Positions 1-64,000 of a stretch of 64,000 bases of DNA are shown piece after piece. The notes beneath the pieces were generated by a model. That model was given only the letters and a program-made list of their open reading frames with translations. It was not told the origin of the DNA and searched no databases. This DNA comes from Devosia neptuniae (lineage in GTDB: Bacteria; Pseudomonadota; Alphaproteobacteria; Rhizobiales; Devosiaceae): assembly GCF_025452235.1 (NCBI RefSeq), contig NZ_CP104965.1, positions 1,980,501 to 2,044,500 of the forward strand, in the 5' to 3' direction. Every line of letters starts with the position of its first letter. Within the stretch, counting starts at the first letter, position 1. The position numbers and the translations under genes are program-made.

Positions 1-1
1 G

Positions 2-61
2 AACGGTGGCCATAACGTGGGTGAATTGCCCCAAGGCAGGAGCGTTTACTCGGGGCGTTGA
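2..61 (+). CDS. Partial small peptide gene, C-terminal end (array member 1)
   Basis: An open frame enters from the left edge and stops with TGA at 59-61. Its last residues, GRSVYSGR, align with the end of the next small gene (GKTFYSGR), and the DNA after the stop is similar too. This makes it the tail of a paralogue whose start and signal peptide lie outside the window. Function unknown. The call depends entirely on the match to the neighbour, since only 19 codons are visible. Confidence 0.5.
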   Translation, partial: NGGHNVGELPQGRSVYSGR

Positions 62-68
62 AGCCAAC

Positions 69-86
69 CCCGGCTCACGGACCGGG
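69..86 (+). other. Hairpin after array member 1
   Basis: CCCGG (69-73) and CCGGG (82-86) can form a 5-bp stem with an 8-nt loop, 7 nt after the stop codon. Similar CCCCG-containing hairpins follow members 2 and 3 at the same distance. There is no T-run, so it may protect or process the transcript rather than end it. Confidence 0.4.
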
Positions 87-134
87 AAATTACCTAGTCG
101 CACCGGGCCTCTGGCCCATTTTAGGAGATGATCC

Positions 135-269
135 ATGAAGTTGATCATGATTGTGGCCACGGCCGTCCTGGCTCTGACCGTCACCGCGCAGGCCGCCGGC
201 ACGCAACGGTCGTCTACAGCTCACACCGGCAATTCAATCCCGGGCAAGACCTTTTACAGCGGGCGCTGA
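135..269 (+). CDS. Tiny exported peptide (array member 2)
   Basis: A 44-residue protein with a clear Sec signal peptide: MKLIM, then a hydrophobic core, then an AQA cleavage site at about residue 20. The predicted mature peptide is about 24 residues, rich in Ser, Thr and Gly, and ends in GKTFYSGR. The ATG is set by a strong Shine-Dalgarno sequence, AGGAGA at 123-128, inside a 13-nt block (CATTTTAGGAGAT, 117-129) repeated exactly before member 3. No cysteines, so it is not a lipoprotein or a disulfide-linked peptide. I do not recognise the family. Tandem paralogues, shared leader DNA and conserved signal peptides argue that it is a real gene. Confidence 0.7.
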   Translation: MKLIMIVATAVLALTVTAQAAGTQRSSTAHTGNSIPGKTFYSGR

Positions 270-277
270 AGATAGTC

Positions 278-298
278 CCCGTTCCCAGCAACAACGGG
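278..298 (+). other. Hairpin after array member 2
   Basis: CCCGTT (278-283) pairs with AACGGG (293-298) around a 9-nt loop, 8 nt after the stop of the peptide gene. It sits in the same place as the hairpins behind members 1 and 3, and its sequence differs while base pairing is kept. Confidence 0.45.
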
Positions 299-324
299 CC
301 CCGGGCTCATTTTAGGAGATAAGA

Positions 325-429
325 ATGAAGACGTTTGTGATCGTGATTGCAGCTGTGCTGGCCCTGACGGCCAGTGTACAGGCTGCTGGTATTAGTAATC
401 CCACAAGCATTGCGCGCGGCCACCGCTAA
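325..429 (+). CDS. Tiny exported peptide (array member 3)
   Basis: A 34-residue protein: MKTFV start, hydrophobic core, SVQA cleavage site near residue 20, then a mature part of only about 14 residues ending RGHR. The signal peptide is similar to that of member 2, and both mature peptides would start Ala-Gly. The Shine-Dalgarno AGGAGA at 314-319 lies in the 13-nt repeat 308-320. The mature part is shorter than that of member 2 and lacks the Tyr-Ser-Gly-Arg end, so it may be a diverged copy. Function unknown. Confidence 0.65.
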   Translation: MKTFVIVIAAVLALTASVQAAGISNPTSIARGHR

Positions 430-436
430 AACTATC

Positions 437-454
437 CCCGGCCCATGGGCCGGG
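437..454 (+). other. Perfect palindrome after array member 3
   Basis: The 18 bases are a perfect inverted repeat (CCCGGCCC-AT-GGGCCGGG) 7 nt after the stop of the third peptide gene. It is the strongest of the three post-gene hairpins and may mark the end of the transcript, though no T-run follows. Confidence 0.5.
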
Positions 455-546
455 AATTCTGCATCACGCGAGCGTGTTGACGTATAGGGAACTCTCTTGG
501 CGTTTGGGCCATTGGTTGGGCGTGATAACGCGCAACAGGTGCCGTC

Positions 547-1080
547 ATGGCCGCCAAGACAATAGCGATCCCCTATGGTTCGGCGCCCGATGTGGATCGG
601 TCCGATGTCCTCGGGCTGGTGCTTAGCGCCGCCCTGCCATTAGCCCTGTTCATCCTCGCCAACGGCATGGCTCATCTGGTCGGTACGCGGCCCATGTTCT
701 TTGCCCCGTTCGGCATGCCGGCAGCGATTGCCGCGGGGCTCCATCTTGGCGCCTTGCCGCTGTTCGGCGCGGCGCGCTGGATGGTCGCCGACAAGGGCCG
801 CGCGGGCCGTGTCGCCGGCCGGTGGGTGGTTGGGCTGATTGCCGGCACGATCGCCTTCCCCTTCCTTGTCGCCCCACTCGATTCCCTCGCCTTGAGCGCC
901 GTGGCCATGGCGCTGCTGATTGTGGGCCTGGCCGCTATCGCCCGCGTCAGCAAGGTCTCGCCCCGCGCGGCGCTGCTGATGGCGCCGGGCCTGGCCTGGA
1001 TGGGCTTTAGCGCGCTGATGGGGCTGAGTTTTCTCAGCGGCTGGTCGCCGCCCTTCGGGCCCACCAACAATCAGAACTGA
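547..1080 (+). CDS. Divergent TspO/MBR-like membrane protein
   Basis: A 177-residue integral membrane protein with about five hydrophobic segments, the size and layout of the TspO/MBR (tryptophan-rich sensory) family. Fragments resembling family motifs are present: a Phe-Ala-Pro-Phe-Gly loop after the first segment, and an APGLAWMGFSALMGLS stretch near the C-terminus that matches the family's Pro-x-x-x-W-x-x-F-A pattern. Most of the family's tryptophans are missing, so this is a distant member at best. TspO proteins bind porphyrins or steroids; nothing here tests that. It stands alone between the peptide array and the DsbA-family gene. Confidence 0.5.
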   Translation: MAAKTIAIPYGSAPDVDRSDVLGLVLSAALPLALFILANGMAHLVGTRPMFFAPFGMPAAIAAGLHLGALPLFGAARWMVADKGRAGRVAGRWVVGLIAGTIAFPFLVAPLDSLALSAVAMALLIVGLAAIARVSKVSPRAALLMAPGLAWMGFSALMGLSFLSGWSPPFGPTNNQN

Positions 1081-1165
1081 GCTAAGTTACCTCGACGTGC
1101 GTTCTTGCAGGCGGGGCGTTTCCGCGCCATGTGATTGGGCAATGTGAATTGGCAAGGATTGCCCG

Positions 1166-1804
1166 ATGTCCAAAATCCTCAAGATCGATGTGTTCACCGA
1201 CGTCGTTTGCCCCTGGTGCCTGGTTGGCTCGGCGCGGCTCGATACGGCGCTGGCGGCACTCCCTGACGATATCGAGGTAGTGGTGGAGAACCATCCCTTC
1301 TATCTCGATCCGAGCGTGCCGCCCGAAGGCGTCGATGTTGGCGAAATGCTGCGCGCCAAATATGGCAAGGACCCGCGCGAGATGTGGGCACGCGTTGAAG
1401 GCGAGGCGGAGAAGGCCGGGATCGAGCTGGATCTGAGCAAGCAACCCCGCATGTTCAACACGGCCAAGGCGCATACCATCACCCGGCTGGCCAAGCCCTT
1501 GGGGATCCAGCATGAGCTGGCCAATGCCATTGCCGGGGCCTATTTCCTCGAGCATCGCCAGATCAATGACGACAATGTGCTGGCCGATATCGCGGTGGCC
1601 TTCGGTTATGACCGGGGCGATGCACTCGACGCCATGAATGACGAGAATGAGTTGGCGATCACCGAACAATTGGCAACCGACGCTGCCCAGCAGGGTATTC
1701 GCGGCGTGCCCTTCTTCATCTTCGGGGAAAAATACGCCCTCTCGGGGGCCCAGCCGGCTGAAGTGTTCGACAAGGCGCTGGCGCAGATCATCGAGGAACT
1801 CTAG
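1166..1804 (+). CDS. DsbA-family (FrnE-like) thiol oxidoreductase
   Basis: A 212-residue thioredoxin-fold protein with the active site Cys15-Pro-Trp-Cys18 right after the first beta strand, an inserted helical domain, and the cis-proline segment RGVPFFIF near residue 180. The CPWC motif and length fit the FrnE branch of the DsbA family (2-hydroxychromene-2-carboxylate isomerase/DsbA-like, PF01323). There is no signal peptide, so it is probably cytoplasmic and acts on thiols there. ATG follows a weak AAGGA at 1153-1157. Confidence 0.85.
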   Translation: MSKILKIDVFTDVVCPWCLVGSARLDTALAALPDDIEVVVENHPFYLDPSVPPEGVDVGEMLRAKYGKDPREMWARVEGEAEKAGIELDLSKQPRMFNTAKAHTITRLAKPLGIQHELANAIAGAYFLEHRQINDDNVLADIAVAFGYDRGDALDAMNDENELAITEQLATDAAQQGIRGVPFFIFGEKYALSGAQPAEVFDKALAQIIEEL

Positions 1805-1857
1805 ACGGATGGGAAAACCGCATTAGTGTGGTTGTCCCGACTCTCTGAGGCTCTCCC

Positions 1858-2676
1858 ATGAAGCTGTTGCGCCGCATCGTCCTTGCTGTGCTGATCGTTG
1901 TCGTCGTGCTCTACGCGGCGGTGGTCATCTACATGTATGTCAACCAGCGTGCGCTGCAGTACGATCCCAGCGGAGACGTGGTGGCGCTGGGCGATACGGC
2001 TTTGCCGCAGGCCAGGGAAGTCGCCATTCCCTCGGGCGATGGCGTGGTCAATGGCTGGTATCAGGCCCCACAGGCCGGCAAGCCTCTCATCATCTATTAC
2101 AAGGGCAATGCTGGCAGCTTCTCCTCCGAGCATGAGCGCTTCGAGCGCTGGGTCGCCGATGGCTACGGGTTCTTGTCCTTTGATTATCGCGGCTTCCCGC
2201 TCTCGCCCGGCACGATCAGCCAGGACAATATTCTTGAGGATGCCCTGGCTGCGTTTGATTGGGCGCAGGCGCAGGGCGCGCCCATCGTCATCTGGGGCCG
2301 CTCGATCGGCACTGGTCCGGCCACCTATGTTGCGAGCGAACGTGCCGCCAATGCGCTGCTGCTCGAAACCCCGTTCTATTCGGCTGTCAACGTGGCCGCC
2401 GAGCGCTATCCCATCCTGCCGGTCTATTGGGTGATGCAGGACCAATTCCCGGTCAATGACTGGATCGCCAAGGTCGATGAGCCCGTGCTGGTGGCCCATG
2501 GTACGGCCGACCAGACTATTGGCGTTTCCAATGGCGAGCGCGTCTATGCCCTGGCCAAGAACAAGGACGAGCTGTGGATCGAGCCCGGCGCGGACCACAA
2601 TGATCTGTGGAAACTCAACATCTGGAGCCATGCCGAGCCGTTTTTCGAGCGCGCCGAAGCTGCGGCGGGGCATTGA
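1858..2676 (+). CDS. Membrane-anchored alpha/beta hydrolase (BEM46/ABHD13-like)
   Basis: The 272-residue protein starts with one membrane anchor (about residues 5-28), followed by an alpha/beta hydrolase domain. The nucleophile elbow is GRSIGTG, the acid lies in the strand VLVAHGTADQ, and the catalytic His is in GADHNDLW. This arrangement and the short lid match the BEM46/ABHD13/YfhR group. The substrate is unknown; an esterase or thioesterase role facing the periplasm is likely. It is downstream of the DsbA-family gene on the same strand, 53 nt away. Confidence 0.85.
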   Translation: MKLLRRIVLAVLIVVVVLYAAVVIYMYVNQRALQYDPSGDVVALGDTALPQAREVAIPSGDGVVNGWYQAPQAGKPLIIYYKGNAGSFSSEHERFERWVADGYGFLSFDYRGFPLSPGTISQDNILEDALAAFDWAQAQGAPIVIWGRSIGTGPATYVASERAANALLLETPFYSAVNVAAERYPILPVYWVMQDQFPVNDWIAKVDEPVLVAHGTADQTIGVSNGERVYALAKNKDELWIEPGADHNDLWKLNIWSHAEPFFERAEAAAGH

Positions 2677-2758
2677 TCCCATGCAAATGTGGCTTGACCT
2701 TCCCATGGGATAGGGCTGCCGTTCACGCCTCTCTTTTAGGCCCTCGCGGAACAATAGT

Positions 2759-3988
2759 ATGACATCGCCCTCCACCAGCCAGCCCATGAGTGCGCGGCGC
2801 ACCGCCATCATCGGGGGGCTGATGGTGGCCGCGGGGCCGCTCAGCATCACGCTTTATGCGCCGGCTTTGCCAACTATGGTCGCCGACCTCATGACCACCG
2901 AGGCAATGGGCAAGCTGACCCTCTCGGTCTATTTCGGCGCCTTCGCCCTGGCGCAGCTGGTCTGCGGCCCGCTTTCCGACCGTTTCGGGCGCAAGCCTGT
3001 CGCCATGGCGTTTTTTGCCCTTTACGTGCTGGGTAGCTTTGCCGCCGCGCTGGCTCCGAGCATCGAAATGCTGCTGCTGGGCCGGGCCCTGCAAGGGGTG
3101 GGCGTATCGGCCGGCGTCGCCCTGTCGCGCGCCATGGTGCGCGATCAATTCGTGGGTTCGGAATCGATCCGCATCCTCACCCTGATCAATCTGATCCTCA
3201 CCGTCGCCCCTGCCGTGGCGCCGACCCTGGGCAGCGTGCTGCTGCTGGCCGGCAGCTGGCATCTGCTCTTTGTAGTCATGGCTGGGTTCGGCATGGCCAT
3301 CATCGCCATGCTGGCCTGGGGTGCGCGGGAGACCCAGCCCGTGGCCGCGCAGACCCCGCTCAAGCCCAGCCGTATTCTCGCCAATTACGGGCGCCTGCTG
3401 GCCTCCGCCCAGTTCATGGCCCCCGCGCTGCTGCTGGCCATCGCCTTTGGTGGCTTTTACGGATTTTCGGCGCTGCTGCCCTTCGTGTTGCTCGACGATC
3501 TGGGGCTCACCACGTTCCAATTCGCCATGACCATGCTGATCCAGACCGGCTCGTTCATCACCGGCAATCTGGTGGCCGGGCAGGTGGCCCGCCGCGCCTC
3601 GGGGCTGCAGATGGTGCGGATTGGCCTGGTGCTCCTCGTGCTGGCCGGGCTGGGCTTTGCCATCGGCCCGCGCCTTTTCCCCGACTCGCTGTTTGCCGTG
3701 ATGATCCCGGTGGGGCTCTGGATGCTGGCTTTGGCCTTTATCGGCCCTAGCACCACGGCCGCCGCCATGGCCGGCTTCGGCACCATTGCCGGCGCCGCTG
3801 GCGCGCTCACTGGGGTGTTCCAGGTAGGTGGCGGCTTTATCGGTTCGACGCTGGCCAGCGTGCTCTTCCCCGATGCGCGCAGCGCCATCGTAACGCTGCT
3901 GCCGATCATGGCGGGTCTCGCCGTCCTCGCCGCCCTCTGGCGCCGCATCTCCGCAAGGCCAGTGGCTGAAGCGCCGCCGGAGACCTGA
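2759..3988 (+). CDS. Bcr/CflA-family MFS multidrug exporter
   Basis: A 409-residue protein with twelve predicted membrane helices. The loop between helices 2 and 3 carries the MFS signature GPLSDRFGRKPV, and the next helices show the LGRALQGVG motif and the RAMVRDQ stretch seen in Bcr/CflA drug:proton antiporters (TIGR00710). It lies in the inner membrane and likely exports small hydrophobic compounds. The start ATG at 2759 precedes a short Ser/Thr-rich N-terminus. It appears to be a single-gene unit. Confidence 0.88.
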   Translation: MTSPSTSQPMSARRTAIIGGLMVAAGPLSITLYAPALPTMVADLMTTEAMGKLTLSVYFGAFALAQLVCGPLSDRFGRKPVAMAFFALYVLGSFAAALAPSIEMLLLGRALQGVGVSAGVALSRAMVRDQFVGSESIRILTLINLILTVAPAVAPTLGSVLLLAGSWHLLFVVMAGFGMAIIAMLAWGARETQPVAAQTPLKPSRILANYGRLLASAQFMAPALLLAIAFGGFYGFSALLPFVLLDDLGLTTFQFAMTMLIQTGSFITGNLVAGQVARRASGLQMVRIGLVLLVLAGLGFAIGPRLFPDSLFAVMIPVGLWMLALAFIGPSTTAAAMAGFGTIAGAAGALTGVFQVGGGFIGSTLASVLFPDARSAIVTLLPIMAGLAVLAALWRRISARPVAEAPPET

Positions 3989-4050
3989 GGGGCTTCCTTC
4001 TCCTCTCGTGGGGGCCTAGCCACTCCCACCAAAATTATCATCTCCACAAT

Positions 4051-4128
4051 GTCATTCCCGCGAAAGCGGGAACCTCCGTTGACCGGGCTCTCCAAGCAAA
4101 CAGAGGTTCCCGCTTTCGCGGGAATGAC
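4051..4128. repeat. Inverted repeat, family 1 (REP-like)
   Basis: Two 26-nt arms (4051-4076 and 4103-4128) are perfect inverted copies, starting GTCATTCCCGCG and separated by 26 nt. Each arm also contains its own small stem, CCCGC-GAAA-GCGGG. A second copy of the family is at 10554-10653. Such GTCATTCC elements are typical dispersed intergenic repeats; here it lies just after the exporter gene. Confidence 0.85.
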
Positions 4129-4178
4129 ACTGTATGGGTTAGGGAGGTCGGGTGCCCCCACGCACATGTCAAAGCCCC

Positions 4179-4213
4179 AAAAACAAAAACGCCGCCCCGA
4201 AGGACGGCGTTTT
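4179..4213 (-). terminator. Rho-independent terminator of rpsU
   Basis: On the minus strand the stem AAAACGCCG/CGGCGTTTT (arms 4205-4213 and 4186-4194) is followed by a T-rich run, read from 4190 down to 4179. It sits about 20 nt after the rpsU stop. Confidence 0.85.
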
Positions 4214-4233
4214 CAAATTCTGCGTTGCAGCTC

Positions 4234-4503
4234 TTAGCTGCGAACGTTGGCTGCGCTCGGACGGACCGGAGCGCCAGGGCGCGTCGTGGTCGGAGCGGGC
4301 AGGCCGCCTTCGCGCTGGGCGCGCTTGCGAGCCAGCTTGCGGGCGCGGCGCACGGCCTCGGCCTTCTGGCGAGCCTTCTTCTCAGAGGGCTTCTCGTAGT
4401 AGTTGCGCAGCTTCATTTCACGGAAGACGCCTTCGCGCTGCAGCTTTTTCTTCAGCGCGCGCAGCGCCTGATCAACGTTATTATCGCGAACGACTACTTG
4501 CAA
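4234..4503 (-). CDS. rpsU: 30S ribosomal protein bS21
   Basis: The 89-residue protein starts [20 protein letters not shown], the conserved bS21 N-terminus, and continues with a very basic helix rich in Arg, Lys and Ala. bS21 joins the 30S subunit late and helps initiation. The start codon is TTG at 4503; no upstream ATG or GTG would keep the conserved N-terminus. The C-terminal Pro/Thr/Arg tail is longer than in E. coli, as is usual in Rhizobiales. Single-gene unit with its own terminator. Confidence 0.95.
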
Positions 4504-4734
4504 AGGTCAACCGCCCTTTCGAAGCTTGGACAATGTGTTTGGATGGAAGCAGCGGGGCCAAAACAACCACGCCGCCGACCAGCAGAGCCAGTCACCGTGG
4601 GTGGGTCTATAGCCCAAGCTCGGGGGCTTGTCCACTGTCACGCTCAGAAAAACCGCGCAAACCAGTGTCTGGGCTTGCTCCCGCCACCCGGCCGGCGCAG
4701 TTTTGAGAGCAAATCCAGAATAATGGAGATCAGA

Positions 4735-5427
4735 ATGACCCGCAATCTCGTGCTGCTGCCCGGCCTGTTATGCGATAGCCGGTTGTGGCGCGACCCATTG
4801 GCGGCGATGGGCGAGGCGGTTTCCCCGATGGTCGCCGACCTGACACAGGACGATTCCATCGCTGCCATGGCCGCCCGCACCCTGGCCAAAGCCCCGGAAA
4901 GCTTCGCTTTGGCGGGCCTGTCCATGGGTGGCTATGTGGCGCTCGAGATCATGCGGCAGGCGCCCGAGCGTGTCACCCATCTGGCTTTGCTGGACACCAG
5001 TGCCCGCCCTGACGACGAGGAACGCCGCGCCAAGCGCCGGGCGGGGATCGAGAGCATCAAGCTGGGCAAGTTCATCGGCGTGTCGCGGGCTTTGCTGGCC
5101 TCCCTGCTGACACCCGAGCATCAGGGTACGCCCCTGGCCGATGAAGTGCAGGCGATGTCGGAGCGCGTCGGGCAGGAGGCTTATGTCCGCCAGCAGACGG
5201 CGATTCTCGGTAGAGTCGATTCCCGCTCGAGTCTGGGGGCGATCACCGTGCCGACGCTGGTAGGCGTGGGCGAGGCGGATGTGCTGACACCACGGGCCAT
5301 GGCCGAGGAAATGGTGGCCGGGATTGCTGGGGCGGAGTTGGTGGCGTTTCCCGATAGCGCGCATTTGCCGACGATGGAGAACCCGGCCGCGGTGGTAGTG
5401 GCGCTGCGGAATTGGCTCGCCAGGTAG
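4735..5427 (+). CDS. Alpha/beta hydrolase
   Basis: A 230-residue hydrolase with no signal peptide. The N-terminal strand LVLLPGLLCD gives the oxyanion loop, GLSMGG places the nucleophile at Ser63, the acid is in VGVGEADVLTP, and the catalytic His is in DSAHLPTMENP. The ATG at 4735 follows GGAG (4725-4728). The frame stays open far upstream across rpsU, but that part has no domain. Substrate unknown; the set of motifs resembles small esterases and MenH-like enzymes. It converges on purK with 3 nt between the stops. Confidence 0.85.
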   Translation: MTRNLVLLPGLLCDSRLWRDPLAAMGEAVSPMVADLTQDDSIAAMAARTLAKAPESFALAGLSMGGYVALEIMRQAPERVTHLALLDTSARPDDEERRAKRRAGIESIKLGKFIGVSRALLASLLTPEHQGTPLADEVQAMSERVGQEAYVRQQTAILGRVDSRSSLGAITVPTLVGVGEADVLTPRAMAEEMVAGIAGAELVAFPDSAHLPTMENPAAVVVALRNWLAR

Positions 5428-5430
5428 CGT

Positions 5431-6516
5431 CTACCCCCGCACAATCCTGTTCACATGCCCCATCTTCCGCCCCGGTCGGATGTCCGTCTTGCCGTACAAA
5501 TGCGGCTGCGTATTCCCATCGATCCCGCCGGGCACGATGTTCACTTCGTCGCCGACGAGGTTTTCCATCACAACATCGGCCAGGCGCGCCGGGTCGCCCA
5601 GCGGCCAGCCCAGGATCGCCCGGATGTGCTGCTCGAACTGGTCGGTGAGGCACACAGCCTCCGTCCAGTGCCCCGAATTGTGTACGCGCGGGGCAATCTC
5701 ATTGACCATCAGCGTGGGCCGCTCGCCCGGCACGACGAAGAACTCGACCCCGAGCACGCCGACATAGTCGAGCGCCACCACGATCACCTTGGCCAGCATG
5801 GCGGCGTGCTTTTCCAGCCCCGGCGCAATGTCGGCCGGCACGGTGCTGGTGAACAGAATATGATGGCGGTGCACATTTTCGGCGGCGTCGAAGCTTCTGA
5901 CTTCGCCGCCCAGATTGCGCGCCACGACCACCGAGATTTCCTTCTCGAAGGGCACGAAGGCTTCGAGCACCAGCGGCTTGGGCTCGAGCGCGGCAAAAGC
6001 CTCTGCGGCCTCGCCCCGTTCGCGGATGACCCGCTGCCCCTTGCCGTCATAGCCCAGCCGGGTGGTCTTGAGCACGGCGGGCAGGCCCAGTGCGTCGATT
6101 GCGGCTTCGAGCCCCGCCAGCGTCTCGACAGCGCGATGCGGCGCCACGGGAATATTCTTGCTGGCCAGAAAGCCCTTTTCTGCCAGCCGGTCCTGCGAGA
6201 TGGCCAATGCTTTGGCGCCGGGCCGCAACGGCTTGCGCGCGGCGAGGAATTCGGCGGTGGCGGCCGGCACATTCTCGAATTCATAGGTGATGACGTCGAC
6301 CGCATCGGCAAAGGCGGCCAGTGCCACTTCGTCGTCATAGGCGGCCACTGTCTTGTGCGGGGTCACCTCGAAAGCGGGGCTATTGGCATCGGGGCAATAG
6401 ATATGGGTGCGCATGCCCAATTTGCTGGCTGCCAGCGAGAGCATGCGGCCCAGTTGCCCGCCCCCCAGAATACCGATCATGCTGCCGGGAGGGAGGGCTG
6501 AGAGGTCAGGGGCCAC
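5431..6516 (-). CDS. purK: 5-(carboxyamino)imidazole ribonucleotide synthase
   Basis: PurK uses ATP and bicarbonate to convert AIR to N5-CAIR in purine synthesis. The protein (361 residues from a GTG at 6516) opens with GILGGGQLGRML, the family's signature, and has the ATP-grasp elements KTTRLGYDGKGQ, VLEAFVPFEKEISV and NEIAPRVHNSGHWT. I chose the GTG start because it lies 4 nt after the purE stop and gives the expected short leader; an ATG twelve codons later is possible. It is cotranscribed with purE. Confidence 0.95.
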   Translation of the reverse strand: MAPDLSALPPGSMIGILGGGQLGRMLSLAASKLGMRTHIYCPDANSPAFEVTPHKTVAAYDDEVALAAFADAVDVITYEFENVPAATAEFLAARKPLRPGAKALAISQDRLAEKGFLASKNIPVAPHRAVETLAGLEAAIDALGLPAVLKTTRLGYDGKGQRVIRERGEAAEAFAALEPKPLVLEAFVPFEKEISVVVARNLGGEVRSFDAAENVHRHHILFTSTVPADIAPGLEKHAAMLAKVIVVALDYVGVLGVEFFVVPGERPTLMVNEIAPRVHNSGHWTEAVCLTDQFEQHIRAILGWPLGDPARLADVVMENLVGDEVNIVPGGIDGNTQPHLYGKTDIRPGRKMGHVNRIVRG

Positions 6517-6520
6517 GAAA

Positions 6521-7042
6521 TTACTCGGTGTCGGAGGGGAAAAGGGGCACGCGGGCGCTTTGCTGAGCCCGATAATGGTCGAGCCGGTCGGCCAGGTCTT
6601 CATCGGACAAAGCCAGGACGGCAGCGGCCAGCAGCGCCGCATTGATGGCGCCGGGCTCGCCAATAGCCAGCGTGCCCACCGGAATGCCACCGGGCATCTG
6701 CACGATGGAGAGCAGACTATCCTGCCCGTTCAGCGCCTTGGACTTGACCGGCACGCCAAACACCGGCAGTGGCGTCATGGCCGCGATCATGCCGGGAAGA
6801 TGGGCCGACCCACCGGCGCCGGCGATGATGATCTTGAACCCTTCGGCGCGGGCATTGGTGGCAAATTCCACCATGCGCTCGGGCGTGCGATGCGCCGAGA
6901 CGATGCGCGCCTCATATTCGATTTCGAGGGTTTCGAGGGTTTCGGCGGCAAGCCGCATGGTGGGCCAGTCGGACTGGCTGCCCATGACGATGGCAACGGA
7001 AGGCTTGGTGAGCAAAGGCCTGATCCCTATCGGTCGTTGCAA
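6521..7042 (-). CDS. purE: 5-(carboxyamino)imidazole ribonucleotide mutase
   Basis: Class I PurE moves the carboxyl group of N5-CAIR to give CAIR, the step after PurK. The 173-residue protein carries MGSQSDWPT, the SAHRTPERM loop and [12 protein letters not shown], all of which line the active site of the octameric enzyme. The C-terminal [14 protein letters not shown] is longer than usual but ordinary. The start at 7042 adds a few residues before the conserved [10 protein letters not shown] strand, so the true start may be slightly downstream. Operon: DUF465 gene, purE, purK. Confidence 0.95.
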
Positions 7043-7090
7043 AACGGGGAATTAGCCCAATTGCCGCCACAAAACAAGCGCGGCGAAGCC

Positions 7091-7306
7091 TCAGGCGATG
7101 ATGTCGGGCAGCAAAATATTCTCGAGCTGGACGATGCGATCTTTCAGCGCCAGCTTGCGCTTTTTGAGGCGCTGCAACAGCATCCGATCGGCCACATGGG
7201 ATTGGGTCAGCGTATCGATCGCCGCATTGAGATCGGAGTGTTCCTGGCGTTTTGTGGCCAGCTCCAGCCCAAGATTGGCTTCCTGCTCTCTGGTTAATGG
7301 CAACAT
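7091..7306 (-). CDS. DUF465-family (YdcH-like) small helical protein
   Basis: A 71-residue, all-helical charged protein. The C-terminal RLKKRKLALKDRIVQLE stretch matches the DUF465/YdcH family (PF04325), small coiled coils of unknown function. The ATG at 7306 follows GGGGAAG; a longer reading from an upstream TTG is possible. It is the first gene of a likely operon with purE and purK, and faces a second DUF465 gene across a 154-nt divergent promoter region. Confidence 0.75.
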   Translation of the reverse strand: MLPLTREQEANLGLELATKRQEHSDLNAAIDTLTQSHVADRMLLQRLKKRKLALKDRIVQLENILLPDIIA

Positions 7307-7460
7307 CGAATTTAATGCTTCCCCGGCCCTCAACCCTCACCCTTGGTTAACCGATCACAATAGGTTTTGCACCAGATTTCCAAAGGCCAGCGGAAGGTGG
7401 TCGACAAAGCGTGAATTATTTGTGACCATCGGGATGTCCACCAAGCTTCAAGGAGTTGTT

Positions 7461-7634
7461 ATGACGACTGAAGGCCATGTTGCGGCGCTGGAACGGCGCC
7501 ACCAGGAGTTGGATCGCCAGATCCAGGCCGAGATCAAAAGCACACGGTATGACGAGATGGCGATCAGCGCACTCAAGCGCAAAAAACTCGAAGTGAAGGA
7601 CGAATTGTACAAATACGCGGCGAGTTCACAGTAA
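7461..7634 (+). CDS. DUF465-family (YdcH-like) small helical protein
   Basis: A 57-residue protein ending in ALKRKKLEVKDELYKYAASS, the DUF465 signature with the K-x-K-x-x-x-K-D-E pattern. It starts at an ATG placed 5 nt after AAGGAG (7450-7455). It is related to the divergent gene at 7091-7306, so the pair could come from duplication. Function unknown. A small hairpin (GTTCCT/AGGAAC) lies about 12 nt beyond the stop. Confidence 0.8.
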   Translation: MTTEGHVAALERRHQELDRQIQAEIKSTRYDEMAISALKRKKLEVKDELYKYAASSQ

Positions 7635-7760
7635 AAAGCGGCGTTGTTCCTCAAACAGGAACGGAAGGGGTCACAGCACACGGCTGCGGCCCTTTTTTGT
7701 TGGCCTTTGTTGGTCGCGTTTCCGAACTGCAAAACCGTTGCCACTTTTGCTGGAAACGCT

Positions 7761-8522
7761 TTAGGCCCCGCCAAACAGCCCCGTCGCGCCCTTCCAGATG
7801 ATGTAGAGCGACAGGATGAAGACCAGCCAATAGGCGATGCGGTAGAACCACACCATGGAGATGCGGCGCACCAGCCAGACCCCGATGAGCACGCCGGCAA
7901 GGCCGACCGGAATCAGCGAGGCTGAGAGCGTCAGATTGTGCAGGTTGAGCTGGCCCAGGAAGAAATAGGGCACCAGCTTGGCCGTGTTGACGATGGCGAA
8001 GAACACCGCTGTGGTGCCGGCGTAGATGGCCGGCGACAGGCGCTGGGGCAGCACATAGATCTGGAATGGGGGGCCGCCGGTATGGCTGATAAAGCTGGTG
8101 AAGCCGGCAAAGCCGCCCCAGAAAACGCCCCAGGGCTTTGACGGGTGCAGCCCTTCGAGCTTCTTGCGCAGTGGCAGGATGGCATCGAGGATGAACAGCA
8201 GCGTCACGACACCCACAAACAGCAGCACGGCATCGTCGGAGACGAAGGACCACAGTACCCAGCCCGCAATGGTGCCGATGGCCGCGCCGGGCAGCATGAT
8301 GCGGATGATCCGCCAATCCACTTCCTTGCGATAGGTCCAGACGGCGATGATATCCATGGCCAGCAGCACCGGCAGCATCATGCCCGCGGCATCACGGGCC
8401 GGCATGACCAGACTGAGCAGCGGCACGCCGACCATGCCCAGGCTGCCCAATAGACCAGCCTTGGAGAGGCCAACGATCAGCACCGCGATCGCGGCGATCG
8501 TGACGAAATAGGGATCGAACAT
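7761..8522 (-). CDS. TauE/SafE-family permease
   Basis: A 253-residue membrane protein with about eight helices in two similar halves. Glycine-rich motifs GLSKAGLLGSLGMVGVPLL in the first half and GGFAGFTSFISHTGGPP in the second are characteristic of the TauE/SafE family (PF01925), which exports sulfite, sulfoacetate or other organic anions. The substrate cannot be told from the sequence. It lies 54 nt downstream of the KefB-like gene on the same strand. Confidence 0.9.
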   Translation of the reverse strand: MFDPYFVTIAAIAVLIVGLSKAGLLGSLGMVGVPLLSLVMPARDAAGMMLPVLLAMDIIAVWTYRKEVDWRIIRIMLPGAAIGTIAGWVLWSFVSDDAVLLFVGVVTLLFILDAILPLRKKLEGLHPSKPWGVFWGGFAGFTSFISHTGGPPFQIYVLPQRLSPAIYAGTTAVFFAIVNTAKLVPYFFLGQLNLHNLTLSASLIPVGLAGVLIGVWLVRRISMVWFYRIAYWLVFILSLYIIWKGATGLFGGA

Positions 8523-8576
8523 TTTGGGGCATTCCGGCAGGTGGGGAGGAGGCGGTAGGTCTCAATGGCTAGCGCG

Positions 8577-10424
8577 CTATTCGCCCCGTGGCGAGTCCTT
8601 CTTGTCGAGCGGAGCGGGCGGCTCGTCGCCTTCCATGGTTTCGTTGAGCAGGCTCATGGATTGGCGCACCATGCCGACATAGGCGTCCTCGTCCTCGCGC
8701 ACGGCGAAGGAATCAGTCAACAATTGATTGTCGTGTCGCTCGAAGGCCTGTGCCATGTGGTGCGCATCGATCGGCGCCACCCCCAATTGCACCAGCACCT
8801 TGGCGCCAAGGCTGATGGCCGACAGGAACGTTTCGCGTTCGAACACTTCCACCCCCATGGCCATCAATTCGTGCGCATGGCCCCGATCGATAGCGCGGGC
8901 GGCAATGGTCACATCGGGAAAATGCCGCCGCACCTTGCGGGCGATGTCGAGGATCCGGTCAGCTCCGCCTACCGCCACGACCACCAGCTCGGCCTGCCCG
9001 ACCCCGGCAGCGTGCAGCAGATCGAGCCGCGAGCCATCACCGTAGAAAACCTTGACGCCGAATTTGCGCACCAGTTCGATCTGCGCCGGATCGTCATCGA
9101 TCAGGGTGGTCTCAAACCCTTGGGCGCGCAGCATGCGGGTGATGATCTGTCCGAAGCGACCATAGCCGAGCACCACAATCTTGCGTTGCTCGGTAATGTC
9201 ATCGCTGTCGCGGGTATTGCGCGCATCAAGCCGGGGCGCCACCAGCCGGTCAAAGGCCAGCAGGAGCAGGGGCGTCGTCGCCATGGAGAGGGCTACCGCC
9301 ACCGCCAGCAGCCCATGATCCTCGGCGCTCAAGGCTCCGGCGCTTTGCGCAAATTGCAGGATGACGAAGGCAAATTCTCCTGCCTGGCTCAAGAGGATTG
9401 CCAGCAGCAACCGGTCGGCCAGATGCATGCGGAACAGACTGGCGAGGCCAAACATCACAGCGATCTTGACGCCGACAAAGCCGCCCACCAAAGCCAGCAG
9501 CCGCAGCGGCTCGGACCACAGCACCGAAAAGGCGATGGACATGCCCACCGAGATGAAGAACAGCCCCAGCAGCAGGCCTTTGAATGGCTCCAGATTGCTT
9601 TCGAGCTCATGGCGATATTCGCTATCGGCCAGCAGCACGCCGCCGATGAAAGCACCCAGAGCGGGCGACAGGCCTTCAAGCTGGGTCAGCAGCGCGGCGC
9701 CGAACACGATGGCCAGACCCAGAGCGGTAAAGGCTTCGCGTACTCCAGTGCGCGCCACATAGCCCAGCACTGGCCGCACCAGATAGCGCCCCGCCACAAT
9801 GGCCCCGATAAAGGCGCCGATCAGGATCAGCGGGGTCACCCAATCGAGCGGGTCGGCAATGGCCTGCACCGCGTGGTCCAGTTCCACATGCACGGCGTGC
9901 CGGCTGCCCGACACGGCCAGCAGGGGAATGGCCGCCAGGATGGGAATGACGGCGACGTCCTGCACCAGTAATACGGCCAGACTCGCCCGCCCCGCATCGG
10001 TGCGGGTGATGTCGCGTTGCTGGGCCGACTGGATGGCAATGGCGGTGGAGGACATAGACAGCGCCAGCCCGATAATGATGGCGGTGTTGAGCGTGAAGCC
10101 TGCGACCAGCAAGGCCAGGGCCAGAATCACCGTGGTGATGACCAATTGGGTGACGCCCAGGCCCAAAACCTTGTGCCGCATGCGCCAGACTTCGGAGGGC
10201 TGCAGATCAAGCCCGATCAGGAACAGCATCATGACAATACCGAATTCGGCAATCTGGCGGATCAGTTCGCTATCGGAGACCAGCCCCAGTCCATAAGGTC
10301 CGATCAGAATGCCGGCGGCGAGATAGCCCAGCACCGTGCCCAGCCCCAGCGCCTTGGCCAGCGGCGCGAGCGCGACACTGGCAGCCAGCAGAACGAAAAT
10401 GGCCAGCAAGATGTTGTTTTCCAA
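8577..10424 (-). CDS. KefB/KefC-type cation:proton antiporter (CPA2)
   Basis: The N-terminal two thirds is a CPA2 Na+/H+ exchanger domain with about 12-13 helices, including the GLDLQPSEVWRMR loop and the QDVAVIP motif. After it comes a cytoplasmic Rossmann TrkA-N/RCK domain starting IVVLGYGRFGQ, which binds NAD(H) or a ligand to gate transport. The protein probably moves K+ out in exchange for H+. I chose a TTG at 10424 (MENNILL...), preceded by GAGAG, because upstream codons look unlike a family N-terminus. No KefF/KefG partner is next to it. Confidence 0.88.
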   Translation of the reverse strand: MENNILLAIFVLLAASVALAPLAKALGLGTVLGYLAAGILIGPYGLGLVSDSELIRQIAEFGIVMMLFLIGLDLQPSEVWRMRHKVLGLGVTQLVITTVILALALLVAGFTLNTAIIIGLALSMSSTAIAIQSAQQRDITRTDAGRASLAVLLVQDVAVIPILAAIPLLAVSGSRHAVHVELDHAVQAIADPLDWVTPLILIGAFIGAIVAGRYLVRPVLGYVARTGVREAFTALGLAIVFGAALLTQLEGLSPALGAFIGGVLLADSEYRHELESNLEPFKGLLLGLFFISVGMSIAFSVLWSEPLRLLALVGGFVGVKIAVMFGLASLFRMHLADRLLLAILLSQAGEFAFVILQFAQSAGALSAEDHGLLAVAVALSMATTPLLLLAFDRLVAPRLDARNTRDSDDITEQRKIVVLGYGRFGQIITRMLRAQGFETTLIDDDPAQIELVRKFGVKVFYGDGSRLDLLHAAGVGQAELVVVAVGGADRILDIARKVRRHFPDVTIAARAIDRGHAHELMAMGVEVFERETFLSAISLGAKVLVQLGVAPIDAHHMAQAFERHDNQLLTDSFAVREDEDAYVGMVRQSMSLLNETMEGDEPPAPLDKKDSPRGE

Positions 10425-10553
10425 CGACCGGGATCTCTCACAAAGCAGCGCCGGCAAATCATGGGACGGGGAAGTGGCGCTGTCGAGGTATTGTCGCTGG
10501 TGACGTGAATTTGAGGCATCGGGTTTTGCATGCTATGTCCCAACAAACCACGG

Positions 10554-10653
10554 TGTCATTCCGGCGCAGGCCGGAATCCATGCTGTGCTCTATCCCGGCA
10601 TACGATGTGGCTGATGGCCCTCAGCATGGATTCCGGCCTGCGCCGTAATGACA
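10554..10653. repeat. Inverted repeat, family 1 (REP-like)
   Basis: Two 32-nt arms (10554-10585 and 10622-10653) are inverted copies with one mismatch, sharing the TGTCATTCCGGCGCAGGCC start. They are 36 nt apart and lie between the start of the KefB-like gene and the trcR terminator. The element shares the outer GTCATTCC with the copy at 4051, but the inner stem differs. Confidence 0.85.
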
Positions 10654-10693
10654 TTGAGGGGGTGATCGGTCTGGTGGGCAACTCGTACAGCCC

Positions 10694-10727
10694 CAAAAAA
10701 CAAAGACCCCCGCTCGCGCAGGGGTCT
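10694..10727 (-). terminator. Rho-independent terminator of trcR
   Basis: On the minus strand AGACCCC (10727-10721) pairs with GGGGTCT (10710-10704) and a T-rich run follows (TTGTTTTTT, down to 10695). It lies about 33 nt after the trcR stop. Confidence 0.88.
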
Positions 10728-10759
10728 CATTCTCATCAAACCTGAAGCCCAAACCGGCC

Positions 10760-11494
10760 TTAGTTATCCGTATCGCTCTTGAGCGACTTGAGCTTGGCGA
10801 AGACGGAATCCGCGTCGAATTCTTCCTGGGCCGGGCTATGATGGGGGCGGTGGTCGCCTTCGGCATATTCGCCGTCTTCGGCAGGGGCATTGCTGCGGCT
10901 GCCGGAGCGGGCCATGGCTTCCTCGGCCGTCATCAGGGTGGTGCCCTCATCGGCCTCATCCACGCCCGGGCCGCCCTTGGAGGCGCGCTTGACTTCAAGA
11001 TCGAGGTCGATCTGGCTGCACAGACCCAGGGTAACCGGGTCCATGGCGGTCAGGTTAGCGGCGTTCCAGTGGGTGGATTCGCGCACCGACTCGATGGTCG
11101 ATTTGGTCGTGCCGACAAGACGCATGATCTGCGCGTCCTTGAGCTCGGGATGGTTGCGAACCAGCCATTTGATGGCATTGGGGCGTTCGTTGCGGCGCGA
11201 AATCGGGGTGTAGCGCGGGCCCTTGCGCTTGGCCGCGGCGACACGCACCTTGGGCTCGCTGAGCTTGAGGCGATAATTGGGATCGGCCTCGGCCTTTTCG
11301 ATTTCCTCGCGCGTCAGCTGGCCGTTCTGGATCGGGTTCACACCCATGATCCCGCCTGCGACGTCACCGTCGGCAATGCCCTGGACTTCCAGCGGATGCA
11401 GCGTGCAAAAGGCCGCGATCTGCTCGAATGACAGCGCAGTGTTGTCGACGAGCCAAACGGCGGTCGCCTTGGGCATCAACAGGGGCTGGGTCAT
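10760..11494 (-). CDS. trcR: Cell cycle transcriptional regulator TrcR (DUF1013)
   Basis: A 244-residue cytoplasmic protein of the DUF1013 family, found in alphaproteobacteria. Family markers include MPKATAVWLVDNTALSF at the start, the IMGVNPIQNGQLT segment, and the helix-turn-helix-like KDAQIMRLVGTTKSTIESVR around residues 120-140. TrcR is known as a regulator tied to the CtrA cell cycle network. The C-terminal third is acidic and low in complexity. The ATG at 11494 sits 8 nt after GAGGAG; another in-frame ATG two codons upstream is too close to that site. Confidence 0.88.
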   Translation of the reverse strand: MTQPLLMPKATAVWLVDNTALSFEQIAAFCTLHPLEVQGIADGDVAGGIMGVNPIQNGQLTREEIEKAEADPNYRLKLSEPKVRVAAAKRKGPRYTPISRRNERPNAIKWLVRNHPELKDAQIMRLVGTTKSTIESVRESTHWNAANLTAMDPVTLGLCSQIDLDLEVKRASKGGPGVDEADEGTTLMTAEEAMARSGSRSNAPAEDGEYAEGDHRPHHSPAQEEFDADSVFAKLKSLKSDTDN

Positions 11495-11635
11495 ATACAT
11501 AACTCCTCGTGGCGCGGCCGGTATTCCTCCGGACCGCTCCGCCTCGTGCTTCATTGCTGAGGGGAACAGATGCCTAATATATGGCTTGCTCGGCCAATCT
11601 GCAATGAGATTGTAACTATAGTGATGGGGTAGAGA

Positions 11636-12649
11636 TCACAACGTTGCCCCAAACGCCGTCACCAGCACGATCTTGCCGATATGCTGTCGCGCCTCCATGG
11701 CCGCATGCGCCGCTGGCGCGTCCGCCAATGCAAAATTTGTCACGCGCGGCCGGCGGAATCCTGGCGCCGCCAGTGCCGGCAATAAATCGGTCCGGATACG
11801 CGCCGCGACACTTGCCTTGAATTCCGCAGACTGCGGCCGCAGCGTCGATCCCGACAGCGTCAATTGCTTGGCCATCAGCAGGCCCAGTGACAGCTCGGCC
11901 TTGCCGCCCTCCAGCGTCGAGACCTGGACGATATGCCCGCCTCGCGTCGAGGCGGCGATATTGGTTTGGGCCATGGCGCCGCCGATAATATCGACCACGC
12001 GGTCAACGCCGTTGCCGTCCGTTAGCGCCAATGCACGAGCAGCGATGTCCTCGCTGGTATAGTCGATCACCGCCACGGCCCCGAGTTCGCGGGCATAGTC
12101 CGCCTTTTCGCGCGAGGAGACCACGGCAATGGCTTTGGCGCCCAAAATCGTCGCGATCTGGATGGCCGCTCCACCAATGCCGCCGGCTGCGCCGTGCACC
12201 AGCACGCTCATGCCCGCGGTAAGCCCGGCGCGCATCACCAGGGTCTGGGTGATGGTGAACCAGGTTTCGGGCAGGGCCGCCGCCTCGCTCAAAAGCCACT
12301 GGTCTGGTACCGGCAGCACCTGGCCGGCCGGCACAGCCACATATTCGGCATAGCCACCGCCATTGGTCAGTGCCATTACCCGGTCGCCAAGCCGCCAGCC
12401 GGTCACCGCCGCGCCGATGGCGGCAATTTCGCCGGCGACTTCAAGGCCGGGCAGGGGTGAGGCGCCGGGCGGTGGATCGTAATGGCCACGGCGCTGCGCC
12501 AAGTCGGGGCCGTTGACACCGGCCGCCGCAACCCGGACCAGCACGTCGTTGGCGCCCAGATCGGGCAATTCCTGCTGTCGTGCCGTCAAGACTTCAGGGC
12601 CGCCGGGGCTGGCGATGGCGATCACGGTCATGCTGTCGGGAAAGGTCAT
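11636..12649 (-). CDS. NAD(P)H:quinone oxidoreductase (MDR superfamily)
   Basis: A 337-residue medium-chain dehydrogenase without the zinc-binding cysteines. It has a GroES-like N-terminal domain (GLEVAGEIAAIG) and a Rossmann domain with HGAAGGIGGAAIQIA, typical of the PIG3/QOR branch that reduces quinones with NADPH. It is divergent from the DUF1192 gene, with 77 nt between the two starts. Confidence 0.9.
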   Translation of the reverse strand: MTFPDSMTVIAIASPGGPEVLTARQQELPDLGANDVLVRVAAAGVNGPDLAQRRGHYDPPPGASPLPGLEVAGEIAAIGAAVTGWRLGDRVMALTNGGGYAEYVAVPAGQVLPVPDQWLLSEAAALPETWFTITQTLVMRAGLTAGMSVLVHGAAGGIGGAAIQIATILGAKAIAVVSSREKADYARELGAVAVIDYTSEDIAARALALTDGNGVDRVVDIIGGAMAQTNIAASTRGGHIVQVSTLEGGKAELSLGLLMAKQLTLSGSTLRPQSAEFKASVAARIRTDLLPALAAPGFRRPRVTNFALADAPAAHAAMEARQHIGKIVLVTAFGATL

Positions 12650-12726
12650 GGCGATATGCTGGACGAAGTGATCTTGCCCGGCAAGAGCGGTGCGCTATCC
12701 TATGGCAAGACAACAGGAGGCTGAGC

Positions 12727-12909
12727 ATGGATGACGAGGAAGTCAGCAAGCCAAAGCGCCACGAAGTGGGCATGCCGATCGATACCATGTCGGTGGAAGA
12801 ATTGAGCGAGCGTATCGGGCTGCTCGAAGCCGAGATCGCCCGGCTGCGTACGGCCATCGAAGCGCGCGGCGCCACGCGCAAGGCGGCCAACGCGGTGTTC
12901 AAGTTCTAA
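12727..12909 (+). CDS. DUF1192-family small protein
   Basis: A 60-residue protein with the conserved DUF1192 core SVEELSERIGLLEAEIARL, a short coiled coil common in alphaproteobacteria. It ends in a basic tail (RKAANAVFKF). The ATG follows AGGAGG (12715-12720). Function unknown; it is often found, as here, near a quinone oxidoreductase and RcdA. Confidence 0.88.
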   Translation: MDDEEVSKPKRHEVGMPIDTMSVEELSERIGLLEAEIARLRTAIEARGATRKAANAVFKF

Positions 12910-12913
12910 CCAG

Positions 12914-12932
12914 CGGAGCGGTCAACGCTCCG
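12914..12932 (+). terminator. Hairpin after the DUF1192 gene
   Basis: CGGAGCG (12914-12920) and CGCTCCG (12926-12932) form a perfect 7-bp stem with a 5-nt loop, 4 nt after the stop. It is followed by CAAATTT rather than a clean T-run, so it is probably a weak terminator. It separates this gene from the small RNA downstream. Confidence 0.6.
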
Positions 12933-13011
12933 CAAATTTACAGGGTTAAGAAATCGACACGCTTTAACCGGCAATTAATGTTTGCGCGGTAACCTCTCAT
13001 TATTCAGGTTC

Positions 13012-13094
13012 TTCTGAATTTTTCAGAGTGGTTTCTCCCTCTGTTTGACGCCTCCCTGTTAACTTCGAGAGCCGTTCTTACGGCTCTTTTTTCT
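13012..13094 (+). ncRNA. Small RNA resembling MmgR/alpha-r8 (Rfam suhB family)
   Basis: The 308-nt gap 12910-13217 has no gene, but holds an sRNA-like unit. A 5' stem TCTGAA/TTCAGA (13013-13027) is followed by a segment predicted to be unpaired that contains two pyrimidine blocks, TTTCTCCCT and GCCTCCCT (13051-13057). These can pair with Shine-Dalgarno sequences. A strong terminator, AGAGCCG-TTCTTA-CGGCTCT plus a T-run, closes it at 13068-13094. This layout, the size of about 80 nt and the TCAGAGTGGTTTC-TCCCT wording match what I know of the MmgR/alpha-r8 family of Rhizobiales. The 5' end is estimated; a CATTAT box at 12998-13003 may be the -10. Confidence 0.65.
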
Positions 13095-13217
13095 TTTTCA
13101 GGGCCGTTTTGTCGTCACTATCATCATGTTCTTAAAGCTCTTTTCAGCTTGATGCGAAGTGGCGGGTGACGCTTGCAGCGTTTGCGCCTAGCATAGAACA
13201 ATGAGCGAGGAGGTCGC

Positions 13218-13736
13218 GTGACGGAACTGAGCGAAAAGGGCCAGGCGATTGCCATCGGGCCGCGCATCGTGGCGTCCGGCGGGTTTGACCTGCTGTATCG
13301 CGAAGGCATGGCGCTGATCGAGGAGGTCGCCGCCTATCTCGATGGCGAGGGCCGCGGCGATAGCCGCATCCTGGGCCGGGAAGCCTCGTTCCTTTATGCC
13401 ACCGAATCGATGCGCCTGACCACGCGGCTGATGCAGCTGGCCTCGTGGCTGTTGCTGCAGCGCGCAGTCAACGAAGGTGAAATCACCAAGGAAAATGCCC
13501 GCTCCGAAAAGGAGAAGGTCAAATTCTCCGCCACGCCATCCGAACGCGGCGGGCCGGGCTATGCCCAATTGCCGGCGCCGTTGCGCGATTATATCGACAA
13601 GGGCGACCGCCTGTTTGACCGGGTGATGCAGTTCGACACGCTGGAGCGTGGCAAGCTGCCCGAGCTCGATATCGGCGTCGCCAATGGTATTGCCGATCAG
13701 TTGGCGCGCCTCAAGGCAGCGTTCGGGCGGGCCTAG
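13218..13736 (+). CDS. rcdA: RcdA-like protease adaptor (DUF1465)
   Basis: A 172-residue helical protein of the DUF1465 family, to which Caulobacter RcdA belongs. RcdA works with CpdR to bring substrates such as CtrA to ClpXP. The FLYATESMRLTTRLMQLASWLL stretch (split around residue 65) is the family core helix. It starts at GTG 13218 with GAGGAGG at 13206-13212. Its stop shares the CTAG bases with the stop of the convergent ynfA gene. Assignment of function comes from the family, and substrates in this organism are not known. Confidence 0.8.
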   Translation: MTELSEKGQAIAIGPRIVASGGFDLLYREGMALIEEVAAYLDGEGRGDSRILGREASFLYATESMRLTTRLMQLASWLLLQRAVNEGEITKENARSEKEKVKFSATPSERGGPGYAQLPAPLRDYIDKGDRLFDRVMQFDTLERGKLPELDIGVANGIADQLARLKAAFGRA

Positions 13737-14053
13737 GCACCGCGCGGGCCGAAATAGATCACGGCCGCACCCAATAGGCAGATCAGCACACCAGCAATAT
13801 CCCAGAGATCGGGCCGAACGCGTTCGATCGTTACCATGAAAATCACCGAAGCGGCGATGTAGATGCCGCCATAGACGGCGAAAATCCGGCCGGCGCTGTC
13901 GGTTCCGGTCAAGGCCAGGCACCAGGCGAAGAGGCCCAGCAGAACCAAAGCCGGCGCCCAATACCAAGCCTGGCCAAGGCGCAGGGCTTGCCAGACCAGG
14001 TAGCAGCCACCGATTTCAAGCACGGCAGCGGCGGCAAACAGCAAGGCGCGCAT
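13733..14053 (-). CDS. ynfA: YnfA/UPF0060 small membrane protein
   Basis: A 106-residue protein with four membrane helices. It carries the UPF0060 markers EIGGCYLVW in helix 1, GRIFAVYGGIYI in the middle, and RPDLWDIAGVLICLLGA in the last third. The family is related to small multidrug resistance proteins, and YnfA has been linked to drug efflux in enteric bacteria. The stop overlaps that of rcdA by four bases. It is the normal length for the family. Confidence 0.92.
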   Translation of the reverse strand: MRALLFAAAAVLEIGGCYLVWQALRLGQAWYWAPALVLLGLFAWCLALTGTDSAGRIFAVYGGIYIAASVIFMVTIERVRPDLWDIAGVLICLLGAAVIYFGPRGA

Positions 14054-14095
14054 GGCGATCCCCCAAATCTTGCAAAGGATAAGGGCTTGCCGGCA

Positions 14096-14122
14096 AAAGA
14101 AAAACCCGGCACTAGGCCGGGC
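14096..14122 (-). terminator. Rho-independent terminator of rpmE
   Basis: On the minus strand CCCGGC (14121-14116) pairs with GCCGGG (14110-14105), followed by TTTTTCTTTT. It lies about 26 nt after the rpmE stop. Confidence 0.88.
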
Positions 14123-14147
14123 TTTCCGAATTCTGAGAAGGACTGGC

Positions 14148-14369
14148 TTAGATGCCCAGGCCCTTGAAGCGCTCCTTGAAGCGCGAGACGCGGCCGCCGC
14201 GGTCGAGCAGCTGGCCCGTGCCGCCGGTCCAGGCCGGATGGGTCTTGGGATCGATGTCGAGCTGCAGCGTATCGCCGGGCTTGCCGTAGGTCGAACGGGT
14301 TTCGTACTTGGTGCCGTCGGTCATGACCACAGTGATATTGTGGTAGTCCGGATGGATATCAGCCTTCAT
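14148..14369 (-). CDS. rpmE: 50S ribosomal protein bL31
   Basis: A 73-residue ribosomal protein beginning [10 protein letters not shown], with the conserved THPAWTGG and GRVSRF segments. It contains no cysteine at all, so it is the zinc-independent (C-minus) form of bL31. The minus-strand leader holds a hairpin, GGGCGCC-AC-GGCGCCC (14391-14406), 22 nt upstream of the start, which might take part in regulation. Confidence 0.95.
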
Positions 14370-14593
14370 CGGTATCGCCTCAAATCAAACGGGCGCCGTG
14401 GCGCCCGGAGAGCATCTAAAACTGGTGTTGGCGGCTTCATACAGAAAGCAGGCCCGGTCTGCAAGGGTATGGGCGTGGCAAAATTGCGCGGGACAAAGCT
14501 GTTGCGGGCATTTCGGGCAGCGCCTATATCGAAGCCGCAGCGCGGCCCGGGCTCCTCCGGACCCCAACTCCACCAGAGTGGCGTATCCGAGCG

Positions 14594-16411
14594 ATGACAG
14601 ATCAGGCGACCCAGGCACCGACCGGGGCCGAAAAACTACTCGAAACGCCCAATGTGAATCCGCGCAAGCTGCAGCCCTTGCGGCGCCTTATGCCCTTTGT
14701 GCTGCGCTATCCGTGGCGGCTGGTTCTAGCGGTCCTGTTCCTCCTGGTGTCGGCGATTTCTTCGCTGGCCATTCCCGCCATGCTGGGCGGGGCGATCGAT
14801 CAGGGCTTTGTCGAGCAGAATCTGGAAAATGTCGGCCGCTATGGTTGGCTGATCGTCTCCATTGCGCTGGTGATGGCCATTGCCAGCGGGCTGCGGTTTT
14901 ATTTCATCTCGGTCATCGGCGAGCGGGTGCTGGCCGATCTGCGCCAGGCGGTGTTTTCCCACCTGCTGGCGCTGGATGCCCGCTTCTTTGATACCCACCG
15001 GGTGGGCGAGCTGACCAGCCGGCTCAATGGCGACGTCGCGACGATTCGCAGTGCGGTGGGTTCCAGCATGACGCTGGCTTTGCGCTCCATCGTCACCATT
15101 ATCGGCGCGCTGATCATGATGCTGCTGACCAGCCCGGTGTTGACCATTGCCGTGGTCATTGCGGCGCCGCTGATCCTGCTGCCACTGATCGCCTATTCGC
15201 GCCGCCTGCGCGGCATGTCGCGCCGCACGCAGGATGCGCTGGCGGATCTGTCCGCCATGGCGACCGAAATGCTGGGCGCCACCCGCACGGTCAAGTCCTT
15301 CACCCAGGAAGATGCACAGTCGTCCCATTACGGCAAGCGCAGCGAGGCCAGCTATATCGCCGAAACCAAGCGCCTCGCCGCCCGTTCGGTGCTGGTGGGC
15401 ATGGTGATTTTCCTCGGCTCGGCGGCCATTGTGTTTCTGGTCTGGTGGGGCGCCCGTTCGGTGTTCGAGGGGACTGTCACCGCCGGCCAGCTGGCGCAAT
15501 TCCTGGTCTATGCCCTGATGGCCTCGGGCGCATTGACCAATGTCAGCGAAGTGCTGGGCACCCTGCAGACGGTGGCGGGCGCCACCGAACGACTGACCGA
15601 AATTCTCGATACCGAACCCAGCATTACAGAAGCGACCAAGCCTGTGGCACTGCCCAATCCGCCGCTGGGCACCGTGGCATTCGAAGCGGTCAATTTCGGC
15701 TATGACACCGGCGGCTACGAGCATGTGCTGACCGATCTGAGCTTCACCGTGGGGCATGGGGAAACCGTGGCCCTGGTGGGCGCCTCCGGTTCGGGCAAGT
15801 CGACCACTTTGTCGCTGCTGCAGCGCTTTTACGACGTCAAGAGCGGCGCCATTCTGGTGGACGGTATCGACATTCGTCAGGTGCGGCTGAGCGGGCTGCG
15901 GCAGCGCTTTGCCTATGTCGAGCAGGAGCCGACCATTTTTGCCGGCACGATTGCCGACAATATCCGCTTCGGCAAACCCGATGCGAGCGATGCCGAGGTG
16001 ATCGCGGCCTCTACGGCAGCTTTGGTGCATGACTTCGTCACCGATCTGCCGTTGGGCTATGACACCATTGTCGGCGAGCGCGGGGTGATGCTGTCGGGCG
16101 GGCAGAAGCAGCGGCTGGCCATTGCCCGGGCGATTTTGAAGAATGCGCCGATCCTGTTGCTCGACGAGGCGACCAGTGCGCTGGACGCGCAGAGCGAGCA
16201 ATTGGTGCAGAAGGCGCTGGAGCATCTGATGCAGGGCCGCACCACGCTGGTGATCGCCCACCGGCTGGCCACCATCCGCGACGCCGACAAGATACTGGTG
16301 CTGGACGCCGGCCACATCATCGACCAGGGCACCCATGACGAGCTGGTCGCCAAGGGCGGCCGCTATGCCGAACTGGCACGGCTGCAGTTCCGCTTGGATG
16401 ATCTAGCTTAG
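14594..16411 (+). CDS. MsbA-like ABC exporter (fused membrane and ATPase domains)
   Basis: A 605-residue half-transporter. Residues about 40-330 form a type IV exporter membrane domain with six helices; the rest is the ATPase with Walker A GASGSGKST, signature LSGGQKQRLAIARA, Walker B ILLLDEATSALD and H-loop IAHRLATI. It works as a dimer in the inner membrane. Substrate is not visible; lipid or drug export is typical of the group. It is transcribed alone and is followed by a repeat element. Confidence 0.9.
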   Translation: MTDQATQAPTGAEKLLETPNVNPRKLQPLRRLMPFVLRYPWRLVLAVLFLLVSAISSLAIPAMLGGAIDQGFVEQNLENVGRYGWLIVSIALVMAIASGLRFYFISVIGERVLADLRQAVFSHLLALDARFFDTHRVGELTSRLNGDVATIRSAVGSSMTLALRSIVTIIGALIMMLLTSPVLTIAVVIAAPLILLPLIAYSRRLRGMSRRTQDALADLSAMATEMLGATRTVKSFTQEDAQSSHYGKRSEASYIAETKRLAARSVLVGMVIFLGSAAIVFLVWWGARSVFEGTVTAGQLAQFLVYALMASGALTNVSEVLGTLQTVAGATERLTEILDTEPSITEATKPVALPNPPLGTVAFEAVNFGYDTGGYEHVLTDLSFTVGHGETVALVGASGSGKSTTLSLLQRFYDVKSGAILVDGIDIRQVRLSGLRQRFAYVEQEPTIFAGTIADNIRFGKPDASDAEVIAASTAALVHDFVTDLPLGYDTIVGERGVMLSGGQKQRLAIARAILKNAPILLLDEATSALDAQSEQLVQKALEHLMQGRTTLVIAHRLATIRDADKILVLDAGHIIDQGTHDELVAKGGRYAELARLQFRLDDLA

Positions 16412-16414
16412 GCG

Positions 16415-16515
16415 CCACGACCTCGTGGTTCGACAAGCTCACCATGAGGTCTACTTCTAGAGCGCAGACCGACCAATAGACCTCATCCTGAGCCTGTCGA
16501 AGGACGAGGTCGTGG
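16415..16515. repeat. Inverted repeat, family 2
   Basis: Two 39-nt arms (16415-16453 and 16477-16515) are inverted copies with five mismatches. Each arm can also fold by itself: CCTC-x-TGG...CCA-x-GAGG in one, CCTC-x-TCC...GGA-x-GAGG in the other (as read on its own strand). The mismatches are mostly paired changes that keep the stem. It lies between two convergent genes. Confidence 0.85.
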
Positions 16516-16529
16516 CCCAGGTTTTTGGC

Positions 16530-17555
16530 TCACCCCTCGGTCAGCTTGAACTCAATGCGGCGGTTGCGGCGATAGGCTTCGTCGTTGTCGGCGGGATCGA
16601 GCGGGGTGAATTCGCCAAAGCCGGCGGCGACCAGCCGATTGGGCGAGACGCCCTTGGTCACCAGATATTGTGCCACCGAAATGGCGCGGGCGGCTGACAG
16701 TTCCCAGTTCGAGGGGAAGCGGGCGTTCGAGATCGGACGCTTGTCGGTGTGCCCGTCAATGCGCAGCACCCAATTGATATCGGGCGGGATTTCGGTTTCG
16801 AGCTGCAATATGGCGGCGGCCAAGGCATCGAGGTCGGGCGTGCCGCCGGGCTGGATATCGGCCTGGCCGGGGTCGAACAGCACTTCGGACTGGAACACGA
16901 AACGGTCGCCGACGACGCGCACATCGGCACGACCTTCCAGGATTTGCCGCAAGCGACCGAAGAAGTCGGAGCGATAGCGGCTCAAATCCTGCACGCGCTG
17001 AGCCAATGCCAGATTGAGGCGGCGGCCCAGATCGGCGATCTGGGTGCGCGATTCGGTGTCGCGGCTTTCGGACGCTTCGAGCGCATTCTCCAGCGCGCCG
17101 ATCTGGGTGCGCAGCGCGGCCAATTGCTGGTTGAGCAGGGTGATCTGCGCATTGGCCTCGTCGGACAGGTCCTGGGCGTCCGCCAGCTCGGATTGCAGGC
17201 CCGCAATGGTCTCGTCCTTGCCCGCCAGCCCCGCGCCGATACCCGAAAGCTGGCCCGTCAGCTCGGCATTGTCGGATTGGGCGGTGGCGAGCGTGGCCGT
17301 CAGATTGGCGATCTGGGAGTTCAAGTCATCGGAATTGGAACGCTCGAGCTGCAGCAGGTCGGTGAGTTCGGCAATCTGGCTATTGAGCCGGGAGAGCGCG
17401 GTGTCGCGGCCCTGCAATTCCTGGCCCAGGAAGAACTGGGTCAACATGAACAGGGAGAGCAGGAAGATGATGACGAGCAGCAGGCTCGACAGGGCGTCGA
17501 CGAAACCGGGCCAGTAATTGGCCTCGATGCGCCGGCGGGAGCGGGCTCCTGGCAT
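16530..17555 (-). CDS. MotB-like OmpA-domain protein, partner of the channel gene
   Basis: A 341-residue protein with one N-terminal membrane helix (about 18-42). An Asp in the sequence GFVDALSSLLLV lies at the start of that helix, the position of the ion-binding Asp of MotB, TolR and ExbD. A long coiled coil (about 45-195) with many Gln, Leu and Ala residues follows, then an OmpA/MotB peptidoglycan-binding domain with IDGHTDKRPI and NWELSAARAISV. It starts at ATG 17555, overlapping the upstream channel gene by one base (TAATG). The pair looks like an ion-driven stator; there are no flagellar genes nearby. Function unknown. Confidence 0.85.
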   Translation of the reverse strand: MPGARSRRRIEANYWPGFVDALSSLLLVIIFLLSLFMLTQFFLGQELQGRDTALSRLNSQIAELTDLLQLERSNSDDLNSQIANLTATLATAQSDNAELTGQLSGIGAGLAGKDETIAGLQSELADAQDLSDEANAQITLLNQQLAALRTQIGALENALEASESRDTESRTQIADLGRRLNLALAQRVQDLSRYRSDFFGRLRQILEGRADVRVVGDRFVFQSEVLFDPGQADIQPGGTPDLDALAAAILQLETEIPPDINWVLRIDGHTDKRPISNARFPSNWELSAARAISVAQYLVTKGVSPNRLVAAGFGEFTPLDPADNDEAYRRNRRIEFKLTEG

Positions 17556-18541
17556 TAGTTCCGCCGCTCGCTATCAGCCTGGGACAGCACGGCCTCGATC
17601 AACTCACGCAGCTTCTGATTGGTTTCGGCCTGATCGGTAATGTGCTTGCGCAAATCGTCCTGTTCGGTGCGGATGTGCTTGACCAGCCCGTCAATGCCGC
17701 GCGCCAGTTCGGCCATGGCGCGGATGGCGTTCTGCGAGGAATTCTGGTTTTGCATCGAGCTGCCGAGCTTGTCGAACATGGCCTGCATTTCGGGGCCACC
17801 CGCATTGGCCTGCATGGCCGAAACGGGATGGTCTAGCTCGGTCATCGAGGTCATCCAGTCTTCAAGATCGGTATAGAAGGCGTTCTGTGCCTGGCTGGTC
17901 TGCAGGTCGAGGAACCCCAGCACGAGCGAACCCGCAAGACCGAACAGTGAGGAGGAAAACGCGGTGCCCATGCCGGCCAGCGGCGCCGACAGGCCCTCGC
18001 GCAGGCTCGAGAATTGCGCGGCGCTGTCGCCATTGGTCACGTCGAGCGAATTGATCACGCCGGCAACGCTGCTGACGGTTTCGAGCAGGCCGTAAAACGT
18101 GCCCATCAGGCCCAGAAACACCAGAAGGCCGGTCAGGTAGCGCGAGGTATCCTTGGCTTCATCGAGCCGGTTGCCCACGCTATCGAGGATCGAGCGCATG
18201 GAAGAGGGCGTGATGATCGCTTCCCCGATCCGCTCGCGCAGCAGGCCCGCCACCGGCGCCAGCAGTACGGGCGGGCGCACATTGGTCACATTGCCGTCCT
18301 GCAGCGAATTGACCCATTTCACCTCGGGGAAAAGGCGGAATATCTGGCGGAAGCTGAGGAAAATGCCGACGAACAGGGCCAGGAAGATCATCGAATTGAT
18401 GAACGGATTGGCCCAGAAGAAGGTGACGATCGTGGTGAACAAGATCGCCCCAACCAGCGCCACCAGCACCAGAAAAATCACGATCTTGATGAGGTAAACA
18501 GTCGGGCTGGCGAGATGGTATGGATCGTAGCCTTGCGTCAT
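17555..18541 (-). CDS. MotA/TolQ/ExbB-like channel protein
   Basis: A 328-residue membrane protein. Two N-terminal helices (about 15-42 and 47-66) are followed by a cytoplasmic stretch, then two helices that carry the MotA/TolQ/ExbB signature: LTGLLVFLGLMGTFYGLL (about 138-158) and GMGTAFSSSLFGLAGSLVLG. The C-terminal 110 residues are cytoplasmic and helical, with a Met/Gln/Asn-rich segment. It would form the ring around the MotB-like partner and pass protons or Na+. Separate from the genuine TolQ at 43304, so this is a second system. Confidence 0.85.
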   Translation of the reverse strand: MTQGYDPYHLASPTVYLIKIVIFLVLVALVGAILFTTIVTFFWANPFINSMIFLALFVGIFLSFRQIFRLFPEVKWVNSLQDGNVTNVRPPVLLAPVAGLLRERIGEAIITPSSMRSILDSVGNRLDEAKDTSRYLTGLLVFLGLMGTFYGLLETVSSVAGVINSLDVTNGDSAAQFSSLREGLSAPLAGMGTAFSSSLFGLAGSLVLGFLDLQTSQAQNAFYTDLEDWMTSMTELDHPVSAMQANAGGPEMQAMFDKLGSSMQNQNSSQNAIRAMAELARGIDGLVKHIRTEQDDLRKHITDQAETNQKLRELIEAVLSQADSERRN

Positions 18542-18699
18542 CTTTGCCGGAACCTTGCCTCATGCGCGCAAATCACTGCCAAGACTAGTCAGTGCAGCGT
18601 GGCAGGGCAATGACAAAGGTTTGTGTGTTGGCCGCTGTCACAGAGGTTTCGTTTAGGCCGGATAGCGCTGTGCCCAGCAAACGTTATCCGGAGCCCGCC

Positions 18700-19413
18700 A
18701 TGTCCCTGGCCATGATCTCGCCCGATCTACAGGCATTTTCCCACACGCATCGTCCTGCAGCGCCGTACCATCTGGGCCAACGCTACAATCGGGACGGCAT
18801 TTTCCTGCCCGAGCGGGGCAATACCGTGGTGTGTCATCTGCAGGAGGGCTCGGACACCGAGCGGGTCCTGCATGCGGCGCGGCAGCGTTATCTCGACATG
18901 CCCGAAGCGCGCCAGCTGGCCTTCACGGCGGCGGAGAGCCTGCATATGACGCTGTTCCAGGGCATTATCGAAACCCGCCGCGAGCCGACCTATTGGCCGG
19001 CCGGCGTGCCGCTCGATACGCCCGTCGATACGATGACCGAGCTGATGCTGGAGCGGCTGGCGCCCTATGCGGGCGGGACGGCATTCGCGGTGGAAGCCGT
19101 CCGGGCGCTGCCCACGGGGCTGGTGGTACAGGGGATTACCGAAGCCGATCGCCGCGCTATGGCTGGCTGGCGCAATGATCTAGCGGCGCTGTTGGGTTAT
19201 CGGCACCCCGACCACGACAGCTACGAGTTCCACATCACCTTTGCCTATCTGATCGACTGGCTCGATGAGGCGGCGTTGCCCGCCTGGCAGGATATGCTGG
19301 ACGATGCCTTGGCCATGATCCGCGTGCAGGCGCCGGTGCTGGAATTGCGCACGCCGGCTTTCTGCAGCTTTGAGGATATGAACTGGTTCGAGGAGCTGCT
19401 GCCCCTCGGCTAG
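18700..19413 (+). CDS. DUF1868 protein (2H phosphoesterase-like)
   Basis: A 237-residue protein with two His motifs, SLHMTLFQG (about residue 85) and YEFHITFAY (about residue 175). This is the pattern of the 2H phosphoesterase fold, where two His-x-Thr/Ser motifs cut cyclic phosphates or RNA 2',5' bonds. DUF1868 is the closest family I know. The ATG at 18700 follows GGAG (18690-18693). Its stop shares CTAG with the convergent haemoglobin gene. The substrate is unknown. Confidence 0.75.
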   Translation: MSLAMISPDLQAFSHTHRPAAPYHLGQRYNRDGIFLPERGNTVVCHLQEGSDTERVLHAARQRYLDMPEARQLAFTAAESLHMTLFQGIIETRREPTYWPAGVPLDTPVDTMTELMLERLAPYAGGTAFAVEAVRALPTGLVVQGITEADRRAMAGWRNDLAALLGYRHPDHDSYEFHITFAYLIDWLDEAALPAWQDMLDDALAMIRVQAPVLELRTPAFCSFEDMNWFEELLPLG

Positions 19414-19880
19414 TCGGCCTTGGGAATATAGGGACCGCCGGTTTCGCCCCAGCCCCATTTGGGCATTGGTGCCTGTTCGGACACGCTCGCGCCGGGCACC
19501 GAATTGATGACGGCCAGCCGCGATCCCCATTCGAGATAGCCAACCAGCGCCGAAGCAAATTCGGGATCGGCCGGCAGGCCCAGATCGGTATAGGTGTCGA
19601 GCAGCAGGCTGATCCAGCGCCGCCGCATGGTCTCGCTCAAATGCCGGCCCAGATGGTGGCGCACCATTTCGGGGTGGCCGCCATGTTCGCGCGAATAAAG
19701 CGCGGGGCCGCCCAGTACTTCGGCGAGGAACAGCGCAACATGTTCGGGGTGGTCCGCCGCCATATGGGCGAATACCGGCGCCAGCACCGGATCATCGGGC
19801 ACGCGGCGGTAGAATTCGGCGGTCAGACGGCGCAACGGCTCAATGCCGCCGATCCATTCATAGAGCGTGGGCACTGCCAT
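19410..19880 (-). CDS. Group II truncated haemoglobin
   Basis: A 156-residue globin starting TLYEWIGGIEPLRRLTAEFYRR, with the B-helix Phe-Tyr and the proximal-His region MVRHHLGRHLSETMRRRW typical of group II truncated haemoglobins. Such proteins bind O2 or NO and are linked to nitrosative or oxidative stress. The C-terminus has a Trp-rich tail (PKWGWGETGG). It forms a single gene convergent with the DUF1868 gene. Confidence 0.88.
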   Translation of the reverse strand: MAVPTLYEWIGGIEPLRRLTAEFYRRVPDDPVLAPVFAHMAADHPEHVALFLAEVLGGPALYSREHGGHPEMVRHHLGRHLSETMRRRWISLLLDTYTDLGLPADPEFASALVGYLEWGSRLAVINSVPGASVSEQAPMPKWGWGETGGPYIPKAD

Positions 19881-19954
19881 GAGAAAACGCCTCCGGCAGC
19901 ATAGATGCGCAGCGGCCGGGCAAGATGCAAGCCTGGGCCGCTGCGGATTCGTCG

Positions 19955-20749
19955 TTACTGGATCGGCCTGAGTTGCTTCAGCAGCGCTGCATGCAGCGCT
20001 TCATTGCCGGCCACGACCTGGCCATTCCAGACCGAGCCGGGGCTGCCGGCAAAGTCGGAAATGGTTCCGCCGGCTTCCTTGACCATCAGCAGACCCGGCG
20101 CCACGTCCCAGGGCGCGAGCCCGGCTTCCCAGACCGCGTCATAGCGGCCGGCCGCCAGCCAGGCCAGGTCCATGGAAATCGAGCCGGAGCGGCGGATGCC
20201 GGCCACGGCGGGATTGATGGCGGCCAGCTGGCGCAGCTGTAGGCTGTCATTGGCCGTGCCCTGGGTCTTGATACCAGTGCAGACCACGGCATCGGCCAGA
20301 TGACGGCGGCCGCCAATGCGCAGGCGGCGACGATCGTTGACCCAGGTGCCGCCGCCCTTTTCGGCGGTATAGAGCTCGTCGAGCACGGGATTATAGATCA
20401 CCGAAGCCACGATCTCATTGGCGCGCTCAAGGGCGATGGCAACGGCAAAGAGCGGGATCGAGTGCAGGAAATTGGTGGTGCCATCGAGCGGGTCGATGAT
20501 CCAGCGATGCTGGCCATCGGTGCCGGTGACTTCCCCGCCTTCTTCCATCAGGAAGGCATAGGTGGGGCGGGCCTTTTTGAGTTCGTCGAACACGATCTGC
20601 TCGGCTCGCAGATCGGCCTTGGAGACGAAATCGGCCGGTCCCTTGCGCGAAACCTGCAGGTTTTCGACTTCGGCAAAGTCCTTGGTGAGCGAACGGCCAG
20701 CCTTGATCGCGGCTGAAACCATGACATTGAGAATAGCGGAACGTGCCAT
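19955..20749 (-). CDS. suhB: Inositol monophosphatase family protein
   Basis: A 264-residue Mg2+-dependent phosphatase with the metal-binding motifs MEEGGE, IDPLDGTTNFLHS, and APWDVAPGLLMVKEAGG. These are the signatures of the IMPase/SuhB family. It hydrolyses myo-inositol phosphate; SuhB also takes part in rRNA transcription in enteric bacteria, which may not apply here. It lies 2 nt after efp and is surely in the same operon, an order known in other Rhizobiales. Confidence 0.92.
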   Translation of the reverse strand: MARSAILNVMVSAAIKAGRSLTKDFAEVENLQVSRKGPADFVSKADLRAEQIVFDELKKARPTYAFLMEEGGEVTGTDGQHRWIIDPLDGTTNFLHSIPLFAVAIALERANEIVASVIYNPVLDELYTAEKGGGTWVNDRRRLRIGGRRHLADAVVCTGIKTQGTANDSLQLRQLAAINPAVAGIRRSGSISMDLAWLAAGRYDAVWEAGLAPWDVAPGLLMVKEAGGTISDFAGSPGSVWNGQVVAGNEALHAALLKQLRPIQ

Positions 20750-20751
20750 GA

Positions 20752-21318
20752 TCAGTCTGCCCGGCGCATATAGGTGGCTTCGGTGGTGTCGACGACGATG
20801 CGTTCGCCTACGGCAATGAAGGGCGGCACCATGACCTTGAGGCCATTCGACATAATGGCCGGCTTGAACTGGCTGGAGACGCTCTGGCCCTTCTGCACCG
20901 GATCGACTTCGGTGACTTCGAGGATGACGTTGGCCGGGAATTTGACGCCCAGTGGGGTTTCCTCGTGCATTTCGAGCGTGATCTTCATGCCGTCCTGCAA
21001 GAATGCGGCGCGCTCGCCGACGAAGTCCTTGGCCAGCTCGACCTGCTCGTAGCTGGCCTGATCCATGAACACCAGACTATCGCCCTGCTCGTAAAGATAG
21101 GTGAAGTCGCGGAATTCGAGTTCAACGGTTTCGACGGTCTCCGCCGAACGGAAGCGCTCATTGAGCTTGGTGCCGCCAAGGATGGCTTTGAGTTCGACCT
21201 GGGCATAGGCGCCGCCCTTGCCGGGCTTGACGTGATCGACCTTGACCGCGACCCAGAGCCGGTCCTGGTGGTTGACGACATTGCCGGGGCGGATTTCGTT
21301 GCCGTTGATCTTGGCCAT
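20752..21318 (-). CDS. efp: Translation elongation factor P
   Basis: EF-P relieves ribosome stalling at polyproline. The 188-residue protein starts at ATG 21318 with [15 protein letters not shown]. Lys34, in the tip loop KPGKGGA, is the residue that EpmA/EpmB would beta-lysylate. The three beta domains and the C-terminal [16 protein letters not shown] are complete. The modifying enzymes are not in this window. The cell makes at least one very proline-rich protein (TolA, 44475), a plausible client. Confidence 0.95.
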
Positions 21319-21367
21319 GAAGAAAGTCTTTTCTCGCTGTGGGGCGACGGGGCCGGCTGGCAACAAA

Positions 21368-21446
21368 CCTCATCCTGGGCTTGCCGAAATACCGGATCCG
21401 CGCGCCATGCCCGTTCGATCAGGGTTTCGACAGGCTCATCATGAGG
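21368..21446. repeat. Inverted repeat, family 2 (diverged copy)
   Basis: CCTCATCCTGGGCTTGCCGAAA (arm 21368-21389, 22 nt) faces TTTCGACAGGCTCATCATGAGG (21425-21446) with several mismatches. Core wording (TTCGACAGGCTCA, GATGAGG) is that of the element at 16415. It fills most of the 203-nt space between efp and the Sel1 gene. Confidence 0.65.
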
Positions 21447-21521
21447 CCGAATGACGACCCGCTGCGCTTAACCCGTGTGTGGCGGGCTTATTGCCCCAGA
21501 ATGCCCAAAGGTTCAAGGGTT

Positions 21522-22607
21522 TTACGGTTGGGGTGCCGGATCGCTGCTTTGCTCGGCCGGCGCGGCAGGGGCCTCGTTCGGGTCGGTCGGCGCCGGCAGC
21601 ACTGGCGGGCCGTCCTGCGGCGCCGGCGTCGTGGTGGGAATAGTGGCAATGGTTTCGGCGGTTGGCGGGGTAGAGGGCCAGAAGCGGGCGCGCTCCTCCG
21701 CCTTGGCCAATTGGTCGCTGGGAATGGAGACCAGCAGCCGGTCGAGCGATGGATCGGACAGCCCTTGGCGCCGCGCCAAAGCACGCCACATGGCCGCGTC
21801 CTCGAGGCTGAGCGGCACGCCCTCGCCCACCGCCAGCAGCTTGGCATAGCGGTTCTGCGCCACGGCGTTGCCCGCCTCGGCAGCGCGCTGATACCAGCTA
21901 GCTGCTTCCTCGACATTCTTTTCCACGCCCTGGCCGAGATAGAGCAAGGTAGCGTAATCGATCTGGGCGGCGATCAGGTCCTGCTCGGCCGCCAGCTTGA
22001 CATATTTGGCGCCTTCGGCCTCGTTGGGTGCCAGGCCCGCGCCTTCGATCAGCATGGTGCCGTAGTCATATTGCGCCTCGGGCAATTCCGCGTCGGCGGC
22101 TTCCTTCATCAGGCTTGCCGCTTCCGTGAGGCTGGGCGAGGCATAGATGCCTTCGACATGCAGCAAAGCCAGGTTGTACTTGGCCGGAATATAGCCGCCC
22201 TCGGCGGATTTCTTGAACAGATCGGCGGCGCGCGCGCGGTTCTTGGGCACGCCGATGCCGTCCTGATAGTAAAGCGCCAGCTCGAACATGGCGAGCACGC
22301 CGCCATTATTGGCGGCCAGTTGGTACCAGCTGGCGGCGCTTTCATCATTCTGCGTCACGCCCAGGCCCTTGGCGTAGATTTCCGCAATCAGCGTCTGGGC
22401 GGCGGCATCACCCTTTTCGGCGCGCGGCAGGGCATATTCAAGCGCCGTCAGGAAATAGCCGCGCTGAAATGCGCCGAAGGCATAGTCCACATTGGCGCGC
22501 GGGCCGAAGACCTCGCTGCTGATGGCCTCGGCCGCTTCGTCCTGCGCCAAAGCGGGCAGGGGGGCGAGCGCCAGCAGCAGGGCGATGGCGGGGAGCAGCC
22601 GGGTCAT
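21522..22607 (-). CDS. Secreted Sel1-repeat protein
   Basis: A 361-residue protein with a Sec signal peptide (cleavage after LPALA, about residue 20) and about six or seven Sel1-type repeats (roughly residues 55-320), e.g. AAASWYQRAAEAGNAVAQ-like units. The last 60 residues are a Pro/Ala/Thr-rich tail. Sel1 proteins act as scaffolds for protein-protein contacts; this one is periplasmic. It overlaps the upstream thiE-like gene by ATGA, indicating translational coupling. Confidence 0.85.
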   Translation of the reverse strand: MTRLLPAIALLLALAPLPALAQDEAAEAISSEVFGPRANVDYAFGAFQRGYFLTALEYALPRAEKGDAAAQTLIAEIYAKGLGVTQNDESAASWYQLAANNGGVLAMFELALYYQDGIGVPKNRARAADLFKKSAEGGYIPAKYNLALLHVEGIYASPSLTEAASLMKEAADAELPEAQYDYGTMLIEGAGLAPNEAEGAKYVKLAAEQDLIAAQIDYATLLYLGQGVEKNVEEAASWYQRAAEAGNAVAQNRYAKLLAVGEGVPLSLEDAAMWRALARRQGLSDPSLDRLLVSIPSDQLAKAEERARFWPSTPPTAETIATIPTTTPAPQDGPPVLPAPTDPNEAPAAPAEQSSDPAPQP

Positions 22608-23200
22608 GCAGTTTCCTCGAACGAAGCGGCGATCGCGGCAATGGCTGCGGCCGGAGAAGGGGCGGACCAGATGGAGTCCGAAAGGGCGAGGAATTCGGCG
22701 CCGTGATGCAGCCCGCTGGTTGCCGCCGGATCGCTGAACACGGCGGGAATTTCGAAGGTCTCGGCCCACCATTGCGCCAGATCGGCCGCTGCGGCGTCAG
22801 TCGGGCCGTGCAACGGGCCGAAGAACACATAGTCGACGTCCAGTTCACCCATGGTCATGGCATCATGCCGGCTGGTGATATTGCCGGCTCCCACAATGGC
22901 GGCAGGCTTGAGCGCTGCGATGGCGGCCTTGGCATCCTTGCTGCCAGTCGTGACGTGCACACCGTCGGCGCCGAGCTTTTTGGCCAGTGCCGTGTCGTTT
23001 TCCAGCAGAACCGCGCAGCCGGCGCCCTGGCCGATATTGACGATCTTGCCGGCAAGCGCGGCGTAGGCCGCGTCAGCCAATTCGCCCCGGCGCACCAGCA
23101 GCGCGGAGATTTCGGCAGCGCTCAATACGCTCATCAGGAGAGCGGGAAAGCTTTCCGGATCGGCGGCAGCGGGGGTGATGAGATAAAGCTGAGGGGCCAT
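22604..23200 (-). CDS. Thiamine phosphate synthase-like protein
   Basis: A 198-residue TIM barrel related to ThiE, which joins the thiazole and pyrimidine halves of thiamine. It has the LYLITP first strand, the LGADGVHVTTG phosphate/diphosphate loop, and DYVFFGPLHG. The usual ThiE catalytic wording is only partly kept, and no other thi gene is near, so the actual substrate may differ. The same gene order (fba, thiE-like, Sel1 protein, efp, suhB) is known from other Rhizobiales. Confidence 0.75.
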   Translation of the reverse strand: MAPQLYLITPAAADPESFPALLMSVLSAAEISALLVRRGELADAAYAALAGKIVNIGQGAGCAVLLENDTALAKKLGADGVHVTTGSKDAKAAIAALKPAAIVGAGNITSRHDAMTMGELDVDYVFFGPLHGPTDAAAADLAQWWAETFEIPAVFSDPAATSGLHHGAEFLALSDSIWSAPSPAAAIAAIAASFEETA

Positions 23201-23290
23201 GGCTTCCGGATACTCGACGCGCGTGCTCAATAGATCGCCATTTTGGCGACAAAAGGGACGGCTCTTGCAATAGGCGAAGTGGCAGGGCTC

Positions 23291-23331
23291 GCGCAAAGAA
23301 AATGCGCGCTCCGGGAGGGAGGCGCGCATTT
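23291..23331 (-). terminator. Terminator downstream of fba
   Basis: On the minus strand AAATGCGCGC (23331-23322) pairs with GCGCGCATTT (23309-23300), followed by TCTTT. It lies 38 nt after the fba stop and before the thiE-like gene. Confidence 0.75.
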
Positions 23332-23368
23332 CAGATGCGACTGGGAGAACGTCGCAGGGAACTTTATG

Positions 23369-24397
23369 TCAGGCGGCGCGGTCCAGCTCGCCCGTCCAGG
23401 TGCCCAGCGCCGCCAGGGAATTCATATGGGCGCGGTGGCTGAAGGCGGCCTGGGCCTGGGGGAAATTCTCGCGGCGGCCGGCCCAGGTGCGCAGGGCAAC
23501 GTTCTGCAGCGCGCGGCCATAGGAGAAGGTCATCGGCCAAGGCTTGCCGGGGATGCGGTTCATGGCCGACAGATGCGCGGTGGCTTCTTCGTCGGTCTGC
23601 CCACCCGAGAGGAACGCAATGCCGGGCACTGCAGCGGGCACGTGCTCGCGCAACACTTCGACCGTACGCTTGGCGACGTCCTCAACCGAAGGGCGATCGC
23701 GCGAATTGATGCCGGGCAGCACCATATTGGGCTTGAGCAGCATGCCGGAGAGATCGACACCGGCGAGGCGCAGTTCCTTGAACACGTTTTCCAGCACCTC
23801 ACCAGTCACGGTCGCGCAACGCTCCAGCGAATGGTTGCCCGGCTCGCCATCGCCGACCACTTCGGGCTCGACCACCGGCACGATGCCGGCTTCCTGGCAG
23901 AGAATGGCATAGCGGGCCAGCGCATGGGCATTAGCCCGGATATTGTTGCGGGTGGGGGCGATGTCATTGATGGTGATGACGGCCCGCCACTTAGCAAAGC
24001 CGGCGCCCAGGGTGGCATAGCGGGCGAGGCGTTGGCGCAGGCCATCAAGGCCCTCGGTGATCTTTTCACCGCCATCGCCGGGCATGGGGAACGTGCCCCG
24101 ATCGACCTTGATGCCGGGAATGACGTCGGCATCGGCCAGAATGGCGCGGAACGCAGTGCCATCGGCGGCGGATTGCTCGAGTGTCTCTTCGGTCAGGATG
24201 ACGCCCGAAATGTAGTTCTGCATCGCATTGGTCGAGCGGAACAGCATCTCGCGATAGTCGCGTCGCAGATCGAGCGTATTGGGCAGGTTGATCTTGGCGA
24301 AACGCTTGCCGATGGTGCCTTCGGATTCGTCGGCAGCCAGAATGCCTTTGCCGGATTCCATCAATTTCTGCGCGATGGCGTTAAGCGACTTCGTCAT
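23369..24397 (-). CDS. fba: Class I fructose-bisphosphate aldolase
   Basis: A 342-residue Schiff-base aldolase that splits fructose 1,6-bisphosphate. The Schiff-base Lys is in GMLLKPNMVLPG (Lys222 by my count), the second active-site Lys in GFAKWR, and the N-terminus has GKGILAADES. It starts at ATG 24397. The class I form, rather than the metal-dependent class II, is usual in rhizobia. The upstream region contains three ATTAGAC repeats, which may be regulatory. Confidence 0.95.
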   Translation of the reverse strand: MTKSLNAIAQKLMESGKGILAADESEGTIGKRFAKINLPNTLDLRRDYREMLFRSTNAMQNYISGVILTEETLEQSAADGTAFRAILADADVIPGIKVDRGTFPMPGDGGEKITEGLDGLRQRLARYATLGAGFAKWRAVITINDIAPTRNNIRANAHALARYAILCQEAGIVPVVEPEVVGDGEPGNHSLERCATVTGEVLENVFKELRLAGVDLSGMLLKPNMVLPGINSRDRPSVEDVAKRTVEVLREHVPAAVPGIAFLSGGQTDEEATAHLSAMNRIPGKPWPMTFSYGRALQNVALRTWAGRRENFPQAQAAFSHRAHMNSLAALGTWTGELDRAA

Positions 24398-24431
24398 GGA
24401 TATCAGCCTCAAGTGGTGAACTTGGTGGCAG

Positions 24432-24479
24432 ATTAGACTTTCGTCACGCCGGCTTCGATTAGACCTAGGGTTATTAGAC
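24432..24479. promoter_or_regulatory. Three ATTAGAC repeats upstream of fba
   Basis: The heptamer ATTAGAC occurs at 24432-24438, 24458-24464 and 24473-24479, all in the same orientation (GTCTAAT when read toward fba). Spacing is 26 and 15 nt. It lies in the 106-nt gap before fba and could be a binding site for a carbon regulator. No known consensus is assigned. Confidence 0.4.
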
Positions 24480-24503
24480 GAAAGATGTATCTTGTATGGT
24501 AGA

Positions 24504-25013
24504 CTAGACCGTGGGCCCTTTTAGATCGAGCAGGGCGTCGGGCCATGGTCGATCACCAAGCTCAGCGACCATGCCGCCGCGATAGACGAACTGCTTGATT
24601 TCTCCGTGCTCGGTGAACCGCGTTTGCGTGGTCATGCGGCGATAGCCCGATGACAGATAGCGTTCGGGTTCGAACGCGAAGAGCACCGCAAAGCCAATAT
24701 TGGCGTTGACCAGGAACTGGTGTGCCGCTGCGATGAGACGCTTTGACAGCCCCTTGCCGCGATAGTTCGGCGCGATGGCAACGCCGCCCAGAATTCCAAT
24801 CGTCATGGGCTCTCCGCCGACGCTCACCTGTCGGATATAGGCTGCGAGATGCCCTACAACCGTGTCATCATCCAGCAGCAGAATGAGCTTCCGGGGTATC
24901 TCGCCCTGGTAATATTGTCCGGCCATGTCGGGAAATGCCAGATCAAGCAGATCTTGGGTCTGCCTTGCCAACGCGCCGCCAAGCTCGGAATGGTCGATGC
25001 TGACCAGTTGCAT
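24504..25013 (-). CDS. GNAT-family N-acetyltransferase
   Basis: A 169-residue protein with the acetyl-CoA binding segment IAPNYRGKGLSKRLI (R-G-K-G-L loop) after the beta-4 strand GGVAI. The FAFEPERYLSSGYRRM stretch matches the GNAT motif B region. The ATG at 25013 lies 11 nt past the stop of the second GNAT gene, so both are likely cotranscribed with pgk. The substrate is unknown. Confidence 0.8.
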   Translation of the reverse strand: MQLVSIDHSELGGALARQTQDLLDLAFPDMAGQYYQGEIPRKLILLLDDDTVVGHLAAYIRQVSVGGEPMTIGILGGVAIAPNYRGKGLSKRLIAAAHQFLVNANIGFAVLFAFEPERYLSSGYRRMTTQTRFTEHGEIKQFVYRGGMVAELGDRPWPDALLDLKGPTV

Positions 25014-25024
25014 GGCTGGCACTC

Positions 25025-25534
25025 CTACCAATAGCGGAACACCAGGCACGCATCACCATTCGGCGTTGCGGCCGCCTTGTCCAATTGGCCACCCAGCCGC
25101 TGAGCGAGCTTGATCGAGGGGGCGTTGTCGGGGTCGATGTAGGACACAAGACTTGGTGAGGCGATCGTCAGGCGCGCGTAGTCTCTGGCGGCTTTTGCCG
25201 CCTCGAGGGCAAAGCCTTGCCGTTCGAAACCTTCAAACAGCACCCAGCCGATTTTGGTCTCGGGATATTCTGGAGGTCGGCACACGGCGACTTCGCCGAT
25301 GCATTGACTGCTCGCCGTAATGTCGATCGCCCAACCGCCCATGCCACAGATTGGCCAATGGCCCACCGAGTTCATGAAGTCCCGCCAAACGACGGCTGGG
25401 GCTCTGCGGCCGCCGACGAAGCGTGAGCGGTCGGTCGTATAGAGCGCAACCAGCAGATCGAAGTCGCTGCGCCGTTGTGGGCGCAGCGTCAGCCGTTCGG
25501 TCGTCAGCGTCGGAGCGACCACCGGATGAGGCAT
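25025..25534 (-). CDS. RimJ/RimL-type GNAT acetyltransferase
   Basis: A 169-residue protein opening with LTTERLTLRPQRRSDFD, the standard N-terminus of RimJ/RimL-like acetyltransferases. The Gln-Gly-Phe-Ala segment (FERQGFALEAAKAARDYA) binds acetyl-CoA and the SYIDPDNAPSIKLAQRLG stretch completes the fold. It begins 6 nt after the pgk stop. Substrate unknown, possibly a protein N-terminus or an antibiotic. Confidence 0.85.
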   Translation of the reverse strand: MPHPVVAPTLTTERLTLRPQRRSDFDLLVALYTTDRSRFVGGRRAPAVVWRDFMNSVGHWPICGMGGWAIDITASSQCIGEVAVCRPPEYPETKIGWVLFEGFERQGFALEAAKAARDYARLTIASPSLVSYIDPDNAPSIKLAQRLGGQLDKAAATPNGDACLVFRYW

Positions 25535-25540
25535 GTCTGC

Positions 25541-26743
25541 CTACTTCTTCAGCGCTTCAACGCCCGGCAGGGGCTTGCCTTCCATCCATTCGAGGAAGGC
25601 GCCGCCGGCGGTGGAGACATAGGTGAAGGCGTCCTTGACGCCGGCATGGGCGAGGGCCGAAACCGTGTCGCCTCCACCGGCCACCGAGACCAGCTTGCCG
25701 TCATGGGTACGTTTGGCGACATGTTTGGCGATGGCCACGGTGCCCGCGTCGAATGGGTTCATCTCGAAGGCGCCCATGGGGCCATTCCAGACCACGGTAT
25801 GGGCATCGTCGATGGCGCCGGTGATGCGTTCGATGGAGGAGGGGCCGATATCAAGGATCATGCCGTCGGGATCGATCGCGTCCACGCCATAGAGGCGGGT
25901 GGGGCTATCGGCCTTGAAATGCCAGGAAACCACAGCGTCGATCGGCAGGATGATGGCACAGCCGCTATCGATGGCCTTGTCCATGATGCGCAAAGCAGTT
26001 TCCGCCAGGTCCTTTTCGGCCAGCGATTTGCCGACACCATGGCCCTGGGCATGCAGGAATGTATTGGCCATGCCGCCGCCGATGACCAGGCCATCGACTT
26101 TGGTCACAAGGTTTTCCAGCAGATCGATCTTGGAGGAGACCTTGGCGCCGCCGACAATGGCGACCACCGGCTTTTTCGGCTTGCCCAGGCCTGCCTCGAG
26201 AGCTTCGAGCTCGGCCTGCATGGCCAGGCCCGCCGCCGCCGGCAGCAGATGCGCCAGCGCTTCGGTGGAGGCATGAGCGCGGTGGGCGGCCGAGAAGGCG
26301 TCGTTGACGTAGACATCGCCAAGGCTGGCCATGCGCTGGGCCAATTCGGGATTGTTGGCTTCTTCGCCGGGGTGGAAGCGGGTGTTTTCGAGCACCAGGA
26401 CCGAGCCGGCAGGGGCGGCGTCGATCGCCTTTTTGGCGGCGCTGACATCGTTCCAGTCGGTGGCAACAAAGCCGACGGGGTGGCCGGTCTGGTCGGCCAC
26501 GGCGGAGCAGACCTGCTCCAGCGAGAATTCAGGATCGACCTTGCCCTTGGGGCGACCGAAATGGCTGAGCAGGATGGCCTTGCCGTCATGCTTGACGATT
26601 TCGCGGATGGTGGGCACCAGCCGCTCGATGCGGGTGGCGTCGCTAACCTTGCCATCGGCGACCGGGACGTTGAGGTCGGCCCGCAGCAGCACGCGCTTGT
26701 TGGTCAGGTCGAGTTCGTCGAGGGTCTTGAAGGTTGCGGTCAC
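25541..26743 (-). CDS. pgk: Phosphoglycerate kinase
   Basis: A 400-residue enzyme moving phosphate between 1,3-bisphosphoglycerate and ADP. The N-terminal LRADLNVPV, LLSHFGRPKG and LENTRFHPGEEANN bind the phosphoglycerate. In the C-terminal half VAIVGGAKVSSK, GGGMANTFL and SVAGGGDTVSAL bind the nucleotide. Full length. In the same minus-strand cluster as tkt, gap and fba, with extra genes between gap and pgk. Confidence 0.97.
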   Translation of the reverse strand: MTATFKTLDELDLTNKRVLLRADLNVPVADGKVSDATRIERLVPTIREIVKHDGKAILLSHFGRPKGKVDPEFSLEQVCSAVADQTGHPVGFVATDWNDVSAAKKAIDAAPAGSVLVLENTRFHPGEEANNPELAQRMASLGDVYVNDAFSAAHRAHASTEALAHLLPAAAGLAMQAELEALEAGLGKPKKPVVAIVGGAKVSSKIDLLENLVTKVDGLVIGGGMANTFLHAQGHGVGKSLAEKDLAETALRIMDKAIDSGCAIILPIDAVVSWHFKADSPTRLYGVDAIDPDGMILDIGPSSIERITGAIDDAHTVVWNGPMGAFEMNPFDAGTVAIAKHVAKRTHDGKLVSVAGGGDTVSALAHAGVKDAFTYVSTAGGAFLEWMEGKPLPGVEALKK

Positions 26744-26825
26744 AGTCGGGCCTCCGGAGAAATATCAGCCGTGGCGTAGCAGAGCGTGAGAGGAGGGGGA
26801 AGCCGGGGCGGCAAAAATTGCGGTG

Positions 26826-27137
26826 TCAGGCCGCAATGAGCACGCCGCGCAGGAATGCGCCGATGAAGAAGAGCGGCAGGCCGGCCAAGGTCAGGAACAG
26901 TAACCAGCCCAGGTCATCAACCAGCACATGGCGGGCAAAGCCATCGCTGGGCCAGGCGGCAAGGCCCACCCGGCGGCGGATGATGCGGTCGCGGATCAGC
27001 ACGAACCCGGCGGTGAGCGCGGGCGGCACCACCAGAGCCGCAGGTTGCCCGGCAAAGCCGATCAGGACCGACGCAATCGGCAGGCCCGCAAAGATGTGCC
27101 GCATGATCTGGAACATGGTTGCTCGCCCCAACGACAT
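26826..27137 (-). CDS. Small membrane protein of unknown function
   Basis: About 103 residues with two to four hydrophobic segments (about 14-28, 30-47 and 74-100) around a basic loop, DRIIRRRVGL. I do not recognise a family. An ATG at 27116 preceded by GGGGCGAG is an alternative start. It lies upstream of pgk on the same strand and is probably in the same transcript. Confidence 0.55.
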   Translation of the reverse strand: MSLGRATMFQIMRHIFAGLPIASVLIGFAGQPAALVVPPALTAGFVLIRDRIIRRRVGLAAWPSDGFARHVLVDDLGWLLFLTLAGLPLFFIGAFLRGVLIAA

Positions 27138-27182
27138 GAACGAGGCCGATTTTGGGCTGATTTGATGACTCTGCGATGACGG

Positions 27183-27719
27183 CTAGGGCGCCTGCGCAAA
27201 CAGGCCGGGATAGTCGAGCACCAGACCATTACCATCCACTTCGAGCACCCGCTCGAAGCCATTGGCGCCCTGGAAGCGGAAATGGCTGTCATCGAGCTTG
27301 GTATAGATCTGCTCGTTGCGCTGCACTGTCATTTCGTCGCCGTCGATCCAGGCCATGGCGAAGCGTTGCGGCGTGCCGATACTCCATTGACTGCGCCAGA
27401 TGGGCAGTGAATTGGTCAGCGGCGTCGGCCAGATATCGATGTCGATGCAGCCCGCCAGGTTGGGCAGCGGTTCGGCGCGGTCATCCGACCAATTGCCGGC
27501 GCCGTCGGAAAATAGCTCAAGCACGGCCCCATCGGTGCGCTCGAGCCTCACCGTACGGACCTGCTCGGTATCGTCCAGCTTGATGCGGTAGAACAGGCCA
27601 TAGGTAGGCGTGACGATGGCGCCGCGAATGCGGGTGTCGCGCGGGGTCGAGATGACGTGGCAATGCTCAAGGCTGACCGGATCAAGACCACGCCAACGGA
27701 TGGATCGGTCTAGGCTCAT
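27183..27719 (-). CDS. Putative glycolipid-binding protein (PF06475-like)
   Basis: A 178-residue soluble protein without a signal peptide. The family PF06475 is recognised by the SDGAGNWSDDRAEPLPNLAGC-like central segment, followed here by IDIDIWPTPLTNSLPIWR, and by a Trp-rich N-terminal RWRGL. The family was named after a putative glycolipid-binding role; biochemical function is unclear. It lies between a small membrane protein gene and the GyrI-like gene on the same strand. Confidence 0.75.
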   Translation of the reverse strand: MSLDRSIRWRGLDPVSLEHCHVISTPRDTRIRGAIVTPTYGLFYRIKLDDTEQVRTVRLERTDGAVLELFSDGAGNWSDDRAEPLPNLAGCIDIDIWPTPLTNSLPIWRSQWSIGTPQRFAMAWIDGDEMTVQRNEQIYTKLDDSHFRFQGANGFERVLEVDGNGLVLDYPGLFAQAP

Positions 27720-27786
27720 GCGGCATCTCGGGGAAATGGTGGCTTTGAGCGGAGATTAGGGGCGCGGAGACCTCACTGGCAAGCGC

Positions 27787-28398
27787 TCAGGCAGGTTTGA
27801 CCGGCTGGCGCAGGATGGTCTTGAGCTTGGCGGGCGCGGTCTTGCGCGGGTCGTTGAGATAAATTTCGTGGTGATGACCATTAAAGGTCAGCCCGCGCCC
27901 CGGCATTTCCACCTCGTGCAGATGCTCAAGCGCCGGGCCTTCGTCATCATAGCTGCCCAGATGCATGATTTGCAGGGCGCGGCCCTCGTCCAGGGTCTCG
28001 AGACGCAGGCTGGCCGGCGCCTCGGTCAATTTTTCGGCAGATTTCTCGACGGCGGCATCAAACATGGTGCGAGTGATGAAATCGGGCACCATGATCATCA
28101 TGGTCCAGTGCCAGTTCGCCTTGTTACGGGCGAGAAAATCACCGGGACTATCGGCCCACCACAGGCCTTCCAGCGGCGGTACGAAATAGTCCTGCCCCAG
28201 GTCCTTGGAGGCGAATTTCATGGCATAGCTCACCGAATAGAGCCATTCCACGGCCACTCGATAACTCTCGGCCGTATTCGGGTCACCCTCGCCATCGACC
28301 ATGACGAAGCTCATGGCGGGCACATCGACAAAGACAAAATCCCGCGAGCCGGGCTGGTAGAGATGCTTCAGTTCGGTCTTGAAATCGATCTTGTCCAT
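27787..28398 (-). CDS. GyrI-like ligand-binding domain protein
   Basis: A 203-residue protein in the GyrI-like/SOUL-type small-molecule binding fold (PF06445). Recognisable parts are the N-terminal FVFVDVPAMSFVMVDGEGDP and the C-terminal GLTFNGHHHEIYLNDPRK. Stand-alone GyrI-like proteins bind or hydrolyse toxic small molecules. It sits just after gap, which has its own terminator, and probably has a separate promoter. Confidence 0.82.
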   Translation of the reverse strand: MDKIDFKTELKHLYQPGSRDFVFVDVPAMSFVMVDGEGDPNTAESYRVAVEWLYSVSYAMKFASKDLGQDYFVPPLEGLWWADSPGDFLARNKANWHWTMMIMVPDFITRTMFDAAVEKSAEKLTEAPASLRLETLDEGRALQIMHLGSYDDEGPALEHLHEVEMPGRGLTFNGHHHEIYLNDPRKTAPAKLKTILRQPVKPA

Positions 28399-28449
28399 GC
28401 GAAGCCCTCCTGATCGTCATAGAACAAATCGATATGACAAAAGCTGTCA

Positions 28450-28484
28450 GCAGCACAAAGGCCCCGCCGCAAAGCGACGGGGCC
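28450..28484 (-). terminator. Rho-independent terminator of gap
   Basis: On the minus strand GGCCCCGTCGC (28484-28474) pairs with GCGGCGGGGCC (28470-28460), one mismatch, 3-nt loop, followed by TTTGTG. It lies 23 nt after the gap stop. Confidence 0.8.
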
Positions 28485-28507
28485 CTTGGTTCATTTCAGG
28501 CGAAAGC

Positions 28508-29515
28508 TTAGAGCGTCTTGCCCAGCGCCACGGCGGTATCGGCCATGCGGTTGGAGAAGCCCCATTCATTGTCGTACCAGGACAGTACGGCGACGAAATT
28601 GCCGTCCATCACCTTGGTCTGGTCCAGCGCCACGGTCGAGGAATGGCTGTCGCCATTGAAGTCGATCGAGACATTGGGGTGGATGGTGTAGCCCAGAATG
28701 CCCTTGAGGCTGGAATCGGCATATTTGCGCACGATTTCGTTGATCTCGTCGGCCGTGGTGTTGCGCTTGGCGATGAACTTGAAGTCCACCAGCGACACGT
28801 TCGGGGTCGGCACGCGGATCGAGACGCCGTCCAGCTTGCCCTTGAGCTCGGGCAGCACCAGGCCAATGGCCTTGGCAGCGCCGGTCGAGGTCGGGATCTG
28901 GCTCAGGGCCGCAGCGCGGCCGCGATAGAGATCCTTGTGCATGGTATCGAGGGTCGGCTGGTCACCGGTATAGGAATGGATGGTGGTCATCATTCCCTTG
29001 TCGATGCCGACGGTCTCGTTCAGCACATAGGCGAGCGGGGCCAGGCAATTGGTGGTGCAGGAGGCGTTGGAGACGATGATGTGCTCTTTGGCCAGCTTCT
29101 GGTGGTTGATGCCATAGACCACGGTCAGGTCGGCACCTTCGCCCGGCGCCGAGATCAGCACCTTCTTGGCGCCGGCCTTGAGATGCAGCGCGGCCTTTTC
29201 CTTGGAGGTGAAGATGCCGGTGCATTCGAGCGCGATATCGACGCCCATGGCGGCATGCGGCAGCTCTTCGGGATTGCGGACCGCAGTCACCTTGATCGGG
29301 CCACGGCCCACATCGATGGTGTCGCCATCAACCGTCACCGTACCTGGGAAACGGCCATGCACGCTGTCAAAGCGGAACAGATGGGCATTGGTTTCGACCG
29401 GGCCGAGGTCGTTGATCGCAACGACTTCGATATCGGTGCGGCCGGATTCGATGATGGCGCGCAGAACATTGCGGCCGATACGGCCAAAACCATTGATGGC
29501 GACGCGAACTGCCAT
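28508..29515 (-). CDS. gap: Glyceraldehyde-3-phosphate dehydrogenase
   Basis: A 335-residue GAPDH. The NAD fold starts [14 protein letters not shown], the catalytic Cys is Cys153 in [12 protein letters not shown], and the sugar-phosphate site follows. Asp36 in AINDLG favours NAD+. Complete and in the typical position behind tkt, 47 nt away, with a terminator after it. Confidence 0.97.
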
Positions 29516-29562
29516 AGGAGGCTCCTCAAAGGTGGGAGGTGGAAAAGGGAGGCGGGGCTCTC

Positions 29563-31536
29563 TTACAACTGTGCGGTGACGGCTTCAACAACGGCTTTGG
29601 CCGTAATACCAAAGTGATCATAGAGCGCGTCGATCGGGCCGGAGGCGCCGAAGCTATGCATGCCGATGAAGCGGCCCTTGTCGCCCAGCAGCTTGCTCCA
29701 GCTCATTTCGATGCCGGCTTCGATGGCGACGCGCGCCTTGGCATTGCCGTAGAGCTCGGCCTTGTAGGCATCGGACTGCTTGGCCAGCAATTCCATCGAT
29801 GGCACCGACACGACCTTGGCGGCAATGCCTTGCTCGGCGAGCTGCTTCTGGCCCTCGACGGCGATGGCAACTTCCGAGCCAGTGGCGAAGATCACGACAT
29901 CAGCATTCTTGTCGCCGGCAATGACATAGGCGCCCTTGGCCGACAGGTTTTCGGCCTGATATTCGGTGCGCAGGGCCGGCAGGTTCTGGCGCGACAGGGC
30001 CAGGATGGACGGCGCATGGGTCGATTCCAGCGCCAGCTGCCAGCATTCGAGCGCTTCCACGGCATCGGCCGGGCGGAAGACCAAGAGGTTGGGAATGGCG
30101 CGCAGGGCGGTCAAATGTTCCACCGGCTGGTGGGTCGGGCCGTCTTCGCCCAGGCCGATCGAGTCATGGGTCATGACATAGATCGAGCGCACTTCCATCA
30201 GCGCGGCAAGGCGGATGGAGGGGCGGGCATAGTCGGTAAAGACCATGAACGTGCCGCCATAGGGAATGAGCCCGCCATGCAGCGCGATGCCATTCATGGC
30301 GGCGGCCATTTCATGCTCGCGGATGCCGTACATCATATAGCGGCCAAGATAGTTATTGGCCTGGAACGGCACCATTTCCTTGGTATTGGTCAGGTTCGAG
30401 TGGGTCAGGTCGGCCGAGCCGCCCTGGGTCTCGGGCAGCACGGCATTGATCACGTCCAGCGCCATCTGGCTCGACTTGCGGGTCGCGACCTTTGGCTTGT
30501 CCTCGACGAGCTTTTTCTTGAAGGCGTCGATAGCGGGCTTGAATGCGGCGGGCAGGTCGCCCTTCATGCGGCGTTCGAACTCGGCCTTTTGCGGGTGAGC
30601 GGCGAGGCGGGACTGCCATTCACCGCGAATATTCTGGCTGCGGGTGCCGGCAGCGCGCCAGGTAGCCAGGATTTCGGCGGGGATTTCGAATGCGGGATAG
30701 GTGATGCCGAGCGCCGCCTTGGCGCCGGCCAGTTCCTCGGCGCCGAGCGGAGCGCCATGCACTTTTTCGGTGCCGGCCTTTTTGGGTGCGCCGAAGCCGA
30801 TCGTGGTCTTGGCGGCGATCAGGGTCGGCTTGTCGCTCTTTTTAGCGGCAAGCAGCGCCTTTTCGATGGCGTCCTGGTCGTGGCCATCGATCTCGATGGT
30901 GTTCCACTGCACCGCCTTGAAGCGGGCGATCTGGTCGGTGCTGTCGGAATTGGACACGGCACCGTCGATGGTGATCGAGTTATTGTCCCAGATCACCGTC
31001 AGCTTGTTGAGCTTGAGGTGGCCGGCTAGGGCAATGGCTTCCTGGGAAATGCCTTCCATGAGGCACCCGTCACCGGCGAGAACCCAGGTGTGGTGATCAA
31101 CGATGTCGGAGCCGAATTCGGCAGCAAGCTTGGCTTCGGCGACGGCAAAGCCGACCGAATTGGCCAGACCCTGGCCGAGCGGGCCCGTGGTGGTTTCGAT
31201 GCCGGTAGCGTGGCCATATTCGGGGTGGCCGGCAGTTTTGGAGCCGAGCTGGCGGAAGTTCTTGACCTGGTCGAGGGTCATGTCTTCGTAGCCAAGCAGG
31301 TAGAGGCTGGAATAGAGCAGCATCGAGCCGTGGCCGGCCGAGAGGATGAAGCGGTCGCGGTCAGCCCATTTGCTGTCGGCGGGATCGAACTTCATCACCT
31401 TGGTGAACAGCACAGTGGCGATATCGGCACAGCCCATGGGCAGGCCCGGATGGCCGGAATTGGCTTTTTCGACGGCGTCCATGGAAAGGGACCGGATCGC
31501 ATTGGCCAAATCGTTCTGCTGGGCTGAGTTCGTCAT
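29563..31536 (-). CDS. tkt: Transketolase
   Basis: A 657-residue thiamine-diphosphate enzyme that moves two-carbon units between sugar phosphates. The N-terminal [20 protein letters not shown], the ThDP motif GDGCLMEG and the pyrimidine-domain [15 protein letters not shown] are all present. It starts at ATG 31536. First gene of the glycolytic cluster and divergent from the DUF4164-zapA pair, with a 196-nt shared control region. Confidence 0.96.
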
Positions 31537-31732
31537 CGCGGCTTCCGCTCTCTTGAATTGCTCTAAAACTGGGGAGAAGAGGCGTGGGGCGCCTCCTCCC
31601 AAAAGGCGGTTCGAGGCATAACAGGTTAGGATTGCCTGTCAATGACGGCCGATTGGCGCAGTGGTTGCATTGGCGGCATGGCTGAGGCAGGATTCGGCAG
31701 GGGCCCGATGAGCCGGAAAGGCATTGACGGCG

Positions 31733-32020
31733 ATGAGCGATAATGAACTTGAAGATGGGCTGACGGCTGCGACGGCGCGGTTCGACCGGGCCATGGCGCG
31801 ACTGGATCAGAGCGTCAAAAATCTTAATACGCGGATGCGGCAGCTCAATCGTATCGAGGTCGATACCCAAAGGCTGGTGCAGGAGCGGGCGCGGCTAGCG
31901 ACCGAACTCGACAAGGCTTCGGCGCGAGCCAAGCGGCTTGATGACAGCGCCCATGATGTGTCGCGCCGCCTGGTCGAGGCGATGGAAACGGTCCGGCACG
32001 TGCTGGCCAAGGCGGAGTAG
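31733..32020 (+). CDS. DUF4164-family coiled-coil protein
   Basis: A 95-residue coiled coil of the DUF4164 family, which occurs next to zapA in Rhizobiales. The RLVQERARLATELDKASAR stretch is the helix core. Its place in front of zapA suggests a role in division, which has not been shown. ATG at 31733; the ribosome site GGAAAGG (31715-31721) is 11 nt away. Confidence 0.8.
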   Translation: MSDNELEDGLTAATARFDRAMARLDQSVKNLNTRMRQLNRIEVDTQRLVQERARLATELDKASARAKRLDDSAHDVSRRLVEAMETVRHVLAKAE

Positions 32021-32024
32021 ACCG

Positions 32025-32402
32025 GTGCCTGAAGTCAATGTCGAGATCAATGGCCGCAAATATCGCATGGCCTGTGAAGAGGGCCAGCAAAAACACCTGA
32101 TCGGGCTGGCCGAGCGCTTCAACAGCCAGGTCGAAGCGCTCAAGGGCGCCGTCGGGGAAATCGGCGACAATCGCCTGACGGTCATGGCCGGCATCGCGGT
32201 CGTCGACGAATTGGCCGAGGCCGAGCGCAAGATCAAGGCGCTCGAGACCGAAGTGGTCGTGCTGACGCGGGCCGGGCAGGAAGTTGCCGCCGAATATGAG
32301 GCCTTGGAACACAAATTTGCGTCCAAGCTCGGCGATGCCGCGCGGGCGCTTGAAGGCGCGGCTGTTGCGCTCGACGAAACGGCGCCGCTGCCGCAGGGCT
32401 AG
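32025..32402 (+). CDS. zapA: Cell division protein ZapA
   Basis: A 125-residue ZapA that bundles FtsZ filaments. The VEINGRKYRMACEEGQQKHL N-terminal domain and the following coiled coil (FNSQVEALKG ... LAEAERKIKALETEV) are standard. GTG start at 32025, 9 nt after GGCGGAG. In many proteobacteria zapA is followed by ssrS and ygfA; here those are 2.4 kb further on, after inserted genes. The stop shares CTAG with the convergent antiporter. Confidence 0.92.
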   Translation: MPEVNVEINGRKYRMACEEGQQKHLIGLAERFNSQVEALKGAVGEIGDNRLTVMAGIAVVDELAEAERKIKALETEVVVLTRAGQEVAAEYEALEHKFASKLGDAARALEGAAVALDETAPLPQG

Positions 32403-34027
32403 CGCATCCGGCTCTGCATATTGTCGGCCACCGCCTGTTCCAGATCCATCTGTTCGAGCATTTCGCGCACCACGCTGTCGTCCAGCTCCATGGCATCGCG
32501 GGCTGCGATCAGCCGGTTACGCCGGGCGGCGAGCATGGTCTGGCTGAGCGTCAGCATCTTGGCGCGGTCGAGATTGCGGTCGGTGCCGGCGAGCTTCTGG
32601 TTGCCAGGCATGCGACGGCGCATCATCTCGCCAAGCCGCCGGTCATCCTCTGAATCGTTGTCGCGCAGATAATCGTCCACCGCGCTATTAGCAGCCTCCA
32701 GCGACAGTGAGCGAGCCAGATTGCGCTGTTGCTGCTCGTGCTCGGCATCGCGCGGATCGGACACGTCGAGCCTCTTGATCAGCCAGGGCAGGGTGAGGCC
32801 CTGCAATAGCAGCGTGCCAATGGTGACCAGAAAGGCCAGTGCCAATATGGCGTCGCGCCAGGGGAATTCCTCGCCACTGGCGGTCAGCAGCGGAATACCG
32901 GCCGCGGCGGCTAGGGTCACCACGCCGCGCATGCCATTCCAGGAGAGGACCAGGTTTTCCTTCCAGCTGAAGGGCGCGAGCAATTCGAAGCGGCGGCCGC
33001 GTGGCGCCTTGACGTGTTGGAGTCGCTTTTCGATCCCGCGATGCCGCAGCCGGCCCAGCACGGCGGTGCCGTAAATCCAGGCAAAGCGCACCACAATGGT
33101 GGCCAGCAGGATCAGCCCGGCAATAGCCAGCAGCTCGGGCAATTCGAAGCCGGCACCCTGGGCGTCGTCAATCACGAAACGCAATTGCAGGCCGATATAG
33201 GCAAAGACGAAGGTCTCGAGCAGGGTATCGATGGTGCGCCAGAACTGGCGCTCCTGCATGCGCTCGGCATAGCTGACCGCCGCCGCGTTGTGACCCAGCG
33301 AGAACCCGGCCGCGACCACGGCGATAACGCCGGAAGCATGCAATTCTTCGGCCAGCAAATAGGCGGCAAACGGGGTGAGTACGGAAACTACGGTGGCAAG
33401 CGAGGGATTACTCAGCCGGACGCGGAAGGATTGCACCGCCCAGCCCAAGGCGACCCCGACAATGATGGCGACGATGGCCGAATAGATGAAATAGAGCGTC
33501 AGATTGTCGATAAAGGCGGGCGTGCCGGCCACCGTTGCAACGGCGGCGGCGAAGAGGGTCAGCGCGGCCGCGTCATTGATCAGGCTTTCGCCTTTGAGCA
33601 CCGTCATCAATCCCGAGGGCAAGCCTGCCTTGCGGCCAATGGTAATGGCGGTGACCGCGTCGGGCGGCGCGATCACGGCGGCCAGCACCAGGGCGACGGG
33701 AAAGGTCATGCCGGGAATGGCGAAGCTGGCAACGCCTGCCACGGCAAAGGTCGTCGCCACGACGAGGAACACGCCCAGATTGACGATCGAGCCGAGCCGC
33801 TTGATGAAGCTGAAAAACGAAAAATCGGCCGCTGCCGAGAACAGCATGGGCGGCAGCACCAGGCCGAGAATGATCTCCGGCTCCAGTTCCAGCCTCGGCA
33901 TGCCGGGAATGAACGAGGCGGCCAGCCCCACCATGGCTACCAGCAAAGGCGGCTGGATATCGCGCCGCTCTGCAAAGACCGTGACGGCGATGGCGGCAAT
34001 AATGACGATGAGAATCTGGGCAATCAT
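32399..34027 (-). CDS. CPA1-family Na+/H+ antiporter
   Basis: A 542-residue antiporter. About 12 membrane helices carry the CPA1 motifs VLAAVIAPPDAVTA, LKGESLINDAAALTLF (the Asn-Asp ion site) and SWNGMRGVVTLAAA. After residue 410 a cytoplasmic helical tail of about 130 residues is rich in Arg, Glu and Gln. I chose ATG 34027, where the first helix starts; longer starts add a region without domain. It sits between zapA and the ParDE module, breaking the usual zapA-ssrS link. Confidence 0.9.
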   Translation of the reverse strand: MIAQILIVIIAAIAVTVFAERRDIQPPLLVAMVGLAASFIPGMPRLELEPEIILGLVLPPMLFSAAADFSFFSFIKRLGSIVNLGVFLVVATTFAVAGVASFAIPGMTFPVALVLAAVIAPPDAVTAITIGRKAGLPSGLMTVLKGESLINDAAALTLFAAAVATVAGTPAFIDNLTLYFIYSAIVAIIVGVALGWAVQSFRVRLSNPSLATVVSVLTPFAAYLLAEELHASGVIAVVAAGFSLGHNAAAVSYAERMQERQFWRTIDTLLETFVFAYIGLQLRFVIDDAQGAGFELPELLAIAGLILLATIVVRFAWIYGTAVLGRLRHRGIEKRLQHVKAPRGRRFELLAPFSWKENLVLSWNGMRGVVTLAAAAGIPLLTASGEEFPWRDAILALAFLVTIGTLLLQGLTLPWLIKRLDVSDPRDAEHEQQQRNLARSLSLEAANSAVDDYLRDNDSEDDRRLGEMMRRRMPGNQKLAGTDRNLDRAKMLTLSQTMLAARRNRLIAARDAMELDDSVVREMLEQMDLEQAVADNMQSRMR

Positions 34028-34156
34028 GAACGGGACCCGCAACAGCGCGTGGGATAGTGGGGTCACCCGCAGCACGCGGCAAGGGGAGGGCCGTAAAATC
34101 ACCGGTCTTGGCAAAGTTTGCCAATCGGCCTATTTTGGACGGGAAGGAGACTGCCC

Positions 34157-34420
34157 ATGGCCACGATGAATGTTTCGCTGCCCGACGCGATGAAGGAATG
34201 GGTGGAGGCCCAGGTCGAGACGGGCCGCTACGGCAATTCCAGCGATTATGTGCGCGATCTCGTCCGACGGGATCAGGAGCGGGCTGAGGCTCGAGCAAAA
34301 TTGCAGCAAATGGTCGATAGCGCTCTTGCCAGTGGCATAGTCGAAATGAGCCGGGATGAGTTGCTGGCGCGAATGCGCAAAAAGGCGGCTGCGGCTGTCG
34401 GCCAGAAGAAAAGCGCCTAG
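34157..34420 (+). CDS. parD: ParD-like antitoxin
   Basis: An 87-residue ribbon-helix-helix protein: MNVSLPDAMKEWVEAQV forms the beta strand and first helix, and NSSDYVRDLVRRD the second helix. This is the ParD/CopG pattern. The C-terminal half, charged and probably disordered, would wrap the toxin. ATG 34157 follows AAGGAG. It ends 3 nt before the toxin start, as expected for a type II module. Confidence 0.88.
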   Translation: MATMNVSLPDAMKEWVEAQVETGRYGNSSDYVRDLVRRDQERAEARAKLQQMVDSALASGIVEMSRDELLARMRKKAAAAVGQKKSA

Positions 34421-34423
34421 TTC

Positions 34424-34711
34424 GTGGCGTGGATACTAACGGCCGACTCGATTGCCGACATCGATCACATTGCTGCGGAAGGCGCCAAGCAGTTCGGATT
34501 TGCTCAATCTGAGCTCTACGAACTTCAACTGGTGGACATGTTCGACATGCTGGCCGCCAATCCTTACATGGCAGTAGAGCGTCACAGCGCGGCGGGATCT
34601 ATCAGGCTAATGCCCATCGGCGCTCATAACATATTATACGTTGTCGAAGCCGAAAACGTGATCATTTTGCGCGTACTCCATGGGCTGCAGAACTGGTTTG
34701 AACAGCTTTAG
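34424..34711 (+). CDS. parE: ParE/RelE-superfamily toxin
   Basis: A 95-residue basic-acidic protein of the ParE/RelE fold, with AIDHIAAEGAKQFG-like N-terminal helices and the C-terminal strand NVIILRVLHGLQNW typical of ParE (Arg and His in I-x-R-V-L-H). ParE proteins poison DNA gyrase. Starts at GTG 34424, 3 nt after parD. The module lies directly before the 6S RNA promoter (TTGCAC at 34724, 13 nt past the stop). Confidence 0.85.
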   Translation: MAWILTADSIADIDHIAAEGAKQFGFAQSELYELQLVDMFDMLAANPYMAVERHSAAGSIRLMPIGAHNILYVVEAENVIILRVLHGLQNWFEQL

Positions 34712-34723
34712 CAGGTTCCCCCT

Positions 34724-34753
34724 TTGCACCCGGCCGCTGAAGCGCCTATATCT
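34724..34753 (+). promoter_or_regulatory. Promoter of the 6S RNA gene
   Basis: TTGCAC (34724-34729) and TATATC (34748-34753) with an 18-nt spacer resemble sigma-70 promoter boxes. Transcription from here would begin at about 34758-34760, which fits the 5' arm of the 6S RNA stem. Confidence 0.7.
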
Positions 34754-34756
34754 TTG

Positions 34757-34908
34757 GTGCTGCCCGGTGCGTGTGGATAACAATATCCCCGGGGCCTTAA
34801 CGATCTCATGGGAGCTGTCCCTGACTGAGCCCCTGGGCTTAGATATACGGCGCCCACCTACGTAAAGTAGGTTCCCGGGATCGCATATCCCACGGCCAGG
34901 GTGGCACC
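34757..34908 (+). ncRNA. ssrS: 6S RNA
   Basis: A 152-nt RNA with a terminal stem in which GGTGCTGCCC (34757-34766) pairs with GGGTGGCACC (34899-34908). Inside are GTGCGTGTGGATA, CCCCGGGGCCTTA, GGGAGCTGTCCCTGA, and a small hairpin ACCTAC-GTAAA-GTAGGT, which are features of alphaproteobacterial 6S RNA. 6S RNA binds RNA polymerase holoenzyme through its central bubble and lowers transcription in stationary phase. The gene is directly upstream of the 5-FCL gene, the order found in E. coli (ssrS-ygfA) and in rhizobia. Confidence 0.87.
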
Positions 34909-34931
34909 TAGTTTTGTTTCGAGCGGCGCGC

Positions 34932-35516
34932 ATGGCTGACGATTACATCGAAGACGCCAAGGCGGGGTTGCGCGACAAGGCGCGCTCCGCCCGCGCCGCC
35001 GTTTCGGCCGATATCCGCGCCGAGGCCGCCGCAACCGCCTCCAAGGCTTTTTTTGATAGCATCACGCTCGAACCCGATTGGATCGTGGCCGGTTATTGGC
35101 CGATCCGCGACGAGTTCGACTGCCGGCCAATCCTGGTGCGCCTGATGGATTCAGGCCAGCCCGTCTGCCTGCCGGTGACCGAAGGCGATCAGCCGCTCAC
35201 CATGCGCCTCTGGCAGGATGGGGAGGCGCTTTATCCCTCCGGCTTCGGCACGCTGGCGCCGATCGAAACGGCGCCTGTGGTGGAGCCCGATATCATGCTG
35301 ATCCCGCTTTTGGGCTTTGACAGTACGGGCACACGGCTGGGATATGGCAAGGGCCATTACGACAGGACTATCGTGCGCATGACCAAGAAACCGCAACTGA
35401 TCGGGCTCGCCTTTGCCGCGCAGGAGTTCCACCAACTCCCGCGCGAAGCGCATGACATTCCGCTCGATGCCATTATCACCGAAACAGGCCTCCGCCGCTT
35501 TGGCGCCGGCCAATGA
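34932..35516 (+). CDS. 5-formyltetrahydrofolate cyclo-ligase
   Basis: A 194-residue 5-FCL (ygfA/fau) that turns 5-formyl-THF into 5,10-methenyl-THF with ATP. The N-terminal KARSARAAVS region, the central WPIRDEFDCRP, and the ATP-site LLGFDSTGTRLGYGKGHYDRT are classic. Start ATG 34932, 24 nt after the 6S RNA stem. It overlaps the next gene by ATGA. Confidence 0.95.
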   Translation: MADDYIEDAKAGLRDKARSARAAVSADIRAEAAATASKAFFDSITLEPDWIVAGYWPIRDEFDCRPILVRLMDSGQPVCLPVTEGDQPLTMRLWQDGEALYPSGFGTLAPIETAPVVEPDIMLIPLLGFDSTGTRLGYGKGHYDRTIVRMTKKPQLIGLAFAAQEFHQLPREAHDIPLDAIITETGLRRFGAGQ

Positions 35517-36331
35517 AGTTTCTGTTTCTGGGCGATGTGATGGGCCGTTCCGGTCGCGACGCGATCAATGAGCGCCTGCCGGGCATTATCGAGCGCTATG
35601 GCTTTGATTTCGCCGTGGTCAATGGCGAGAATGCCAGCCATGGCAAGGGCCTGACCGAGGCGCATTTCAACGCCATTCGCAATGCCGGGGCCGATGTGGT
35701 CACCCTGGGCGATCATGCCTTCGATCAGCGCGAGACTATTTCCTACATTGAGCGCGAGACGACGCTGATCCGCCCCATCAATATGCCGCCGGGCACGCCG
35801 GGGCGCGGAGCGATGTTTGTCGAGGGCCGCAATGGCCATCGCGTACTGGTGATCAATGCGCTGGGCCGCGTCTTCATGGGGCCGGCCGACGATCCGTTCC
35901 GGGCCGTAGAAGCCGCTGTCGCCGCCTGCCCGCTGGGCGAGCAGGCCGATGCGATTATCGTTGATTTTCACACCGAGGCGACCTCGGAAATCCAGGCCAT
36001 GGGGCAGTTTCTCGATGGCAAGGTCAGTCTCGTCGTCGGCACCCATACCCATATCCCGACAGCCGACCAGCGCGTGCTGCGCGGCGGTACGGCGCTGATG
36101 GCGGATGCGGGCATGTGCGGGGATTTCGATTCCATCATCGGCAGCGAAACCGACGAACCGCTCAACCGCTTTCTCACCGGCATTCCCAATGGCCGCTTCA
36201 CTCCGGCCGAGGGGGAGGCAACGCTGTGCGGCGTCGCCGTTGAAACCGATCCGCGCACGGGGCTTGCTCGCAGGGTGCTGCCGCTGCGCCTTGGCGGCAC
36301 GCTGGCCCAGGCAGAGCCAGACTTCGGCTAG
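35513..36331 (+). CDS. ymdB: YmdB-family metallophosphoesterase
   Basis: A 272-residue enzyme of the YmdB group (TIGR00282) with metal ligands in FLGDVMG, NGEN, GDHAFDQ and THTHIPTADQR. In Bacillus YmdB is a cyclic nucleotide phosphodiesterase affecting biofilm choice. A standard length for the family. It overlaps the 5-FCL gene by four bases, so the two are translated together. Confidence 0.92.
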   Translation: MKFLFLGDVMGRSGRDAINERLPGIIERYGFDFAVVNGENASHGKGLTEAHFNAIRNAGADVVTLGDHAFDQRETISYIERETTLIRPINMPPGTPGRGAMFVEGRNGHRVLVINALGRVFMGPADDPFRAVEAAVAACPLGEQADAIIVDFHTEATSEIQAMGQFLDGKVSLVVGTHTHIPTADQRVLRGGTALMADAGMCGDFDSIIGSETDEPLNRFLTGIPNGRFTPAEGEATLCGVAVETDPRTGLARRVLPLRLGGTLAQAEPDFG

Positions 36332-36403
36332 CGCTTTATTTTTGGGCGGCCTGCCCCTATAAGCGGGCCAAATTCAAAGTTCCGACTGTTCCGAGGGTTT
36401 CGA

Positions 36404-37150
36404 ATGGCAGGCCATTCCCACGCCAAAAACATCATGCACCGCAAAGGCAAGTCCGACGCGGTACGCTCCAAGATTTTCTCCAAGCTGGCGCGCGAAATCA
36501 CCGTCGCCGCCAAGATGGGCATGCCCGACCCGGCCTTCAATTCGCGTCTGCGTCTGGCGGTGACCAATGCCCGTTCCCAGTCCATGCCCAAGGACAATAT
36601 CGACCGCGCCATCAAGAAGGCGATCGGCAGCGATGGCGAGAATTATGATGAGATCCGCTATGAGGGCTATGGCCCCGGCGGCGTCGCCATCATCGTCGAG
36701 GCGCTGACCGACAACCGCAATCGCACCGCTTCCAATGTCCGCTCCTATTTCTCCAAGAATGGCGGCGCGATGGGGGAAACCAATTCGGTCGGCTTCATGT
36801 TCGACAAGATTGGCGAAATCACCTATCCGGCCAAGGTCGGCTCTGAAGACAAGGTGATGGAAGCGGCCATCGAAGCGGGCGCCGACGACGTCGAGAGCGA
36901 CGAGGAAAACCACTATATCTACACCTCGTTCGAGGCGATGGTGGAAGTTGCCGCCGCACTGGAAAAGGTGCTGGGCGAGGCCGAATCGGTCAAGGCCATC
37001 TGGGAGCCGCAGACCAAGACCCCGATCGACGCCGAAAAGGGCGCGACGCTGATGAAGCTGATCGCGACGCTCGAAGAAGACGATGACGTGCAGAACGTCT
37101 ATTCGAATTTCGAGATGAGCGAAGAAGACATGGCCAAGCTTGAGGGCTGA
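36404..37150 (+). CDS. yebC: YebC/PmpR-family protein
   Basis: A 248-residue protein starting [17 protein letters not shown], with [13 protein letters not shown] and [19 protein letters not shown]. These are the family marks (PF01709). YebC proteins were described as transcription regulators, and recent work ties them to translation of proline stretches, like EF-P. It usually precedes ruvC in alphaproteobacteria; here two GGDEF genes on the opposite strand separate it. Confidence 0.95.
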
Positions 37151-37176
37151 GGCCGGTTCGAGCTGGAAATTTTGAG

Positions 37177-37201
37177 GGCGGCGCTGCGGCGTCGCCTTTT
37201 T
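37177..37201 (+). terminator. Rho-independent terminator of yebC
   Basis: GGCGGCGC (37177-37184) pairs with GCGTCGCC (37189-37196), with one wobble pair and a 4-nt loop, followed by five T. It ends at the stop codon of the convergent GGDEF gene. Confidence 0.8.
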
Positions 37202-37980
37202 CATGCGATTTTGAGGTCGAGCACCGGATAATCGCTGGCATGGGCGATGGTCACGCGATTGCGGCCAGTCTGCTTGGCGCCGTAAAGGCGCTGGTCGGCG
37301 ATATGGAACAGTTCAGAAAAGCTGGTGGGCTGGTCGAACACGGCGCCGCCGACGCTGACCGACAGCGAGCGTAGCCGGCCGTGTGGCTGGAACACGGCCA
37401 GGTTGATCGAGCGGCGGATGCGCTCGGCGATCACTTCGGCGTCGCGCATATCGGCGCCCGGCAGATAGACGCCGAATTCCTCGCCACCCATGCGGCCCAC
37501 CAGATCTCCACTGCGCAGCACGGCGCGGATCGAGCGAGCGATGATGGTCAGCGCTTCGTCGCCGGCATCGTGACCGAACAGGTCATTGATCGCCTTGAAA
37601 TTGTCGGCGTCGATCATCAGCAGCGCGCCGCTCGGGTGTTTCTGGCTTTTAGCCAATTGGGTGGCGACCTTGGCGGTGAAGGCGCCGCGATTGAGGCAGT
37701 CGGTCAGGCTATCGGTGCGGGCGACCTTGCCCAGGCGCTTATTGGTGGTGGCCAGGTCCCGCAATTTGAGGCTGACATAGCAGAACAGTGGCAAGCCAAG
37801 GATGACCGGCAGCACCGTGGCGCTGATAAGCGAGCGCTGCAATGCGCGCGCGCCCAGATCATCGAAGAACAACGCGTTGAACACCACCGACACCACGACA
37901 CAAGCCAGAGTCCCAAAAAGGGTCGAGCGTGCCACGCCCGACCAGCTTTGCAATGCAGTCAAGGTCTTGGAAGGAAGCAT
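37201..37980 (-). CDS. Membrane GGDEF diguanylate cyclase (copy A)
   Basis: A 259-residue protein with two membrane helices (about 20-38 and 48-72), then a GGDEF domain. The catalytic loop is GGEEF and lies five residues after an RxxD inhibitory site (RSGD). It should therefore be an active c-di-GMP cyclase with product feedback. Similar in layout to the gene at 38055, and the two look like a tandem duplication with diverged sequence. Confidence 0.9.
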   Translation of the reverse strand: MLPSKTLTALQSWSGVARSTLFGTLACVVVSVVFNALFFDDLGARALQRSLISATVLPVILGLPLFCYVSLKLRDLATTNKRLGKVARTDSLTDCLNRGAFTAKVATQLAKSQKHPSGALLMIDADNFKAINDLFGHDAGDEALTIIARSIRAVLRSGDLVGRMGGEEFGVYLPGADMRDAEVIAERIRRSINLAVFQPHGRLRSLSVSVGGAVFDQPTSFSELFHIADQRLYGAKQTGRNRVTIAHASDYPVLDLKIA

Positions 37981-38054
37981 GAAAAACTCGCTGCTGAGGA
38001 AAATCAGTTGCTGGGAAATGCCGTTCGGTCAGGTATGCAATAGGTGTTCCATGG

Positions 38055-38810
38055 TCAGGCCGCCTGCATGATGGCAACGCGGTCGCGCCCGGTATTCTTG
38101 GCTTCGTAAAGTCGTTGGTCTGCCAGGCGATAGAGATCGGTGAAGCGGGTGCGGTTGACATAGGCGGCGCCGCCTATGCTGACCGAAAGCGGGCAAGGCG
38201 CCTCGCCCGGGGCAAAGACGATGGCATTGACGGCCTGCCGGATGCGCTCGGCCGCCGTGTCGGCAGCGTCGAGATTGGCACCCGCCAGAAAGATCCCAAA
38301 TTCTTCGCCGCCCAACCGCCCCACCAGGTCATGTCGTCCCACGGCGCCGCGGATCGCCCCGGCCATTAGCCGCAGGGCCTCGTCGCCATTGTGATGACCA
38401 TACGTGTCATTGACGCGCTTGAAATCATCCGCATCCACGATGAGCAAAGCCCCGCCTTCGCCGGGGCGCTGATTGCGCCGGTCGAGATAGGTGGCGACCC
38501 TGCCGGTAAAGGCCCCGCGATTGAGGCAACCAGTCAGCCAGTCCACGGTGGCCATATGGGCGAGCTGCTCATTGGCGAAGCGCAATTGCTCATGCTTAAG
38601 CACAAGGAAAAACGTCATCGGGCCGCCCAGCACGATGGGCATGATCACCGAGACAGCCAGCCCCTGTACATTCACGCCGTTCGAAAGGACTTCCATGAAG
38701 AGGTTAGTCAGAATGATCGAAATGACGATTGAAACGGCGACGATCCCTCCGGTCACACGATAGACATGAGCCCAGGCCCGCTTGGGGAGGCTCCGGTGGA
38801 GTCCGGTCAT
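38055..38810 (-). CDS. Membrane GGDEF diguanylate cyclase (copy B)
   Basis: A 251-residue protein with two N-terminal membrane helices and a C-terminal GGDEF domain. The catalytic loop is GGEEF. At the inhibitory-site position it reads GRHD rather than RxxD, so the usual c-di-GMP feedback contact appears lost. Same layout and similar length as copy A. It is transcribed away from ruvC. Confidence 0.9.
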
Positions 38811-38975
38811 CTGTTCGTCCTTGCATTCCCAAGCGCGAGACTAGGAGGCGCTGTTGAACATGGTCTTGTGAGCTTAGCTGCAATTTTATCTTTCCCCGGT
38901 TTTCCACCGGGTTTTGTTGCCGCTTTGTTCACATTCGGCTTGGTAAGTTGGGCCGGCCACACTAAGGATGAAGCC

Positions 38976-39482
38976 ATGAATGCGAGCGTACGAATCATTG
39001 GCATCGATCCGGGCCTGCGCCGCTGCGGCTGGGGCGTGATCGAAACGCAGGGCAATCGGCTGAGCTTTGTGGCGGCCGGTACGTTGACGCCGCCCACCGA
39101 TGGCGCGCTGGCCGACCGGCTTGCTGTACTGTTCGCCGGGCTTGGCGAAGTGTTGGACAAGTTCGCGCCGGACGAGGCAGCGGTCGAAGAAACCTTCGTC
39201 AATCAGGGCGCGCGTTCGGCGCTGATCCTCGGCCAGGCGCGGGGCATCGCATTGGTGACTCCGGCGGCCCGTGGCGTGCCGGTGGCCGAATATGCGGCCA
39301 ATCTGGTGAAAAAATCCGTCGTGGGCACCGGTCACGCGGAAAAGGGGCAGGTGGAGCTGATGGTGCGAACCCTAATGCCGGCGGCGCAATTCAAAGGGCC
39401 CGATGCCGCGGACGCCCTGGCGATCGCCATCTGCCATGCCCATCACCGGGTATCGCAGCAGCGGCTGAGGGCTTTGGCATGA
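38976..39482 (+). CDS. ruvC: Holliday junction endonuclease RuvC
   Basis: A 168-residue resolvase with acidic active-site residues in [14 protein letters not shown] (first Asp), [10 protein letters not shown] (Glu) and [14 protein letters not shown] (last Asp pair). It cuts Holliday junctions after branch migration by RuvAB. Start ATG 38976. It overlaps ruvA by ATGA. Confidence 0.96.
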
Positions 39483-40096
39483 TCGGTAAGCTCAAGGGCC
39501 TGGTCGACAGCATTGGCGACGATTTCGCGCTGATCGATGTCGGCGGGGTCTGCTATGAGACCTTTTGCTCCAGCCGCACGCTGCAGGCCTTGCCGCGCGT
39601 GGGCGAAGCCACTGTCGTGTTCATCGAAACCATCGTGCGCGAGGATATGATCCGGCTCTATGGTTTTTCCAGCGAAACCGAAAAGGCCTGGTTCAACCTG
39701 CTGATGACGGTGCAGGGCGTGGGCGCCCGCGTCGCGCTGGGCATTTTGTCGGCCCTGTCGCCGTCGGAAATTTCAAGCGCCATTGCCCTGCAGGACAAGG
39801 CGATGATCGGTCGTGCCAATGGCGTGGGGCCCAAGCTGGCCGTGCGCCTCGTCACCGAACTCAAGGGCAAGGTCCCGACCGGGCCGGGCATCGATGCCGG
39901 CACATTGGGCCTCCAAACCGCGCTCGGCGAAGGTCGCGCCGCCGGCACTGTGGCCGATGCAGTTTCCGCGCTGGTCAATCTGGGCTATTCCAGCGCTCAG
40001 GCCTCGGCCGCCCTGGCCCGCATCGTAGCGCGCGAGGGCGCCGATACGCCGACCGAAAAACTGATCCGCCTGGGCCTGCGGGAGTTGAGCAGTTGA
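39479..40096 (+). CDS. ruvA: Holliday junction helicase subunit RuvA
   Basis: A 205-residue protein: domain I with [25 protein letters not shown], domain II with helix-hairpin-helix motifs ([30 protein letters not shown]), and domain III ([16 protein letters not shown]) that contacts RuvB. RuvA tetramers hold the junction. Normally followed directly by ruvB; here a VapBC module lies between. Confidence 0.96.
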
Positions 40097-40114
40097 TTCC
40101 TTGCGAATAGCGCC

Positions 40115-40143
40115 ATTCCTTACTATGTTAAAAAGTAAGGAAT
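40115..40143. promoter_or_regulatory. Probable VapB operator
   Basis: A 10-bp inverted repeat, ATTCCTTACT (40115-40124) and AGTAAGGAAT (40134-40143), with a 9-nt spacer, lies 12 nt upstream of the vapB start. It is AT-rich compared with its surroundings. Type II antitoxins usually bind such palindromes to repress their own operon. Confidence 0.7.
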
Positions 40144-40155
40144 TGGGAGGCGAAC

Positions 40156-40446
40156 ATGAATGAACACCCGAAAATTTCGGCCCGGTCCAAAATGACCAGC
40201 AAGGGGCAGACCACTGTTCCCAAGGAAGTCCGCTCGCTCCTCAAGTTGAAGGAGGGCACCTTGATGGAGTGGATCGTCAACGAACAGGAGGGGACTGCGG
40301 TGGTAAAGCCTAAGACGTTGCGCGCAGTCGACCTGGCCGGATTTCTGGGCAAGCCGCCTAACGGCCGTCACGTCACGGTCGAGGACATGGACGACGCTAT
40401 AGCCGAAGCTGTCACCGAGCGGTTCAGGCGGGCAACAAGAGAATGA
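40156..40446 (+). CDS. vapB: AbrB/MazE-type antitoxin
   Basis: A 96-residue protein with a SpoVT/AbrB swapped-hairpin DNA-binding domain, MTSKGQTTVPKEVRSLLKLK, followed by an acidic tail with ERFRRATRE. It is the antitoxin for the PIN toxin that overlaps it by ATGA. The ATG at 40156 follows GGGAGG. Confidence 0.88.
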   Translation: MNEHPKISARSKMTSKGQTTVPKEVRSLLKLKEGTLMEWIVNEQEGTAVVKPKTLRAVDLAGFLGKPPNGRHVTVEDMDDAIAEAVTERFRRATRE

Positions 40447-40841
40447 TTGGTGTCGATACCAATATTCTGGCCCGGCTGTTTGTCGATGACGACGATAGAC
40501 AGCGGGAGCTTGCCAACCGGTTTTTTGCCGATCGGACGCCATCCGATCCCGCCTTTGTCAGCCTCGTGGTCATCGCGGAATTGGCGTGGTTGCTCAGGCG
40601 AACCTACGATTACCCGCACCAGGCAATTCTGGAAGCGGTCATGGCGCTGCTCGACAGCGCAGATTTTGCTGTCGAAGCGCGGGACATTGTTCTCGCCGCT
40701 ATCGACACTGCCGCCGCTCATCGCTTCGGATTGGCAGATGTGCTCATTGCTGAGATCGCGTCACGGGCCGGTTGTGCCGCCACCATGACATTCGACAAAA
40801 CGGCGGCCAAACGCATACCGGGAATGGAATTGCTCGCGTGA
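40443..40841 (+). CDS. vapC: PIN-domain RNase toxin VapC
   Basis: A 132-residue toxin with all four PIN acidic residues: Asp5 (IGVDTN), Glu46 (IAELAW), Asp99 (LADVLIAE) and Asp118 (TFDK). So it should be an active, Mg2+-dependent RNase, probably against tRNA or rRNA. It overlaps vapB by four bases and its stop TGA overlaps the GTG start of ruvB (GTGA), so toxin and RuvB translation are coupled. Confidence 0.9.
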
Positions 40842-41875
40842 CCGACCTCACCTCCCCCGCTGCCGGGCGTGATGATCCGCTCGATGTGTCGCTGCGCCCC
40901 TCCGGCTTTGCCGAATTTGTCGGGCAGGCGGCGGCGCGGGCCAATCTTGAAGTGTTCATCCAGGCCGCCAAGCAGCGCGGGGCGGCGCTCGATCACGTGC
41001 TGTTCGTGGGGCCGCCGGGTCTGGGCAAGACGACGCTGGCGCAGATCATTTCGCGCGAATTGGGTGTGGGCTTCCGCGCCACGTCCGGCCCGGTCATTGC
41101 GAAGGCGGGGGATTTGGCGGCGCTGCTGACCAATCTTGAAGACCGCGACGTGCTGTTCATTGATGAAATACACCGGCTCAATCCGGCTATCGAGGAAATC
41201 CTGTATCCCGCGATGGAGGATTTCCAGCTCGATCTGATCATCGGAGAGGGGCCTGCCGCCCGATCGGTGCGGATTGATCTGGCCAAATTCACGCTGGTCG
41301 GCGCCACCACCCGGGCGGGCCTGCTCACCACGCCGTTGCGGGATCGTTTCGGCATTCCGGTGCGGCTCAATTTCTATACGCCCGAGGAATTGGTGCAGAT
41401 CGTCACGCGTGGCGCGCGGCTGCTCGGCATGCCGATGGCGCCCGATGGCGCATTGGAAATCGCTCGCCGTTCGCGCGGCACGCCGCGTATCGCGGGGCGG
41501 CTGCTGCGCCGCGTCACCGATTTTGCGCTGGTCGATGGCGCGGCCGAAATCGATCGCAAACTGGCCGACAAGGCGCTGTTGCGGCTCGATGTGGATGCGC
41601 GGGGGCTCGATCAGCTCGACCGGCGCTATCTCACCACCATTGCCGATTTCTACAATGGCGGTCCGGTGGGCGTCGAAACCATTTCGGCCGCGCTCAGCGA
41701 GCCGCGCGACGCGATCGAGGAAATCGTCGAGCCTTATCTCATCCAGCAAGGCTTCATCCAGCGCACGCCGCGCGGCCGCATGCTGACGGGACTGGCCTTC
41801 CAGCATATGGGCCGCGCCGTGCCGCAGGGCTTTGTCGGGATGCAGGCGAGCCTGTTCGAGGAGCCGGAGGCGTGA
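40838..41875 (+). CDS. ruvB: Holliday junction helicase motor RuvB
   Basis: A 345-residue AAA+ motor. Walker [12 protein letters not shown], Walker [10 protein letters not shown], sensor 1 VGATTRAG, and the winged-helix C-terminal domain ([15 protein letters not shown]) are complete. It drives branch migration with RuvA. The GTG at 40838 is inside vapC's end; the start is supported by the short N-terminus before [12 protein letters not shown]. No ruvB-specific promoter is obvious. Confidence 0.95.
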
Positions 41876-41891
41876 GCCGAAGGGCGCTCTC

Positions 41892-42710
41892 TTGACCCTG
41901 CACGTCACGCGTTACCGGCCCGAGCTGCCGCAATGGCCGCACGACCTGCCATTGCGCATCGCCGTGCTGACCGATCTGCATGCTTGCCTGCCCTGGACGG
42001 GCCCAGCGCAGTTCAGCGCCTTCTGTCGCCAAACCAATGGCTTGGGCGCCGATATCATCCTGCTCCTGGGCGATTACGTCACGGGGCCGCGGTTTTCCCG
42101 TCCCATGGATGCCGCCCATTGGGCAGCCCATCTGGGCACGCTGTCAGCACCGCTGGGCGTGCACGCCATTCTGGGCAATCACGATTATGACGGCTATCGC
42201 CGCGCCGATCTGGCGCATGGGCCGATCGAGGCCGAACGGGCGCTGATAGCCGCCGGCATCCCGGTCTATATCAATCGCGCCGTCCGGCTGGATCACGCCG
42301 GGCGCGGCTTCTGGCTGGCGGGGTTGGGCGACCAATTCGCCTTCGCGCCCAAGCGGGACCGACGCTTTGCCCGCACCGACGGCGTCGCGGACCTGGATGG
42401 TACTCTGGCGCAGATCTCCACTGCCGAGCCGGTCCTGCTGATGGCGCATGAGCCCGATATCTTTCCCGATGTCCCCGGCCGGGTCGCGCTAACCTTGTCC
42501 GGCCACACCCATGGCGGGCAGGTCAAGCTGTTTGGCAAGACGCCGGTGGTTCCTTCGCGCTATGGCAGCCGCTATGTCTATGGCCATATCGTGGAGGAGG
42601 ATCGTCACTTGATCGTGTCTTCGGGGCTAGGCTATTCCGGCTGGCCGATCCGCTTGGGCACAAAATCCGAGATCGTGGTCATCGATCTGGGCGGGGATAG
42701 ACCAATTTGA
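41892..42710 (+). CDS. YkuE-like metallophosphoesterase
   Basis: A 272-residue metallophosphoesterase with all metal motifs: LTDLHA, LLGDYVTG, GNHDYDG, MAHEPD and SGHTHGGQ. The group includes YkuE and UDP-diacylglucosamine hydrolase relatives. It appears to start at TTG 41892 with AAGGG 8 nt upstream; no ATG/GTG is suitable. It follows ruvB and leads into ybgC, overlapping it by TTGA. Confidence 0.85.
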   Translation: MTLHVTRYRPELPQWPHDLPLRIAVLTDLHACLPWTGPAQFSAFCRQTNGLGADIILLLGDYVTGPRFSRPMDAAHWAAHLGTLSAPLGVHAILGNHDYDGYRRADLAHGPIEAERALIAAGIPVYINRAVRLDHAGRGFWLAGLGDQFAFAPKRDRRFARTDGVADLDGTLAQISTAEPVLLMAHEPDIFPDVPGRVALTLSGHTHGGQVKLFGKTPVVPSRYGSRYVYGHIVEEDRHLIVSSGLGYSGWPIRLGTKSEIVVIDLGGDRPI

Positions 42711-43105
42711 CCCAGCATCGCTTTCCCATCCGCATCTATTACGAGGACACCGATTTTTCGGGCAATGTCTATCATGCGGCGTATCTGAAATTCTTCGAGC
42801 GCGGCCGCACCGAATTCTTGCGCGATGCGGGCATTCATCATTCCGAACTCGCGGCGCAGGGCATTGCCTTTGCCGTGCGCTCAATGGACATCCAGTTCGA
42901 TGGCGCCGCCCATATCGATGATCTATTGACGGTGACGACCGAAATCGGCGCGATTACTGGTGCACGATTGACACTCACCCAGGCAATTTTACGTGATCAG
43001 ACCGTGCTGACCCGCGCCAATGTGGTTGTCGTCGCCATCAAAACCGCCGGCGGCGCGGCTCGCCTGCCGCGCGAACTCGTCGCCCGCTTCGCCGCTAAGG
43101 CCTAG
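42707..43105 (+). CDS. ybgC: YbgC-type acyl-CoA thioesterase
   Basis: A 132-residue hot-dog fold thioesterase with IYYEDTDFSGNVYHAAYLKFFERGRTE (active Asp in the DTD segment). It is the conserved first gene of tol-pal loci. Starts at TTG 42707, overlapping the previous stop. A 198-nt gap before tolQ has a TTGACA box at 43232-43237, possibly the tolQ promoter. Confidence 0.93.
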   Translation: MTQHRFPIRIYYEDTDFSGNVYHAAYLKFFERGRTEFLRDAGIHHSELAAQGIAFAVRSMDIQFDGAAHIDDLLTVTTEIGAITGARLTLTQAILRDQTVLTRANVVVVAIKTAGGAARLPRELVARFAAKA

Positions 43106-43303
43106 CGGCGCTGGCGATAAAGGCCACGCTGACTCTCTTTGTTAACTACTCCTTGACCATAATTGCGGCAAAGGGACACTGATCCCGTTCGCCGCGCTGC
43201 AAAGCCCGGCAAATGGGCATTTCTCTTAATTTTGACAGATTTCGACCCCATCGCCTGTGGCCTGTGGGTCGGGCATGTAGACCGGGCCGAAAAGGATCAC
43301 TTC

Positions 43304-44014
43304 ATGGAAGCCATGGATGCTGTTGGAGCTGTTGCTCCACACGCCGACTTGTCCATCTGGGGACTGTTCTGGGCGGCCGATTGGATCGTCAAGGCGGTCA
43401 TGCTCGGGCTGCTGGGTGCCTCGATCTGGTGCTGGGCCATCATCGTGGACAAGACCATTACCTATCGCCGCACCCAGGCCGAGATGAACCGGTTCGAGCG
43501 TGTGTTCTGGTCCGGCCAGTCGCTGGAAGAGCTCTATCAGCAGCAATCGGAGAAGGCGACCGGCGGTTTGGGCGCCGTCTTTGTTGCAGCAATGAAGGAA
43601 TGGAAGCGCAGCCACGAGCAGAATGCGGCCTCCTTCGTGGGCATGCAGCAACGCCTCGATAAGGTGCTCGACGTGGCCATTGCCCGCGAGAGCGAGGCGC
43701 TGGAAAAGCGTCTCGGGTTCCTGGCGACAGTCGGCTCAGCCGGTCCGTTCATTGGCCTCTTCGGTACGGTCTGGGGCATTATGAATGCCTTTACCGCCAT
43801 TGCCGCCTCCTCCAACACCAATCTGGCCGTGGTGGCCGGGCCGATCGCCGAAGCGCTGTTCGCCACCGCCATTGGCCTGGTTGCCGCTATTCCGGCCGTT
43901 ATCGCCTACAACAAGCTCTCCGCCGATGCCGGCAAGATGATCGGCCGGCTGGAAGGCTTTGCCGACGAATTCTCGACCATTCTCAGCCGTCAGCTCGAAG
44001 CACGGAGCCGCTGA
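43304..44014 (+). CDS. tolQ: Tol-Pal proton channel TolQ
   Basis: A 236-residue inner-membrane protein with three helices: one near residues 22-42 and two in the C-terminal half (VGSAGPFIGLFGTVWGIM; ALFATAIGLVAAIPAVIAYN). These last carry the MotA/TolQ/ExbB signature. It forms the channel that energises TolA and constriction of the outer membrane. ATG 43304 follows AAGGA. tolR starts 1 nt after the stop. Confidence 0.95.
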   Translation: MEAMDAVGAVAPHADLSIWGLFWAADWIVKAVMLGLLGASIWCWAIIVDKTITYRRTQAEMNRFERVFWSGQSLEELYQQQSEKATGGLGAVFVAAMKEWKRSHEQNAASFVGMQQRLDKVLDVAIARESEALEKRLGFLATVGSAGPFIGLFGTVWGIMNAFTAIAASSNTNLAVVAGPIAEALFATAIGLVAAIPAVIAYNKLSADAGKMIGRLEGFADEFSTILSRQLEARSR

Positions 44015-44015
44015 T

Positions 44016-44465
44016 ATGGGCATGGGTGTAGCATCTGGCGGTGGAGGCGGGGGCGGACGCCGCCGCCGTCGCGGTCGCAAGGCGATTATGAGCGAGATCA
44101 ACATCACGCCGATGGTCGACGTGATGCTGGTGCTGCTCATCATTTTCATGGTGGCCGCCCCGATGATGACATCGGGCGTGCCCATCGACCTGCCCAAGAC
44201 GGCGGCCGCCGAACTCTCCAGCCAGACCCAGCCGATCACAGTTGCAGTGACGCCGGAAGGCACCATCTATGTCGGTGACGACGTGGTGGCGGAGGCCGAC
44301 CTGATCAATACGGTGACGGCTTTGGCAACCAATGGCACGGAAGACCGCATCTTCCTGCGTGGCGATACCACGGCCAATTACGGCTCGGTGATGCGGGTCA
44401 TGGGGATGCTGTCGGCGGCCGGTTTCACCAAGATCGGCCTTATCACCCAGCAGCAGGATCAATAG
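44016..44465 (+). CDS. tolR: Tol-Pal channel subunit TolR
   Basis: A 149-residue ExbD/TolR protein. A Gly-rich and Arg-rich cytoplasmic N-terminus (GGGGGGGRRRRRG) leads into one helix, NITPMVDVMLVLLIIFMV, whose Asp is the proton-carrying residue. The C-terminal domain is periplasmic. The poly-Gly/Arg N-terminus is longer than in E. coli but common in this order. Confidence 0.95.
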   Translation: MGMGVASGGGGGGGRRRRRGRKAIMSEINITPMVDVMLVLLIIFMVAAPMMTSGVPIDLPKTAAAELSSQTQPITVAVTPEGTIYVGDDVVAEADLINTVTALATNGTEDRIFLRGDTTANYGSVMRVMGMLSAAGFTKIGLITQQQDQ

Positions 44466-44474
44466 GCCAGCCCC

Positions 44475-45641
44475 ATGCGCACCGGCCTCATCGTTTCGAT
44501 CGTCGCACATGTCACGGTTCTGACCATCGGCCTCATCAATCTGGGCCTGGCGGAGCCGATGACCACGGTCGAAAACGCCATTGCGGTCGATCTGGTGCCG
44601 GTCAGCGATTTCAACAATATCCGCATGGGCTCGCTCGATAGCGAAGTGGTCGATACCCAGACCCCCGCCATTGCCGAATCCGACCAGCCGGCCGAACTGG
44701 CCCAGCCCACCGGCAATACCGAGCGCGATCAGGAAACCCCATCGCCGGCCGATACGCCCACGCCCATGCCGGTAACCAACAGCGCCCCCGCGCCCGAATC
44801 CGCGCCACCACCGCCGGAGCCCGAACCTGAGCCGGAGCCGACCCCGCCCCCACCGGCGGCCCAGCCTGAACCGGCGCCGGAACCCGAGCCTGCTCCTACC
44901 CCGCCAACGCCCGCAACCCGGCCGCGGCCTGCGCCGGAGCCGGTACCCGCACCTGCGCCAGAACCAACGCCGGCTCCCGAGCCGGTGCCCGAACCCACGC
45001 CCGCCCCGACCCCCGCGCCTGAGCCGGCACCCGAGCCGACGCCGGCTCCGGCCCAGCCCCCGGCGCCGACGCCAGCGGCGCGGCCGAGCAATCTGGCGCA
45101 GCTGCGCCAGCAATTTGCCGCCGCCGAAACCGAACGCCGCCGGCGCGAGGAAGAGGAACGCCGCCGCCAGGCTGCGGCCCAGCAGCCCGCGACACCGGCG
45201 CCGAACCCGCAGCCCAATCCGCCGCAGCCGGCCCAGCTCGATTCCGCGCTGGCGGACGATATTTCCTCGATCATCAATCGGGACAATACGACCGGGGCGA
45301 CGACCGGGCAGGGCGGTTCACCCACTTTGGGCGACACCACCGGCACCTCGGCCACCCTCAGCCAGACCGAGATCGGGGCGCTGGTCGCCAAGATCAAGCA
45401 GTGCTGGTATCTGCTGCCCAATGAAGAGGCGAGCGGGGCCGAAGTCGTCGTCAATATGCGGCTCAAGCAGGATGGCTCGCTGGCCGATGTGCCGCGCATC
45501 GTCTCGGTCAGCCAGCAGCCCGAAGCCATCGGCATCGCCCAGAAGGCGGTGAGCGCGGTGGCCGGTTGCGGTCCCTACAGCATGCTCTCGGCAAACACTT
45601 ATGACCAATGGCAGAATATCAACGTCACTTTGCGTCCGTGA
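44475..45641 (+). CDS. tolA: TolA-like envelope-spanning protein
   Basis: A 388-residue protein with one N-terminal helix (about 5-25), a low-complexity linker of Pro, Glu, Ala and Thr (about 90-210) in place of the helical domain II of E. coli TolA, a short charged coil (ETERRRREEEERRRQ), and a C-terminal TonB/TolA-like domain ending NINVTLRP. Two Cys (in KQCWYLL and AGCGPYS) may form the domain's disulfide. Position between tolR and tolB supports the call. Confidence 0.9.
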   Translation: MRTGLIVSIVAHVTVLTIGLINLGLAEPMTTVENAIAVDLVPVSDFNNIRMGSLDSEVVDTQTPAIAESDQPAELAQPTGNTERDQETPSPADTPTPMPVTNSAPAPESAPPPPEPEPEPEPTPPPPAAQPEPAPEPEPAPTPPTPATRPRPAPEPVPAPAPEPTPAPEPVPEPTPAPTPAPEPAPEPTPAPAQPPAPTPAARPSNLAQLRQQFAAAETERRRREEEERRRQAAAQQPATPAPNPQPNPPQPAQLDSALADDISSIINRDNTTGATTGQGGSPTLGDTTGTSATLSQTEIGALVAKIKQCWYLLPNEEASGAEVVVNMRLKQDGSLADVPRIVSVSQQPEAIGIAQKAVSAVAGCGPYSMLSANTYDQWQNINVTLRP

Positions 45642-45701
45642 CATCTTGGAAGCGCCTTTGTCTGGCAGCATTGTCAACGAACGGCAGGAATGGAGACTGA
45701 A

Positions 45702-47012
45702 ATGACCCTTCTCACCCGGCGCAACGCCCTCAAGCTCGGTCTGGCCGGCGGCATTGCCATGGCTGCAGCCGCCAAGGCCAGTGCCCAGCTCAATATCACG
45801 GTCGAGGGCGCCAATTTCCGGCCCCTACCGATCGCCATTCCCGATTTTGCCTCGAGCGATCCCACCTTCGGGCGCGAGATTGCCGAGATCGTGCGCAATA
45901 ATCTGCGCCGTTCGGGCCTGTTCCAGCCGCTCGATCCGGCTTCGCTCCCCGTGCAGGTGGGCGATGTGAACGCCACGCCCGATTTCAACACCTGGCGCAC
46001 CGCCAATGTGGATGCATTGGTGATGGGCGCGGTCGAGCGCGGCGGGCAGATTTCGTCCTCGGTGCGCGTATGGGACACCCGCCAGGGCGCCCAGGTGGTG
46101 GGCAGCAGCTACAATACCGATCCCAATTCCTCGCGCCGGGTCGGCCATATCATTTCTGACGCCATCTATTCCAACCTGACCGGCGGCGGCGGCTATTTCG
46201 ATACCCGCGTAATCTACGTTGCCGAAAGCGGCCCCAAGGCCAATCGCGTGCGGCGCCTGGCCATTATGGATCAGGACGGCGCCAATTCGCAGTATCTGAC
46301 CGATGGCAGCTCCATGGCGCTGACCCCGCGCTTTTCGCCCAATGGCGACATGGTCACCTATATGAATTTCGCCAATGGCAATCCGCAGGTCTTCCTGCTG
46401 CAGCTATCCACCGGTCGCCAGCAACAGCTGGCTGCCGTCGGGGCCATGACCTTCGCGCCGCGCTTTTCGCCCGATGGCGGCACGGTGGCCTTCTCGGTCG
46501 AGCAGGGCGGCGCCACCAATATCTATTCGGTCAGCACCGGGGGCGGCCAGCCCATGCAGCTCACCTCGGGCGCCGCGATCGATACCGGCCCCTCCTATTC
46601 GCCCGATGGCAGCCGCATCCTGTTCGAAAGCGACCGGGGCGGCTCGCCGCAGATCTATATGATGGGCGCCAGCGGCGGTAATGCGCAGCGCATCAGCTTC
46701 GGCCAGGGCAGCTATTCCACCCCGGTCTGGTCGCCCAATGGCGATTTGATCGCCTTTACCCGCCAATCCGGCGGCCAGTTCAATATCGGGGTGATGAATC
46801 CCGATGGCTCGGGCGAGCGCATGCTCTATTCGAGCTTCCACGCCGAAGGCCCCACCTGGGCGCCCAATGGGCGCGTCATCATGTTCTTCCAGGATCCGGG
46901 CGGCAATGACGGCCCGCGCCTGATGAGCATCGATATCTGGGGCCGCAATCTTTTGACCATCCCGACGGATGGCTATGCATCGGATCCGGCCTGGTCGGGC
47001 CTGCGGGCTTAA
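45702..47012 (+). CDS. tolB: Tol-Pal periplasmic protein TolB
   Basis: A 436-residue protein: TolB N-terminal domain followed by a six-bladed WD40-like beta propeller (repeats such as RFSPDGGTVAFS, YSPDGSRILFES, WSPNGDLIAFT). The signal peptide begins LLTRRNALKLGLAGG, with a twin-arginine motif instead of the plain Sec signal of E. coli TolB, and cleavage near KASAQ. ATG 45702 follows GGAG. Confidence 0.95.
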   Translation: MTLLTRRNALKLGLAGGIAMAAAAKASAQLNITVEGANFRPLPIAIPDFASSDPTFGREIAEIVRNNLRRSGLFQPLDPASLPVQVGDVNATPDFNTWRTANVDALVMGAVERGGQISSSVRVWDTRQGAQVVGSSYNTDPNSSRRVGHIISDAIYSNLTGGGGYFDTRVIYVAESGPKANRVRRLAIMDQDGANSQYLTDGSSMALTPRFSPNGDMVTYMNFANGNPQVFLLQLSTGRQQQLAAVGAMTFAPRFSPDGGTVAFSVEQGGATNIYSVSTGGGQPMQLTSGAAIDTGPSYSPDGSRILFESDRGGSPQIYMMGASGGNAQRISFGQGSYSTPVWSPNGDLIAFTRQSGGQFNIGVMNPDGSGERMLYSSFHAEGPTWAPNGRVIMFFQDPGGNDGPRLMSIDIWGRNLLTIPTDGYASDPAWSGLRA

Positions 47013-47018
47013 GTGTTT

Positions 47019-47050
47019 GGGGCGGCACGAAAGTGATTTCGTGTTGCCCC
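47019..47050 (+). terminator. Long hairpin between tolB and pal
   Basis: Positions 47019-47032 pair with 47037-47050 in a 14-bp stem with two wobble pairs and a GTGA loop, 6 nt after the tolB stop. There is no T-run, so it may protect the 3' end or lower read-through into pal. The rest of the 218-nt gap has AT-rich DNA likely to hold a pal promoter. Confidence 0.6.
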
Positions 47051-47230
47051 ACTTAACCTAACGTTATCGGCCATCGCCGCTGTGGCCAAACTGCACCATC
47101 ACGAAAAAGCCCGGATTTCCGCCACATTTGTGCCCCGATAGGCAAACATTAACCAGACACGCAAACGCGGTCTTAAGAATAAGCGCGGTAAATGCCGTGC
47201 TTAAGATTGTAAGCCTTTCAGGAGCCTCCA

Positions 47231-47725
47231 TTGGCCATTTCCGCACCCCTCAACACCGCGTTGCGCGCATTCGCAATGTTGCTCTTCGTCGTCGCGATTG
47301 CGGCCTGTTCCCGCACCCCCAATGCGATGCCGACCGGTGTTGGCAATCTGGGCCCCGGCGGCGGCGCCCCCGGCAGCCAGCAGGAATTCCTCGTTTCGGT
47401 CGGTGACCGCGTGTTCTTCGAAACCGATTCGAGCAACCTCACCCCTACCGCCATGGCCACGCTGGACAAGCAGGCCGCCTGGCTCAACCAATATTCGAAC
47501 TACCGCATCATGATCGAAGGCCATGCCGACGAGCGCGGTACCCGTGAATACAATATCGCCCTGGGCGCCCGCCGCGCCTCCATCGTGGTCAATTACCTGA
47601 CCTCCAAGGGCGTCAATGGCCAGCGCATCACCAGCCAGTCCTTCGGCAAGGAACGCCCGGTGGCCATCTGTAACGACATTTCCTGCTGGAGCCAGAACCG
47701 CCGCGCGGTCACCGTGGTCCAGTAA
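47231..47725 (+). CDS. pal: Peptidoglycan-associated lipoprotein Pal
   Basis: A 164-residue outer-membrane lipoprotein. Lipobox IAAC puts the lipid on Cys26; the OmpA-like domain holds IMIEGHADERGTREYNIALGARRA (split here by position about 95-118), which binds diaminopimelate in peptidoglycan. Starts with TTG at 47231 after AGGAG. It is followed by a strong terminator. Confidence 0.95.
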   Translation: MAISAPLNTALRAFAMLLFVVAIAACSRTPNAMPTGVGNLGPGGGAPGSQQEFLVSVGDRVFFETDSSNLTPTAMATLDKQAAWLNQYSNYRIMIEGHADERGTREYNIALGARRASIVVNYLTSKGVNGQRITSQSFGKERPVAICNDISCWSQNRRAVTVVQ

Positions 47726-47784
47726 GACAAAACCGGCCCTGCCGCTGGCAAGGCCGAAGCGATCCAGTGCAAACTGGAGGCAAG

Positions 47785-47824
47785 AGCGCCCGGAGCCCCG
47801 AAAAGGGCCCGGGCGCTTTCTTTT
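47785..47824 (+). terminator. Rho-independent terminator of pal
   Basis: AGCGCCCGG (47785-47793) pairs with CCGGGCGCT (47809-47817), with an inner GC-rich loop, then TTCTTTT. It closes the tol-pal transcript 60 nt after the stop. Confidence 0.85.
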
Positions 47825-47906
47825 GACCAAAATTGGCCTTTATTGCCTGGCCTCCAAAGGTTCATGGTGCGTCGTGCAGTCACGACGCGTTTGGAGGCGT
47901 ATTGCT

Positions 47907-48929
47907 TTGACGACGACCAATCATCTGAAGGCGCGACTGGCGCTGGCGACGGCGCTGGCCCTCGGCGTGGCAGCCCCGGCTGTCGCCCAGTCCGGGTTGA
48001 TGGCGACCCCGCCGGCTCTGGTGGGCCGCACGCTGAGCGACGAGACGCCGCCGGTTTTGCTGGCCCAGGCCAGTGACACTGCCCAATTGATGCTGCGCAT
48101 CCAGCAGCTCGAGGAGCAGATCCGCTCGCTCAATGGCCAGGTCGAGGGGCTGACTTTCCAACTCACCCAGATGCAGACGCTGGTGCAGCGCCAGAGCGAG
48201 GAAAACGCCGCGCGCTTCCAGGCGCTCGAAGGCGGTGCGCCGGGAAAACCTGATGCGGCGACCCAGCAGGGCGGCGCGACGCCGGCCCCGGTGTCGCCGC
48301 AGGCCCCCGCTGACGAATCCAATGTGCCGCTGACCGATATTCCCGCCCAGGGCGTCCAGCCATTGCCCGGCGAAACCGAGTTCGACCCCACATTCGACGA
48401 TGGCAGCGCGCCAATGGACGATCTGGGCAATTCCAACGATCCGCTGGTCGGCACCGGCCGCACGGGCGGTACGGACCTGACCACGGGCGAGCCGCTGGAC
48501 CTGACCTATGATCCGGCCGCCGGCCCCTCGGACAATTCCGATGCCGATGCACAGTTCCGTGCCGGCTACGAGGCCCTGGCGCGCGGCGACTACGCTTTTG
48601 CCGAGGATCAGTTCACTCAGTTCATCGAGCTGTACCCGGACAATCCCCAGGTTACCGACGCCGCCAATTGGCTGGGCGATGCGCTGTTGCAGCGCCAGGC
48701 CTATAGCGAAGCCGCCGATGTGTTGCTCAATGCCTTTCAGAAGGCGCCGGACAATCCGCGCGCGCCTGAATTGCTGCTCAAGCTGGGCATGTCGCTATCG
48801 GGCGCCGGCGAGCGCGAAACCGCCTGCCGCACCTTTGCTGAAGTCGATCGCCGCTATACGACGCTGCCCGATGCCGTCAAAGGCCGCCTGGCCGAGGAAA
48901 AGACCAAGGCCGAATGCCCGCCCGCTTGA
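47907..48929 (+). CDS. cpoB: Cell division coordinator CpoB (YbgF)
   Basis: A 340-residue periplasmic protein: signal peptide (cleaved after AVAQ, about residue 24), a coiled coil (MLRIQQLEEQIRSLNGQVEG), a Pro/Asp/Gly-rich linker, and C-terminal TPR repeats (FRAGYEALARGDYAFAEDQF; TDAANWLGDALLQRQ). CpoB links Tol-Pal with peptidoglycan synthesis at division. It starts at TTG 47907, 10 nt after GGAGG. It overlaps tilS by 16 nt. Confidence 0.9.
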   Translation: MTTTNHLKARLALATALALGVAAPAVAQSGLMATPPALVGRTLSDETPPVLLAQASDTAQLMLRIQQLEEQIRSLNGQVEGLTFQLTQMQTLVQRQSEENAARFQALEGGAPGKPDAATQQGGATPAPVSPQAPADESNVPLTDIPAQGVQPLPGETEFDPTFDDGSAPMDDLGNSNDPLVGTGRTGGTDLTTGEPLDLTYDPAAGPSDNSDADAQFRAGYEALARGDYAFAEDQFTQFIELYPDNPQVTDAANWLGDALLQRQAYSEAADVLLNAFQKAPDNPRAPELLLKLGMSLSGAGERETACRTFAEVDRRYTTLPDAVKGRLAEEKTKAECPPA

Positions 48930-50188
48930 CCCCCAGCCTCGACGACGCGGCAGCGCTGGACCAGCTCTTTGCTGCCGTCGCCGGGGAACAGGCGATCGGG
49001 CTGGCCGTGTCCGGTGGCGCCGATAGCCTGGCACTGTTGCTGCTGGCCCATAGCTGGGCCAGCGCCCGCGACAACGCGCCCATTCTGCACGTCTATTCGG
49101 TCGATCACGGTCTGCGCCCCGAAGCGGCCGCCGAAGTCAAAATGGTACTCGCTGCGGCCAAAGAGCTGGGCGTCGCCGCCACCGGCCTCAAATGGAGCGC
49201 GACCAAGCCCGTGGCCGGCCTGCAGGAAGCGGCCCGGATCGCCCGCTACCAATTGATCGGCAACGCCATGGCACAGGATGGGATTTCCGTCCTGCTCACC
49301 GCCCATCATCGCAACGACCAAGCCGAAACCGTGTTGATGCGCATGGCCCATGGCAGCGGTATCGAGGGCCTCAAGGGCATGTCGGCCATGGCTGTGGTGG
49401 AGGGCATAATCGTGCACCGCCCGCTGCTCGATATCGATCCGACGGCTCTGCGGGCAATTGTGGATGCAGCGGGCCTCGTGCCGGCCGAAGACCCCTCCAA
49501 TGCGGACGAGCATTATGAACGCGTGCGCTGGCGCAAGGCCTTGCCGCAATTGGCAAGCCTGGGGCTGGACGCCGCGGCACTCGCGGTTTTTGCCGACCGC
49601 ATGGCCGAAGCCGATGCGGCGATTGCGCAGATGGCCGAGAGCTGTTTTGCGGCCATGGTGCGGCTGGATGGCTTCGGCTCGGCCCGGATCGAGCTGGCCG
49701 GCTTTATCGGTCTCAGCCCAGCCATTTCGGTGCGTGTGCTCGGCCGGGTGCTCAATATTGTCGGCGGCCGGCAGAAGCCGCGCGCATTGGGGCAGGTCGA
49801 GCGGCTGCGCCAATCGATTGCCGACGGGGCTCTGCCCAAATCCACCACCGTTCTGGGCTGCGTCATCCGCCTCAAGGACGATGCCGTGGTGATCGCCCGC
49901 GAACCCGGCCGCGCCGTGCCCCCCGACGCGATCCTGCGGCCCCATGCCGAGCTGATCTGGGACGAACGCTTCCTGATCATCAACGGCTCGGATGAAAGCG
50001 ACCTCACCGCCAGCGTCGCCGATTATCTGCCCCGCCACCGGCTCGAAGAATTCCTCGGCTTCAAGGTCACCGCTCCCGCCGAAGCCATCCGCACCGCCCC
50101 CATCGTCCGCGACGCCGCCGGCGGCGTCCTCTCGCTGGGCGGCTGGTCGTTCGACGATCGCATCAAGGTGCAATTGCTGATCGATTGA
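48914..50188 (+). CDS. tilS: tRNA(Ile)-lysidine synthetase
   Basis: A 424-residue PP-loop ATPase that adds lysidine to the anticodon of the AUA tRNA. Ser-Gly-Gly-Ala-Asp-Ser at 33-38 is the PP-loop, HHRNDQAETVLMR is the catalytic helix, and EDPSN at about 195 follows. The C-terminal domains are short. tilS next to ftsH is an old order in bacteria. Confidence 0.94.
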   Translation: MPARLTPSLDDAAALDQLFAAVAGEQAIGLAVSGGADSLALLLLAHSWASARDNAPILHVYSVDHGLRPEAAAEVKMVLAAAKELGVAATGLKWSATKPVAGLQEAARIARYQLIGNAMAQDGISVLLTAHHRNDQAETVLMRMAHGSGIEGLKGMSAMAVVEGIIVHRPLLDIDPTALRAIVDAAGLVPAEDPSNADEHYERVRWRKALPQLASLGLDAAALAVFADRMAEADAAIAQMAESCFAAMVRLDGFGSARIELAGFIGLSPAISVRVLGRVLNIVGGRQKPRALGQVERLRQSIADGALPKSTTVLGCVIRLKDDAVVIAREPGRAVPPDAILRPHAELIWDERFLIINGSDESDLTASVADYLPRHRLEEFLGFKVTAPAEAIRTAPIVRDAAGGVLSLGGWSFDDRIKVQLLID

Positions 50189-50727
50189 GGGGGTCGGGCT
50201 TGCTCCCAATCCCTCCTTCCCACGGCGCTCCCGCGGGAGACAGCGAAGAACCCCAATCTATCCATCTTATCCCCGCCCCACCCACCTCATGCCACTATCC
50301 CTCCATCACCCTGCCAGAGCGCGGTCATGACGAGTGGATGGGCTGGGTGAATGCCGTGGGTTGGAGGTCGCTCCGGCCACGCAGAGGTACGACGGCTCGC
50401 CTCATAACAAGGCAAGCTCATCCGGCCCTGTGAAAAATCCCGGCGCGATGGCGAGGCCGACGTTTCACCATCTACCAAACCCCAGAGACGCCGGTCTCGC
50501 CATCGTCGCTCACTGCCAAAACCGTCGGCACCAGCCGGACGGCGTATCGCCACGCCCCTGTGGAACCTTCCGCTTCGCCATTGCGTATTAACCCAATCGC
50601 GACATTATGACTGGACGGAGCGCCCAAAGGGCCGCAGGTCTTGCCCTTGTAACGCCCCATTGCCGGACATACATTCGGCCTTACTGCTGGCTGCTGCATT
50701 TGGGCCGGCTTCTCCGGGACAGGATTG
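50189..50727 (+). other. Gene-free interval between tilS and ftsH
   Basis: This 539-nt stretch has no supported gene. It contains a 12-nt palindrome CTCCCGCGGGAG (50229-50240) and a 13-nt inverted repeat with one mismatch (CGATGGCGAGGCC at 50446-50458 and GGTCTCGCCATCG at 50493-50505). The open minus-strand frame at 50287-50553 lacks a recognised domain. The ftsH promoter probably lies in the last 150 nt. It may contain a degenerate dispersed repeat. Confidence 0.4.
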
Positions 50728-52659
50728 ATGAACGGAAACTTCCGCAACTTCGCCATCTGGCTAGTCATACTCTTCATGCTGATGGGCCTGTTCCAGGTCT
50801 TCCAGTCGTCGACCCGCTCAATTTCGGTCTCCGACAAGAGCTACAGCCAGTTCGTCACCGATGTGGAAGCAGGGCGCGTCCAATCCGTCACCATCACCAA
50901 TAATGTGGTGTCGGGCGTGCTCAATGACGGTGCGCGCTTTGAAACCGTGCTGCCCGATGGCGCCGACGTGATCAATCGCCTCGAAGACAAGGGCGTGTCG
51001 ATCACCGCCCGCGCCCCCGAATCGAGCCCGTTCTGGTCGATCCTGCTCTCTTCCTGGCTGCCCTTCATCGTCATCATCGGCGTGTGGTTCTTCTTCATAC
51101 GGCAGATGCAGGGCGGTGGCCGTGGCGGCGCGATGGGCTTTGGCAAGTCGCGCGCCAAGTTGCTCACCGAAACCCATGGCAAGGTGACGTTCGAGGACGT
51201 TGCTGGCGTGGACGAAGCCAAGCAGGACCTAGAGGAAATCGTCGAATTCCTGCGCGATCCCGGCAAATTCCAGCGCCTGGGCGGCCGTATTCCGCGCGGT
51301 GTGCTGCTGGTGGGCCCTCCGGGTACCGGTAAGACGCTGCTGGCCCGTTCGGTCGCCGGCGAAGCCAATGTGCCCTTCTTCACCATTTCGGGTTCGGACT
51401 TCGTTGAAATGTTCGTCGGTGTCGGCGCGTCCCGCGTTCGCGACATGTTCGAACAGGCCAAGAAGAACGCGCCCTGCATTATCTTCATCGACGAAATCGA
51501 CGCCGTCGGCCGCCAGCGTGGCGCCGGGCTCGGTGGCGGTAACGACGAACGCGAACAGACCCTAAACCAGCTCCTTGTCGAGATGGACGGCTTTGAAGCC
51601 AATGAAGGCATCATCCTGATCGCTGCCACCAACCGTCCCGACGTGCTGGATCCCGCTTTGCTGCGTCCCGGCCGCTTCGACCGCCAGGTCGTGGTGCCCA
51701 ATCCCGACGTGTCGGGCCGCGAAAAGGTGCTCAAGGTTCACGTCCGCAAGGTGCCTTTGGCCCCCGATGTGGATCTGAAGGTTCTGGCCCGTGGTACCCC
51801 CGGTTTCTCGGGCGCTGACCTGATGAACCTAGTCAACGAAGCGGCCCTTATGGCGGCGCGGCGCAACAAGCGCTTCGTCACCCATGCAGAATTCGAAGAC
51901 GCCAAGGACAAGATCATGATGGGCGCCGAGCGCCGCACCATGGCCATGTCCGAGGACGAGAAGAAGCTGACGGCCTATCACGAGGCTGGCCACGCCATCA
52001 TCGCGCTCAAGGTTGCGGGCATCGACCCCATCCACAAGGCGACGATCATTCCGCGCGGCCGCGCTTTGGGCATGGTCATGACCCTGCCCGAGAGCGACAG
52101 CTATTCGTTCTCCCGCGAAAAGGCCCTGGCGCGCCTCACCATGCTGTTCGGCGGCCGCGAGGCCGAGATCATCAAGTTCGGCCCGGAAAAGGTCACCTCT
52201 GGCGCCTCCGGCGATATCCAGATGGCGACGAGCCTGGCCCGCTCCATGGTCATGGAATGGGGCATGAGCGAGAAGCTTGGCCGCGTCCGCTACAAGTCGA
52301 GCGACCAGGAAGTGTTCCTGGGTCATTCGGTGACGCAGTCGACCAATATGAGCGACGACACCGCGCGCATCATCGACCAGGAAGTGCGCAAGCTGATCGA
52401 GGATGGCGAGGCTTCGGCCAAGGAAATCCTCACCACCTACCACGACGAGTGGGAGGCGATTGCCCAGGCGCTGCTCGAATATGAGACGCTGACTGGCGAT
52501 GAGTTGCGCGCCCTGATGGAAGGCAAGCAGCCGGTTCGCCCGGACGACAATGGCCCCTCCGCGCCCAAGGCGACGGGTGTGCCCTCAGCCGGCAAATCGG
52601 GCAAGAAACGTCCCGATGCACCGCCCGAGACGGGTCTCGAGCCGCAGCCGGGCAGCTAA
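50728..52659 (+). CDS. ftsH: Membrane AAA+ zinc protease FtsH
   Basis: A 643-residue protease: two membrane helices (about 5-25 and 100-122), AAA+ domain with [18 protein letters not shown] and [13 protein letters not shown], then the zinc protease with HEAGHAI. It degrades LpxC, SecY and sigma-32-type targets in other bacteria. The C-terminal tail (Pro/Lys/Gly) is disordered. ATG 50728; a TTG one codon earlier is also possible. Confidence 0.97.
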
Positions 52660-52675
52660 GTCAGGCAGAAAACTG

Positions 52676-52701
52676 GAAAGGTCGCCGCAGGGCGGCCTTT
52701 C
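52676..52701 (+). terminator. Hairpin terminator after ftsH
   Basis: GAAAGGTCGCC (52676-52686) pairs with GGCGGCCTTTC (52691-52701) with one wobble pair and a GCAG loop, 16 nt after the ftsH stop. The T content after the stem is low, so termination may be partial. Confidence 0.7.
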
Positions 52702-52791
52702 TGCATTTGATCTTCACCGTTATTCCGCCGAAAAGCGCTCTTAACGGTTGAACGATAGAATCACCGCTCCATACGAGTGTGAGGGCAGATC

Positions 52792-54135
52792 ATGGTCAGG
52801 AAATATTTCGGCACGGATGGTATTCGCGGCCTCGCCAATGGCAGCAAGCTTACCCCCGAACTGGCAATGAAGGTCGGCATGGCTGCCGGCACCAAATTCG
52901 TGCGCGGCGACCATCGCAATCGCGTGGTGATCGGCAAGGATACCCGTCGCTCCGGCTATATGATCGAGACGGCCCTGACCGCCGGCTTCACCGCCGTGGG
53001 CATGGATGTATACCTGCTCGGCCCGATGCCCACCCCGGCCGTCGCCATGCTGACCCGCTCGCTGCGTGCGGATCTAGGCGTCATGATCTCGGCCTCGCAC
53101 AATCCCTATGATGACAATGGCATCAAGCTGTTCCGCCCCGATGGCTATAAGCTCAGCGACGAGCTGGAGCTGGAAATCGAGCGGCTGATCGATAGCGACA
53201 CGAGCAAGCTTCTGGCGCATGGCATGAATATCGGCCGCGCCCACCGCGACGAGGAAGCCCGCACCCGCTATATCGAATATGCCAAGCGCACGCTGCCGCG
53301 CAATGTCGACCTGTCCGGCCTGCGCGTGGTGCTCGATTGCGCCAATGGTGCCGCCTATAAGGTCGCGCCCATCGCCCTGTGGGAATTGGGCGCCGAGGTC
53401 ATCACCATCGGCGTCGAGCCCGATGGCTATAATATCAATCACAAGGTCGGTTCCACCGCGCCCGACGCCGTGGCCGCCAAGGTGCGCGAGATGCGTGCCG
53501 ATATCGGCATTGCGCTGGATGGTGACGCCGACCGCGTCATCATCATCGATGAAAAGGGCAGTGTGGTCGATGGCGACCAGTTCATGGCGGTGATCGCCCA
53601 GAGCTGGATGGAGCGCGAAATGCTGGTGGGCGGCGGGATCGTCGCCACCATCATGTCCAATCTGGGCCTCGAACGCTATCTGCTCTCGCTGGGGTTGACG
53701 CTGGAGCGCACGCAGGTGGGCGATCGCTACGTGCTCGAAGCCATGCGCGCCAAGGGCTTCAATGTGGGCGGCGAACAATCGGGCCACATCATCCTGTCCG
53801 ATTTCACCACGACCGGGGATGGCCTCGTCGCCGCGCTGCAATTGCTGGCCGTGCTCAAACAGCAGGAGCGCTCCATCTCGGAAATCTGCGCTCGCTTCGA
53901 AAAGGTCCCGCAGCTGTTGCGCAGCGTCAAGTTCAAGTCCGGCAAGCCGCTGGAGCACAAGCAGGTCATCCAGGCCATTGCCGATGGCCAGGCCATGCTT
54001 GGCAAGGGCGGGCGCCTCGTCGTCCGCGCCTCGGGCACTGAGCCGGTTATCCGCGTCATGGGCGAAGCCGACGATGCCGCTTTGGTATCGACCGTGGTCG
54101 GCCAGGTAGAGGCAGCCATCCTGCAGGTTGCCTGA
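52792..54135 (+). CDS. glmM: Phosphoglucosamine mutase
   Basis: A 447-residue mutase giving glucosamine-1-phosphate for peptidoglycan and LPS. The phospho-Ser is Ser102 in [12 protein letters not shown], the Mg2+ loop is DGDADR, and the C-terminal phosphate loop is [11 protein letters not shown]. The common neighbour of ftsH in proteobacteria. Confidence 0.97.
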
Positions 54136-54267
54136 CTTCCGACAACAGTTGTCGGGCCGGTCTCTACTGCTGTTACGGTTAAAAGTTTAGGTTAATCGGG
54201 TTTTAAGAAAGTTGTCCGATATTTGCCAACAATCGACTCATGTCGTGGCAACCTAAGGACGAATTTC

Positions 54268-54999
54268 ATGAACAAGCTCATCGCTGCGGTCATGGTGGCT
54301 GGAGCCGCTGTTGTGGCTGCCCCGGCACTGGCCGCGGATATGCCTTATTATCCGCCGGTCATCGACGTTCCTGACGTGGACTATGGCGTCCAGGGCGCCT
54401 TCTACCTGCGCGGCAGCGCCGGTGGGAACGGGCTGTGGGCCAAGGAAGTCAGCCATCCCAGCGGCGTCCCGGACACGGTATTCGCCACCGACGATTGGGG
54501 CTTCGGCTACTCGGTCGGCGCGGGCGTCGGCTATGAAACCGGCACCGGCCTGCGCTTCGACGTGACTGCCGACTATCTCGCCAATGATGAGCTGTCGACC
54601 ACCATTTCCGGCTCGGCCAATATCGCCAATGGCCAGCACAAGCTGGAACTGCGCTCCACCATCCTGCTCGCCAACGCCTATTATGACTTCGGTCTGGGCG
54701 GCGGCGGTTATGGCGCAGCCGGCGGCGCCTTCGGCTATGTCGGCGCCGGCGCCGGTGTGGCACTCAACAACGTGATCAGCCACGGTCCGGGCCTGCCCGA
54801 TACGCGGGGCGACAATACCAGCTTCGCAGCTGCCGGCATGGTCGGCGTCGGCTACGATTTCGGTCAGGTCGTTGCCGATATCGGCTACCGCGCGCTCTAC
54901 ATCAATTCCGTCGAGAATGACGAGCCATTGCTGCCCTATAGCGTCGCCAATGTCTGGGCTCATGAAGTGCGCGGCACGGTTCGTTACCGCTTCAACTAA
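54268..54999 (+). CDS. Outer-membrane beta-barrel protein (Omp25/RopB-like)
   Basis: A 243-residue protein with a Sec signal peptide (cleaved after ALAAD, about residue 22), followed by alternating beta strands rich in Gly, Tyr and aromatic residues and a C-terminal Phe-Asn after VRYRF, as in OMP insertion signals. It resembles the Omp25/RopB family of Rhizobiales surface proteins. ATG 54268 follows AAGGA. It has its own strong terminator, and the AT-rich 130 nt before it probably hold its promoter. Confidence 0.85.
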   Translation: MNKLIAAVMVAGAAVVAAPALAADMPYYPPVIDVPDVDYGVQGAFYLRGSAGGNGLWAKEVSHPSGVPDTVFATDDWGFGYSVGAGVGYETGTGLRFDVTADYLANDELSTTISGSANIANGQHKLELRSTILLANAYYDFGLGGGGYGAAGGAFGYVGAGAGVALNNVISHGPGLPDTRGDNTSFAAAGMVGVGYDFGQVVADIGYRALYINSVENDEPLLPYSVANVWAHEVRGTVRYRFN

Positions 55000-55026
55000 G
55001 CGTCCCTTTGCACCGACAGAAGTCAG

Positions 55027-55054
55027 ATCGGCACCTTCGGGTGCCGATTTTTTT
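55027..55054 (+). terminator. Rho-independent terminator of the beta-barrel gene
   Basis: ATCGGCACC (55027-55035) and GGTGCCGAT (55040-55048) form a perfect 9-bp stem with a TTCG tetraloop, followed by six T. This is the strongest terminator in the window. Confidence 0.95.
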
Positions 55055-55103
55055 ACCCTCTGCGCCAGAATCGCCCCTACCATGAGCGCGGCAGGAGGAC
55101 GCG

Positions 55104-56081
55104 ATGAAGGTTTTGGTGATTGGTGCGGCGGGCATGGTGGGCCGCAAGTTGACGGCGGCGCTGCTGGCGGCGGGACAGGTGGGTGGTCAGCCGATAGAGA
55201 GCCTCATGCTGGCCGACATCGTCGCGCCGGAAACGCCGGCTGCGTCGCTTCCGATCGACACCATCGCCACCGATCTGTCCGAGCCCGGCAGCGCTGCGTC
55301 CCTGCTACAGGCCCGGCCCGACCTGATCTTCCATCTGGCAGCCATTGTCTCAGGTGAGGCGGAAGCCGATTTCGAAAAAGGCTACCGCATCAATCTCGAT
55401 GGCACGCGGCATCTGTTCGAAGCTATCCGGCTCAGCGCGCAACTCTATCGTCCGCGTGTGGTGTTTACTTCTTCCATCGCCGTTTTTGGCGAGCCACTTC
55501 CGGCCGTGATCGGGGACAGCCAGGACCATACTCCGCTCACCAGTTACGGCACCCAGAAGGCGATTTGCGAACTGCTGCTGGCCGACTATTCCCGTCGCGG
55601 CTTTCTCGATGGCGTGGGCATTCGTCTGCCCACCATCGCCGTCCGGCCCGGTAAGCCCAACAAGGCCGCCTCCGGTTTCTTCTCCGGCATTATCCGCGAG
55701 CCGCTGGCGGGCATGGAAGCCATCCTGCCGGTCGATGACAGCGTGCGCCATTGGTTCGCCAGTCCGCGGGCGGCGGTGGGTTTCCTGCTGCATGCCGCGC
55801 AGATGGATACCGCGCCCTTGGGGCAGCGGCGCAATCTGACCATGCCGGGCTTGTCGGTGACAGTGGCCGAACAGATCGCGGCGCTGCGACGCGTGGCCGG
55901 TCCGGCGGCAACCCAGTTGATCCGCCGCCAGCCTGACGAAGTCATTGCCAAAATCGTCGCCGGCTGGCCCCAAGCCTTTGATGCCCAACGCGCCTCGGCG
56001 CTGGGCTTCCGTGCCGAAACCAGCTTTGACGAAATCATCCGCATCCACATCGAAGACGAGTTGCCGCCGGTCCAACCCTAA
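55104..56081 (+). CDS. denD: D-erythronate dehydrogenase-like NAD-dependent SDR
   Basis: A 325-residue extended short-chain dehydrogenase: NAD motif GAAGMVGRKL, catalytic Ser-Ser and Tyr-x-x-x-Lys in FTSSIAVFGE and SYGTQKAICE. IRLPTIAVRPGKPNKAASGF is a segment I associate with DenD, which oxidises D-erythronate to 2-dehydro-D-erythronate. The usual partners DenX/OtnK are missing nearby, so the substrate is not certain. It is 94 nt upstream of the LacI gene. Confidence 0.8.
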   Translation: MKVLVIGAAGMVGRKLTAALLAAGQVGGQPIESLMLADIVAPETPAASLPIDTIATDLSEPGSAASLLQARPDLIFHLAAIVSGEAEADFEKGYRINLDGTRHLFEAIRLSAQLYRPRVVFTSSIAVFGEPLPAVIGDSQDHTPLTSYGTQKAICELLLADYSRRGFLDGVGIRLPTIAVRPGKPNKAASGFFSGIIREPLAGMEAILPVDDSVRHWFASPRAAVGFLLHAAQMDTAPLGQRRNLTMPGLSVTVAEQIAALRRVAGPAATQLIRRQPDEVIAKIVAGWPQAFDAQRASALGFRAETSFDEIIRIHIEDELPPVQP

Positions 56082-56127
56082 TTGGCGCGAGCTGCATTTG
56101 TCGATTGACGGCTGACGGTCGAAATGA

Positions 56128-56159
56128 GAAAACGTTTGCGCAAATGAGCAAACGTTTGC
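56128..56159. promoter_or_regulatory. Two LacI-type operators
   Basis: GCAAACGTTTGC at 56148-56159 is a perfect 12-bp palindrome, and GAAAACGTTTGC at 56128-56139 is a near copy with its centre exactly 20 bp away, so both face the same side of the DNA. Such sites (AACGTT core) are typical of LacI-family regulators. They lie 16 nt before the regulator's start, which suggests autoregulation. Confidence 0.8.
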
Positions 56160-56175
56160 GCAGCCGGAGGCTATC

Positions 56176-57177
56176 GTGTCGGAGCCGGTCAAAACTATCG
56201 AGCGGACGCGAATTTATGACGTGGCTGCTGCCGCGGGCGTCAGCGTTGCTACGGCCTCGCGGGCGCTGAACGATACCGGCCGCATGACCGAGCAAACCCG
56301 CGAGCGGGTCAAACAGGTTGCAGCCCAGCTCGGCTTTCGCCCCAATACCATGGCGCGAGGCCTGCTCGGCAAGCGCAGCTTCACCATTGGCCTATTGACC
56401 AACGACACCTATGGCCGCTTCACGCTGCCGCTGATGGCCGGCGTGTCCGAAGCCCTGGTCGACCGGGGCGTCTCGGTTTTCCTCTGCACCATCGAGGATG
56501 ATGCGGCGCTGGCCAAGGTGCATGTCGATGCACTGCTCGACAAACAGGTCGATGGCATTATCGCTTCCGGCCGGCGGGTCGATCGGCGCTTGCCGGTCGA
56601 TTTGAGCAATCTGCCCGTGCCCGTCGTCTATGCCTTTACCGAGGGCCCGGACGATAGCGTGACCTTCATATCCGATGATGAACAGGGCTCGCGCGAGGCG
56701 GTGCAATGGCTGGTCAGCCGTGGCCGCCGCCGCATCGTCCACATTACCGGGCCGGAAAGCTTCGCCTCGGTACAGGTGCGGGCCCAGGCCTATCGCACCG
56801 TGGTCGGCGAACAGGCCGAAATCCACCACGGCGAATGGAGCGAGGCCTGGGGGCATGAGGCGGTGGCCCGGCTCTGGAGTGGCGCAGATACCCCGCCCGA
56901 CGGTATTTTTTGTGGCAATGACCAGATTGCCCGCGGCGTGGTCGATGCCTTGCGTGAACGCGGCGTCACGGTGCCCGATGACGTCTCCGTCGTTGGCTTC
57001 GACAATTGGGAAATCGTCGCCGCAGCAACGCGGCCGCCTCTCACCAGTGTGGATATGAACCTGCGGGAACTTGGCCGCGAGGCCGGCCTGACCATTCTGG
57101 CGCTGGCCGAGGGCAAGGAGGTCGCGCCCGGAATCCGGCGCTTGCCGTGCCAATTGGTGCTGCGCCAGTCAGGCTGA
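56176..57177 (+). CDS. LacI-family transcriptional regulator
   Basis: A 333-residue regulator. N-terminal HTH RIYDVAAAAGVSVATASRALN plus hinge, and a periplasmic-binding-like sensor domain with GLLTNDTYGRFTLPLMAGV and GIFCGNDQIARG. GTG start at 56176 after GGAGG. Its likely target is the GH127 gene downstream (61 nt away, same strand) and itself; the ligand is probably an arabinose-type sugar, by inference from the neighbour. Confidence 0.9.
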   Translation: MSEPVKTIERTRIYDVAAAAGVSVATASRALNDTGRMTEQTRERVKQVAAQLGFRPNTMARGLLGKRSFTIGLLTNDTYGRFTLPLMAGVSEALVDRGVSVFLCTIEDDAALAKVHVDALLDKQVDGIIASGRRVDRRLPVDLSNLPVPVVYAFTEGPDDSVTFISDDEQGSREAVQWLVSRGRRRIVHITGPESFASVQVRAQAYRTVVGEQAEIHHGEWSEAWGHEAVARLWSGADTPPDGIFCGNDQIARGVVDALRERGVTVPDDVSVVGFDNWEIVAAATRPPLTSVDMNLRELGREAGLTILALAEGKEVAPGIRRLPCQLVLRQSG

Positions 57178-57237
57178 GGCAATGCCACAGGCGCCGGCCC
57201 GGCGCCTACCACTTGATCAACCATCGGAAAGCTCAAA

Positions 57238-59154
57238 ATGTCTGCTGCTCAAGATCGTCAATTCCGCCCGCTGCCCGTGCCCAGCGTCGACGTCTCCGGC
57301 TTTTGGGGCGATTGGCAGGATGCGGTATGCGATCATACCGCCGCCACCTTGCTCGACCGCTGCGTCGAAGCCCGCATGCTCGAACAGATCGATATCGGCG
57401 TGCCCAGCCCGGGCGTCGTTATCCCGTTTATCGGCTGGCTCGGTTCGGCCCAGATGTTCTGGGACAGCGACCTGGGCAAATCGATCGAGACCATCGCCTA
57501 TTCGCTTTACCGCAAGCCCAATCCGGAACTCGAGGCGCGGGCCGACGCCATTATCGACCTCTATGAGAAGCTGCAGGAGCCGGACGGCTATCTCAATTCC
57601 TTCTTCCAGCGCATCAAGCCGGAATGGAAATGGACCAATCTGCGCGATTTCCACGAGCTTTATTGCGCCGGCCACATGATCGAGGGCGCCGTCGCCTATT
57701 ACCAAGCCACCGGCAAGCGCAAATTCCTCGATATCATGTGCCGCATGGCCGATCACCTGGTAGCCCGCTTCGGCAAGGGGCCGGGCCAGGTTCCCGGCTA
57801 TTGCGGCCATGAGGAAATCGAGCTGGCGCTGGTGCGGCTCGCCCGCGTCACTGGCGAGCAGAAATATATGGACCTCGCCAAATTCTTCATCGACGAGCGC
57901 GGCCAGAATCCCAATTTCTTCATCGAGGAAGCCATCCGTGAGGGGCGCAACACCAAGAGCGCGCAGCACGATACGCTGGGTTACAATCAGTCCCATCTGC
58001 CGGTGCGAGAGCAGAAAAAGGTGGTCGGCCACGCTGTGCGCGCCATGTATCTCTATTCGGGCATGGCCGATATCGCGACCGAATATAACGACGACAGCCT
58101 CACCGACGCCCTCGAAATTCTGTGGGACGATCTGACCGGCAAGCAGATGTATGTCACCGGCGGCATCGGCCCGGCGGCCTCAAACGAGGGCTTCACCGAT
58201 TATTACGACCTGCCCAATGACACCGCCTATGCCGAGACCTGCGCCTCGGTGGGCCTGGTGTTCTGGGCCAATCGCATGCTGGGGCGCGGTCCCGACCGGC
58301 GCTATGCCGATATCATGGAACAGGCGCTCTACAATGGCGCCATCGCCGGCCTGTCGCGCGATGGCAAGACGTTCTTTTATGAAAACCCGCTCGAAAGCAT
58401 CGGCAAGCATCATCGCTGGACCTGGCATACCTGCCCCTGCTGCCCGCCTAATATCGCGCGGCTGGTCGCCTCGATCGGCTCCTACATGTATGGCGTGGCC
58501 AAGGACGAGGTGGCGGTGCATCTCTATGGCGAAAGCACTGCACGGCTGGAGCTTGGCAACGGCGCCAAGGTCACGCTGAGCCAGCAGACCCAATATCCCT
58601 GGGATGGCGCCATCGGCCTCACCATCGGCGTCGATCAGCCGACCCAATTCGCCCTGTCACTGCGCATTCCGGCCTGGGCCAAGGGCGCGACATTGGCCGT
58701 CAACGGGGAAAGCATCGATCTCGGTGCTATCACCGAAAAAGGCTACGCCCGGGTCGAGCGACTGTGGAATCCGGGTGACGTCGTGGCATTGAACCTACCA
58801 TTGGTGCCGCGTGCGCTGCGGGCCAATGGCAAGGTGCGGCAGGATGCCGGCCGTGTGGCGGTGATGCGCGGACCGCTGGTCTATTGCCTGGAAGGCACCG
58901 ACAACCCGGTGGGGCTCAATTCGATCCTGTTGGGTGATGGTCTTGGCCGCTCGCAAACGGCGGTCATTCCCGATCTCAACCGGGCCATCGCGATCGATCT
59001 GCCGGTGCTGCGCGAGGTGATTGCCAGCGACGAGCTTTATACCGAGCAGACGCCCGACATTGTGGCCGATACCGCCCGATTGGTGCCCTACCATCTGTGG
59101 GACAATCGGGCGCCGGGCGACATGCTGGTCTGGCTGCGGGCGCAGCGCGGTTGA
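57238..59154 (+). CDS. GH127 beta-L-arabinofuranosidase-like enzyme
   Basis: A 638-residue cytoplasmic glycosidase with an (alpha/alpha)6 barrel and C-terminal beta domains. The metal and catalytic residues match the HypBA1 pattern: Glu333 and Cys335 in YAETCASVG, and Cys401-Cys402 in WHTCPCCPPNIARL. A Cys serves as nucleophile in this family and a Zn ion is held by three Cys and one Glu. It would release L-arabinose from beta-arabinofuranosides of plant cell wall glycoproteins. No sugar transporter is adjacent. Confidence 0.9.
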   Translation: MSAAQDRQFRPLPVPSVDVSGFWGDWQDAVCDHTAATLLDRCVEARMLEQIDIGVPSPGVVIPFIGWLGSAQMFWDSDLGKSIETIAYSLYRKPNPELEARADAIIDLYEKLQEPDGYLNSFFQRIKPEWKWTNLRDFHELYCAGHMIEGAVAYYQATGKRKFLDIMCRMADHLVARFGKGPGQVPGYCGHEEIELALVRLARVTGEQKYMDLAKFFIDERGQNPNFFIEEAIREGRNTKSAQHDTLGYNQSHLPVREQKKVVGHAVRAMYLYSGMADIATEYNDDSLTDALEILWDDLTGKQMYVTGGIGPAASNEGFTDYYDLPNDTAYAETCASVGLVFWANRMLGRGPDRRYADIMEQALYNGAIAGLSRDGKTFFYENPLESIGKHHRWTWHTCPCCPPNIARLVASIGSYMYGVAKDEVAVHLYGESTARLELGNGAKVTLSQQTQYPWDGAIGLTIGVDQPTQFALSLRIPAWAKGATLAVNGESIDLGAITEKGYARVERLWNPGDVVALNLPLVPRALRANGKVRQDAGRVAVMRGPLVYCLEGTDNPVGLNSILLGDGLGRSQTAVIPDLNRAIAIDLPVLREVIASDELYTEQTPDIVADTARLVPYHLWDNRAPGDMLVWLRAQRG

Positions 59155-59165
59155 ATATGCATCGA

Positions 59166-59190
59166 GGCCGGCAGCGGAATGCTGCCGGCC
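59166..59190. terminator. Bidirectional hairpin between convergent genes
   Basis: GGCCGGCAGC (59166-59175) and GCTGCCGGCC (59181-59190) form a perfect 10-bp stem with a 5-nt loop between the GH127 gene and the convergent MFS gene. It lacks long T-runs on either side but is well placed to end both transcripts. Confidence 0.7.
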
Positions 59191-59200
59191 ACCGGCGCTT

Positions 59201-60394
59201 TTAGCTGCGCGGCTGCAGTATGGCCAGCACCAGGGTCAGCGCGGACAGAACCGCGGCCAGGGTGAGCGGGCCGGCAACCGACAGGCCATCCACGATATAG
59301 CCGCCGACCACGGCGCCGACGGCGATGGCGACCTGGAAGCAGACCACCATGAGGCTGCCGGACGCCTCAAGGGCATCCAATGCGGCACGCGACAGATTGG
59401 TCTGCAACACGATGGGCGCCGTGCCGAAGGCAAAGCCCCAGAGGGCAACGAAGCCGAAAGCGGTACCGGTATGGCTGCCCCACAGCACCAGAGCCAAGGC
59501 GGCAATGCCCAGCGTCGTGCCGGTCGTGGCCAAAGCCGCGCGGATATTGGTGTCGGCCATGCGGCCGCCGGCAATATTGCCGATAACGCTGGCAACGCCA
59601 TAGCCGAGCAGGGCCCAGGCGACGGCGCTGGCCGGCAATTGGGTAACCTGTTCGAGGAAGGGACGCACATAGACAAAGCCGGCGAAATGGCCGGTGACCA
59701 GCAGCAGCACGGCGAGCATGCCCAGCTGAATGCCGCGGCGGCCCATCAGGCGGAACACGTCGCCAAGCCGGGTGCCTTCGCCCGCGGGCAGGCTGGGCAG
59801 GCTGACCAATTGCAGCAACATGGCGATGGCCGCCGCGCCGGCCGTTGCGGCCATGGCGGTGCGCCAGCCGATCCAGTCGCTGAGTAGGGCGCCGATCGAG
59901 GGGGCAGCGATGGTAGCCAGCGACACACCGACAAAGATGATGGACATGCCCCGGCCCAGCGAATTGACGCCGACCAGCCGGGCGACGACCGCAGCCGACA
60001 GCGACCAGAGGCCGCTCAGCGCAATGCCCAGCCCGGCGCGACCGAGCAGCAGCAGCCAGAAATCGGTGGCCATAGCGGCCAGGATATTGGAGGCGATGGC
60101 CAGGGCACTGAGCCCGACCAGCACCGTCTTGCGGTTGAGCTTGCCGATGGCGGAATTGGCAAACAGTGCCGCGACGGCGCCGACGCTGGCCGTGGCAGTG
60201 ACGACCTGGCCTGCGGTGCCTTCGCTGATGCCCAGATCGGCGGCCATCGGGGTCAAAAGGCCGGCTGGCAGGAATTCGGCGGAGACCAGCGCAAAGGTCG
60301 CGGCGGCCATGGAAACCACGGCCAGCCAGGTGCTGGTGCTCCAGCGGCTTGGCGCGGAGGCGACGCCGTCCAGAGGGATACTTGTGTCGGTCAT
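59201..60394 (-). CDS. MFS exporter (DHA1 family, sugar-efflux type)
   Basis: A 397-residue transporter with twelve helices and the DHA1 pattern: FALVSAEFLPAGLLTPMAADLG in helix 1, the loop NSAIGKLNRKTVL and LLGRAGLGIALSGLW in helix 4. It resembles YdhP/YdeA-type arabinose and drug exporters. The AraC-type regulator upstream, 60 nt away on the same strand, may control it. Confidence 0.85.
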   Translation of the reverse strand: MTDTSIPLDGVASAPSRWSTSTWLAVVSMAAATFALVSAEFLPAGLLTPMAADLGISEGTAGQVVTATASVGAVAALFANSAIGKLNRKTVLVGLSALAIASNILAAMATDFWLLLLGRAGLGIALSGLWSLSAAVVARLVGVNSLGRGMSIIFVGVSLATIAAPSIGALLSDWIGWRTAMAATAGAAAIAMLLQLVSLPSLPAGEGTRLGDVFRLMGRRGIQLGMLAVLLLVTGHFAGFVYVRPFLEQVTQLPASAVAWALLGYGVASVIGNIAGGRMADTNIRAALATTGTTLGIAALALVLWGSHTGTAFGFVALWGFAFGTAPIVLQTNLSRAALDALEASGSLMVVCFQVAIAVGAVVGGYIVDGLSVAGPLTLAAVLSALTLVLAILQPRS

Positions 60395-60454
60395 AGAAGA
60401 GTCTCCAGAATTTGGAGGAACTTCATAGACGAGGCCGGCCGGACGATATGTGTC

Positions 60455-61444
60455 CTAAAATCCGAATTCCATGTCCGTTTGTCTGGAAAGCTCCCGCCGG
60501 ACCGCGCCAGGCGAAGCGCCGGTGGTGCGCTTGAAGGCGCGGGCAAACGAGGCTTCCGATTCATAGCCCAGGCGGATGGCGACTTCGGCAACGGTCAGGC
60601 TGCCCTGGCCGAGCCATTCCTGGCCCAGTTGCATGCGCCAGCGCGTCAGGTAATGGGCGGCGCCTTCGCCCACCAATGCACTGAAGCGCTCTGCAAATAC
60701 GGAACGGGACTGCCCGGCGACAGCGGCCAGGCTTTCCACCGTCCAGCCGCGGCCGGGGTCGCGATGCATGGCGGCCAGCGCCCGGCCCACATGCACGTCG
60801 CGGATGGCCGCGAGCCAGCCCGTGGTGGAGGAACTGGTGCAATCGACCCAGCAGCGGATCAGCCTTGCGGTGAGCAGGTCCGCCATGCGCGACAGAATGG
60901 TGGCGCCGCCCATGCGGGGCTGGCCGGCTTCGGCCGTCATGGCCGCGAGCAGGGGCGCAACCAGCGGGTCCTTGGCGGCGACATCGCAGCCGCGAATGAC
61001 GGTGGGCATCAAATTGAGCAGCGGATGGATCGCACGGGCGCCCAGCGCCATCGAGCCGCAAAACAGCGTGCTGGTTTCCCCGGTCCCCTCATGCAGCACT
61101 TCGCAGACATTGCCGCCAAAGGTCTTGACCTGGCAGGTCTTGATCGAGGTGCAGGGCACGTCCGGCGCGCTGGCGAGGCGATGCGCGATGCCTTGGGGCA
61201 AAAGCACGAGATCGCCATCGCGCAATTCCTGCCAGCCATGCTCCTCGGTATGCAGCCAGCACGGGCCCTTGCTCACGAAGTGGAAACGCAGCAGCGGCTG
61301 TTCAGAAAAGGTGATGCCCCAGGGATGGCGCAATTCGCAGCGGCCATAATTGACACCGCTCAAACGAAAATCCTGCAGAACTTCGCTCAAGGCGTCCATG
61401 GGGACGCTGGGAGACAGACTTGGTGCGGACGGATGATCAAGCAT
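60455..61444 (-). CDS. AraC-family regulator with cupin sensor
   Basis: A 329-residue regulator: an N-terminal AraC-binding/cupin domain (about 15-200) and a C-terminal double HTH with VAEVAIRLGYESEASFARAFKRT near the end, standard for AraC proteins. It lies directly upstream of the MFS exporter and is probably its activator or cotranscribed with it. The ligand is not known. Confidence 0.9.
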   Translation of the reverse strand: MLDHPSAPSLSPSVPMDALSEVLQDFRLSGVNYGRCELRHPWGITFSEQPLLRFHFVSKGPCWLHTEEHGWQELRDGDLVLLPQGIAHRLASAPDVPCTSIKTCQVKTFGGNVCEVLHEGTGETSTLFCGSMALGARAIHPLLNLMPTVIRGCDVAAKDPLVAPLLAAMTAEAGQPRMGGATILSRMADLLTARLIRCWVDCTSSSTTGWLAAIRDVHVGRALAAMHRDPGRGWTVESLAAVAGQSRSVFAERFSALVGEGAAHYLTRWRMQLGQEWLGQGSLTVAEVAIRLGYESEASFARAFKRTTGASPGAVRRELSRQTDMEFGF

Positions 61445-61514
61445 GGGGCCAGATTAGGCATTGATCGTCCCCAGGGCAAGGGATGGATTTCGAATGCTGG
61501 TATGCGTTGGCGCC

Positions 61515-61549
61515 GCGTCTGCCCTTGCAGCCAAGGAAAGGGCAGACGC
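61515..61549. terminator. Hairpin between MFS gene and AraC gene
   Basis: GCGTCTGCCCTT (61515-61526) pairs perfectly with AAGGGCAGACGC (61538-61549), 11-nt loop. It lies 9 nt beyond the stop of the minus-strand MFS gene at 61559. T-runs are short on either side. Confidence 0.7.
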
Positions 61550-61558
61550 TTTGCGGAC

Positions 61559-62773
61559 CTATTCCGCGGCTTGCGGGTGGGCGTCCGGGCAATCGGCATC
61601 GCCCGCCAAGGTTTTCTGCCCCAGCAGGATGGTGGCAAAGGCCAGCACGGCGGCGATGACCGAGACCCAGAAGCCGTTGGCGGGGCCGTATGTGTCGACC
61701 ACCCAACCGGTGAGGAAGGCGCCCAGCGCCATGCCGATGCCGATGCCGGTGACCACCCAGGTAATGCCCTCGGTGAGGATGGCCGCAGGAACGCGGCGCT
61801 CGACCAGCCCGAAAGCGGTGATGAAGGTGGGCGAGATGGCCACGCCGCTGGCAAAGATCGCCAAGGCCAGGAGCGGCACGGATTGCACGAAGAGCAATGG
61901 CACGGCGGTGATGGCCAGCACGGAGAGCGCGATAGCCAATTGCCGTTCCAGCGGCATTTTGAGATTGAGCGCGCCGATGATCAGCCCGACGACAAAGGAG
62001 CCGACGGCATAGACACCGATGACCAGGCTCGCCGCGCCGGGCTGGCCCCAGGCCTCGGTGATGGCCACGACACTGACTTCGGCGGTAGCGAAAATGGCGC
62101 CGACGAAGATCAAGGCCAGGGTGATGATCTGCACCGGCCGCTGCCAGATGGCGGAGGCGCCGGAGGTTTCGGCGCTGCTGCGCGTTCTGGGCTGGGTGGA
62201 GCGTTGCACGATGAAGGCGAAGCCCCCCACGGCCAGCAACAGCGTGCTGACCACGAGGCCCGCTTCGGGGAAGAGGGCGACACTGAGCCCCACCGAGAGC
62301 GAAGCGCCGGCGATATAAACCAATTCGTCAGCGGCGGATTCAAAGGCAAAGGCGGTGTTCAGCTCGGGCCGGTCGCGGAACAATTCGCTCCAGCGAGCGC
62401 GCAGCATGGCGGGAAAGCTGGGCATGACCGAAGCGCCAAAAGCTGCGGCAAACAGCGTCCAGGCCGGCCAGCCCTGATTGGCGGCGAAGATCAGCACGGC
62501 AAAGGCGATGATGGCAATGATCGTGGTGGGTGCCAGCACCCGAGCCTGGCCGAGCCGGTCGACCACGCGCGAGATCTGCGGCGCGAGCAGGGCATTGGTC
62601 AGTGCATAAGTCGCCGAGACGGCGCCAGCGAGCCAGTATTCGCCGTGGGTTTGGGACAGCATGGCGACAATGCCGATGGGTGCCATGGCGATGGGCATGC
62701 GGGCAAAAAAGCCGGCGCTGGCGAATGCCTTGGCCCCGGGGGCTTTGAATATCTCTGCATAGGGGTTCGACAT
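61559..62773 (-). CDS. MFS transporter
   Basis: A 404-residue membrane protein with about twelve helices. The loop after helix 2 reads ISRVVDRLGQARVL, a weak MFS signature, and the second half has GAFLTGWVVDTYGPANGF. The family is the YfcJ/YbfB-like group of putative exporters; substrate unknown. It is divergent from a TetR gene with three operator-like palindromes between them, so it is probably repressed by it. Confidence 0.85.
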   Translation of the reverse strand: MSNPYAEIFKAPGAKAFASAGFFARMPIAMAPIGIVAMLSQTHGEYWLAGAVSATYALTNALLAPQISRVVDRLGQARVLAPTTIIAIIAFAVLIFAANQGWPAWTLFAAAFGASVMPSFPAMLRARWSELFRDRPELNTAFAFESAADELVYIAGASLSVGLSVALFPEAGLVVSTLLLAVGGFAFIVQRSTQPRTRSSAETSGASAIWQRPVQIITLALIFVGAIFATAEVSVVAITEAWGQPGAASLVIGVYAVGSFVVGLIIGALNLKMPLERQLAIALSVLAITAVPLLFVQSVPLLALAIFASGVAISPTFITAFGLVERRVPAAILTEGITWVVTGIGIGMALGAFLTGWVVDTYGPANGFWVSVIAAVLAFATILLGQKTLAGDADCPDAHPQAAE

Positions 62774-62817
62774 TTGGGAACGTCCTCGACATTAATGAAA
62801 TGCCACAGCAGGTTTCA

Positions 62818-62885
62818 CATACGTGGCGTATGATAATTAGGTAGTCGCATACGAAACGTATGTCAATTGACATTCGAGGCGTATG
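62818..62885. promoter_or_regulatory. Three TetR-type operators with back-to-back -35 boxes
   Basis: CATACG-N3-CGTATG occurs perfectly at 62818-62832 and 62848-62862, and with one mismatch at 62871-62885. Between the last two, TGTCAATTGACA (62861-62872) is a perfect palindrome that gives one TTGACA box on each strand, for divergent transcription of the MFS and TetR genes. The TetR protein probably binds here. Confidence 0.8.
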
Positions 62886-62894
62886 TGAATAGGT

Positions 62895-63491
62895 ATGGCC
62901 ATGACCCGCAGAACCCGCAGCGAGATGATTGTCGAAACCCGTGCCAAGCTGATTGCCGCGGGCCGGCAAGCCTTTGCCACATTGGGCTATGCCGAGGCCT
63001 CAATGGACGATTTCACCGCGGCGGCGGGACTGACGCGCGGGGCGCTCTATCACCATTTCGGCGACAAGAAGGGGCTGTTCGAGGCCGTCGTGAACCAGAT
63101 CGACGGGGAAATGAACGAACGGCTGAAGGAGCGCGCGGCCAAGGCGCCAAGCCGCTGGGAGAGCTTTGTCGAAGAGGGAATCGGCTATATCGAAATGGCG
63201 CTGGAGCCCGAGATCGGGCGCATCCTGCTGCGCGACGGCCCGGCCGTGCTGGGCGATCCGGCATCCTGGCCCAGCGCCAATGGCTGCATCATGACGATGA
63301 AAGCCAGCCTTGACGCCCTGCTGGCAGATGGCGTGATCCGCGACATCGATACCGAAGCCACCGCCCGCATGGTCACCGGCGCGTCATGCTATGCGGCGCA
63401 ATGGATCGCCAATGCGGACGACCCGGTGGCGATTTCCAAACGCGCGACCGAAGCCTATCGCCAATTGATCGAGGGCCTATTGCGGCCCTGA
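62895..63491 (+). CDS. TetR-family repressor
   Basis: A 198-residue TetR protein. The HTH is in MDDFTAAAGLTRGALYHHFGDKKGLF, close to the TetR consensus; the C-terminal ligand domain ends in EAYRQLIEGL. No Shine-Dalgarno sequence precedes either ATG (62895 or 62901). A -10-like TAGGTA at 62890-62895 lies 17 nt after TTGACA and would start RNA near 62901, so translation may be leaderless from the second ATG. It likely controls itself and the divergent MFS gene. Confidence 0.9.
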   Translation: MAMTRRTRSEMIVETRAKLIAAGRQAFATLGYAEASMDDFTAAAGLTRGALYHHFGDKKGLFEAVVNQIDGEMNERLKERAAKAPSRWESFVEEGIGYIEMALEPEIGRILLRDGPAVLGDPASWPSANGCIMTMKASLDALLADGVIRDIDTEATARMVTGASCYAAQWIANADDPVAISKRATEAYRQLIEGLLRP

Positions 63492-63492
63492 G

Positions 63493-63852
63493 CTAGGTGC
63501 CGCCATTGAGGAACAGCACCCGCGTCAGCTGCGTGTAATTGGCCTCAAGCGCCATCAGTGCCACAAAGACCAGAATGAGCACCGGCGGCACCAGAATGGC
63601 ATAGCTCAGCGCCAGCCGTTCCCAGCGCATATGCATGAAGATCGAGACGATCAGCCCCGCCTTGAGCAGCATCAGCGTCACGATCAGGCCCCAGCGCAAC
63701 AGGCCCTGGAACTGCAGGATGTCGACCATGTAGGAGCCGACGCTGAGGATGAAGAGCCAGGTCCAGACCACCAGATAGAGCCGGATGGGATGCTGCTGGC
63801 TCTCGTCGTGGCTCGGCACGGGCGTTGTGGAAGCGGTCGCAGAATGACTCAT
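63493..63852 (-). CDS. Cytochrome oxidase subunit IV family protein
   Basis: A 119-residue membrane protein with three helices (about residues 22-42, 48-70, 78-100) and the family mark MHMRWERLALSYAI (PF03626). Such subunits stabilise the terminal oxidase. ATG 63852 lies 5 nt after the stop of the subunit III gene, so they share an operon. The N-terminus is rich in Ser, His and Thr. Confidence 0.85.
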   Translation of the reverse strand: MSHSATASTTPVPSHDESQQHPIRLYLVVWTWLFILSVGSYMVDILQFQGLLRWGLIVTLMLLKAGLIVSIFMHMRWERLALSYAILVPPVLILVFVALMALEANYTQLTRVLFLNGGT

Positions 63853-63857
63853 CTCAA

Positions 63858-64000
63858 TCACCACAGGTAAAAGAAGGCGAAAATGAAAACCCACACCAGA
63901 TCGACAAAGTGCCAGTAAAGGCCCATGATTTCGACGATCTCATAGCGGCCCTTGCGGGCGGTGAAGAAGCCGGGACGGCCGGTGTCGAAGTCGCAGCGCC
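63858..64000 (-). CDS. Haem-copper oxidase subunit III, C-terminal part
   Basis: Only the last 47 codons are inside the window. They include RYEIVEIMGLYWHFVDLVW and end FAFFYLW, the typical last helix of subunit III (COX3), where the Tyr-Trp-His-Phe-Val-Asp motif is diagnostic. The gene continues past the right edge. It is upstream of the subunit IV gene in the same operon. Confidence 0.9.
   Translation of the reverse strand, partial: RCDFDTGRPGFFTARKGRYEIVEIMGLYWHFVDLVWVFIFAFFYLW

Follow-up and report, generated by a model that had tools for sequence, protein, structure and literature searches.

A putative set of secreted peptides, jointly switched as the output of a conserved two-component system in Devosia and its relatives

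Hybrid sensor kinases of the NahK/ErcS type (NCBIfam NF041832 and NF041831) join a kinase core to a receiver and usually have partner regulators of the LuxR type. Two-component systems are also tied to small envelope proteins, FeuN to FeuPQ and MgrB to PhoPQ, both being single proteins that go with OmpR-type regulators. In Gram-positive bacteria, the gene of an Agr or Com type autoinducer lies beside a polytopic kinase and under the control of its regulator, and the peptide leaves the cell by a dedicated exporter after processing or cyclisation. In Vibrio cholerae, according to a report on the DbfQRS system (PMC12714742), a small Sec-exported protein is encoded beside a two-component system; this protein, DbfQ, has a PepSY domain and binds the periplasmic sensor domain. 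We find in Devosia a module in which small peptide genes stand in tandem beside a hybrid kinase and a response regulator, and the array is probably the secreted-peptide output of this local system. The best reading of the locus and its relatives is an undescribed set of secreted peptides, switched jointly as the output of one conserved two-component system; the titles and abstract openings in the literature searched hold no description of the module, the operator or the peptide set.

The window, a stretch of 64,000 nucleotides from Devosia neptuniae, opens within the array. A sequence-only reading of the window had proposed a partial unit followed by two small genes in tandem, and the lengths, Sec signal peptides and AQA/VQA junctions that it gave are all correct. 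The array is genuine, the genome yielding three whole units of 44, 44 and 34 aa, each with a Sec signal and a short mature peptide. Unit 1, of which the window holds only the tail (1..61, + strand), starts 73 nt left of the window edge and is whole in the genome (L034:7927-8061, 44 aa; window position 1 is L034:8001). Unit 2 lies at 135..269 (+, 44 aa) and unit 3 at 325..429 (+, 34 aa). Reading the genome leftwards, as had been advised, uncovers no fourth unit between the array and the upstream kinase gene, and the array therefore comprises three. All three signals have a basic n-region, a hydrophobic core and a junction near A-x-A, judged by eye and by a simple hydropathy and A-x-A rule, and the mature parts open with AG. 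The described ending G-[KR]-x-[FV]-Y-S-G-R is present in unit 1 (GRSVYSGR) and unit 2 (GKTFYSGR) and missing from unit 3. An identical 13-nt block, CATTTTAGGAGAT, holds the ribosome sites of unit 2 (117..129, +) and unit 3 (308..320, +), again as described.

The frames look coding, as judged from codon differences between G000 and the same-species genome G067, which favour coding over random change: unit 2 has three synonymous and no nonsynonymous differences, unit 1 has five of each, and third positions account for 10 of the 14 bases altered in these two units. G067 likewise has three units, the third being frame-changed just past its start codon. Given this frame change and the missing C-terminal motif, unit 3 may be in decay. 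Unit number varies among the other carriers, with one in Devosia sp. A8/3-2 (G053) and two in G074. A hairpin had been claimed after each gene, and this holds for unit 3 only, where the terminator-like CCCGGCC-CATG-GGCCGGG (437..454, +) folds with z -2.9; a hairpin of the same type recurs in G053 (z -3.1) and behind both G074 units (z -2.7 and -2.6). Behind units 1 and 2 the spacers show no folding beyond that of shuffled sequence (z -0.2 and +0.7). The peptides of the window belong to no named family, as had been supposed: nothing exceeds the curated cut-off in Pfam and NCBIfam gives no match. Among all the peptides scanned, the small secreted family DUF4148 reaches at most 14.9 bits against a gathering score of 27, and Pfam detects no PepSY domain. 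A search of window positions 1-3000 against Rfam, at E up to 1, returns 0 matches. The array is followed on its right by a TspO/MBR-like gene (547-1080), which scores 29.2 bits for Pfam PF03073, where the cut-off is 24, and has matches in 67 of 75 genus genomes, and then by a DsbA-like gene (1166-1804).

The sequence-only reading was confined to the window, and the left flank holds the most informative parts. The array stands at the end of a 3.8-kb module consisting of a LysE-type exporter (L034:4620-5243, -) with an operator before it (L034:5309-5326), a LuxR/NarL-type response regulator (L034:5398-6018, -), a hybrid sensor kinase (L034:6036-7766, +), a second operator (L034:7792-7809) and the peptides. 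By hydropathy alone the kinase begins with six hydrophobic segments, after which come HisKA, HATPase and receiver domains. The NF041832 model matches residues 216-572 (E 7e-96), so that the kinase-plus-receiver core is shared with NahK/ErcS, but the 321.4 bits lie below the family cut-off of 400. For the six-helix sensor domain (L034:6063-6674) there is no match among PDB chains nor, above cut-off, among Pfam families. In an alignment of 15 sequences the sensor domain is 44-99% identical to the first. Unlike DbfQ, peptides of the Devosia type are short, lack a Pfam domain, are arrayed and carry the system's own operator; unlike FeuN and MgrB they form tandem peptides that share a C-terminal motif. 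The placement of peptide genes beside a polytopic kinase recalls the Agr and Com type, whereas the peptides here have ordinary Sec signals, and the module shows no gene dedicated to their processing.

The distribution of the peptides within Devosia follows that of the kinase. The earlier reading expected homologues in related genomes, and clear ones are found in 4 of 75 genus genomes, exactly the four that carry the N-terminal part of the kinase, which is itself confined to 4 of 136 family genomes. A further 41 genus genomes gave only weak peptide matches (tblastn, E up to 1), taken as unrelated on the strength of 22 such loci. Among 24 unit 2 loci that were inspected, a set that excludes L026, L030, L032, L033 and the weak matches without a locus, two are real (L006 and L007); the 22 others were dropped, being either the signal peptides of longer proteins or frames with no relation to the peptides. 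A kinase search of genome contigs gave six loci, of which L108 (G067) and L109 (G053) are real and four generic kinases were dropped. In the close relative G035 the flanking SARP-type regulator gene runs straight into the TspO-like gene; the whole block is missing, spanning about L034:4648-8462 by blastn of the junctions, and the kinase is not found in the G035 genome. In a FastTree analysis of flanking proteins, G035 groups with G053 (support 0.68) and G074 falls outside the other carriers. Given this placement, the simplest reading, with modest support, is that G035 lost the entire block. In Devosia sp. A8/3-2 the TspO-like and alpha/beta-hydrolase genes, with others nearby, match in two frames (L036:5069-5573 and 6464-7175), which may reflect an assembly error or decay.

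Comparison of the regions upstream of the peptides yields CGAAATACGGCATCGGTCGTATC, and an 18-bp palindrome, ATACGNC-N4-GNCGTAT, precedes both the peptides and lysE. The four Devosia genomes contain nine exact copies (2, 2, 2 and 3), every one inside the module; G074 has a separate operator before each of its two units and one before lysE. In three of the four genomes one-mismatch copies are no more numerous than those of the reversed control, and a variant with the spacer lengthened by one has 0 copies in the four. In the order sample of 397 genomes, seven have a strong kinase match, and the near-exact operator occurs in five genomes, always within the locus of a strong kinase match; the reversed control gives three matches, none from a genome on the list of kinase matches. 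In the family of G390, presumably Rhizobiaceae, a loose form of the pattern is found exactly in 54 of 394 genomes (106 matches, hand count); the reversed control, likewise counted by hand, has about 124 matches spread over about 108 genomes. As the loose pattern is no commoner than its control, its number alone proves nothing. A single genome holds up to eight copies of it and at most four of the control, and the argument rests on this per-genome maximum, on the core and on the neighbours.

The position of the operator is that of a cis site at promoter distance, common to the peptides and to other targets of the predicted system. CTAG stands exactly 21 nt after the peptide operator at all five Devosia sites, which include two from near-identical same-species genomes, and also in G335, a genome of another family. 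At 55 oriented sites (61 minus two from G067 and four classed as other), TA occurs at offset 21-23 in 43 on the side toward the gene and in 14 on the side away from it, and at offset 22 in 30. By target, TA at 21-23 is present at 21/21 lysE sites, 5/5 subtilase sites, 6/8 other surface sites and 11/21 peptide sites, so that the -10 box is weaker before peptides than before lysE. With its TA spacing the operator resembles the site of an activator placed ahead of a -10 box, and would fit activation rather than repression. A 7-2-7 palindrome is usual for NarL-type regulators; from this, and from the co-occurrence of regulator and operator, we infer that the regulator reads the operator.

What else stands behind this operator in other families? 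In G335 the order is LysE, regulator, kinase and operator, followed by a 54-aa Sec peptide that ends in ARGFYYR; the lysE operator there has one mismatch. We fetched 68 loci among the matches listed, 13 from G390, G374 and G417 and 55 more, which hold 50 sites with the strict core ATACGNCANNTGNCGTAT, a core chosen after inspection, and 19 loose-only sites, four loci having a one-mismatch site only. Classed by hand, the 50 strict sites precede a LysE-type exporter in 13 cases (tblastn), a tiny Sec peptide in 14, a subtilase-like protein in five and other surface or secreted proteins in eight. The remaining 10, unassigned or other, lack a target of the peptide, lysE or surface kinds and count against a joint output. 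The 14 peptide sites are 13 found by a script rule, whose filter was written after examples had been seen, plus a 111-aa precursor in G839. Pfam, run on one representative each, matched subtilase S8, the Ig-like Big_9, Collar, M81 and LysE and gave no match for the barrel-like L208 protein; labels beyond these representatives are our own reading. Secreted subtilase-like proteins begin behind the operator in L166, L228, L234, L240 and L243, one of which matches S8, and such a protein is a possible processing protease. In L168 (G390) and L174 (G374) a non-secreted protein of 57-59 aa (MRMLTENQR...) lies 66 nt behind the operator; its G390 copy has no Pfam match.

It could be argued that outside Devosia the link between operator and peptides is due to chance, since short Sec-like open reading frames are common and were found by searching beside a pattern. 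The sites were indeed picked by means of the pattern, the reversed control is equally common and the filter followed the examples. The script rule, however, finds a peptide at 13 of the 50 strict sites, against 61 of 14231 random positions more than 400 nt from an operator in the same loci (0.4%) and 1 of 19 loose-only sites; one of the four one-mismatch loci (L173) also has one. Pairs of tandem peptides, each with its own operator, occur in G074, G706 and G801, and within the same fetched stretch the 13 lysE sites are accompanied by the regulator in 11 cases and the kinase in 10. We thus regard a chance association as very improbable.

The kinase is carried by 11 plasmid records, of which six were fetched. 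The E. canadensis (L143) and Cupriavidus (L145) plasmids have no operator, LysE or full regulator match beside the kinase, and at three Ensifer plasmid loci no peptide follows it. Two Rhizobiaceae peptides searched against the plasmids by tblastn gave no match. An operator-linked peptide in G715 (L230) weakens the view, drawn from the Ensifer loci, that the kinase never needs peptides. A second kinase branch (L119 in G335 and L120 in G417, sensor-part identity 46% and 45%) lies beside a chemoreceptor-like gene and has no operator in the fetched stretch.

Operator-linked Sec peptides are found in 14 genomes. In a set of 23 sequences from 13 genomes, from which G067 was omitted as near-identical, 18 have G-[KR]-x(0-3)-[FYWIM] within the last 12 residues, a motif picked post hoc after inspection; over 2000 shuffles of the mature residues the count averages 1.5 and peaks at 7. 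Signal and C-terminus are kept, whereas the mature parts vary among strains and paralogues, above all in the middle, where many Rhizobiaceae members carry an extra block like ILAAGPxRT. The net charge of the mature part is +2 to +8, and its length is about 14-25 residues in Devosia and greater in other families. Beyond signal and C-terminus, Devosia and Rhizobiaceae peptides do not align with confidence; we therefore claim shared regulation and form, common descent being unproven. The G839 precursor (L216), encoded some 130-470 nt to the right of the operator at 1504, has a mature part with apparently two repeats, AGPGRTG...PPGKAMFG and AGPSKPG...PSGKSARG, and looks as if it could yield two peptides.

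Variation of this kind, with signal and C-terminus kept, would also fit a role of the peptides as ligands of the adjacent kinase, in which they would be exported, perceived by the six-helix domain and, by way of the shared operator, made in a feedback loop, be it autoinducing or damping. Peptide genes adjoin the kinase in Devosia and G335 and the regulator in G765, they carry the system's own operator, and small periplasmic proteins that bind a kinase are known, DbfQ being one (PMC12714742). A peptide gene does not, however, go with every kinase: in eight genomes for which every exact operator site was inspected (G460, G363, G374, G758, G844, G656, G661 and G576), kinase or regulator is present and our filters find no operator-linked peptide, which speaks against an obligate ligand. 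The three Ensifer plasmid loci again count against it, and peptides often lie unlinked to the kinase, which would be awkward for a ligand. A ligand role is possible but less likely than not. Somewhat more doubtful is a fuller version, according to which Gram-negative Hyphomicrobiales would use Sec-exported linear peptide signals with a fixed C-terminal G-[KR]-x-aromatic motif, a variable middle, LuxR/NarL-type control, strain-specific alleles, a new six-helix sensor and, perhaps, trimming by the co-regulated subtilase.

Being small, mildly basic, variable and in tandem beside an exporter, the peptides might instead be bacteriocin-like agents of competition, the exporter or the kinase giving tolerance or sensing envelope damage. 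LysE-type exporters, however, move amino acids and are not known to move peptides, the module shows neither an immunity gene nor a dedicated peptide exporter, and the Devosia mature parts are short and, by eye, not strongly amphipathic. We consider a competition peptide improbable.

We return to the array as output of the two-component system. In the proposed mechanism the LuxR/NarL-type regulator would be under the control of the hybrid kinase, a membrane protein that has a NahK/ErcS-like core and six helices at its N-terminus. Bound to ATACGNC-N4-GNCGTAT, which stands 21 nt ahead of a -10-like CTA box, the regulator would switch on both the exporter of the LysE type and the Sec peptides. Signal peptidase would then free the mildly basic peptides, most of them with the C-terminal G-[KR]-x-aromatic motif, and their site of action would be the periplasm, the cell surface or the exterior. 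Given that subtilase, adhesin-like and outer-membrane-like genes stand behind the same operator in relatives, a role as surface or secreted agent seems somewhat more likely than that of a kinase ligand, and we would place a feedback ligand second and a competition peptide third.

If true, this model would use the operator to delimit a two-component regulon not characterised before, with genes that usual annotation misses for their small size among its main targets. Searches for such peptides across Hyphomicrobiales could start from the 18-bp site and its -10 box at a fixed distance. The model would likewise make testable the idea that linear peptides exported by the Sec route serve Gram-negative soil bacteria as signals or surface agents, with a dedicated sensor in control.
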